DNA of 32,127 nucleotides from a virus, in the IMG/VR virus record IMGVR_UViG_3300030389_001143, positions 1-32,127 of that record, one strand, 5' to 3'. A model generated the notes under the pieces. It was given only the letters and a program-made list of their open reading frames with translations. It did no database searches and had not been told where the DNA came from. Shown here piece by piece: positions 1 through 32,127 of the stretch (positions are counted from its first letter, which is position 1; the number at the start of each line of letters is the position of its first letter). Made by a program: the position numbers and the translations under genes.

Positions 1-54
1 ATGAATTGGTTTATCTTCAAATGCTGTATGATATAACTCTACTTTTCTATCCAT
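1..54 (-). CDS. 5' end of early gene, duplicate of 31744-32037 (partial)
   Basis: The first 18 codons of the leftward gene whose full copy lies at 31744-32037 are repeated here, because the two window ends overlap. The ATG is at 52-54, with GGAGCA a few bases upstream. It is not a separate gene: on the circular genome it is the same locus. Confidence 0.9.
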   Translation of the reverse strand, partial: MDRKVELYHTAFEDKPIH

Positions 55-106
55 TTTCTTGCTCCTGTTTAAGTTTTTATATAAGTCGTTATTAACTTAT
101 ATATAT

Positions 107-135
107 ACTCTATAATATTATGGTATATATGTCAA
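107..135 (-). promoter_or_regulatory. Leftward early promoter (left copy)
   Basis: On the minus strand TTGACA (130-135) is followed after 17 bases by TAGAGT (107-112). The first 16 bases, TTGACATATATACCAT, are identical to the promoter at 12791-12806. The transcript would run into the early gene at 1-54. Its leader contains AAAACTTAAACAGGAG, one base away from the leader consensus seen elsewhere in the genome. Confidence 0.72.
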
Positions 136-193
136 CATTATATAGTAAATAAATTCACTTCTAAAGTATTGATTTATATATGTTTTATTAAAA

Positions 194-222
194 TATACAA
201 TTTTTTTTAGAAATATTATAAT
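194..222 (+). promoter_or_regulatory. Putative promoter of the lone rightward gene
   Basis: TATACA (194-199), a 17-base spacer containing a T8 tract, and a perfect TATAAT (217-222) lie about 32 bases before the ATG at 255. AAGGG at 243-247 can serve as Shine-Dalgarno. The local sequence is very AT-rich, so chance matches are possible. The rest of 55-254 holds only this and the divergent leftward promoter. Confidence 0.5.
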
Positions 223-254
223 TATTAGTTAATATTTACTATAAGGGAAAAGCT

Positions 255-530
255 ATGTCATATTTAGATGATGTGATTAATGATATAAATTTGCAAAAAA
301 ATAAAAATGTGAGAGAAGCACAAAAATCTTATGTAGAGCATTTTGGTTATCAGTACTACAAAGACTTACTTACATATGAAATATTTGATGATCCAAATGC
401 TTTTGATATCCAAAGTGTAGAAAATTCATATGTGAAACTATTAAATAGATCAGTTGAGAAAGATAGCAGAGTTGATCCAGAGGATATAAGCAACAAAGTA
501 TTTGGTATTCCAAAAACTGCAAAGCAGTAA
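255..530 (+). CDS. Small acidic protein of unknown function, convergent with the MuF-metallopeptidase gene
   Basis: This 91-residue protein has no family I recognise, no membrane segment and no signal peptide. It is mostly helical in appearance, with acidic patches and several tyrosines. It is the only rightward gene in a 9.4-kb stretch of leftward genes. It has its own putative promoter (194-222) and a Shine-Dalgarno sequence AAGGG, and its stop at 528-530 almost touches the stop of the opposing gene at 532. An autonomous small gene on the opposite strand is the pattern of a phage 'moron' gene. Immunity or inhibition of the neighbouring metallopeptidase is one possible role, but that is position-based inference only. 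Confidence 0.7.
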   Translation: MSYLDDVINDINLQKNKNVREAQKSYVEHFGYQYYKDLLTYEIFDDPNAFDIQSVENSYVKLLNRSVEKDSRVDPEDISNKVFGIPKTAKQ

Positions 531-531
531 A

Positions 532-2487
532 TTAAATTACTCTATTTTCAAAATCTTCAAACTCTAAAATGTCGTCTATGTATTCATCAAAACTTTTTTT
601 AGTGTTTGGTGCTAATTCTTCCATCTTTTTTCTAAATAATTCAGATTGTGGAGAAGCCGATAGGGACAGATATTCAGCAAATGCTTCTGTTGAATTATCG
701 CTTGTTACAACACGATTGCCAACCCTAACTCTAGCTCCTTCCCTTCTATAGTAGCTATTACTGTGTCCGTAACCAAAAGCATTTGTAGTTATAGCACCCA
801 TATAATCTGCAAGATGATCTATGTCTGTTCTTGCGTTTACAGTAACTTCTTTTTTTGCTTTATCTCTGGTTATCACAAATGTTTTTAATGAATAAAATAT
901 ACCATTACCGCCATGATGGACTGCGTGTGTGTCAATAAGACCAATTTGATTTGCAAATCTATAATTTACTGCATTAAGAAATGAGGTCATTCTTATTGCT
1001 CTATCTGCTCTGTCAGATATTTTATCAAAGTTTAAAAGTTGTTTAATTTCATCTTTTTTAAAGAAAACCCCATCTTGGAATATGTCATCTAAAAAAATCT
1101 CCACATCTTTTTTTGTTTGTAATTTAGTGAATGTATTTGTAGCTTCATCATAACCATATTTGAGCTTGTACTCTTCTTCAAAGTTTCTTAAAGCACCAAG
1201 TCCATTCTTAGGTGGCAATTCGTGTGCATATTTGTAAGTACCATCTTTAATGTTTTGCGAAACTCTTTTCACATCTTTTACTATTTCTTCTGCGTATATA
1301 AGTGATCCATAGTCTATGGTGTTTCTTTCATCTGCTTTCAGAATAGTATTTATTTTTTTACCTATCTTATTGTCATCTCTAAGACTTTTTCTAACTGTTT
1401 TTCTATCTACAAAATGTCCGTATTCATGTACCCATACTGCATGTTTTGAATAACCTGTTCTTGTTTTTTTCATGTTTATTAAATTAACATTGTCATAATA
1501 ACAACCGCTATTAGTTACAGTTACATTGACTGGCGGAAATTTTGCTGGTATCTGCTTATATTTTTCTGGGCTATCGTTCCATGCTTCTTTATGAAACTCA
1601 AGTTCTGTCTTTGTCGTTCCACCAAATCCAACAAAAGTTTGAGGAACTGTTGTGCTAACAGCTACAGTTGCAACCGCTTCTGGCACTATTGGACTATCTG
1701 GCTTCGGTATATCTCCAATAACTTCATCTTCTGAATCATAGTATAAGGTGAAACATCTACAATTAATTATATTTAAAGCACCACCTTTTGAATCTCCAGT
1801 ATAATCCATTATTTTTTCTGTTGTGCCACCACCAGCAATAGGTGTAAACACCTTGAACTTTTCATCTTGCTTTACTACAGTTCCATTCATAGCCTTATGC
1901 CAACCTCTCGTTCTATCATCAAAAGCACTATTCCATTCTTTCACTCCATCACGAAACCCAAGTGTTTTGGAAATCTCATTATTACCATAACTCATAGCCA
2001 TATGAGTTTCAGTTCTAGCGATCATAGTTGCTCTGTACGGCTTAAATCCATTGTTCTGCCTTATTTCTTTAGCAATTACAGGTATAGATTCTCCTTCCGC
2101 TATACCTTTTTTTATTGATCTTTTAATGTTTTGTCTTGTAGTTTCAGAGATTTGACTTACCTTAGAAGCTGTATTTTCATCTATATATTTGTCTACAATT
2201 TTATCAATATTGCCTTCTGCTTTCTCCTCTCTTTGCTTTCTTATTCTTTGATTTGTGGCAGTAATGACTGACCTGTAATGACTTGACAGTATCTTGTAAA
2301 TATCATTAGAAAAATCTTCTAAAAAGAAATAGTACATATCTTCATATTTAAGATATTCTTGCTCGGCTGATCTGGCAGTTTTTCTAAACAGTTTTTTTAG
2401 TTTTGCGTTTAGGCTTTTTGATAAGTTGAGATATAGTTTGAGTTGTTGCTTATAGTCCTTGCGTCTATTGATCCTAATTTTTGCCAT
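532..2487 (-). CDS. MuF-type head morphogenesis protein fused to a zinc-metallopeptidase (zincin) domain
   Basis: The 651-residue protein starts with basic, coiled helices. It then has a Phage_Mu_F/SPP1 gp7-like region at about 100-255, with the family signature running from 'ARTETHMA' to 'NCRCFTLY'. MuF proteins are minor head proteins that travel with the virion DNA. After a Pro/Val/Thr-rich linker (about 255-285), the C-terminal half carries HEYGH at 354-358, a classic HExxH zinc site. It also has a downstream 'STEAFAEYL' segment (E601 or E605) that could supply the third metal ligand. MuF fused to enzymatic C-termini is a known polymorphic-toxin architecture, so this half may be an injected effector or a virion maturation protease. 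The ATG follows the endolysin stop directly (TAAATG). The fusion is confident; the effector role is inference. Confidence 0.87.
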   Translation of the reverse strand: MAKIRINRRKDYKQQLKLYLNLSKSLNAKLKKLFRKTARSAEQEYLKYEDMYYFFLEDFSNDIYKILSSHYRSVITATNQRIRKQREEKAEGNIDKIVDKYIDENTASKVSQISETTRQNIKRSIKKGIAEGESIPVIAKEIRQNNGFKPYRATMIARTETHMAMSYGNNEISKTLGFRDGVKEWNSAFDDRTRGWHKAMNGTVVKQDEKFKVFTPIAGGGTTEKIMDYTGDSKGGALNIINCRCFTLYYDSEDEVIGDIPKPDSPIVPEAVATVAVSTTVPQTFVGFGGTTKTELEFHKEAWNDSPEKYKQIPAKFPPVNVTVTNSGCYYDNVNLINMKKTRTGYSKHAVWVHEYGHFVDRKTVRKSLRDDNKIGKKINTILKADERNTIDYGSLIYAEEIVKDVKRVSQNIKDGTYKYAHELPPKNGLGALRNFEEEYKLKYGYDEATNTFTKLQTKKDVEIFLDDIFQDGVFFKKDEIKQLLNFDKISDRADRAIRMTSFLNAVNYRFANQIGLIDTHAVHHGGNGIFYSLKTFVITRDKAKKEVTVNARTDIDHLADYMGAITTNAFGYGHSNSYYRREGARVRVGNRVVTSDNSTEAFAEYLSLSASPQSELFRKKMEELAPNTKKSFDEYIDDILEFEDFENRVI

Positions 2488-2889
2488 TTAGTCAATTATT
2501 TCAAAGTGAACTGCGTCTATAAAGCTCATATCCCTATTCAGTTTGAAATCTCCTGTTACCCAGCTTCCACCCCATCTTATTTTAATATTTAAGATTTCGC
2601 AAACCTCTCCTATCACACCAGCAACAGCTTCATAATATTCTAGCTCCCAAGTAACTTTGCCATTATCGTAGCACACAATATCAACAGCTCTGCCTTGACA
2701 ATGCAAAGATTTAGCTCCAACCTTACTCAATCCCTCTGCTTTTAGCTGTTCTGCCCTCTCAAGGCTTCTCATTCCTTCTGTGATGCCAAAATCAATAGGT
2801 GTTAGTTTGATAGCTTCGGTCATTACTAACTTCAAATCTGGGTGTACTGTATTTAGTTTTTCTAGTGATCCACTTCCAAATTTAAACAT
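2488..2889 (-). CDS. M15-family peptidase, probable endolysin
   Basis: This 133-residue protein matches the Peptidase_M15_4 / L-alanyl-D-glutamate endopeptidase type. The zinc and catalytic residues are visible as S61-x-H63-C-x-G-x-A-x-D70 and, near the C-terminus, 'DAVHFEI' with H128. Enzymes of this family cut peptidoglycan peptide cross-bridges. The protein has no signal sequence, so it would need the holin to reach the wall. It sits between portal and MuF genes, about 11 kb from the holin cluster. This is unusual for a lysis enzyme and leaves open a virion-associated role. The start lies 3 bases after the portal stop. Confidence 0.88.
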   Translation of the reverse strand: MFKFGSGSLEKLNTVHPDLKLVMTEAIKLTPIDFGITEGMRSLERAEQLKAEGLSKVGAKSLHCQGRAVDIVCYDNGKVTWELEYYEAVAGVIGEVCEILNIKIRWGGSWVTGDFKLNRDMSFIDAVHFEIID

Positions 2890-2892
2890 GGC

Positions 2893-5097
2893 TTAGTCCT
2901 TTGATGATAATGGGTGATCTCTCGGTAACAAATCTAAATCAAATTTGCCACTTCTAAATTTACCTGTTCTGACTGCAACAAGAAAAGCATTTACTCTAGC
3001 ATAAGCCCATTGGTCTTCTGACCTTACACTTGGTCTTACACTTGCTGGGTTAGTCCTGTAAGCTCCAACCCCTCTTTTAAATACAGCTCCCAACATTCTA
3101 ACATTTACTCTTTTACCTTTTTGGTCGCCATATTTATCATTGTGATCCTTAACCTTTTTTCTTAATCCTTTCTCAACAGTTGCAGATAAACCAGCTACTT
3201 TGGTTTCCATATCATCATATGATTTTTCTCGTTCTGCCATTATCTGATTTCTTTTCTGCCTTGACCAACTAAATCCAGAATCACCACCCCACAATGACCA
3301 AGCGATCCTTCCAGCACTAGGATAACCTTTTTGGCTTGGCTTGAATCCTTGACCTTGCTTGTCTACTTCGTGTCTAGAAAAGAACGAGAACATTCTAAGA
3401 ACTGTGTCTGGCGACATTCTCTCCCCACTTACTATTTGATTTGCCCGAGCAACACCCACTTGAGTGCCACCCCTATTAAACTTTTTTCGCCAGTCCAGCC
3501 CTCTCCTAGCTTCTTCTTTCATGCCTTCGGTGGCTGTTAAATCAAGATCAGATAAAGCCTTTTCATCTACTCCTATTGTATCGTGATAGGCTTCGTGGCT
3601 TCTACATGGCATAAAAACAGTTTTGCCATCTTCTGTTTGGTGTGTATGACTTCCCTCACACCCAATTACTTTTGCCCTCTCTAGTGCTTCTTGCTCTGTG
3701 GTAAACACATCTTCTTCCAACATCTCCTTAGTTCTTTTCTTTTTTTTCTTCTTTTTTGGCTTCATATATTTTTCTTCTAAATCATCACCATAAATTTCTT
3801 CCCATTGATCCTCATAAAACTTAGATTCATCTTCATCTTCATCTGGCTGAACAGGTGGAGTATCGTCTACCTCGCCCAATGGAAATAAGTTTGAAGGAAC
3901 TAATAAGCTATCGCCACCATCTATAGGCTCAAGCCCTAGTCTTTCTCTGGCTTCGTTTCTGGTCAATATGCCTTGCTGTACACCTTGACTGACATTGGAA
4001 AAGATTTGTTTTCTTTTTTCTGCCATAGCTGGGATAGAATCAATGTCATATCTAATACTGATATTGCCGTCATAAAGCGGTGATAAGTATTCGTTTAGGT
4101 CTGATTCTAGTCGTTGTAATAAAGGTATAATGGTTTCTTCATACAATGATAATCTAGCTTCTGCCACATTAGCATATGTCTGATCTGCAATACCTACTAA
4201 TTGAGCTGGTACACCAAAACACAACGCAATCTCTCTGGCTGACATATTCATTAGTTCTAAAAAGTCCATGTCTTTTGGATTTAAGCCCATCTGAACGTAA
4301 TCAAAATCTCCTTCTAACAGCATTGGTCTACCAGCATTTGTGCTAGAAGAAAATCTTGTTTCCAAGTCCTGTAGCAACATAGCTCGTTGATCGTCTGATA
4401 ATGTTGCAGAAGCTCCTGTTTCATCTGTGGGTTGAAACTTCAACATAGCAGAAGGAGTACAGCCATTCTTTAACAATCCTACATTATGCAGTCCAGCCAA
4501 GTTGTGTTGATCAATGTTATAAGCAGAAGCAACTATTGGAGATAATCCGTAGAAATCATCTAATGGATTCCATAACTTTATGTGTTTAAGCTGTGAATAA
4601 CCTGTTAAAGGATTTACTTCATATGAGTTTACAACCTTGTTATCTATCTTATATTGATAGGCTTCTGGGATCATTGAAGTTCCTGTCTTAATAAAAATCC
4701 TGTCTGGTCTTAGCAAATATAATTCTGTGGGAACAGATGTTTCTTTATCTTTAATAATATAAGAGTTACCAGATATCAACAGAAAACTTATTAATGAATG
4801 AAAAAACTCTACACCAGATTGTAAAGGGTTTGGTCTTTCCAGCAAAGATATTAATGGGTGGCTGTCTAGCTCGTTCTCTCCAGAAAATACTTTGATCTTG
4901 ACTGCACTTGCGTTGTTGGCAATCATAGACACAGATTTATATACTATTGCGTTCTCTTGATAACCCTCTTTTGCGTAATCAACAAATTTTCTATTGTTCT
5001 TGCCTTGATATGCATGTACCTTATTAAAAAGCACTTTTGGAGCTTCTTTGGTCTGTATCTGCTCTGTTTGTTTTTTGAATCTATCAAATAATCCCAT
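2893..5097 (-). CDS. Portal protein with a large C-terminal extension
   Basis: Residues 1 to about 410 are an HK97-like phage portal: an N-terminal 'LFDRFKK', the 'PLISLLERPNP' region, 'HIKLWNPLDDFYGLSP' and 'ALCFGVPAQLVG'. The portal forms the dodecameric DNA channel at the head vertex. An acidic stretch and a lysine run (446-454) then lead into an extra domain to residue 734. This domain has a Cys/His cluster (C480, H484, H486, C498, H501) and a block around 525-600 with 'RGGTQVGVARA' and 'RMFSFFSRHEVDKQG'. I have seen this block in other phage proteins without a firm function. Typical portals are about 420-500 residues, so the protein is long. The lysine run is encoded by a slippery A-rich tract (3739-3745). 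Confidence 0.88.
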   Translation of the reverse strand: MGLFDRFKKQTEQIQTKEAPKVLFNKVHAYQGKNNRKFVDYAKEGYQENAIVYKSVSMIANNASAVKIKVFSGENELDSHPLISLLERPNPLQSGVEFFHSLISFLLISGNSYIIKDKETSVPTELYLLRPDRIFIKTGTSMIPEAYQYKIDNKVVNSYEVNPLTGYSQLKHIKLWNPLDDFYGLSPIVASAYNIDQHNLAGLHNVGLLKNGCTPSAMLKFQPTDETGASATLSDDQRAMLLQDLETRFSSSTNAGRPMLLEGDFDYVQMGLNPKDMDFLELMNMSAREIALCFGVPAQLVGIADQTYANVAEARLSLYEETIIPLLQRLESDLNEYLSPLYDGNISIRYDIDSIPAMAEKRKQIFSNVSQGVQQGILTRNEARERLGLEPIDGGDSLLVPSNLFPLGEVDDTPPVQPDEDEDESKFYEDQWEEIYGDDLEEKYMKPKKKKKKKRTKEMLEEDVFTTEQEALERAKVIGCEGSHTHQTEDGKTVFMPCRSHEAYHDTIGVDEKALSDLDLTATEGMKEEARRGLDWRKKFNRGGTQVGVARANQIVSGERMSPDTVLRMFSFFSRHEVDKQGQGFKPSQKGYPSAGRIAWSLWGGDSGFSWSRQKRNQIMAEREKSYDDMETKVAGLSATVEKGLRKKVKDHNDKYGDQKGKRVNVRMLGAVFKRGVGAYRTNPASVRPSVRSEDQWAYARVNAFLVAVRTGKFRSGKFDLDLLPRDHPLSSKD
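3739..3745 (-). other. Possible -1 slippery heptamer A AAA AAG inside the portal gene
   Basis: On the minus strand the zero-frame codons read AAA AAA AAG, giving the heptamer A AAA AAG, the motif used in E. coli dnaX. A -1 slip would read GAA AAG AAC TAA and stop at 3728-3730, yielding a portal of about 456 residues. This is the usual portal size, cut off exactly before the C-terminal extension. I see no strong downstream hairpin, and lysine-rich tracts are common in AT-rich genomes. Use of the site is unproven. Confidence 0.35.
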
Positions 5098-5107
5098 TAT
5101 ATAATCC

Positions 5108-6394
5108 TCAACTGATTCTAAAAATTGCTTTTCCAGAGTTCATTAATGATGTTACAGCCCATACAAGTGCGTCTAGTCTATCTGGGCTTTTTGCTGTATC
5201 TGGGGTGTAACTGCACATCTGATCTTCTAACTCCTTAAAATAACCAACATGGTGGATTTTACCTTGTTCGTAGAGTGCTGATACTGGCTCACAACGCAGA
5301 ATCTTGCCACGACTAGCTCTGACTGAAGAATAAGGTACATTCACATCTTGCACTCGTAAAAGTTTTTCAATTAAATCCCCACCATTGTTGACTTCACAAA
5401 CTATTCTATCTGCGTCAAACTTATAATACAACTCTATTGCTCGTTTTATCCAAACATCTGGACTAAATACACCAGATTTATCTTCTAATATGTAGAAATG
5501 ATTATCAATACCTCTACCAGCAACGATCAGCCCTGTTTCATCAGATGTACTTTTGTTTGAGGTAACTGCTGGATCGACCGCAATAACAATTCTTTGCATG
5601 TCTGGCGTTACTTCAATTCTGGTTTGCTCAATATTAGTAGCATGAAATAATGCACCCTCTACATCTTCTAATATCTCCGCATAAAGCTCCTGTCGCCCTA
5701 GTCTTGTTCCTTCGTATCTTTCTTTAAGCATTTTGATTGCAGATGGAGCAAGGTTATCTATGTTCTCAAAAGTATTTCCCTTGATTACTTTTGTGTCTGA
5801 TCTAACAGCTAGTTCTTTGATTAATTCTGTTGGTCTGGGAGTTGTGGTAATAATACACTTTGGGCTTTCTCCTAGTCGTAGTGCCATCATCAAGTTGTCA
5901 AATGTTTCTCTATATCGCCAAGAAGCTAATTCATCACACCAAACTCTATGAAACTGCACACCTCGCAATCGGTCTGGTTCTATAGCTGGAAAGCCTATAA
6001 TTTTACTACCATTGTAGAAAGTTATTTCGCTTTCTGATTTATTATATCCAGATTCAGATAATAGGTCTTTGTCCAAGACAGACAATATTCCAGATTCCCC
6101 TTGAAAGCATATTTTTCGCAAATCTCCATGAGTAGGTGCGATCACACCACAAATTACATTAGGATTTAGTAAGCAGTATTGGATTATATCCATAGCTCCG
6201 CATTTAGTCTTTCCCCAACCCCTACCAGCTAGGAATAATTGAATATTGTAAACATCTTCGTCAACAATGACTTGATTTTTTCTTGCTTTGGTATACCAAT
6301 CAGTTAAGAGTATTGTCGCTATCTTTTTCTGACAGTTTAGCTCTTTGAATGTCTGCGATAAGTTCTTTGAACTTGTCATCTTGCTCTGTGCCAT
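5108..6394 (-). CDS. terL: Terminase large subunit
   Basis: This 428-residue protein is the packaging motor ATPase and nuclease. Walker A is 'GRGWGKT' (57-63), Walker B ends at D154-E155 in 'VWCDELAS', and a coupling-type TTTPRPTE follows at 183-190. The RNase H-like nuclease domain shows D274 in 'IAVDPAVT' and a late 'PDRLDALVWA' with D405/D408. It overlaps terS by 95 bases. I kept this start because GGAG lies 7 bases upstream of the ATG at 6394, inside terS. The nuclease would cut concatemers, and terminal redundancy would fit headful packaging, though that cannot be settled here. Confidence 0.95.
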   Translation of the reverse strand: MAQSKMTSSKNLSQTFKELNCQKKIATILLTDWYTKARKNQVIVDEDVYNIQLFLAGRGWGKTKCGAMDIIQYCLLNPNVICGVIAPTHGDLRKICFQGESGILSVLDKDLLSESGYNKSESEITFYNGSKIIGFPAIEPDRLRGVQFHRVWCDELASWRYRETFDNLMMALRLGESPKCIITTTPRPTELIKELAVRSDTKVIKGNTFENIDNLAPSAIKMLKERYEGTRLGRQELYAEILEDVEGALFHATNIEQTRIEVTPDMQRIVIAVDPAVTSNKSTSDETGLIVAGRGIDNHFYILEDKSGVFSPDVWIKRAIELYYKFDADRIVCEVNNGGDLIEKLLRVQDVNVPYSSVRASRGKILRCEPVSALYEQGKIHHVGYFKELEDQMCSYTPDTAKSPDRLDALVWAVTSLMNSGKAIFRIS

Positions 6395-6683
6395 TCTGTA
6401 TCTCCAATACTTGTTTCTCTGTCCATTTTGCTTGACATTTTAACCAGAATAAACACGCAGTAACGGCTTCTCTACCTGTCCCTGTTGCGATCTTAAATAA
6501 ATTCTCTGCAACTTGAGCATTAGCAGTTGCTTTACCATTTAACAATTCTTCTTGATAATACTTGTATAAAGATGGTTTTGATATATTTAAAATTGAACAT
6601 ATCTGCTCATGTGGCAGACCAAGACCAGATAACTGCGTTACCATTCTTGCATTTTCTAGTGTTTTATTTACTATTTTTGGCAT
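6300..6683 (-). CDS. terS: Terminase small subunit
   Basis: This 127-residue DNA-recognition subunit has an N-terminal helix-turn-helix ('PHEQICSILNISKPSLYKYY', about 24-43). Helices follow, with 'ANAQVAENLFKIATG' and 'AVTACLFWLKCQAKW', which is the layout of alphaproteobacterial phage and gene-transfer-agent-type small terminases. The gene directly precedes and overlaps terL. A near-consensus promoter (6692-6720) sits immediately upstream, so terminase expression may not depend only on readthrough from the replication genes. The AAAAGG Shine-Dalgarno overlaps that promoter's -10 box. Confidence 0.87.
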   Translation of the reverse strand: MPKIVNKTLENARMVTQLSGLGLPHEQICSILNISKPSLYKYYQEELLNGKATANAQVAENLFKIATGTGREAVTACLFWLKCQAKWTEKQVLEIQNGTEQDDKFKELIADIQRAKLSEKDSDNTLN

Positions 6684-6691
6684 ATATACCT

Positions 6692-6720
6692 TTTATAAGG
6701 TAAAAATAAACTTGTGTCAA
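6692..6720 (-). promoter_or_regulatory. Strong promoter immediately upstream of terS, with overlapping hairpin
   Basis: TTGACA (6715-6720), a 17-base spacer and TATAAA (6692-6697) fill almost the whole gap between the preceding stop codon (6721-6723) and the terS ATG at 6683. Transcription would start about 2-3 bases before the ATG, giving a nearly leaderless mRNA. In longer transcripts from upstream, TACCTT (6697-6702) can pair with AAGGTA (6687-6692) and mask the Shine-Dalgarno. The sequence match is strong; activity is inferred. Confidence 0.6.
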
Positions 6721-6978
6721 TTAAAGTAAGCTGTATTGGTTTTTATCGTCTGTTTCTGGTTTAAATAAGATGTCAACAAGCCTATAGCTACCCTTATATT
6801 TTGATTGTATTACCTTGCCTGTCGCTTTTAGTTTTTTAAGTTCATCTACGTCTATTGTCATATGTTTATCTTTATAATAAATGATTAAGCCACCCTTTCT
6901 TATTGCTTTAGCTATTTCATAATCTCTTACACTTGTGTATTTACCTTGCCATAATTTTGTAACTGTCTTATTGATCAT
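6721..6978 (-). CDS. Small protein of unknown function between PP-loop enzyme and terminase
   Basis: I place the start at 6978, giving 85 residues, because GGAGCA lies 6 bases upstream and the gene then begins 13 bases after the preceding stop. A longer reading from 7026 would overlap that gene. The protein is basic and lysine-rich with beta-like stretches ('GGLIIYYKDKHMTI', 'GKVIQSKYKGSYRLV'). It shows no membrane segment or recognisable catalytic motif. Its position after the PP-loop gene suggests it is part of the same early/replication transcript. No function can be assigned. Confidence 0.72.
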   Translation of the reverse strand: MINKTVTKLWQGKYTSVRDYEIAKAIRKGGLIIYYKDKHMTIDVDELKKLKATGKVIQSKYKGSYRLVDILFKPETDDKNQYSLL

Positions 6979-6991
6979 ATTTGCTCCATTG

Positions 6992-7816
6992 TTAAACTCC
7001 ACACATACCTTCACATTCATCATCAAAACTAAAACTTAACTGACTATCTTCACTATCAAAATCTATCTGATCTAAAGGTATTCTGTCTGCATGTAGAAAA
7101 ACTGGATCGGTATTATCTGACCTCGTATTCATAAGGTTGATCCCTCTTACATGATTATCCATATCAACAAGTTCTTTCCACAATACTTTGTCTTGTTTAA
7201 GCTGTTTCCATCTCTTATTTGAATTATAAGGGCAAAAAATACAGGAACTTCTTGGCGGTGTTGGATAGTTATTTTTATTATACCACTCTATACATTGACC
7301 TCTGCTCATATTCTGCTCTATTAAAGGATAGGTGTTAATGACATATTTGAGTTTATTCTCCTTTACTCTCTGCATTTCATCTGTAGAAATTCCGATCAAT
7401 AGCTCTACTTTCCATTTCTTTAAGTCTACTCTTTCTCCTTTCTTATAGCCCATGATCTCTCTTACCTTTTGCTCAACAGGAAAAATTTTGTATTGATAAG
7501 TGCATTGTCGTCTTAACATACCTCTGTTTCCTGTTTTTTCATTCAATGAAAAGAAAGGTATGGCTGGAAAGTAATGATTCTTTTCCTTAGTAGCTTTCAT
7601 AATATCTTTTTTTAGATTTCCCCATTTTACAACATGGACAGGATAAGATAGTTCTTTTTTTAACCATTCCAGATGTCTATAGACTTCATCTGGCTCTCCA
7701 CCTGTGTCAGCAAAAATAGCACAATTAACCATTGGTAATTGTCGTTTTTCAATCATTAAAGCCAATGCTGTACTTTGAACTCCAGCACCTAACGACAATA
7801 TTCTTAATGTTTTCAT
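6992..7816 (-). CDS. PP-loop ATPase of the PAPS-reductase-like family
   Basis: This 274-residue protein opens with 'RILSLGAGVQSTALAL', the PP-loop form found in phage adenine-nucleotide alpha-hydrolase or phosphoadenosine phosphosulfate reductase-like proteins. It continues with 'CAIFADTGGEPDEVY', 'RRQCTYQYKI' and a 'CIFCPYNSNKRW' CxxC motif, and ends with a Cys-rich tail, 'CEGMCGV'. Family members activate substrates with ATP and act in sulfur transfer or base/RNA modification. The paired cysteines suggest metal or Fe-S binding. It lies between helicase and terminase genes, so a role in nucleotide or DNA modification is more likely than sulfate assimilation, but this is inference. GGAGCA precedes the ATG. 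Confidence 0.83.
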   Translation of the reverse strand: MKTLRILSLGAGVQSTALALMIEKRQLPMVNCAIFADTGGEPDEVYRHLEWLKKELSYPVHVVKWGNLKKDIMKATKEKNHYFPAIPFFSLNEKTGNRGMLRRQCTYQYKIFPVEQKVREIMGYKKGERVDLKKWKVELLIGISTDEMQRVKENKLKYVINTYPLIEQNMSRGQCIEWYNKNNYPTPPRSSCIFCPYNSNKRWKQLKQDKVLWKELVDMDNHVRGINLMNTRSDNTDPVFLHADRIPLDQIDFDSEDSQLSFSFDDECEGMCGV

Positions 7817-7825
7817 GTTTTGCTC

Positions 7826-8698
7826 CTAGTCTAAGGACTTATCCCATATGTTATCATTTATTTGATGAAATGATCTTGTTTTACCATTCCATTTAAACTC
7901 TGCTTCACCAATACAGCCATAGAGATCAGCTTCTCTTACTTTCCTAACTTGAAAAAGAGTTTTCTCTGGCTCAAAAATTCTTTGAATAACCACAATTAAG
8001 TCAGCCTTGTTTGAGAAATGTGCTGATCCACTTATAGAATATCCATCAACCCTGTAAGTTCCATCTGATTCTCTTGGTAATTTTGTTGGGTGTGCAACCA
8101 GCCAAGTAACGCAGTTCGTTTCTCTGTTGAATCTTTTTATGTCTGATATGACATTACTGATATGCTCATCTTCTCTAAGATTGTTTTTTCTTAGACTATT
8201 TATTTCATTATAAGGATCAATGACTAAACCATCTATGTTATATAAATCTTTTGCTTGTCTAGCCACATTTAATATCCATTTTATATCTGGGCTTTCGTTT
8301 TCCATATCAATAAAATAAAAATGCTGACTTATAAACTTCAATGATTGCCCTAATTCATCTTTTGTAACCCTACCACTCATACCATAATCAAATGGCTTCA
8401 TCATATATTTCTCTACTAGCCTTTTAACATTGTTTGCCATACTGTGTTCTGGGCTAAAGATACAAAATTTCCAACCATGAATTTTACTCATTTGGATTAG
8501 TATATCTGCTAAAAAACTGCTCTTTCCATGATTCGGAACACCTGTCCAAACATGAAATGTTCCTCTAGCAACTTTGTACAAATTTTCTAATGCGTCAAAT
8601 CCAACATCAAATGGTTGTGCTGTATTGCCAGAATACAAATCAACTATAGATGATCTTATGTCTTGGACTGTATATAATCCTTCAATTTTTTTGCTCAT
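7826..8698 (-). CDS. DnaB/Twinkle-type replicative helicase domain protein
   Basis: This 290-residue RecA-fold ATPase has Walker A 'GVPNHGKS' (53-60), the typical 'WKFCIFSPEHSMANNVKRL' strand-helix, and Walker B 'GLVIDPYNEI'. It also has a late 'NCVTWLVAHPTKLPR' sensor motif and 'GSAHFSNKADLIVVIQR'. This is the helicase half of primase-helicases such as T7 gp4 or Twinkle, without a primase domain, so priming is presumably by the host. It is downstream of the replication initiator, which may load it. The initiation site GGAGCAGACAATGAGCAA is identical to two others in the genome, at 9822-9839 and 28738-28755. Confidence 0.88.
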   Translation of the reverse strand: MSKKIEGLYTVQDIRSSIVDLYSGNTAQPFDVGFDALENLYKVARGTFHVWTGVPNHGKSSFLADILIQMSKIHGWKFCIFSPEHSMANNVKRLVEKYMMKPFDYGMSGRVTKDELGQSLKFISQHFYFIDMENESPDIKWILNVARQAKDLYNIDGLVIDPYNEINSLRKNNLREDEHISNVISDIKRFNRETNCVTWLVAHPTKLPRESDGTYRVDGYSISGSAHFSNKADLIVVIQRIFEPEKTLFQVRKVREADLYGCIGEAEFKWNGKTRSFHQINDNIWDKSLD

Positions 8699-8715
8699 TG
8701 TCTGCTCCTAATTAA

Positions 8716-9297
8716 TTATCCAGCTAACCAGTTTTTATTCTTTGTCTTAATTTCAATTTGATCTTCCCACCGACCTTGATTGAGCCAAGTTGTTGCATGA
8801 CATATAAAACTTTGCTCGGTATCTTTTACACTATTTGCATAATTAGCCATACCTTTTATTAATTCATCTTCGGTTACTTCCTTTGACTTTACCAGATTAT
8901 TATATATTTTTTGACATTTCTTTTTCGCTATTTTTCTTGGCACTTTATCCCAGAACTTTTCAAACTTTGATGTAATATGTTTATCTTGAGTATTGTGTGC
9001 CAGTCTGGCACTAGCTAAGTGAATATTTGGCACTAACCCCATATTTAATTTATACAAGTTAAAACCAAATGCTCCATTTTTTTCTTTGCGTATTGTAATA
9101 AAATTTTGCTTCTCTAACTCTTGTATATATCTCACTATTGACCTTTTTGAACATTGACACAATTTAGCCAAATGTTCTTGGCTTGGATAGGCTTCTCCTT
9201 TTTCGTTTGCATAATTACAAATCATCAATAAAACTAGCTTTCCTATAGCAGAGTTAGTATTTTGCCTTACTCCCCAAGCTAGTGCTTCAAAACTCAT
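8716..9297 (-). CDS. Replication initiator / helicase-loader-like protein with winged helix
   Basis: This 193-residue protein has an N-terminal winged helix typical of phage replication proteins ('LMICNYANEKGEAYPSQEHLAKLCQCSKRSIVRYIQELEKQNFI', about 24-67). Its C-terminal region has the frequent 'FEKFWDKVPRKIAKKK ... HATTWLNQGRW' pattern. Such proteins bind the origin and recruit the helicase, which is encoded directly downstream. The ATG overlaps the stop of the HTH regulator (ATGA), so the two are translationally coupled. Origin repeats were not recognised inside the gene. Confidence 0.8.
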   Translation of the reverse strand: MSFEALAWGVRQNTNSAIGKLVLLMICNYANEKGEAYPSQEHLAKLCQCSKRSIVRYIQELEKQNFITIRKEKNGAFGFNLYKLNMGLVPNIHLASARLAHNTQDKHITSKFEKFWDKVPRKIAKKKCQKIYNNLVKSKEVTEDELIKGMANYANSVKDTEQSFICHATTWLNQGRWEDQIEIKTKNKNWLAG

Positions 9298-9488
9298 TGA
9301 TTGATCCCATAAAAATCATTTGGACTTACTTTGCCTTTTGTAATTTCATAAACTTTTAACATACCTTCTTTGCTTGGAATGACATTAGAATATCTCCATT
9401 TTGTAACTGTGGCTTCGCTTATGCCTATTTTCTTTGAAAACCTAGCAATACTTAGCTGTTCTTCCTTTAAAAAATCTTCAAATTTCAT
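9294..9488 (-). CDS. Cro/XRE-like helix-turn-helix regulator
   Basis: This 64-residue protein is little more than one HTH: 'LSIARFSKKIGISEATVTKWRYSNVIPSKEGMLKVYEITKGKVSPNDF' is a clear XRE/Cro layout. It is the first gene of the leftward replication-terminase unit and faces the rightward early genes across a 131-base control region. This is where a Cro-like switch or autorepressor would sit. There is no second repressor and no integrase, so it is more likely a timing regulator than part of a lysogeny switch. Shine-Dalgarno AGGAG precedes the ATG. Confidence 0.83.
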   Translation of the reverse strand: MKFEDFLKEEQLSIARFSKKIGISEATVTKWRYSNVIPSKEGMLKVYEITKGKVSPNDFYGINQ

Positions 9489-9522
9489 TTCTATCTCCTG
9501 TTTATAATACTTTGGTAACTGA

Positions 9523-9531
9523 ATGATAACA
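9523..9531 (-). promoter_or_regulatory. Putative leftward extended -10 promoter for the replication unit
   Basis: TGTTATCAT on the minus strand fits an extended -10 (TGn followed by TATCAT), 35 bases before the ATG at 9488. The same TGTTATCAT occurs upstream of the prohead protease (31164-31172). No good -35 is visible at the right distance, so the call is tentative. Confidence 0.4.
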
Positions 9532-9558
9532 TATATTGAAAATAAATCTAGATAATAG

Positions 9559-9586
9559 TTGCATATATATAATATTAGTATAGAAT
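9559..9586 (+). promoter_or_regulatory. Rightward early promoter
   Basis: TTGCAT (9559-9564), a 16-base spacer and TAGAAT (9581-9586) precede the leader AAAAACTTAAATAGGAG (9597-9613) and the ATG at 9620. The leader is identical to the ones at 12850-12866 and, on the minus strand, upstream of 32037. The 131-base gap 9489-9619 thus holds divergent promoters and presumably operators for the adjacent HTH protein. No clear inverted-repeat operator stands out. Confidence 0.6.
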
Positions 9587-9619
9587 AGATATTACTAAAA
9601 ACTTAAATAGGAGTTAAAA

Positions 9620-9817
9620 ATGGAATCACAAATATTAACAATTTTAAATGAAGCTGTGCAAGAAGGTGTAAAAGCAATTCACTCAATAAAAAATGGAAAT
9701 GGAAGTATGGAAAATCTAAAGATTATTGGTAGAGCTGAACTTGCAGAAGAAGTGCTTGAAAAAATGACAGGAAAAAAAATAACACTATTGCAAGATACAA
9801 GAGATACCTATAACTAA
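9620..9817 (+). CDS. First gene of rightward early unit, unknown function
   Basis: This 65-residue protein is mostly helical ('ILTILNEAVQEGVKAIHSIKNG', 'GRAELAEEVLEKMTGKKITLL'), with no recognised family. It directly follows the rightward promoter and the shared leader, with GGAG 6 bases before the ATG, so it is probably made early and strongly. Small proteins in this position often act on host functions, but nothing in the sequence shows a target. Confidence 0.75.
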   Translation: MESQILTILNEAVQEGVKAIHSIKNGNGSMENLKIIGRAELAEEVLEKMTGKKITLLQDTRDTYN

Positions 9818-9831
9818 CTATGGAGCAGACA

Positions 9832-10212
9832 ATGAGCAAACAAGTTACAATAGTGGCAAAAGGCATAATTCTTGATGGTGTGATTGATGATATGCTGAAA
9901 GAATTATCTATAGCAATATCTGATACAGAAACTTTATGGAAAGATTATCTACATTACAGACCATGTATTTTAAATTGTGCAAGATTGTATAATTATATTT
10001 CTTTTAAATTTCTTACAAAGGAATCTGTAATGCAAAGTTGGTTTGAATATAAAGACCAAAATGATGATAGAGCTGTTCATGGATTTATTGATTATTGCAT
10101 TATGCTTTTTACCAATGATCCAGAAATGCAAAAAACGACAGAATTAGAACAAGAATATATAAACAAGAAACTTAAAGAAAGAATCCAAAAACTTAATAGG
10201 AGTATACAATGA
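9832..10212 (+). CDS. Unknown early protein upstream of the Erf recombinase
   Basis: I chose the ATG at 9832 (126 residues) over that at 9820 because GGAG at 9822-9825 is then correctly spaced. The earlier ATG would place this Shine-Dalgarno inside its own coding sequence and has none upstream. The protein has aromatic-rich helices in the middle ('LHYRPCILNCARLYNYISFKF') and a charged helical C-terminus. Its stop overlaps the Erf ATG (ATGA), so the two are coupled and it could be a partner of the recombination protein. I recognise no family. Confidence 0.75.
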   Translation: MSKQVTIVAKGIILDGVIDDMLKELSIAISDTETLWKDYLHYRPCILNCARLYNYISFKFLTKESVMQSWFEYKDQNDDRAVHGFIDYCIMLFTNDPEMQKTTELEQEYINKKLKERIQKLNRSIQ

Positions 10213-10691
10213 GCAACTTAGATAAAATAAACAAACCAGATTTAGATGAAATGATGAAAAATGATAAGACTGACAATTTTAACACTATGCACTTGAAAGA
10301 CTTTGCAAATGCAAGGCTTGAAATACAAAAAGCAGACATACCTCAAAATGGTGTTATGAACTCGCATGGAAAGCAATACAATTATACTAAGTTAGAAGAT
10401 ATGATTAATATTGCCGAGCCAATACTTTTAAAACACAATCTTTTGTCAAATTTCACAGAGATAGAAACAGAAGAAGGAAACAATGTAAAAATAAAATACA
10501 GAATGAGGATCACTCATGTTATCAATAGACAATACTTTGAATCTATCATAACTGTATATTCTGGAAGAAGAAGTCAAGAAATTGGAACACAAATGACTTA
10601 CGCAAGAAGATACTTGTATGAATCTATCTTGTTAATTAGAGGAACACCAGATACAGACGCAGATGATGGCAAGAGGGGTGATTTATCATGA
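10209..10691 (+). CDS. erf: ERF-family single-strand annealing protein
   Basis: This 160-residue protein carries the core of the ERF superfamily: 'HGKQYNYTKLEDMINIAEPILLKHNLL', beta-strands with 'RMRITHVIN', then 'QEIGTQMTYARRYLYESILLI' and 'TDADDG'. These proteins anneal complementary single strands during phage recombination and can circularise or concatenate terminally redundant DNA, in keeping with the repeat at the window ends. It is short compared with P22 Erf and ends soon after the core. It lies in the same operon as an SSB-like protein. Upstream it reads AAAAACTTAATAGGAG, one base short of the shared leader. Confidence 0.87.
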   Translation: MSNLDKINKPDLDEMMKNDKTDNFNTMHLKDFANARLEIQKADIPQNGVMNSHGKQYNYTKLEDMINIAEPILLKHNLLSNFTEIETEEGNNVKIKYRMRITHVINRQYFESIITVYSGRRSQEIGTQMTYARRYLYESILLIRGTPDTDADDGKRGDLS

Positions 10692-10906
10692 ACGAACATG
10701 AGATATTAAAAAACATACCTAAAAAAACAGCAGTTGCAAAGCAAATTAAAAATCGCATGGTTTCTGGTCAAGTTACTGAAGTTGAGCATGAATATTTAAG
10801 AAGATATTGCTACAAACACGACATAACTATGAGTGCATTAGTGCGTGAAGTTATGCGTTACTTTTTAACAAATATGGAGAAAAAAGAAAATGGTAATAAC
10901 AAATAG
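10688..10906 (+). CDS. Small ribbon-helix-helix-like protein
   Basis: This 72-residue, basic protein has 'VEHEYLRRYCYKHDITMSALVREVMRYFLTNM' in its C-terminal half. This resembles the helix-turn-helix part of Arc/MetJ ribbon-helix-helix DNA-binding proteins ('MSALVREVMRYFL' fits the second helix). It overlaps the erf stop by 4 bases. It may regulate the early unit or bind DNA with the recombination proteins. The family assignment is by eye and moderate. Confidence 0.62.
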   Translation: MNEHEILKNIPKKTAVAKQIKNRMVSGQVTEVEHEYLRRYCYKHDITMSALVREVMRYFLTNMEKKENGNNK

Positions 10907-11087
10907 TATATTAAGAGATGAAGTGAAAGAGTTGGAAAATGATATGTCTGTGGGCGACCTTATCAGATACACAACTTCTGACAATGTTCTGATTGGCATT
11001 AACAATGTTCTTGAAGAAATAGCTATAGATAGAATTATTGAAAGAACTCAAGACTTTGAAAAAATAGAGAAAAGAGGGAAAGTATAA
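10890..11087 (+). CDS. Unknown small acidic early protein
   Basis: This 65-residue, helical, charged protein has no recognised motif. The ATG lies within the end of the previous gene, with GGAG about 10 bases upstream. Its stop overlaps the next ATG (TAATG at 11085-11089), so it belongs to a tightly packed run of small early genes. Confidence 0.62.
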   Translation: MVITNSILRDEVKELENDMSVGDLIRYTTSDNVLIGINNVLEEIAIDRIIERTQDFEKIEKRGKV

Positions 11088-11242
11088 TGGATAAATATGA
11101 AAGCGAAATATATCAAGGTGAATATCCTCAAGCAAGTGCGGATCATCATGAAGATCATTACAAAATGACGAAGCAAAATGAAGAAGCAGAATACAATCAA
11201 TGGGAATTAGAACAACAAGAAAAAGATGAATTAGGAGATTAA
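11087..11242 (+). CDS. 51-residue acidic, His/Gln/Glu-rich small protein
   Basis: The ATG overlaps the preceding stop (TAATG) with AGGG upstream, and the frame is open for 51 codons to TAA at 11240-11242. The product is very acidic, with a 'DHHEDHYK' cluster that could bind metal and a glutamine/glutamate-rich helical tail. The following gene begins 2 bases later with GGAG inside this gene's last codons, so spacing and translation signals fit a real gene. No family is recognised. Confidence 0.68.
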   Translation: MDKYESEIYQGEYPQASADHHEDHYKMTKQNEEAEYNQWELEQQEKDELGD

Positions 11243-11243
11243 A

Positions 11244-11453
11244 ATGGATTATGAAAATATCACAATAGAGAAGATGGATAAATTTTTAGATACAGTTGAT
11301 GTTAATGCACTTGCAATAATGAATATAACTGTAGATGTGCATAAGACTTTAAAATTTCTAAAAACTTATGTACAAGAAAATAAAAATTTATATATAGAAA
11401 ATCATTATGAGTGTATCAAAAGAACAAACGAAAAACTTAAAATGGAGAAGTAA
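11244..11453 (+). CDS. Unknown small helical protein
   Basis: This 69-residue protein has a strong Shine-Dalgarno (GGAG, 6 bases before the ATG) and a stop 2 bases before the SSB-like gene. It is helical ('FLDTVDVNALAIMNITVDVHKTLKFLKTYVQEN') with a lysine-rich end. Its last codons contain the GGAG of the next gene. No function can be assigned from sequence. Confidence 0.68.
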   Translation: MDYENITIEKMDKFLDTVDVNALAIMNITVDVHKTLKFLKTYVQENKNLYIENHYECIKRTNEKLKMEK

Positions 11454-11454
11454 A

Positions 11455-11784
11455 ATGAGCTATGATTTTATGAAAAACGCAATTAAGAAACAAACAAAAA
11501 ATGGTAATGAGTATACTGTCAAAGAATTTCATGGAAGGCTTTGGAAGAACGACAGCGATAATCCAAAAGCTCCAGTTGTGAAAGGAAATATGAATGTTGG
11601 CGGTGAAGAATGGCAAGTCAGTTTATTTAAAAATGAAGATGGCAGTTATAATATTGTTACTCAAGAGCCTTATGGTAAAAACCATGTTGGCGGTGAGGAT
11701 TACTCAAAGCCACCAAAATCAGATTCTCAAAAAACCACAATGGAAAAGTTAGAAGATGAATTTAATGATGACATTCCATTTTAG
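11455..11784 (+). CDS. SSB-like single-stranded-DNA-binding candidate with acidic DDIPF tail
   Basis: I start at 11455 (109 residues), where GGAG lies 7 bases upstream. An earlier ATG at 11407 would overlap the preceding gene. The body is small and beta-rich, with repeated 'VGGE' segments and aromatic residues ('FHGRLWKND', 'EEWQVSLF'). A flexible charged linker leads to the C-terminus 'EFNDDIPF'. That end is the hallmark of bacterial and phage SSB proteins, used to recruit partners. The core does not look like a canonical OB-fold SSB, so it may be a divergent one. Its neighbours (Erf upstream) support the role. Confidence 0.65.
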   Translation: MSYDFMKNAIKKQTKNGNEYTVKEFHGRLWKNDSDNPKAPVVKGNMNVGGEEWQVSLFKNEDGSYNIVTQEPYGKNHVGGEDYSKPPKSDSQKTTMEKLEDEFNDDIPF

Positions 11785-11786
11785 TT

Positions 11787-11888
11787 ATGTTTATACTTGG
11801 TAATTGTAGTTTCCTAAAAGACCTTGCTCCTAATGGTAAGGCATTTAAGTTCTCCCACCAGAAATGGTGGGAGTTTTTTAAAAGGTAA
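11787..11888 (+). CDS. 33-residue ORF reading through the terminator (leader-peptide candidate)
   Basis: ATG at 11787 opens a frame of 33 codons to TAA at 11886-11888. It includes the whole GAAA-capped terminator, which encodes the 'SHQKWWEFFK' part. The stop is 4 bases before the dioxygenase ATG. No good Shine-Dalgarno is visible, so translation could be weak or coupled to the SSB-like gene, whose stop is 2 bases upstream. If translated, ribosomes would melt the hairpin and reduce termination. It could also be a chance frame. Confidence 0.35.
   Translation: MFILGNCSFLKDLAPNGKAFKFSHQKWWEFFKR
11852..11879 (+). terminator. Rho-independent terminator after the SSB-like gene
   Basis: A perfect 9-bp stem CTCCCACCA (11852-11860) / TGGTGGGAG (11865-11873) with a GAAA tetraloop is followed by T6 (11874-11879). 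This is the strongest terminator in the window. It separates the recombination genes from the dioxygenase gene, whose ATG is only 14 bases downstream, so the dioxygenase must be reached by readthrough. No promoter fits in the 13-base gap. Confidence 0.88.
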
Positions 11889-11892
11889 AGAA

Positions 11893-12483
11893 ATGGGTAA
11901 ACTGAAACATTTAAATCAACAATTTTTTACAGATAATATTACCTACGATCAAAACCAAGATTCAGAATATGGGATTGTGCCAATTAAAATGGAAGATAAT
12001 GCAGTTGATCTTGTACTAAAAGAAGTTATGCAATATGGTGAGGAAGTTAAAACATCAACAACTGACAAAAACCTATCACATATGAGAAAAGTTGATTGTT
12101 GGAGATTAAATCAAAAAGAATCAATCACCGCAGAATTAATTAGCCACGCACTCATTGATATCAACAAAGAGTTAAATTATAAACTTTCTGGTATACAAGA
12201 CATTCAATATTTAGAATATCATCAAGGCGGAAAATATGATTGGCACTCTGACATTGGCTCTGGTGTGGCTTCCATGAGAAAAATATCAATTTCATGGGTA
12301 TTGAATAAAGGTTTTGTGGGCGGAGATTTAGAATTTTTTAGTGATGGTAATATCATTACTTACAACCCAACACCAAATAAACTTGTATCTTTCACAAGTT
12401 TTTTAAATCATAGAGTAACACCTGTTGAAAAGGGAATAAGAAAATGTATTGTTGCATGGGTGTTTGGAGAATCATGGAGATAA
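11893..12483 (+). CDS. 2-oxoglutarate/Fe(II)-dependent dioxygenase (prolyl-4-hydroxylase-like)
   Basis: The start at 11893 (196 residues) lies after the terminator and has AAAGGT upstream. An open frame extends to 11824 but would run through the hairpin from a TTG. The metal and cosubstrate residues are H118 and D120 in 'YDWHSDIG', H173 in 'FLNHRVTPV' and R183 in 'KGIRKCIVAW'. These form the full HxD...H...R set of the PKHD-type/P4H family. Such oxygenases are common in marine phages, and their substrates are unknown. The gene is downstream of a terminator in the early unit, so its dose is probably lower or delayed. Confidence 0.9.
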   Translation: MGKLKHLNQQFFTDNITYDQNQDSEYGIVPIKMEDNAVDLVLKEVMQYGEEVKTSTTDKNLSHMRKVDCWRLNQKESITAELISHALIDINKELNYKLSGIQDIQYLEYHQGGKYDWHSDIGSGVASMRKISISWVLNKGFVGGDLEFFSDGNIITYNPTPNKLVSFTSFLNHRVTPVEKGIRKCIVAWVFGESWR

Positions 12484-12486
12484 ATT

Positions 12487-12702
12487 ATGACTATAGAAAA
12501 TGACCAACTAGAATATGACAGAGTTACTAAAAAATATCAGAAAGAAATGGATTATATAGTAGACAAGATCAATAAAGAAATGAAAAAAGAAAGTTCAGAA
12601 GAAAAAACAAATAAAATAGCAAGACTTTTTTTAGATTTAACTACAATAAGCAAAGCAAAAATACTTGTTGAAAATGTAAAACCTACACAAAAACAAGAAT
12701 AA
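12487..12702 (+). CDS. Small charged coiled-coil-like protein, unknown function
   Basis: This 71-residue protein is strongly charged and helical throughout ('RVTKKYQKEMDYIVDKINKEMKKESSEEKTNKIARLFLDLTTISKAKILVE'). It starts 3 bases after the dioxygenase stop, with GGAG in the last codons of that gene. It may be a small partner protein, but nothing identifies it. Confidence 0.68.
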   Translation: MTIENDQLEYDRVTKKYQKEMDYIVDKINKEMKKESSEEKTNKIARLFLDLTTISKAKILVENVKPTQKQE

Positions 12703-12790
12703 TTTTAAAATAAATTAAAAATAATTCAAAATAATTTATATTCTTTATATAAATCAATCACTTAAAGCCCTATTTATTTATCATATACTA

Positions 12791-12819
12791 TTGACATATA
12801 TACCATTATTTTATATAGT
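12791..12819 (+). promoter_or_regulatory. Strong rightward promoter, second copy of the TTGACA cassette
   Basis: TTGACA (12791-12796), 17 bases and TATAGT (12814-12819) form a near-consensus sigma-70-type promoter. Its first 16 bases are identical to the leftward early promoter at the window ends. The leader AAAAACTTAAATAGGAG (12850-12866) follows, then the ATG at 12874. The rest of the 171-base gap 12703-12873 is AT-rich sequence with no other feature that I see. Confidence 0.75.
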
Positions 12820-12873
12820 TTGTATATAGGTTGATGACAACTTATAAATAAAAACTTAAATAGGAGATAAAAA

Positions 12874-13044
12874 ATGTTCGGATCAGCACCAGATATGAGA
12901 TGGCTAACACAAGGCGAGGACACTTCTGATTGGGATAAAGGAATAGAAGAAGGAACAGAAGATTGTCATGCAAGAGGAGAAACAGGTTATTATCCAAAAA
13001 TTGAAAATGATGATTATGACGAGTTTGAAGATTATTGGGATTAA
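12874..13044 (+). CDS. 56-residue very acidic protein under its own promoter
   Basis: ATG at 12874 follows the shared leader with GGAG 7 bases upstream, and the frame runs to TAA at 13042-13044. The protein is rich in Asp, Glu, Trp and Tyr, ending in 'DDYDEFEDYWD'. Such small DNA-mimic-like acidic proteins are often inhibitors of host DNA-binding enzymes, which would be a reasonable test here but is not shown. A GAAA-capped hairpin lies just after its stop. Confidence 0.75.
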   Translation: MFGSAPDMRWLTQGEDTSDWDKGIEEGTEDCHARGETGYYPKIENDDYDEFEDYWD

Positions 13045-13052
13045 CTTTAACA

Positions 13053-13070
13053 GGGAGCAGAAATGCTCCC
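13053..13070 (+). terminator. GAAA-capped hairpin after the acidic early gene (weak terminator or processing site)
   Basis: A perfect 7-bp stem GGGAGCA (13053-13059) / TGCTCCC (13064-13070) encloses GAAA. It starts 8 bases after a stop codon and ends 9 bases before the next Shine-Dalgarno. The following ACATTTTATGG is only moderately T-rich, so termination would be partial. It may instead separate or stabilise mRNA segments. Confidence 0.6.
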
Positions 13071-13089
13071 ACATTTTATGGAGTAGACA

Positions 13090-13437
13090 ATGAGCAATAT
13101 TAAAAAATCTAAGTCTTGGCTTAACAGTTTGAAGTTTAAATTAGTTGAGATAGAAAAGACTTCATACTTTGATAGTCATGGTGTAACAAACATAGTTGAC
13201 TGGGCAGAGGAACGAGGTCTTGATCCTTACGACTTTGACAAACTATATGAGGGTGAGTTAGAAACTGTGGGTAATTGGAAACTAGATACAGGGGAACGAT
13301 TAAAAAACCCAAATGGAAATCCAATTAAATGTTCCCAAAGTCATTGGGAGATGGTAAAGAAAGTGCGACCAAACAAAGTAGTAGCTGGTGTTGGTTATTG
13401 GACAGAACCTTGCAATAAAAAATATACAAAAAAATAG
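13090..13437 (+). CDS. Unknown basic protein of the rightward unit
   Basis: This 115-residue protein is basic at both ends, with a central acidic part ('VDWAEERGLDPYDFDKLYEGELE') and a segment 'GERLKNPNGNPIKCSQSHWEMV' that looks structured. No family is recognised. Its initiation region GGAGTAGACAATGAGCAA differs by one base from the cassette at 8691-8708, 9822-9839 and 28738-28755. It lies between a GAAA hairpin and the last gene of the unit. Confidence 0.72.
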   Translation: MSNIKKSKSWLNSLKFKLVEIEKTSYFDSHGVTNIVDWAEERGLDPYDFDKLYEGELETVGNWKLDTGERLKNPNGNPIKCSQSHWEMVKKVRPNKVVAGVGYWTEPCNKKYTKK

Positions 13438-13458
13438 GAGCAACTATAGGAGAGTTTT

Positions 13459-13686
13459 ATGAGTAAAGATATGAGCAAGACAGATAAATTTAAAAAATAT
13501 GCTAATTTAAGATTAAAAACTACGTTACTTTCTTTGCATAGATTGGGTAACTTATATAATAAAAAGAGCTTTGAATATTCTGAAGAAGATATGGAAAAAA
13601 TTATTCATATCTTAGATGACGCAGTTCAAACATGCAAAAAGAAATTAAAATCACAAATTAAATATGACAAGGATTTCTTTGAATAA
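13459..13686 (+). CDS. Small conserved-looking marine phage protein, unknown function
   Basis: This 75-residue helical protein has 'KYANLRLKTTLLSLHRLGNLYNKKSFEYSEEDMEKIIHILDDAV'. The 'lgNL.Nk..f.Ys..D..kI' pattern resembles small proteins I associate with marine phages and other viral contigs, without a known function. GGAG lies 6 bases before the ATG. It is the last clear gene of the rightward unit before the convergent lysis cluster. Confidence 0.7.
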   Translation: MSKDMSKTDKFKKYANLRLKTTLLSLHRLGNLYNKKSFEYSEEDMEKIIHILDDAVQTCKKKLKSQIKYDKDFFE

Positions 13687-13749
13687 ATGACACAATTATT
13701 ATTATTAATATGTTTGATTTATTTATTTGCTTTTGCAGTTAGCAGATAA
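13687..13749 (+). CDS. Possible 20-residue hydrophobic peptide
   Basis: ATG follows the preceding TAA directly (TAAATG), and the frame encodes a 20-residue peptide dominated by Leu, Ile, Phe and Ala, enough for one membrane span. It overlaps the end of the opposing 45-residue gene by 11 bases. No Shine-Dalgarno of its own is seen. It may be translated by coupling or not at all. Confidence 0.25.
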   Translation: MTQLLLLICLIYLFAFAVSR

Positions 13750-13876
13750 GAATTATCCAGACAACAGATATAGCAGAACATTTTATAACAAACCATAATC
13801 CGCTTGGTATGTTATAAGAAATATCTTCTATTACATCTTTGATCTTTTCGTACCCATGCTTAATTTTATCTAGCAT
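13739..13876 (-). CDS. 45-residue single-span membrane protein of the lysis cluster
   Basis: The ATG (13874-13876) overlaps the holin stop (TAATG), and the frame runs to TAA at 13739-13741. The N-terminal half is charged ('MLDKIKHGYEKIKDVIEDI') and the C-terminal half is one hydrophobic span ('LWFVIKCSAISVVWIILIC'). Coupling to the holin gene and the membrane topology suggest an antiholin or small lysis accessory protein. It is the last gene of the leftward late unit. Confidence 0.62.
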   Translation of the reverse strand: MLDKIKHGYEKIKDVIEDISYNIPSGLWFVIKCSAISVVWIILIC

Positions 13877-14292
13877 TATTTTTTCCCCTTCATAAATTTA
13901 GAGATACCACCAACACCTTTCAATCCTAATCCAGCACATACAGTTATATAAATGAGATTAATATACCAATCTGGAAGTGTTCCTAAAATATCAAAACCTA
14001 ATCTCACAAATGGCTGTAGGCTTGGAAAGAAAATTAGTATGCAAGGTGTCAAAACAACTATAGTTATGAATTCATCTTTCCAACTACCAGCTAATGATTC
14101 AACAGCCTTATTCTCCCATTGTGCAGTTAGTTTGTCTGCTTCCATCTTGCCTTCCGCAACTGCTTTAGCAACAGAAGTCTTGGCTTCAATTTCAGCTTTT
14201 TTTAAATTAGATTTGGCTTGTGATTCTTTGCTTTTATTTTCAAGATAACCGCCAACCGCTTTGGTTAAACCAGAAACAATCATTCCTATCAT
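13876..14292 (-). CDS. Holin of the three-membrane-segment, gene-transfer-agent type
   Basis: This 138-residue protein has an N-terminal amphipathic/hydrophobic start, then a charged helix ('NKSKESQAKSNLKKAEIEAKTSVAKAVAEGKMEADKL'). After 'SWKDEFITIVVLTPCILIFF' there are further hydrophobic spans to 'YITVCAGLGLKGVGGI' and a lysine-rich tail. This matches the family of holins described from gene transfer agents. It would open the inner membrane at the end of infection, letting out the M15 endolysin. It lies with two other small membrane proteins. Confidence 0.78.
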   Translation of the reverse strand: MIGMIVSGLTKAVGGYLENKSKESQAKSNLKKAEIEAKTSVAKAVAEGKMEADKLTAQWENKAVESLAGSWKDEFITIVVLTPCILIFFPSLQPFVRLGFDILGTLPDWYINLIYITVCAGLGLKGVGGISKFMKGKK

Positions 14293-14297
14293 TTTAT

Positions 14298-14495
14298 TTA
14301 ATCTCCATATTTAAAAAAACCAAGTATAACTGTTATTATTGATCCAACAAATACAAGTGCTTTGACTGCACCCTTTCCCATATTGACTGTCGCTTTTAAA
14401 TCAGATATTTCTTTTGCATTTTTTTCAACTGACTTTTGTACTTGGTCAAGTTTTTCTTCCAACCTTAACAAACATTCTTTTTCAGATGATGTCAT
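14298..14495 (-). CDS. XhlA-like small protein with coiled coil and C-terminal membrane span
   Basis: This 65-residue protein has a heptad-like N-terminal coiled coil ('CLLRLEEKLDQVQKSVEKNAKEISDLKATV') followed by one span ('ALVFVGSIITVILGFF') and a short charged end. This is the layout of haemolysin XhlA-type proteins that assist holins. Its position directly upstream of the holin supports a lysis role. Confidence 0.68.
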   Translation of the reverse strand: MTSSEKECLLRLEEKLDQVQKSVEKNAKEISDLKATVNMGKGAVKALVFVGSIITVILGFFKYGD

Positions 14496-14496
14496 A

Positions 14497-14823
14497 TTAG
14501 TTACCTAGTGATAGTGGATTTGCGTTCATTGATTCAGTTACAGTCTTAAATGATTTATCAACATGCTCAACAATCTTATCTATATCTGCGTCTATCTTAT
14601 CTATAGATGTTTTGTTGTTAGTTGCATTTATTTCTACAGCAGTAATTCTCTCAACTATCGCTGAATTATCAGAGCTTGGAATACTTGCAACATTATCTTC
14701 TAAACTGCTCAATCTTGACGACAGGTCTGCTAAGTACCATATTCCCCCAGCAATCGGACTGGCAAAAATCAGCACTCCACTTAATATTAGCTTGGGTGTA
14801 ATCGCTATTGAATCCTTCTCCAT
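14497..14823 (-). CDS. Membrane-anchored coiled-coil protein of the lysis cluster
   Basis: Two adjacent ATGs exist (14826 and 14823). GGAG lies 4 and 7 bases upstream respectively, so I use 14823, giving 108 residues. One span near the N-terminus ('LILSGVLIFASPIAGGIWYLADL') is followed by a long polar, helix-forming tail, the shape of a spanin or holin accessory. It overlaps the 3' end of the upstream secreted-protein gene by about 130 bases in another frame. A precise role cannot be assigned. Confidence 0.62.
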   Translation of the reverse strand: MEKDSIAITPKLILSGVLIFASPIAGGIWYLADLSSRLSSLEDNVASIPSSDNSAIVERITAVEINATNNKTSIDKIDADIDKIVEHVDKSFKTVTESMNANPLSLGN

Positions 14824-16306
14824 CATAAAACTCCATTTGTGTTTGTGTTAAGTCTATCGTATCTTTGTAAGTGTTCGCAAAGTATTCCTTATTAAATGAT
14901 ATTATGGTAGGTAAATCAAGTTCTTGAATAACTATATCAGACTTAATTTCTGGGGTAGTCTTAGTAGCAGAACTTTTTTTATCGCCCTTATTTTGCGATT
15001 CAGAGCCTTCTTTTTTCTCTGATTTTGCTGTTTTTGTTGTTTTAACAGTTTTTTCTTGCTTTTTAACAATTTCTGTTTTTACTTCTTTTTTGGTTGATTC
15101 TTCTTTTTGATCTGATTCTTTTTCGGCTGTTGTGTCGTCTGATAAGTCGCTTTCTTCATTTTCTCCAGCAATTTCATCATTCTCTGCTGGTGCTTCCTCT
15201 TGCTGTTCATTTTCATTCTCCTTTAAATCTTCTTCCATATTTATTTCTTCTATTTCTGCTGGAACTTCCTCTCTAATTTCTTGCAAAGTTTCTGGCTCTG
15301 GATCACTCATTGATTCAATTTCAATATCAACATCTATGTCTGGCAATTCACTCTCTGGTATACCTGTTTCTACAGGGACTTCTGCTCCAGTATCTACAAG
15401 TGTTGGCATTTCGTTATTTATTCCAATGTCAGATATTTCAGAAATCATTTCATCTGATCTAATATCTGAAATAACAGATATTGATGAAGATAGACTTGCT
15501 ATCTGCATATCCTCTGGTGGGTTTATATCAATCACACCTGTAGAAATCGTATTTGCTATAGATGTTGCGTCTAATGATCCAATTTGTACAGTTTCTACTA
15601 TTTCTGGCTCTAAGACTTGCTCAATAATGCTGTCAGACGCATTTATTTGCGTTATTTCGGCTTCTTCTATGGTTTCTGCTACTACCACATCTGTTAAGGT
15701 TAAAACAAGGCTTAAATTGTCTATAATTGTCCCAAATTTGCCAGACCAATCCCCTGTATCTGCACCAGCAACATTATAACTTAGTGATGTTATAGAAGTG
15801 TCAAATTCTTTGTCTAGATTGATTTCATATTCAGTTGTGATTACTCCGTCATTATAATCGCTTGTATAATTGTAAGATAATACTTCTGTTTGCGATCCAT
15901 CTGTAAATGTAATGGTTGCATTAACAGGATCAAGATTGTTGGCTGTGCCTGTTTTGGTACACCAGCTAGAGCCTTCATTATTGCACCCATAAGAAGTTAT
16001 TGATCCTTCTATTTTTACCACATTTTTAGATTCATCTGATAGATTGCTTAGATCAATAGATTGAGAAACAGAGCCACCACTTGCACCACTAAATCGGACA
16101 GTTTTATTTAAATCGCTTCCAGAATAATGATTGCCGTCATATGTAGCTGTGCCATCTAAAATCCAGCCATTCGTGTTGCCATCAAATGTTCCGTTACTTA
16201 GGATATTTGTGGTTTCTGTTTCCGTTGCTCTGACTGTTTGGCTGACTAAAATTATTAATAGTATAATTTTCACCAAGATAGTCTGGATATTTAAGTATTT
16301 TTCCAT
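14693..16306 (-). CDS. Large exported acidic protein with carbohydrate-binding-like N-terminal domain
   Basis: From the ATG at 16306 (537 residues; in-frame ATGs also at 16309 and 16324) a signal peptide is clear: 'MEKYLNIQTILVKIILLIIL', then 'VSQTVRA' before TETE. A beta-rich region follows (about 25-200) that begins 'NILSNGTFDGNTNGWILDGTATY', similar to carbohydrate-binding jelly-roll modules. A long acidic Glu/Ser then Lys/Thr-rich low-complexity section covers about 300-460. The C-terminus has 'FCQSDCWGN'. It overlaps both neighbours by more than 110 bases. An exported phage protein of this size near the lysis genes could act at the cell surface; this is inference. Confidence 0.72.
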   Translation of the reverse strand: MEKYLNIQTILVKIILLIILVSQTVRATETETTNILSNGTFDGNTNGWILDGTATYDGNHYSGSDLNKTVRFSGASGGSVSQSIDLSNLSDESKNVVKIEGSITSYGCNNEGSSWCTKTGTANNLDPVNATITFTDGSQTEVLSYNYTSDYNDGVITTEYEINLDKEFDTSITSLSYNVAGADTGDWSGKFGTIIDNLSLVLTLTDVVVAETIEEAEITQINASDSIIEQVLEPEIVETVQIGSLDATSIANTISTGVIDINPPEDMQIASLSSSISVISDIRSDEMISEISDIGINNEMPTLVDTGAEVPVETGIPESELPDIDVDIEIESMSDPEPETLQEIREEVPAEIEEINMEEDLKENENEQQEEAPAENDEIAGENEESDLSDDTTAEKESDQKEESTKKEVKTEIVKKQEKTVKTTKTAKSEKKEGSESQNKGDKKSSATKTTPEIKSDIVIQELDLPTIISFNKEYFANTYKDTIDLTQTQMEFYDGEGFNSDYTQANIKWSADFCQSDCWGNMVLSRPVVKIEQFRR

Positions 16307-16742
16307 CATCTGATATGTACCCATTATCTTTGTAATATTTTATTGCGTCTTTGCCTATAAGTGCTTTTTCTCCGTCAAATATACTGCAAGGTGTGGAAGA
16401 ATGAAGCATAGCAGACCACACTTCTTTTGAACCAGCACAAAGTATTGATATAGAAGCTACTTTAAGACCAGCCTTGCTCAAGCTGTTACTTAATTGTCTG
16501 CGTTCACAGTTCCAATCTGTAAAAGTCGTTCCAGAAGAAATACCAACAACAGATGTGCTTACTGAACCCACTACAGGGAATGAGCAGATTTGTTGAGAAT
16601 AGCTTTGCACACTTGGAGCTATAGCAGATGGTGGCGGTTGATTTTTATAATTAACTGTACTGTCTGCTCCATAAGCTCTCAAAGAAGCCCATATCAAAAC
16701 AGCTATCATTACAATCAAAAATATTATAAAACTTCTTCGCAT
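16194..16742 (-). CDS. Exported protein of unknown function
   Basis: This 182-residue protein has a signal peptide ('MRRSFIIFLIVMIAVLIWA', then 'SLRAYGADS'). The mature region has a Gly/Ser/Val-rich segment ('FPVVGSVSTSVVGISSGTTFTDWNCERRQLSNSLSKAGLKVASISILCAG') with paired cysteines. I associate this block with proteins of marine phages near tail/lysis genes, without a known function. The C-terminal 44 codons overlap the next gene's signal peptide in another frame. Confidence 0.72.
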   Translation of the reverse strand: MRRSFIIFLIVMIAVLIWASLRAYGADSTVNYKNQPPPSAIAPSVQSYSQQICSFPVVGSVSTSVVGISSGTTFTDWNCERRQLSNSLSKAGLKVASISILCAGSKEVWSAMLHSSTPCSIFDGEKALIGKDAIKYYKDNGYISDDGKILKYPDYLGENYTINNFSQPNSQSNGNRNHKYPK

Positions 16743-17356
16743 GAGAAAGATACCCCATATAAGCTGATATGATTAGCAGACCAAGTTAGCTCATTGTTTG
16801 TCATTCTCATAACACATTTGGGACTTGCATATGTTACTGTTGCATTGTTTGCTAGTGTTGCAGATAGAGGTGGCTCAATAGTTAGTGTTGCGTTTCCGCT
16901 TCCATCACTTGCCACATCTGCAATTATCATATGAAGTTTGCTGGTTGCTCCAGAATTAAACTGCACATAATCACCTTTCTTAAATAATTGAGATTCAGAA
17001 GTATCTGCACCATCTATCGTTACATCAAATGCACCTACAGCATGGTCAGCACTAACAGCGATCGTATTTGATATTGTGCCTTGTACTCCTAATGCTATTG
17101 CGTCTGGATCACCCATCAAGAATGTTCCAAATCTACCATGTAACTGCATAAAAAAAGACTGCCATTCACTTGCTTGGCTTCTATTCATGGGTGGTAAAGT
17201 TACTGTGCTATACCATTTCGCACCTGTAAACTCATGCACTTGCGTTGAATAGGTAAATGGGCTTTGGCTTTGTGCCACAGCTTTAGCAATACCCCATTCA
17301 CTTCTTACAAAGTTTGGTGTATTAGGCATTGTTAATGGATAAGTAGGCTGTCCCAT
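16724..17356 (-). CDS. Distal tail protein downstream of the tape measure
   Basis: This 210-residue protein begins 'MGQPTYPLTMPNTPNFVRSEW' and contains 'WYSTVTLPPMNRSQASEWQSFF' and 'LHGRFGTFLMGDP', a recurring block in alphaproteobacterial phage tail proteins. The remainder is beta-rich. It starts one base before the tape-measure stop region ends, in the position where siphophages encode the distal tail or baseplate protein, so that role is the best guess. It overlaps the exported-protein gene by 19 bases. Confidence 0.72.
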   Translation of the reverse strand: MGQPTYPLTMPNTPNFVRSEWGIAKAVAQSQSPFTYSTQVHEFTGAKWYSTVTLPPMNRSQASEWQSFFMQLHGRFGTFLMGDPDAIALGVQGTISNTIAVSADHAVGAFDVTIDGADTSESQLFKKGDYVQFNSGATSKLHMIIADVASDGSGNATLTIEPPLSATLANNATVTYASPKCVMRMTNNELTWSANHISLYGVSFSCEEVL

Positions 17357-19213
17357 TTATGCTCCAAAGTCTTTAGCAAAAGTTCCACCACGCAATCTGG
17401 CTTCTCTTACTGCTGATAATGTATTTTCTTTGATCGCTGGTAGTAAGTTTAAAACTTCTGCTCGTACAGTTTGACTTACACCTGTAGCAAAGTTTAGGTT
17501 TTGCTCTATGGTAATGCCACCACCTAATTGGTTATTTGGCACTATTGTACCAGCAGATTTTGGTACAAACATTTCAGCACCTCTCTCTCCAACCATATAA
17601 GGCATATTTGGATTTACATTCCCACCCATAGCTCTACCACCAAAACTAAATATTGATCCAACACCAGCTAAAATGTTTTGAAACATACTGCCACCACCTA
17701 AAGAAGAAGCAGTCATTGTTTCTTTAATTCTTTTTAAAATTGGCTCAATGACAGCCAACTGAAATATTAAAGCAACAACTTGCTGTAAAACACTTTGAAA
17801 AATATCAACCATGCTGTCTTTAAAATCTTTACCACTTACAACAGCCTCACCAAATGCAGTTGATATATTTTTACCAATATCTTCAAAAACTTGATTGACT
17901 TTCTCAAGTTGTTCCATTTCTAAATCAAATGCTTCTCCTCTTTCTTGTGCATCTCTGTCCATTTGAATTTTTTTGATTTGAGCTTGAAGTTTAAATTTCT
18001 CTTTTAACTTTTCAAGTTCTTCTGCTCTAGCTTGATTTTGTTTTTTAATATTTTCTATAGCTAGTTTTGCGTCATCATTAAATTTTTTCCTAGCTTCTTT
18101 TACTCTATTAAATTCTTTGTTCTGGGCTTCTAGGCTTTCTTTAAGTTTGTCGTTAGCTCCAACAAATTCTAAGACTTCTTTTGTTAATTGATGTATTGCA
18201 ATACCACCTAAAGCAATTCCTGTCATTATCATAAACAATGGATTTGCCAACATTATAGTAGTAAGTGTGGTTATACTAGCACCTAATCTAGCAATAGCAT
18301 TTATAACAGCTATACCAGCCAAAGCTGTAAAAAAGTCTTTGATACCTTGAATATTATCTACAAGAAATCTTGTAAATTTTGCCAATGTTTCGCCTAATGT
18401 TCTGCCGATTTCCTTAATTCTTTCTTGGTTGTCATCTAAAAAAGCATTTAAATCGCCAAATTGCATTTTAAGTTCTTCAAAAAAAGATTCACTTACTGCG
18501 ATTTGGAATTGCATAAATTTATCTTTTATCATTGAAATTGTACCAGTTAAAGTGTTGGCAAGTTCATCTGTTACATTTCCAAATGTGCCACCTCTACCAA
18601 ATACCCTTTCAAATGCTTCCCTAGTTTCTTCGGCTGATACTGTTGCTCCAGCAGAGAATCCAAGTAAATCTCTTACTCCTCTTTCTCTAAATACATCTGC
18701 ACTAGCAATTCCACCAGAAAATGATCTTTGTATTTGTTCTGCTGTTTGTTGAAAATCAAGACCTGTTACAGAAGCTACGTTACCAGTTATCTCCAAAACT
18801 TTAGCCAATTCATCTGCGTCATTAGCCACAACAGCTAAGTTTCCAGAAGCCTGTTGTATTTCGCCAAGTGTGAATGGCACTTTACCAGCAAAAGATAACA
18901 TAGCTTCAAAAGCCCTTTCGCCTTCTTCTGCTGTGCCAAAAAGTGCTTTTAATCGTATTTGTAGATTTTCAATTTGGATTCCTGTATCTATAACACCTTT
19001 TACAAATACAGCTCCAAAAGCAACACCCAGAACCGCACCTACTTTTGTTGCTGTTGCTGTTACTTTTGCAAGACTTTTAGAAAGATTGTTAAGACCAGCA
19101 CTCATTTTTTTAGATGAATTGCCAACAACTTTATTGGCTTGATTCATCTTTTTTTTCAAGTCAGATAAATCTGCTTCAATCTTGACTACCAGTTTGTCTA
19201 GTTCAGTTGCCAT
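17357..19213 (-). CDS. Tail tape measure protein
   Basis: This 618-residue protein is mainly helical. Long heptad-rich parts lie at 1-60 and about 390-460, there are several hydrophobic segments in the middle ('FTALAGIAVINAIARLGASITTLTTIMLANPLFMIMTGIALGGIAI'), and a Gly/Met-rich C-terminus has 'GRAMGGNVNPNMPYMVGERGAEMFVPKSAG'. The last segment is a strong tape-measure family marker. Family members set tail length, and 618 residues would suggest a tail of the order of 90 nm. It begins 4 bases after the end of the frameshifted chaperone product. Confidence 0.92.
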   Translation of the reverse strand: MATELDKLVVKIEADLSDLKKKMNQANKVVGNSSKKMSAGLNNLSKSLAKVTATATKVGAVLGVAFGAVFVKGVIDTGIQIENLQIRLKALFGTAEEGERAFEAMLSFAGKVPFTLGEIQQASGNLAVVANDADELAKVLEITGNVASVTGLDFQQTAEQIQRSFSGGIASADVFRERGVRDLLGFSAGATVSAEETREAFERVFGRGGTFGNVTDELANTLTGTISMIKDKFMQFQIAVSESFFEELKMQFGDLNAFLDDNQERIKEIGRTLGETLAKFTRFLVDNIQGIKDFFTALAGIAVINAIARLGASITTLTTIMLANPLFMIMTGIALGGIAIHQLTKEVLEFVGANDKLKESLEAQNKEFNRVKEARKKFNDDAKLAIENIKKQNQARAEELEKLKEKFKLQAQIKKIQMDRDAQERGEAFDLEMEQLEKVNQVFEDIGKNISTAFGEAVVSGKDFKDSMVDIFQSVLQQVVALIFQLAVIEPILKRIKETMTASSLGGGSMFQNILAGVGSIFSFGGRAMGGNVNPNMPYMVGERGAEMFVPKSAGTIVPNNQLGGGITIEQNLNFATGVSQTVRAEVLNLLPAIKENTLSAVREARLRGGTFAKDFGA

Positions 19214-19216
19214 TAC

Positions 19217-19448
19217 CTACCTGTCAGGATATAACTCCATTAGTTCGTTTAACTCATCTTTGCCCATTGGTTTATCTTTATTGCCACCATTGAACTCACT
19301 AAATCCTTTTATCGCTAGAGTTATTTCGGTAATGCTCATATCCCAAAATACTGCTGGATTAATACCGATCATACCAATACAAACTTCAATCCATCTTTGG
19401 TATGGCAGTTCAGCTTCTTCGTCTATTCTTCTACTGGACTTTTTTTTT
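19217..19448 (-). CDS. -1 frame extension of the tail assembly chaperone (second half of fusion)
   Basis: From the A9 run (19440-19448) the -1 frame stays open to TAG at 19217-19219. It encodes about 76 residues with 'LPYQRWIEVCIGMIGINPAVFWDMSITEITLAIKGF'. That is the signature of the gene-transfer-agent/phage tail assembly chaperone family rcc01693 (Phage_TAC_6-like). It has no start codon or Shine-Dalgarno of its own near the front, so it is made as a fusion with the upstream chaperone, about 185 residues in total. Its stop lies 4 bases before the tape-measure ATG. Confidence 0.83.
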
Positions 19449-19773
19449 CGTCATCTGTATCGTCATCAACATTCAAAGCCAGAGTTACCAACTCACCAGC
19501 TATTTTAATAGCTTCTAACAAGCCAATCTCTGCGATCAATCCTTTAACATCTTTCTCTTGTATATTATTTCCACCAGCTCTAATAGCTAAAGTTACAATA
19601 GATATTATTTCTGACATAGTAATATCTGCCTGTGCCAACTTGTTACCTAGCTTCAAAATACTGCAATTTAATGCTTGTTCTATCCTTATGATCGTATCAA
19701 GGCTCATTCGTGCCTTATATTCGGTATCATTAAACTGAAGTAGCTTTTCCGCTTTTAGCTTGTTTATGCTCAT
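19423..19773 (-). CDS. Tail assembly chaperone (short form, GTA gp10/gp11-like)
   Basis: The zero-frame product has 116 residues: 'LLQFNDTEYKARMSLDTIIRIEQAL' and 'TMSEIISIVTLAIRAGG' match the GTA-type tail tube/chaperone family (DUF3356-like). An acidic end follows. GGAG lies 7 bases before the ATG, and the gene overlaps the upstream one by 44 bases. Its last codons include an A9 slippery run that allows a -1 shift into the extension. Short and long forms together are the classic chaperones that coat the tape measure during tail assembly. Confidence 0.83.
   Translation of the reverse strand: MSINKLKAEKLLQFNDTEYKARMSLDTIIRIEQALNCSILKLGNKLAQADITMSEIISIVTLAIRAGGNNIQEKDVKGLIAEIGLLEAIKIAGELVTLALNVDDDTDDEKKSPVEE
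19440..19448 (-). promoter_or_regulatory. A9 programmed frameshift site in the tail chaperone gene
   Basis: On the minus strand the codons read GAA AAA AAA AGT, a run of nine A. This contains A AAA AAA, a good -1 slippery heptamer. The -1 frame carries the conserved chaperone extension, as in the G/GT arrangement of lambda and many siphophages. The shift is therefore strongly supported by what lies on both sides. Confidence 0.82.
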
Positions 19774-19993
19774 TGTTTTTCTCCGTATTAGTTAAAATAA
19801 CAATTACTTCATCTCTATCACCAAGATTCTTAGCAAAGTTGATTGTGTAAGATTTCTTGTCAATTTTGATTACATCTGTATCTTTGAATCCCTTGTAATA
19901 AGGTATTTCAATTTCAACATTGTTCTCTCCAATGTTGACTTGTGCGTCTAATTTCTTAGAGCCTATCTCAATAGCTTTAAGTTCCCAAGACAT
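19730..19993 (-). CDS. Small tail-module protein, unknown function
   Basis: This 87-residue beta-rich protein ('AQVNIGENNVEIEIPYYKGFKDTDVIKIDKKSYTINFAKNLGDRDEVIVIL') has a polar tail and no recognised family. It lies between the tail tube and chaperone genes and overlaps the latter by 44 bases. GGAG precedes the ATG. It could be a tail completion or tube-associated protein, judged only by position. Confidence 0.68.
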   Translation of the reverse strand: MSWELKAIEIGSKKLDAQVNIGENNVEIEIPYYKGFKDTDVIKIDKKSYTINFAKNLGDRDEVIVILTNTEKNNEHKQAKSGKATSV

Positions 19994-20006
19994 AATTATC
20001 TCCTAA

Positions 20007-20420
20007 TTAAACTGTAGCAAATGTGATCGCACCAGCCGATTCAAAAGACATTGAGTAAGTTACTTCTCCATTAAAACTTCCAGCATACTCAATACTTGTT
20101 ACTTGAAATGCACCTGTGAAGGTTGCAAAGTCTGGTACAAGTAATTGAAAATTACTGAATGTTGTTGCAGAAAAAGCTGTTCGTACACTTGCTTCACTTG
20201 CTGAATCAGTAAACACCCCAGAGCCAGATATACTAAAACTTTGAGTTCCTGCGTCTGCTAATAATGTTCTGACTTTTGACGAATCTTTATTTGTAACGTC
20301 TATTGTTTCTGCGTTCATTGTAATAGAAGTATCTCTTAGACCAGCAACAGTTGTGAATGTTTCTGGACTACCAGCATTTCCTATCTTGACAAGTAACGCA
20401 CTTCCCTTTTGTACTGCCAT
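20007..20420 (-). CDS. Major tail tube protein (TP901-1-like)
   Basis: This 137-residue protein matches the phage major tail protein 2 family: 'KGSALLVKIGNAGSPETFTTVAGLRDTSITMNAETIDVTNKDSSKVRTLLADAGTQSFSISGSGVF' and 'VTSIEYAGSFNGEVTYSMSFESAGAITF'. It forms stacked hexamer rings around the tape measure. Its position between the tail terminator and chaperone genes is the usual one. Confidence 0.9.
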   Translation of the reverse strand: MAVQKGSALLVKIGNAGSPETFTTVAGLRDTSITMNAETIDVTNKDSSKVRTLLADAGTQSFSISGSGVFTDSASEASVRTAFSATTFSNFQLLVPDFATFTGAFQVTSIEYAGSFNGEVTYSMSFESAGAITFATV

Positions 20421-20438
20421 AATTTATCTCCATTAAAA

Positions 20439-20846
20439 TTAACTATCATACACAATCACCGATAATGTTAGCACCCCATGTCTAGTAATTCCATCATTTT
20501 CTACAATGGTAACTGTGTTCCTAACTTGACTTACTACCATATTTGCACCAGATACAGAATATGTGGTGTCGTGTAGTAACTCATAAATTCTTTCTAATGC
20601 GTCTGATATTTCTTTTTTTCCTCTGTATGTACTCCAAACATCTATATCCAAAACATATTCATTACCATCTAAAGTTTTTGTTCCTCTGTTAATAGCGGTA
20701 ATATCACCTATTGCAACATATGGATAACTTGTATCTTGTGGCACATTATCAAATATTTTGTTATTACCAACAATACCATCTAAAGTGCTGTCGCCATTTA
20801 AGGTTGAGTATAATATTGTTTGTAAGTCAAATGAATGAAAGCTCAT
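20439..20846 (-). CDS. Tail terminator protein (DUF3168-like)
   Basis: This 135-residue protein has 'LDGIVGNNKIFDNVPQDTSYPYVAIGD' followed by 'LDIDVWSTYRGKKEISDALERIYELLHD', the DUF3168 pattern. Such proteins cap the tail tube and join it to the head. It overlaps the upstream gp10-like gene by 4 bases (ATGA-type coupling). Confidence 0.86.
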   Translation of the reverse strand: MSFHSFDLQTILYSTLNGDSTLDGIVGNNKIFDNVPQDTSYPYVAIGDITAINRGTKTLDGNEYVLDIDVWSTYRGKKEISDALERIYELLHDTTYSVSGANMVVSQVRNTVTIVENDGITRHGVLTLSVIVYDS

Positions 20847-21286
20847 GTTATTTTTAAATCCCCTATAGAAATATCTTTAAACTTTTTTTCAGCAAACTTT
20901 ACTGTATCTTTATATGGTGCTGATCTTTTACTCATAAAAGGTCTGTCAAGCCCTGTTTTATCTTCTAAAAATTTTGCATATTTTTGTTCGGTTATTAATT
21001 GAGCAACAAGTTTTTGAGGTGTTGCTCTTTCAACATAAAGACTTCTGATTAAATTTCCTGTATTTTTTGCTGGTGGATTGCCTTTGATAGAAGCGGTATG
21101 TGTCTTTCCAGATTTTGTAACAACATACACTCTGCCACCTGTTGAAGCTCTCATAGCTTTACTGGTAATATTTTTAAACTGATTTGCCACATTATTAAGA
21201 TATATACTTGATTTTTGCCTATACATATCTACAGCTTTATCAGTCTTTTTTGCTATTTTAGATTTAACTTGTACTTTGATCGCCAT
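20843..21286 (-). CDS. HK97 gp10-like tail completion / neck protein
   Basis: This 147-residue basic protein has a helical start ('KVQVKSKIAKKTDKAVDMYRQKSSIYLNNVANQF') and 'GNPPAKNTGNLIRSLYVER ... YAKFLEDKTGLDRPFMSKR'. This fits the HK97 gp10-like or virion morphogenesis family, which works at the head-tail neck. It overlaps the upstream head-closure gene by one base. Confidence 0.8.
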   Translation of the reverse strand: MAIKVQVKSKIAKKTDKAVDMYRQKSSIYLNNVANQFKNITSKAMRASTGGRVYVVTKSGKTHTASIKGNPPAKNTGNLIRSLYVERATPQKLVAQLITEQKYAKFLEDKTGLDRPFMSKRSAPYKDTVKFAEKKFKDISIGDLKIT

Positions 21287-21609
21287 TATGTTGCCACACC
21301 TTCCTCTGCGTCAATAATCTGATATCTTTCTTTGCCTTCTAATACAGAAGCCACATGCTGAATATTAAATAGTTTTGAGTTGTAGCTGATTCTATGTTTT
21401 GCTGTTAAAGAAGAAATAAATCTGATAGTGAATCGGTAATTTGCTCTGTCTTGTATTTGATCTCCAAAAGAGCTTTCAGTACCAGATAAGTTTTCTACTT
21501 TAGCCCATACTGTATTTGCTGTTGAAAAAGAAGCTGATTGACCACCACCAGAATCAGTAGATGTTCCAAGAGATTGGATAACAATTCGGTTTCTCATTTC
21601 GCCTATCAT
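21286..21609 (-). CDS. Head closure / head-tail joining protein
   Basis: This 107-residue protein has the Phage_H_T_join pattern: 'GEMRNRIVIQSLGTSTDSGGGQSASFSTANTVWAKVENLSGTES' then 'YRFTIRFISSLTAKHRISYNSKLFNIQHV'. Proteins of this family close the portal channel after packaging. ATG overlaps the stop of the connector gene (TAATG). Confidence 0.88.
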   Translation of the reverse strand: MIGEMRNRIVIQSLGTSTDSGGGQSASFSTANTVWAKVENLSGTESSFGDQIQDRANYRFTIRFISSLTAKHRISYNSKLFNIQHVASVLEGKERYQIIDAEEGVAT

Positions 21610-22289
21610 TACGCACCCATTTGCCCTACATATTGAGATTGACCTCTATATGGATTTACAGATAAAGATTTAATCCTATACGGCTGTAACAGTTGTGTTG
21701 CAGATGTTGGAGCTAATACTCTTTTGCCATCTAGCAAATCTCCTCTATGTTCAAATAAATAAGCTGAATATTCTAAACATGCTGATTTTATGTCATATGG
21801 TATAGCTGTAGTTGCTCCGTAACCAGCCACATATTGAATCTCTAAGCCATTAGCTACCCTTAAACTTGTTGGATAACTTTTGCCTTTTCTAAGGACTATT
21901 TTTGCTGGAACACTTACATTATCTAAGTAATAATTTGAACTCGCAAATGTGGTTTCTGTATCTGCGTCATCAAAAGATTTAATATGTGTTACACTTGTTA
22001 CAGGACTTTTTGGTAACAAAATGTTTTTGGTGCTAATGTTTCTGTCAATGCCAACATACATGCCTTCTTGCAAAGGGATATCAACATCATAGATTGCGTC
22101 AATGAATAATTGATAAGTAACTGTTGTTAATGTCCTATTGGTATATTCTTTAGCCCAATTATGAACAGCTCTTTCTATCAGAGCCACTACAGTATCATCA
22201 TCACTTGAATCAATTTTATTCCATGCTTTTATTTCAGTTTGGGTTACTGCGTAAGCTGTTTCTGCTGTATGTACTTTTAATCCAGCCAT
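21609..22289 (-). CDS. gp6-like head-tail connector (adaptor) protein
   Basis: I start at 22289 (226 residues), where the ATG overlaps the previous stop (TAATG). A longer reading to 22328 would overlap that gene by 40 bases. 'MAGLKVHTAETAYAVTQTEIKAWNKIDSSDDDTVVALIERAVHNWAKEYTNRTL' and 'GRKSYPTSLRV'-like elements with 'YDIKSACLEYSAYLFEHRGDLLDGK' match the phiE125 gp8/HK97 gp6 type. These proteins form the first ring below the portal. Confidence 0.87.
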   Translation of the reverse strand: MAGLKVHTAETAYAVTQTEIKAWNKIDSSDDDTVVALIERAVHNWAKEYTNRTLTTVTYQLFIDAIYDVDIPLQEGMYVGIDRNISTKNILLPKSPVTSVTHIKSFDDADTETTFASSNYYLDNVSVPAKIVLRKGKSYPTSLRVANGLEIQYVAGYGATTAIPYDIKSACLEYSAYLFEHRGDLLDGKRVLAPTSATQLLQPYRIKSLSVNPYRGQSQYVGQMGA

Positions 22290-22492
22290 TAGTCTGCTTC
22301 CTGTATAGTGTTGCCATCTGCTACCCATTCTTGATATTCAAGGTAATCTCTATTATATGTTGAAGTTGGAATCCAAGAATCTGATACAACATTGTCAGAA
22401 TCATCTGTAACTACCTTGCAAATATAATCTGTTCTTACTGCACCACTTTCTATTTCTGGTGGATATTTAACCTTTTTGTATATTATAGCCAT
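22289..22492 (-). CDS. Small fibre-associated protein, unknown function
   Basis: This 67-residue protein begins 'MAIIYKKVKYPPEIESGAV' and ends 'YNRDYLEYQEWVADGNTIQEAD'. The 'N.dY.eY..Wva.GNt' end is common in small phage proteins next to tail fibres. It may be a fibre assembly factor, but only the neighbourhood supports this. It is coupled to the connector gene by TAATG. Confidence 0.68.
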   Translation of the reverse strand: MAIIYKKVKYPPEIESGAVRTDYICKVVTDDSDNVVSDSWIPTSTYNRDYLEYQEWVADGNTIQEAD

Positions 22493-22501
22493 ATTATCTC
22501 C

Positions 22502-24112
22502 TTACAATTCTGATGAACACTCAACAAATGCGTCCCCATTAGCAACTCCACGACAGAATCTACCATCTTGTGCCATACCAGATACTGATATATCAAGATG
22601 AACAAAAAACCAACCTGTACCATATAGCTCATTATAATTAGAGCCATTGTTTTGCATTGATTTCACAATAAAACCTGTGCCATTACCAGATGTTGTAACC
22701 CCTTGCTGGAACTTAAATGTACTAACAGCAGAAGTTGTAATCGTTGGAGTTGTTCTCATTGGAAAAAATGGCACAAAAGTTGCACCTCTACCTGTTCCAT
22801 CAGATGAAAAACCTTGACCTACTCCTGTATTGTTTGGAGATTTTGAAATCTGGTAATATCTGGTACACCTATCAATATTTGTTTTAAAATCTTCATGTTG
22901 AAATGGTGGCAAGGTACTTGCTGTATATTCGCCCACTTCCATTTGCACTCCTGTTAAAAACCAATCATTTGAAGTGCTATCTGCTAAATTAACAACACCA
23001 ACTGCCCTATTCGCATTTGTATTAGAAGCCCAAGATGTATTTAATGTTCCACCAGAATAGGTGCTACCAGCTCCAAGCCACCAAGATATAGCTAAACTAA
23101 GATTATTGTCGTTATCTAACACTCCAGATGTATCGCCTTCAAATACGATTACCTTTTGCTCCCATGTATTTGCAGAATTAATAGTATATGATTTTGAAAT
23201 CTGTCTTGAGTTATCATTATCAAACAATTCTAAAATATATGTGCCTGTTTTAGCTGACTTCACATAAAAAGCAATCGTTACTTTTTCAGCAGAACTGGTT
23301 CCTTTTTTTAATAGCTGTAAATCTTGCCCTTCTATTCTGTAATGACAAAGCCCAAAATGACCAGCACCTAAACTTGTATCTGCGGTTGTGCAATCCCATT
23401 TTAAAGCATGAGCAAAACCAGAGCCTGTTGGACTATCATCAGCTTGTGTCATAGTCCATGTACCAAAAGTGTCCATTTGAAATCCAAATCTATCCATTTG
23501 AAAAGCAGTACCAGTTTGTCCTGTTAAAGATGTTCCTCTTTGAGATACTGCCATATTACCATTTATAATAAGTGGTCTTACATTAGGTCTAATAACTGAA
23601 CTTGCTGTTGCAAAAGATAAATTTCCAGAGCCATCTGTAACCAATGCTTGATTAGCAGAGCCATCTGCACTTGGTAAAACAAATATCTGATCGCCAGATA
23701 AAGCTGGAGCTTCAAAGCCAACAAAGTTTGCACCTTCATAAAATCTTAATTCATTGTTTGAGCCACCAATAGATAAGTTACCAGCAGTCGTCAAAGCTCC
23801 ACCATCTGCTATGGTAAGTGCGTCATCTCCATCTGTAAATTCAATCAATGCTGTTCTTACTGAATCAGATTTAAAATATTCTACAGTATCGTTTGTCTGA
23901 TCTAACTCTGCTATTGTAATAAATGCGTCATTATCTTCATTTCTGATTTGTAATAAATTGCTTGAAGTATTATAGAAAAGTTGATTTGCAAAAGTAGTTG
24001 ATGGAGCAGAACTCCCAGAACTTGTACTTGCCAATGCTTGTAATGCTGAATTTATGTCAGCCCTTGTATTCGGAAAGGTCTGGTTTGCTATGGTAAAATC
24101 ATTCTGGCTCAT
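22502..24112 (-). CDS. Tail fibre / receptor-binding protein
   Basis: This 536-residue protein opens with a short attachment part ('FTIANQTFPNTRADINSALQALAS'). Beta-repeats typical of fibre shafts follow ('DGDDALTIADGGALTTAGNLSIGGSNNELRFYEGANF', 'GSANQALVTDGSGNLSF'). From about 180 there is a carbohydrate-binding-like domain ('NPLIINGNMAVSQRG'-type start, 'TGVQMEVGEYTASTLPPFQHEDFKTNIDRCTRYYQ'). That last block recurs in marine phage fibres. The gene follows the J-like tip protein and probably decides host range. Confidence 0.8.
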   Translation of the reverse strand: MSQNDFTIANQTFPNTRADINSALQALASTSSGSSAPSTTFANQLFYNTSSNLLQIRNEDNDAFITIAELDQTNDTVEYFKSDSVRTALIEFTDGDDALTIADGGALTTAGNLSIGGSNNELRFYEGANFVGFEAPALSGDQIFVLPSADGSANQALVTDGSGNLSFATASSVIRPNVRPLIINGNMAVSQRGTSLTGQTGTAFQMDRFGFQMDTFGTWTMTQADDSPTGSGFAHALKWDCTTADTSLGAGHFGLCHYRIEGQDLQLLKKGTSSAEKVTIAFYVKSAKTGTYILELFDNDNSRQISKSYTINSANTWEQKVIVFEGDTSGVLDNDNNLSLAISWWLGAGSTYSGGTLNTSWASNTNANRAVGVVNLADSTSNDWFLTGVQMEVGEYTASTLPPFQHEDFKTNIDRCTRYYQISKSPNNTGVGQGFSSDGTGRGATFVPFFPMRTTPTITTSAVSTFKFQQGVTTSGNGTGFIVKSMQNNGSNYNELYGTGWFFVHLDISVSGMAQDGRFCRGVANGDAFVECSSEL

Positions 24113-24159
24113 TTTTTACTCCCTTAAAATAATACTTAGATTATCATATAAATTTTAAA

Positions 24160-27100
24160 TTAACTACTCTCTAAAAACCCAAAACCTTTTGCCACAAAAT
24201 CAAATGTTCTATCAACAACTGATCCGCTACTATTTTTAAATTTTATAGTAAAGCCTGTTTCTGATTTTGAGCTTAACTCATAAAAATCGCCTGTTGCTAA
24301 ATTACTTGCACTTATACTAAGACCTTGCAATTCTTTGAATGCTGGAGAAAATGTTATAGCTTTTCCGCCAGAGGCAGTCGTGGAAGCGGTGTTTGCTACA
24401 GCAACAGTTCGGTCTGGCATATCTATACTTGCTGATAAAGCTGATATGGCTGGTGTGGAATCTGCATTAGTTGTAGTAAGTTTTGCTCTTAATTTTATGT
24501 ATCTAGCTTTATAATTTCCAAGCACATAATCTTGATAATCAGTATAAGTGGAATTGTCGTTAGAGGTTGATATTTGGATTTTTGCGTCTACATCATCAAA
24601 TTCAGTATAACTACCATCAAAATTACCCTCTTGGCTGTCAAATAGCCCTTCAAAGCTGTCAAACAGGCTGTTTGCATTGAATCTACTGCTGGTCATTGAG
24701 GTTGTAACATATGAATTATATATAGCTCCAAGATCAATAGGATTTGAACTAAACTCATAAATACCATCAAGATTGTTTGCTACTTCTCCACCATCATCAA
24801 AGTTTCCTAAAGCAGAATCAAAGTTTCCTGTATGATCGTCAAATAATTCTCCTAATAATATCTGTAAAAAATTTGTGCCATCTCTTGTAACAACTTCTAA
24901 GTCTGTTTTTGTACCAGCAAATCCTGTAGATTCTGTTGTTGTTGCTACTGCGTTAAAGTCATCTGCAATTTGATTTCTTATTACTGCTTTTTTAGTAGAA
25001 GTAACAGAAGTTATTCCCAAAACATCAACAGCTTTTATCATGTATGTTCCTGTTTGAGCTGGTAAAGATATTACATTTGTCGCCATAGATATATTATCAG
25101 CAACAATACTAGCACCAGCATAAACAGGGCTTGATGTTACTGGAGTATGTCTAATAACATAATGTGATAAATCTAACTCGCTATTTGCAGTCCAAGAACA
25201 GACAGCTAAATTATTAACAATATTAACAGCAAAATCTGCGACATCTGCTGGTGGAGCTGTCTTTCCTACTACTTCGTGATTATTTGATGTAAAAGAAGAA
25301 GCAACGTTAAAAGCATTGATTGATCTTGCTCTGACTTCATAAGTTTGACCATCTTCTACATCTTTAATTTCAAACTTCATAGTTGTGCCAACAGTTTTTG
25401 CTCTGCCTAAACTAGTATACTCTGTGTCTGTAGAGGTGTTCCTATATTCAACTTCTATCTCATTAGTTGTGCCTTGACTAGAAGCCACTTTAATAACAAG
25501 AATAGTAGATACCACCCCAGAATATGCTCTCATAATATCACTCAACTCTATAGATGGAGCTGATACTGTTTCCGCAGTTGGTAAGATTGTATTATCAGAA
25601 ATAAACTCTGATTCTTCTGCGTCCCAGTCAAACACACTTGAAGATGTTTCTTGTAATATTAAATCTATACCTACATCTGTTTCATCTGATACAAAAGTCC
25701 AATCTGCAACTTGGAATATTTTAGAACTAAAGCCAAGTCTAGTATTATTAATTGTTACTGTATCTCCAACTTGTAAAGTAAAAGCTGATAATTTCATTGG
25801 TGCTTTTATGACCATTTGTTGCCTGTTTTTAAATAGCACAACTTTAGCGATCCTTTGAGCCATTGTTGAAGATATAGTAAAAGGCAAATCAATATTACCA
25901 AATATGGTTTCATCATTATCTTCACTTACAAATGTGCTAGAAGTTACCATTGGATAATCAGATGGTTGCCAATTACTTTCTGGACTTGTAAATATACCTT
26001 TGACTGTATTAAACAAGTTTCTTCTGGATTGTTTTGTTTGAATAGTAATACCACCTCTAAAATCATCTTCATTAAGAGTAATTGAAGGAGCAATATATTT
26101 ACCACCAGCAAGTATAAACTTTCCATTTGAATAGCTTAATATTCCAAGCATAGAGCCTGTAATTTCATCTATAGCTGTCATTGGCTCTACATTAGAAAAA
26201 ACAATTCCGTTTGCTTCATATCTATTTTCTGTACCGCCACCAGCAAGGGTTATATCCTCATCACAAATATTTGCAACTGTAGTAAATGAAGTTGTGTCTA
26301 TTTGCGTTGTTGGTACTGATAACCCAAATCTTGTGTCAGATAAATAATCGTATAAAATTAATGCTGGATTTTTAGAAAATGCGGTTGATCCTGTTCTAAA
26401 ATCTAATACTTTCTTGCCTTTTATCTCTGCACTTATATTTGGTATACCATTTGGAAAGACATCTGCGTCATATTTTAACCTTACATAAAGATAAGCAATA
26501 CCAGATAACATATGAGAAGTAGTCCATTGAGAAACTTCTGAAACTAAATCTGCGTCTGCCTGTTGAGTATCACTTCCTAAATGTTGCTTTATTCTTACAG
26601 TTAATTCAGATGAATCTTGAAATGTTTGCGTTGCTACTATAGCAAAATTTGTTTCAGTAGATGTTCCAGCTAGAAAAGGCTTTGGTGTATTTAAGTTGTT
26701 AAATGGTGTTATTCTAATTTGACCGCTTGGTGTTTGCTGAAATATTGATGTTGCCCTAACATCTGTTCTTAATCCTTCTGAAATGGTTACTGCTAAAGTG
26801 TGTCGTGATCCAGAAGCAGACGAACTTCCGCCAGAAGAAATCCCATATTCAACACCATTAATATTAAGTGTATCTGTTGTTGCTATTGTAAATGCTACAT
26901 CTGATACCAAAGTTATTGATGTTACTCCTTTTTGAATACCTTCCCCATTCTCAACCGCATTACCACCAAAAGGTAACTGTCTATTAAAAGGCATAGTCGT
27001 ATATTCTGAAACTACAAGAGTTCTTGTTTTGGTTGTAAATCTTGATTCTGTCGCATACTTGCTTGGAGCAGTAACCTTGAATTGCGTTACTCCATTACTA

Positions 27101-27486
27101 TCTGTCCCAGCACTCGCTAGAGTAAGTTCATCTTCTCCAAAGTAAACTTTATCAATAGATTGAATTTCATGGGAAGCCATTTGAACAATGATATGTAAAT
27201 CTTGATTGTTATTTGTGGATTCCATAAACAATATTCCACCAGATTTTTTTGTTTCTCCATAAACTGTATCTCTTGGAATGATCGGCTGTTTGATCATTTC
27301 AGTTCTTGATTGTAATTGTGCTGAATAATTTGCTTTAGGTTTTTTTGCTAAAACCTTAGACAAAACTGCTGATACAGCTAAGTTTACAAGAAAGCTACCA
27401 AAAGCTCCCCCAGTAAAATAGCCTATTGCCATTTGACCAATTTTTGTTTGTGCTACACTTTTAACTGCGTCAACTACAAATCCCAT
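24160..27486 (-). CDS. J-like tail tip / host specificity protein
   Basis: This 1108-residue protein has a hydrophobic Gly/Ala-rich start ('IGQMAIGYFTGGAFGSFLVNLAVSAVLSKVLAKKP'). It continues with 'RDTVYGETKKSGGILFMESTNNNQDLHIIVQMASHEI', hub domains and fibronectin-III-like repeats around 690-860 ('AYSGVVSTILVIKVASSQGTTNEIEVEYRNTSTDTEYTSLG', 'APPADVADFAVNIVNNLAVCSWTANSELDLSHYVIRH'). This is the layout of phage tip attachment protein J. ATG overlaps the acyltransferase stop (TAATG). The C-terminal part has 'FDSFEGLFDSQEGNFDGSYTEFDD' repeats. Confidence 0.85.
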   Translation of the reverse strand: MGFVVDAVKSVAQTKIGQMAIGYFTGGAFGSFLVNLAVSAVLSKVLAKKPKANYSAQLQSRTEMIKQPIIPRDTVYGETKKSGGILFMESTNNNQDLHIIVQMASHEIQSIDKVYFGEDELTLASAGTDSNGVTQFKVTAPSKYATESRFTTKTRTLVVSEYTTMPFNRQLPFGGNAVENGEGIQKGVTSITLVSDVAFTIATTDTLNINGVEYGISSGGSSSASGSRHTLAVTISEGLRTDVRATSIFQQTPSGQIRITPFNNLNTPKPFLAGTSTETNFAIVATQTFQDSSELTVRIKQHLGSDTQQADADLVSEVSQWTTSHMLSGIAYLYVRLKYDADVFPNGIPNISAEIKGKKVLDFRTGSTAFSKNPALILYDYLSDTRFGLSVPTTQIDTTSFTTVANICDEDITLAGGGTENRYEANGIVFSNVEPMTAIDEITGSMLGILSYSNGKFILAGGKYIAPSITLNEDDFRGGITIQTKQSRRNLFNTVKGIFTSPESNWQPSDYPMVTSSTFVSEDNDETIFGNIDLPFTISSTMAQRIAKVVLFKNRQQMVIKAPMKLSAFTLQVGDTVTINNTRLGFSSKIFQVADWTFVSDETDVGIDLILQETSSSVFDWDAEESEFISDNTILPTAETVSAPSIELSDIMRAYSGVVSTILVIKVASSQGTTNEIEVEYRNTSTDTEYTSLGRAKTVGTTMKFEIKDVEDGQTYEVRARSINAFNVASSFTSNNHEVVGKTAPPADVADFAVNIVNNLAVCSWTANSELDLSHYVIRHTPVTSSPVYAGASIVADNISMATNVISLPAQTGTYMIKAVDVLGITSVTSTKKAVIRNQIADDFNAVATTTESTGFAGTKTDLEVVTRDGTNFLQILLGELFDDHTGNFDSALGNFDDGGEVANNLDGIYEFSSNPIDLGAIYNSYVTTSMTSSRFNANSLFDSFEGLFDSQEGNFDGSYTEFDDVDAKIQISTSNDNSTYTDYQDYVLGNYKARYIKLRAKLTTTNADSTPAISALSASIDMPDRTVAVANTASTTASGGKAITFSPAFKELQGLSISASNLATGDFYELSSKSETGFTIKFKNSSGSVVDRTFDFVAKGFGFLESS

Positions 27487-27893
27487 TACACAAAATGCCT
27501 TTTAGTTGTTATTTCTTTAGGTATTATCTTATCATTATGTATTCTTAGCCACTTAACTTTCTGATTACACCCAAGTAACTGCGTAAAATATTGCTTAGTC
27601 CAATCCATAATTTCTTTTACATTCTTTCTAGCAACTATATCCATATGCCAAACAATATCACCAGAGTTCCATGCTTCTTGATATACTTTATTTGTTTTCA
27701 ACAAATATTCTTCTTCTAATTCATCTAAAAAAGCCCAATTAGAAAAGCCATATATTCTTCCATTTTCTTTGTGAATTTTATATTGATTAAGTTGTAATGA
27801 TGGATATATATGTGCAAGTATTTCATCATCTGAATTATCTTTATACCTATCAAATTCTTTGTATAGCTTTATAATTGGATATACATTAATCAT
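27486..27893 (-). CDS. HlyC-like toxin-activating lysine acyltransferase homologue in the tail-tip module
   Basis: From the ATG at 27893 (135 residues; it overlaps the previous stop as ATGA, and a TTG at 27911 is less likely), 'IYGFSNWAFLDELEEEYL' and 'AWNSGDIVWHMDIVA' match the core of RTX toxin-activating acyltransferases. D85 lies in the place of the conserved Asp. The His that normally lies about 14 residues before the 'lP.i' motif is not seen; that region reads 'FDRYKDN'. It may thus be inactive or use another residue. HlyC enzymes transfer fatty acyl groups from acyl-ACP to lysines of partner proteins, here conceivably the adjacent tip protein. Confidence 0.72.
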   Translation of the reverse strand: MINVYPIIKLYKEFDRYKDNSDDEILAHIYPSLQLNQYKIHKENGRIYGFSNWAFLDELEEEYLLKTNKVYQEAWNSGDIVWHMDIVARKNVKEIMDWTKQYFTQLLGCNQKVKWLRIHNDKIIPKEITTKRHFV

Positions 27894-28462
27894 TTTGTCC
27901 CACCACCCCAAATTATTTCTTTATCTTGTAAATCATCAACAAATTCTAAACCTTGATCGTTTGGAAAAAAATGTTTCTGGTCTTGATCTGTATATCTGAA
28001 ATCTAATGGTCGTTCTAATGAAATAAGTTTACTTTCAATATCAAATGATATAGTTGATGTATCTCCTTGCTCTAATATCTGAACTGTATCTACAAACCCA
28101 GAGAATATTTGGTATGGATCATCTACAATAGCAAGAGCATTACTTGTGGTTGTCAGTACTCCAAAATAAACATTTACTACTACACCTTGCTGTGTTTGCG
28201 TCAATGCACTTGCAAGAACATCTGCATTCAAACCACTAGCAGATATTTTAATTCCATTTGCTTTGGTTTCTGCTGATTCTTGAACTTGACTTATTGATAT
28301 TAAATTACCTAAACCAGAATATGTTTGACCTAATATAGAAAAATCTCCATAACCTGTCCAGATTCGTAAGTTTTGCGTGTAGAAAAACTCTACTGCATAG
28401 AAAGGTCTAGTTTGACTGCTAGATAATTGACTAGAGAATGTGCTACCAATCGTTCTAGCCAT
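27890..28462 (-). CDS. Tail hub-associated protein (DUF2163/BR0599-like)
   Basis: This 190-residue protein shows 'LRIWTGYGDFSILGQTYSGLGNLISISQVQESAETKANGIKISASGL' and ends with 'DFRYTDQDQKHFFPNDQGLEFVDDLQDKEIIWG'. This is the pattern of tail hub proteins from alphaproteobacterial phages and related to gene-transfer-agent gp13. It precedes the acyltransferase and the J-like gene, so these three probably build the tail tip together. Confidence 0.76.
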   Translation of the reverse strand: MARTIGSTFSSQLSSSQTRPFYAVEFFYTQNLRIWTGYGDFSILGQTYSGLGNLISISQVQESAETKANGIKISASGLNADVLASALTQTQQGVVVNVYFGVLTTTSNALAIVDDPYQIFSGFVDTVQILEQGDTSTISFDIESKLISLERPLDFRYTDQDQKHFFPNDQGLEFVDDLQDKEIIWGGGTK

Positions 28463-28467
28463 AGTGA

Positions 28468-28710
28468 TTATCCTTTAGACTTTGTAGCTTTTTTCTTGGT
28501 TGCTTTTTTCTTTGTTTTAGTCTTGGCTTTAGTTTCTTTTGGCTCGTCAACTTTAACTTCTATTGCTGAATTATCAGACATAAAGTTATTCGCTAAATCT
28601 ACCTTCCATTGTTTATCACAATCAATGATCTCATTGTTTTTGTAAACTCTGGTTGCATTTCCAGATTCATTACTAGAGCCTTTTACATCTCTTAACATTT
28701 TTATCTTCAT
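28468..28710 (-). CDS. Small basic protein next to the decoration gene
   Basis: I start at 28710 (80 residues), where GGAG lies 6 bases upstream. The open frame further upstream lacks good start signals. 'MKIKMLRDVKGSSNESGNATRVYKNNEIIDCDKQWKVDLANNFM' recalls small head-associated phage proteins. The C-terminus is an Ala/Lys/Thr-rich repeat ('KTKTKKKATKKKATKSKG'), which may bind DNA. Function unknown. Confidence 0.72.
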   Translation of the reverse strand: MKIKMLRDVKGSSNESGNATRVYKNNEIIDCDKQWKVDLANNFMSDNSAIEVKVDEPKETKAKTKTKKKATKKKATKSKG

Positions 28711-28733
28711 ATTAATCTCCATGTTGACTAAGA

Positions 28734-28772
28734 GTGAGGAGCAGACAATGAGCAATCAAAACCACTCCCCAC
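28734..28772 (-). other. Intercistronic hairpin holding an inverted copy of an initiation cassette
   Basis: In the 76-base gap after the decoration-like gene, GTGGGGAG (28765-28772 on the minus strand) can pair with CTCCTCAC (28734-28741), with one G-U pair and a 23-base loop. The plus strand of the same place carries GGAGCAGACAATGAGCAA (28738-28755), the same initiation sequence as two real genes. No T tract follows, so it may act as an RNA processing or partial termination signal. Confidence 0.45.
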
Positions 28773-28786
28773 AAACTTATCAGATA

Positions 28787-29218
28787 TTATGCGTCTGTAG
28801 AATCAATAGGATTACCCAAGACAGCTTGAACACTTATAGGTGTGCCGTTTGAGTGAGTTCCTGTTGCGTCTATCTTAACTCTCACATATCTGTTGCCACC
28901 GATATAACCAATTTGACTGGTTTGCGGTGTTTCGCCATTTGCGTCTAGTGTTAAAAAGATACCAGAGCTATCAACACTTCCCTCTGTTACTGCTGTTGAG
29001 CTTGTAACTGCTGAAAATGTAGAATCGTCTGTAGAATCTTGAAGTATAAAGTCAAACTTCACACTCCCAGATAATGTATCGCCTTCAATACCAGAGTTAA
29101 CTATAAACATTACTGATTCAAAACCCTGTGTATCAACAGTAGTTCCATCTGAATCTGCTGTAAATACTTTTGCGTCTTGACAAGTAACTGCTTTAGTTCT
29201 ATTTGAAATATCTCTCAT
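28787..29218 (-). CDS. Probable head decoration / minor capsid protein
   Basis: This 143-residue beta-rich protein ('DTQGFESVMFIVNSGIEGDTLSGSVKFDFILQDSTDDSTFSAVTS', 'GGNRYVRVKIDATGTHSNGTPISVQAVLGNP') sits directly after the major capsid gene. Phages with HK97-fold capsids often have such a decoration or stabilising protein there. GGGAG precedes the ATG. The call rests on fold appearance and position, not a recognised family. Confidence 0.68.
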   Translation of the reverse strand: MRDISNRTKAVTCQDAKVFTADSDGTTVDTQGFESVMFIVNSGIEGDTLSGSVKFDFILQDSTDDSTFSAVTSSTAVTEGSVDSSGIFLTLDANGETPQTSQIGYIGGNRYVRVKIDATGTHSNGTPISVQAVLGNPIDSTDA

Positions 29219-29229
29219 AATAATCTCCC

Positions 29230-30450
29230 TTACGCAGAAATGTTTTGTAGTCTAATAGCTTCCGCTAAAACTACAGCACCACCAACTCTACGTCTGGCGA
29301 CATAACGTATATTTCCACTTGTTGCTTGAGAAAAAGGATCACGCATAACGGATAAATTAACTCTGTCAACAATAGTGTAAGCTCTTGAGAAATCTCCATA
29401 AGCTATAGGCTTAGCTGAACCAGCTACATCTGCCATATCTTCGGCTAAAATGTATGGCTTTCCTAAAATAGTATTAGGTGCACCACCAACATAACTCATG
29501 CTGTTCACAAATATTTTCTGACCTTCGGTATCTTCTAATTTCAATACAGCTCCAAATGTACCTCTGTTCATCACAAAAGTTGCATTTGCCATATAGTCAG
29601 ATTTAATATCGTACATAAGATCAAGTAAACCATTTGCAGTCAAAGCAGTTCCACTTCCAGAATTAGTTGAACTAACTCCAGCAGATGAATCTGTGAATCC
29701 TTGCGGTCTACCAACACTATTTCCAGAAACAAATGCAGTACCTTCTGCTTTCGCAAACTGTGTACCAAATTCTTCTGACATTTCAGCTTCTAAATCAAAA
29801 GCAGAATCTTCTAACATGGCTTGTGAAATATCAACCAAAGCATATAGCTCATGTGCGTCTATTTGCATAAGACCTGTTTGATAGCCTGTTGTTTCTGACC
29901 TAGTGCCTGTTTCTGCAACAAAAGAAGCAGAGAATTGACCTGTTCTTTTAGGAATCTCAATACCCCTATTTGATGTTGTTCTAACTCTAGCAATAGAACG
30001 AATAGGAGAAATCTCTGTAACACCTTTAATTAAGTCTGCTACATATTCTGCTGGAGCATAGAAACCGCCTAATGTATCGTCTGATTCATATAGAGCTTTC
30101 CTTTCTATTTCGTCCATGTTCTCCTTGCCAACTCTTAACATTGATCCAAATGCTTTGATTTGTAAATCAACATCTTTCGTGCTGTTGCCTGTTTCTGGTC
30201 TAGCTAAAACTGTTTCTAAACTCTCAATTTTAGCTTGAGCTTCTGCTAAGCTCTTTTCTTGTAACTCTAGTTTCTGTCTGGTTTCTGCCATTTTTGACAT
30301 GTCATCAGCCATCTTATCAACTTTTTCTACAAGTAGAGGATCAGCAGAGCCTTTCTTTTCAATCTCTTCAAGACGTTTTGAGTTTTCACCTTTAAATTCT
30401 TCAAAAGCTGTACCCAGATTGTCTATTACAGATTTCATTTCATCACTCAT
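29230..30450 (-). CDS. Major capsid protein, HK97 fold
   Basis: This 406-residue protein has an N-terminal coiled coil of about 100 residues ('FKGENSKRLEEIEKKG ... KLELQEKSLAEAQAKIESLETVL'), typical of the scaffold-like delta domain removed by the prohead protease. The capsid domain follows, with 'GGFYAPAEYVADLIKGVTEISPIRSIARVRTT', 'AEMSEEFGTQFAKAEGTAFVSGN', 'RGTFGAVLKLEDTEGQKIFV' and 'GNIRYVARRRVGGAVVLAEAIRLQ'. Cleavage would be near residue 100-110. It lies immediately downstream of the protease. Confidence 0.95.
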   Translation of the reverse strand: MSDEMKSVIDNLGTAFEEFKGENSKRLEEIEKKGSADPLLVEKVDKMADDMSKMAETRQKLELQEKSLAEAQAKIESLETVLARPETGNSTKDVDLQIKAFGSMLRVGKENMDEIERKALYESDDTLGGFYAPAEYVADLIKGVTEISPIRSIARVRTTSNRGIEIPKRTGQFSASFVAETGTRSETTGYQTGLMQIDAHELYALVDISQAMLEDSAFDLEAEMSEEFGTQFAKAEGTAFVSGNSVGRPQGFTDSSAGVSSTNSGSGTALTANGLLDLMYDIKSDYMANATFVMNRGTFGAVLKLEDTEGQKIFVNSMSYVGGAPNTILGKPYILAEDMADVAGSAKPIAYGDFSRAYTIVDRVNLSVMRDPFSQATSGNIRYVARRRVGGAVVLAEAIRLQNISA

Positions 30451-30461
30451 AATAAACTCCC

Positions 30462-31130
30462 TTAATGTTTAATCGTTTCAATTAAATGCTTAATACTATC
30501 CACAACATCTCGCTGTTCATTTAACTCTGGGTTAAATGATTTATATAATATATTGGCACTTTGTTTTGCAACAGAACTAGACATTAAGCCCACATCACGC
30601 AAGTAATGTTCTATCTCTCTTACATTCATTTCAGCTAATTTTACTTTGGTAATTTTAGCTTTTGGATTCATTGGAAATGTAACCATTGACACTTCCATCA
30701 AATCTAAATTTGTGATCGTTCTTTTCTTTAGTTTTTCGCTGTATTTGTAATCTTCGGGCTTGAGCTTATAACCAATAGACATAGAATCTAAAGCTCCCAT
30801 CTTCATTAGCTCATATACTTCTCTACCTTTTTGTGTACCCATAGCTAATCTACCTTTGATTTTAAGACCTCTCTTATCTTCCATAAGGCTATCCACCACA
30901 CCAATAGGCTCATCTGTCTTATGCTGGTATAATAGCTTGATTTGACGTGGCTTCTTATCGTAGATTGATTTAGCAAATGCACCTTGCTTAATAACATCAT
31001 TTCCTAAATCTTTATTGTTGAATACAGAAGCATAGCCTTCAAAGCTCCCATCTTCTTCTGCTTCAATTTGCTTATATTCACATTCAAGGTCTAAAACATC
31101 ATTTACTATTTCTGAATGTTCATCTGGCAT
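30462..31130 (-). CDS. HK97-type prohead protease
   Basis: This 222-residue serine protease of the U35 family has 'FEGYASVFNNKDLGNDVIKQGAF', H70 in 'LLYQHKTDEPIG', S116/S118 in 'ALDSMSIGYKL', and 'LMEVSMVTFPMNPKAKI'. It removes the N-terminal domain of the capsid protein during maturation. It is the first gene of the late leftward unit, behind a putative promoter and right after a terminator. Confidence 0.92.
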   Translation of the reverse strand: MPDEHSEIVNDVLDLECEYKQIEAEEDGSFEGYASVFNNKDLGNDVIKQGAFAKSIYDKKPRQIKLLYQHKTDEPIGVVDSLMEDKRGLKIKGRLAMGTQKGREVYELMKMGALDSMSIGYKLKPEDYKYSEKLKKRTITNLDLMEVSMVTFPMNPKAKITKVKLAEMNVREIEHYLRDVGLMSSSVAKQSANILYKSFNPELNEQRDVVDSIKHLIETIKH

Positions 31131-31163
31131 AACTCAAATTCCTTGTCAAGTAAAAGTTCCTTT

Positions 31164-31193
31164 ATGATAACAATACTTGTGCATTAATTACAA
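31164..31193 (-). promoter_or_regulatory. Putative late promoter upstream of the prohead protease
   Basis: TTGTAA (31188-31193), 18 bases and TATCAT (31164-31169) with TG before it form a plausible extended -10 promoter about 34 bases before the ATG at 31130. TGTTATCAT is shared with the leftward promoter region at 9523-9531. It lies just downstream of a terminator, as expected for a new transcription unit. Confidence 0.5.
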
Positions 31194-31195
31194 GC

Positions 31196-31232
31196 AAAAA
31201 AAAAGGTGCAAAGAATTAGCAAACTTCACACC
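31196..31232 (-). terminator. Rho-independent terminator between early and late leftward units
   Basis: On the minus strand GGTGTGAAG (31224-31232) pairs with CTTTGCACC (31205-31213), 9 bp with two G-U pairs and a 10-base loop. It is followed by nine T (31196-31204). It would stop the early transcript after the 39-residue membrane protein gene, 75 bases before the prohead protease gene. Confidence 0.8.
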
Positions 31233-31252
31233 CAATCTTTAGCAAGAAAAAT

Positions 31253-31372
31253 TTAATAAGTTATTAGCAAAAATAACCAACCAGCTCCTAAGATCATAGC
31301 AAATAAAATTGTACTTGCCACAACTTCTAAGCCTGTCATATATTCTTCATCATGTTTGTCTTTGTGTATCAT
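31253..31372 (-). CDS. 39-residue single-span membrane protein
   Basis: ATG at 31370-31372 has GGAG 7 bases upstream, and the frame runs to TAA at 31253-31255. A polar His/Lys/Asp start ('MIHKDKHDEEYMTGLEV') precedes one hydrophobic span ('VASTILFAMILGAGWLFLLITY'). It is the last gene of the early leftward unit. Such early small membrane proteins may affect the host membrane or block superinfection, which is only a guess. Confidence 0.66.
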   Translation of the reverse strand: MIHKDKHDEEYMTGLEVVASTILFAMILGAGWLFLLITY

Positions 31373-31386
31373 ATCATTTCTCCATT

Positions 31387-31695
31387 TTAGTATAGTATCT
31401 GTTTTCTAACCTCTAGCAGTTTTTCTCCATATTTTTGAGCAAGTTCAACTAGCTCTGGATCATTAAATTCATTATAACCTTGCGATTCTATTCTCTTTAT
31501 GGTTTTTTCTAAATATTCTATAGTTAAATGCTTATACTTATTGAAGACTTTCCATTTTTCTCCATACAAGCCATTTTCATCAATACCTCTTTCTGCTAGT
31601 ATTTTTTTTATTTTAATTAAATCCTTGTAACCTCTTACAAGACTTGTTCTGACTTGAAACCACATACTAAATGGCAAATTAAAATCACTATTCAT
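31387..31695 (-). CDS. Early helical protein, unknown function
   Basis: This 102-residue, highly charged helical protein ('RTSLVRGYKDLIKIKKILAERGIDENGLYGEKWKVFNKYKHLTIEYLEKTIKRIES') has no recognised family. AAGGAGCAG precedes the ATG by the usual spacing. It is the second gene of the early leftward unit, separated from the first by a GAAA-capped hairpin. Confidence 0.7.
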   Translation of the reverse strand: MNSDFNLPFSMWFQVRTSLVRGYKDLIKIKKILAERGIDENGLYGEKWKVFNKYKHLTIEYLEKTIKRIESQGYNEFNDPELVELAQKYGEKLLEVRKQILY

Positions 31696-31718
31696 GTTTA
31701 CTGCTCCTTTATGTTAAT

Positions 31719-31736
31719 GGGGGTATTTCTACCCCC
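31719..31736 (-). terminator. GAAA-capped hairpin between early genes (weak terminator or processing site)
   Basis: On the minus strand GGGGGTA (31730-31736 complement) and TACCCCC (31719-31725 complement) form a perfect 7-bp stem with a GAAA loop. It lies 8 bases after the first gene's stop and about 10 before the next Shine-Dalgarno. No T tract follows on this strand, so it more likely tunes mRNA stability or allows partial termination. Confidence 0.55.
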
Positions 31737-31743
31737 TGTTAAT

Positions 31744-32037
31744 TTATTTTATTTCTTCTCCATGTTTGTTGACAGGTGTTTTTGTGAAACCTATGTCTGC
31801 AACATAATATGTAACACCATTAATTTTTATGTAATCACCAACAGATGTAGAACGATACTCTTTGCCAAGTGCTTCTTTTGACCAACTTTCATCAATATTT
31901 TGTGAACTATAGTAAACTCTCTCTGCTATATAACTATCACTTTTATCGCCATATTCTTTATCTGAAAACTCCCAGTTTGCAACATGAATTGGTTTATCTT
32001 CAAATGCTGTATGATATAACTCTACTTTTCTATCCAT
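31744..32037 (-). CDS. First early leftward protein, YodL-like candidate
   Basis: This 97-residue protein has 'ELYHTAFEDKPIHVANWEF' and 'YRSTSVGDYIKINGVTYYVADIGFTK'. The latter resembles the 'S.SVGDvi...g..yyV...GF' core of YodL-like domains, found in early proteins of phages and plasmids with unknown function. It is the first gene behind the shared promoter-leader cassette, so expression should be early and strong. The 5' 18 codons are repeated at 1-54. Confidence 0.72.
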   Translation of the reverse strand: MDRKVELYHTAFEDKPIHVANWEFSDKEYGDKSDSYIAERVYYSSQNIDESWSKEALGKEYRSTSVGDYIKINGVTYYVADIGFTKTPVNKHGEEIK

Positions 32038-32127
32038 TTTCTTGCTCCTATTTAAGTTTTTATATAAGTCGTTATTAACTTATATATATACTCTATAATA
32101 TTATGGTATATATGTCAACATTATATA
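31984..32127. repeat. Right copy of 144-bp terminal direct repeat
   Basis: This is the second copy of bases 1-144. Here the leader reads CTTAAATAGGAG on the minus strand, which matches the same leader at 9597-9613 and 12850-12866. The left copy reads CTTAAACAGGAG, so the right copy carries the consensus form. Joining the two copies gives a circle of about 31983 bp. Confidence 0.93.
32090..32118 (-). promoter_or_regulatory. Leftward early promoter (right copy)
   Basis: This is the same promoter as at 107-135: TTGACA (32113-32118), 17 bases and TAGAGT (32090-32095) on the minus strand. The leader (32045-32061) reads AAAAACTTAAATAGGAG, identical to the leaders at 9597-9613 and 12850-12866, ahead of the ATG at 32037. 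Confidence 0.75.

What the first reader, a model, noticed from the sequence alone, without database searches (positions are those of the whole stretch)
532..2487. MuF head protein fused to a zincin metallopeptidase: candidate injected effector
The MuF region (about 100-255) is joined by a Pro/Val/Thr linker to a domain with HEYGH (354-358) and a downstream acidic ligand candidate (E601/E605). MuF domains are known carriers of polymorphic toxins. In a small phage with few accessory genes, a 370-residue protease carried in the virion suggests a host-directed effector or an unusual maturation protease.
Basis: partly seen in the sequence, partly recalled or inferred. Interest (0 to 1): 0.68.

Follow-up and report, generated by a model that had tools for sequence, protein, structure and literature searches.

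The report
Phage head protease with matching partner
A small marine phage carries, fused to a protein of its DNA-filled head, a predicted zinc protease that is swapped or missing in sister phages and always travels with its own small neighbouring gene, probably an inhibitor, which suggests an injected, polymorphic toxin-like effector in phages that show no sign of lysogeny genes.

Summary
The ORF is on the minus strand (532-2487): MuF (119-246), Pro/Val/Thr linker, then a 366-residue domain with HEYGH 354-358. Across ten relatives (most only 23-42% identical), H354, E355, H358 and E601 are invariant; E605 is not. Profile and fold comparisons both point weakly to the anthrax-lethal-factor type of zincin.

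The main new result concerns the neighbours. Of 48 IMG/VR loci sharing this MuF domain, 32 have MuF alone. Fifteen have a zincin, of one of two sequence types (A as here, or B). Types swap between near-identical MuF domains. Behind every complete zincin version (14/14, window included), and behind none of the MuF-only ones (0/30 informative), lies a small ORF of a type-specific family. In the window it is 255-530 (+), convergent, under purifying selection, predicted all-helical. Similar pairs occur in isolated SAR11 phages (HTVC026P gp30/gp31, Kolga gp59/gp60), unrecognised there.

Best reading: a capsid-delivered protease effector with a cognate inhibitor or immunity protein, i.e. a new variant of MuF polymorphic toxins (Jamet 2017), here in phages without a detectable integrase. 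A maturation-protease role is disfavoured. Proteolysis, injection and inhibition are all untested.

The parts
532..2487 (-). MuF-zincin fusion gene, 651 aa
   Evidence: ORF and translation
1723..2487 (-). MuF head-protein domain, residues 1-255 (Pfam core 119-246)
   Evidence: PF04233 E 8.7e-15; PHROG head morphogenesis E 7e-40; 48 related loci
1636..1722 (-). Pro/Val/Thr-rich linker, residues 256-284; MuF-only relatives end at about residue 257, at its start
535..1635 (-). type A zincin-like domain, residues 285-651
   Evidence: invariant HEYxH...E in ten relatives; profile and fold best match lethal factor
1414..1428 (-). HEYGH, residues 354-358 (predicted Zn ligands H354 and H358, base E355)
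1405..1407 (-). D361, invariant, three residues after HEYGH (HExxHxxD)
748..774 (-). GYGHSNSYY, residues 572-580; G572, G574, H575, Y579 and Y580 invariant, active-site candidates
685..687 (-). E601 of STEAFAEY, predicted third Zn ligand
   Evidence: invariant in ten relatives; E605 is not
255..530 (+). type A partner gene, 91 aa, acidic (pI 4.9), all-helical; convergent, stop 1 nt from the MuF-zincin stop; candidate cognate inhibitor or immunity protein
   Evidence: homologues behind every complete type A zincin of this phage group and in the L060/L061 group; 0/30 informative MuF-only loci; dN/dS about 0.1; AF2 pLDDT 87.5
194..254 (+). promoter-like TATACA-17-TATAAT and AAGGGA ribosome-binding site before the partner gene
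   Evidence: promoter-like sites here are no more frequent than in shuffles
2488..2889 (-). M15-type endolysin between portal and MuF
   Evidence: PF13539 E 7e-6, PHROG endolysin
2893..5097 (-). portal protein
   Evidence: PF04860 E 9e-74
5108..6394 (-). terminase large subunit
   Evidence: PHROG
30462..31130 (-). separate S78 prohead protease
   Evidence: PF04586 E 3e-38
29230..30450 (-). major capsid protein
   Evidence: PF05065 E 9e-67

Best explanation
The gene makes a MuF minor head protein with a zinc-dependent protease as its C-terminal cargo. The MuF part ties it to the portal region inside the capsid, so a few copies enter the next cell with the DNA, where the zincin cuts a host protein (inferred). 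The convergent 91-aa gene makes a cognate inhibitor (immunity protein) that binds the zincin and keeps it silent in the producing cell during assembly. Because it lies outside the late operon, it may also be made from incoming DNA to limit the time the protease acts. Zincin plus partner form one cassette that is exchanged between phages at the 3' end of the MuF gene. Shown: the anatomy, conservation of the metal site, exchange, type-matched pairing and purifying selection. Inferred: metal binding, proteolysis, packaging, injection, host target and inhibition.
For: Metal-site residues are invariant across ten divergent homologues. The profile's best PDB matches are lethal factor (E 0.022-0.44), and the low-confidence model's best fold match is also lethal factor (Z 5.8 against 2.8 for the best unrelated row). 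On one MuF scaffold three states occur (none, type A, type B), with at least 6 state changes on the MuF tree. L011 (B) and L013 (A) share 93% MuF identity. L030 pairs an L010-like MuF (97%) with an L015-like zincin (82%). Partner: 14/14 complete zincin loci against 0/30 informative MuF-only ones, and always of the type matching the zincin. Type B: 61/76 loci by iterated HMM, most often with the partner start overlapping the zincin stop by 4 nt. Zincin and partner identities correlate (Spearman 0.66 for A, 0.74 for B), MuF and partner do not clearly (0.36, -0.17). Isolated SAR11 phages carry a type B pair. Precedent: MuF toxins with neighbouring immunity genes, among them Bxa and Apk2, shown to inhibit bacteria (PMC11699363).
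Against: No toxicity, protease or binding data exist. The structure model has pLDDT 51, and plain Foldseek gave no significant match. Type A has no Pfam metallopeptidase hit. Distant type A members L064 and L065 have no visible partner. No orphan partner was found, though the scans were insensitive. The convergent orientation is unlike the usual toxin-then-immunity operon.
Confidence: 0.68

Rival explanations
1. The zincin is a maturation or self-processing protease: it cuts MuF or other head proteins during assembly, and the partner is a chaperone or timing inhibitor. It need not act in the host.
For: MPTase domains in phage-head polyvalent proteins are proposed to self-process, as in P1 DdrB (PMC5512222). 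The type B partner is usually translationally coupled to the zincin, which also suits a chaperone.
Against: 32 related loci have MuF alone; a separate S78 prohead protease is present; swapping of unrelated zincins on one MuF scaffold does not suit a fixed virion substrate; in the window's group the partner is convergent, not co-translated.
Confidence: 0.12
2. An injected protease that acts against host defences or for host takeover without being toxic; the partner protects virion proteins in the producing cell.
For: A phage that means to replicate gains little from killing its host at entry. No integrase in the window and most relatives, so a lysis-lysogeny role is less likely. Polymorphism fits an arms race with varied host targets.
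Against: No defence target is known; strict type-matched partners are typical of toxins harmful to the producer.
Confidence: 0.15
3. The C-terminal domain is structural and the HExxH is a relic with no catalysis.
For: The model is poor, and type A has no recognised family.
Against: Active-site residues are the invariant ones while the rest diverges to 23-29% identity; dN/dS about 0.24 between near relatives; MuF-only forms exist.
Confidence: 0.05

Closest known systems
MuF polymorphic toxins (Jamet et al. 2017, PMC5576092)
   Same: MuF N-terminus, optional C-terminal toxin domain, short MuF relatives, small ORF beside the toxin versions, gene next to portal and terminase; 20% of 191 reported MuF toxins had a metallopeptidase domain
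   Different: That study found toxin versions only in temperate phages, mainly of Firmicutes. Here they are marine phages without a detectable integrase; the partner gene is convergent; and the type A zincin and both partner families lack significant Pfam, PHROG, NCBIfam or PADLOC models in the searches made
Characterised MuF toxins Bxa (ADP-ribosyltransferase) and Apk2 (alarmone synthetase), PMC11699363
   Same: C-terminal enzyme on MuF in a head gene region, neutralised by neighbouring immunity proteins
   Different: Different enzyme; prophage-encoded; shown experimentally, which this is not
Anthrax-lethal-factor-like metallopeptidases (ATLF PF07737, peptidase family M34; Tox-ALF of Zhang 2012, PMC3482391)
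   Same: HExxH plus downstream Glu; best profile and fold match
   Different: Type A does not hit PF07737 and type B stays below its cut-off; about 240 residues between HExxH and Glu; Tox-ALF was listed with PVC and T2SS delivery and Imm-SuFu, not MuF
MPTase domains of polyvalent proteins (Iyer et al. 2017, PMC5512222)
   Same: Zincin-like domains in proteins sent in by phages and plasmids; one common clade has Asp three residues after HExxH, as here (D361)
   Different: Those proteins are usually large multi-domain chains; a matched partner gene is not described in the passages read; clade membership was not tested
SAR11 phage genes HTVC026P gp30/gp31 and Kolga gp59/gp60
   Same: Head-region protein with a zincin and an overlapping small partner gene
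   Different: Type B zincin; partner codirectional; annotated only as hypothetical or head morphogenesis

Membership tests
MuF polymorphic toxins | N-terminal MuF domain | tested here: met
   PF04233 55.9 bits, cut-off 29.6
MuF polymorphic toxins | C-terminal domain that varies or is absent on the same MuF scaffold | tested here: met
   none / A / B states, at least 6 changes on the MuF tree
MuF polymorphic toxins | small ORF beside toxin versions but not beside short MuF genes | tested here: met
   14/14 against 0/30; convergent in the window's group
MuF polymorphic toxins | gene in the packaging region near portal and terminase | tested here: met
MuF polymorphic toxins | carried by temperate phages (reported correlate, not part of the definition) | tested here: inconclusive
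   No tyrosine or serine integrase over the cut-off in the window or most relatives nor tyrosine integrase in HTVC026P or Kolga; IMG/VR records may be incomplete
MuF polymorphic toxins | toxicity neutralised by the partner | not testable with these tools
   needs expression experiments
Zincin metallopeptidase (gluzincin-type HExxH...E) | invariant HExxH and downstream Glu | tested here: met
   H354, E355, H358, E601 in ten relatives
Zincin metallopeptidase (gluzincin-type HExxH...E) | zincin fold | tested here: inconclusive
   pLDDT 51; best match lethal factor Z 5.8, further zincins at Z 2.1-2.2; Foldseek E above 1
Zincin metallopeptidase (gluzincin-type HExxH...E) | metal-dependent proteolysis | not testable with these tools
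   needs biochemistry
Lethal-factor family (M34, ATLF PF07737) | score above the Pfam cut-off | tested here: not met
   type A: no hit; type B: at most 24.8 bits, cut-off 27.4
Polyvalent-protein MPTase | HExxHxxD signature of one phage-type clade | tested here: met
   D361 invariant against the description in PMC5512222
Polyvalent-protein MPTase | placement in one of the 12 published clades | not tested
   the published alignment was not at hand

The most novel reading that the evidence does not exclude
An exchangeable protease-plus-inhibitor cassette used by strictly lytic marine phages (including SAR11 phages): the head delivers a protease at entry, and an independently transcribed, convergent inhibitor gene times its action, so that the pair works as an infection timer or a weapon between phages rather than in lysogeny.
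Probability: 0.25. Interest if true: 0.85.

Novelty: new variant of a known kind. Interest (0 to 1): 0.62.

Why it matters
MuF toxins have been tied to temperate phages and lysogeny. Finding type-matched protease/partner pairs, present or absent among otherwise similar phages with no detectable integrase, and similar pairs in cultured phages of SAR11, the most abundant marine bacteria, would give these toxins a role in lytic infection. Sister phages with and without the cassette, and isolates in culture, make the question directly testable. Two unnamed small protein families become candidate metalloprotease inhibitors.

Tried and rejected
Reading on the + strand: no ORF. Single-sequence PDB search of the C-terminus: nothing relevant. 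Type A against isolated phages: no match. hhalign of type A against type B: only 20 columns at the HExGH helix, so common ancestry of A and B is not shown. Fold searches with the partner model: nothing convincing. Plain Foldseek with the zincin model: no significant match. Search for orphan partners: none found; the two extra hits L156 and L157 lie in a capsid-region gene and are spurious; the type B partner alignment was too divergent to scan with. The weak 'resolvase' match in the window at 30229-30465 is inside the capsid gene. The genome-wide scan for type A gave only a Nitrosomonas MAG. Promoter and terminator scans around the partner are not above shuffles. PADLOC: no hit. Paper searches found no description of this zincin/partner pair, but the library holds only open papers and supplementary tables could not be read.

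Full report
WHAT IS THERE. The window is a 32,127-base virus record, GC 34%, with no terminal repeat. The finding's ORF lies on the minus strand and encodes 651 aa. Pfam gives Phage_Mu_F at residues 119-246, and PHROGs a head-morphogenesis family at E 7e-40. The gene follows TerS, TerL, portal and an M15 endolysin. A separate S78 prohead protease and the capsid lie at the other end of the record. In relative L008 the order is TerL, portal, endolysin, MuF, small ORFs, prohead protease, capsid, so the window is probably a nearly complete genome opened just behind the MuF locus (inference).

THE METAL SITE. HEYGH is at 354-358. Alone this is modest (1.6% of shuffles contain HExxH; 0.02% contain the hydrophobic-x-HExGH form). 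Ten relatives, most at 23-42% identity, keep H354, E355, Y356, H358, D361, D561, A565, G572, G574, H575, Y579, Y580, T600, E601 and A604, while E605 is Asn in most. This is the pattern of an HExxH...E zincin with E601 as third ligand. A profile of these ten finds lethal factor as best PDB match (E 0.022 to 0.44). The AlphaFold model from five sequences is poor (pLDDT 51), yet its best match in the second-look aligner is again lethal factor (Z 5.8, rmsd 7.0, 153 aligned; next unrelated row 2.8; ERAP2 and ACE2, also zincins, at 2.1-2.2). Plain Foldseek gives nothing. Two weak and partly independent lines agree; membership in the lethal-factor family is not claimed, since the Pfam cut-off is not met.

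THE NATURAL EXPERIMENT. A scan with the MuF part found 48 usable loci in IMG/VR. In 32 the ORF stops at 252-260 residues: MuF alone. In 15 it carries a zincin; one is cut off. The zincins fall into two clusters without mutual BLAST hits: A (the window, L002, L003, L013, L014, L016, L054) and B (L006, L010, L011, L012, L015, L030, L032, L037, L038). Every C-terminal extension seen in this group is a zincin. On a MuF tree of 25 representatives the three states need at least 6 changes. L011 (B) and L013 (A) share 93% of their MuF residues; L030 has a 97% L010-like MuF but an 82% L015-like zincin. So the cassette is swapped, gained or lost at the 3' end of the MuF gene, and head assembly does not need it.

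THE PARTNER GENE. Directly behind each zincin lies a small ORF. In the window it is 255-530 on the + strand, 1 nt from the MuF-zincin stop, convergent, with a good ribosome-binding site. Its homologues stand behind all complete type A zincins of the group and, now in the same direction and overlapping the toxin stop, in another phage group (L060, L061, L062) and, weakly (HMM E 7e-4), in a Nitrosomonas MAG. Type B zincins have a different small family, also convergent in this group and codirectional elsewhere. By tblastn, 14 of 14 complete zincin loci (window included) have the partner of their own type and 0 of 30 MuF-only loci with enough flank have either (32 MuF-only loci in all, two with under 70 nt of flank). 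Loci are partly near-copies, so no P-value is given. In the wider type B family 61 of 76 loci match the iterated partner HMM, and nearly all the rest have an unmatched small ORF at the same place. Zincin and partner identities rise and fall together while MuF and partner identities do not clearly (pairs not independent). Window and L003 copies show dN/dS about 0.11 for the partner and 0.24 for the zincin. The partner is predicted all-helical with pLDDT 87.5 and acidic.

LIFESTYLE AND HOSTS. No tyrosine integrase was found in the window or in 16 of 17 related records (only in L136's record), and no serine recombinase over the cut-off in 13 of 14. The isolated SAR11 phages HTVC026P and Kolga carry a type B zincin plus partner and also lack a tyrosine integrase. 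The Kolga paper reports infection dynamics suggesting persistence in most isolates despite a lack of lysogeny genes (PMC8163748). The host of the window phage is unknown; its terminase is nearest to those of alphaproteobacterial and other environmental phages.

MECHANISM. I commit to a capsid-delivered protease effector with a cognate inhibitor (0.68). Shown: metal-site conservation, optionality, exchange, type-matched pairing, selection. Inferred: packaging through MuF (by analogy with SPP1 gp7, present at 1-2 copies per capsid, and the detection of a MuF toxin in the StB12 phage by proteomics), injection, proteolysis, inhibition. The convergent arrangement means the partner is not part of the late transcript, so early synthesis is possible but unproven.

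KNOWN OR NEW. MuF toxins, including ones with metallopeptidase domains and small downstream ORFs, were described in 2017, and two other MuF toxins have been tested. This is therefore a new variant: a type A zincin and partner families without significant database models, a convergent partner, and carriers without a detectable integrase, with relatives of the cassette in cultured SAR11 phages.

Noticed in passing
L065:1637-4225: 862-aa phage protein that joins MuF, a stretch resembling an ADP-ribosyltransferase fold (by eye) and a type A zincin in one chain.
   Followed up: partly
L148:3074-5072 (HTVC026P gp30/gp31), L150:1298-3353 (Kolga gp59/gp60): Cultured SAR11 phages carry type B zincin plus overlapping partner, annotated only as hypothetical or head morphogenesis proteins.
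   Followed up: partly
2893-5097: The 734-aa portal protein has a long C-terminal extension with DUF3721 and weak DUF5824 matches, unlike a usual HK97-type portal.
   Followed up: no
6992-7816: Gene with a weak PAPS-reductase-domain match between terminase and helicase genes.
   Followed up: no
L113, L116, L126, L136, L139 (behind the zincin stop): Type B zincins followed by small ORFs that do not match the partner HMM: possibly further partner families.
   Followed up: partly
31744-32037: 97-aa ORF with a short match to a mechanosensitive-channel beta domain, probably chance.
   Followed up: no
1-254 and 32038-32127: The record seems cut between the partner gene and the prohead protease module, as judged from gene order in L008; probably a nearly complete permuted genome.
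   Followed up: partly
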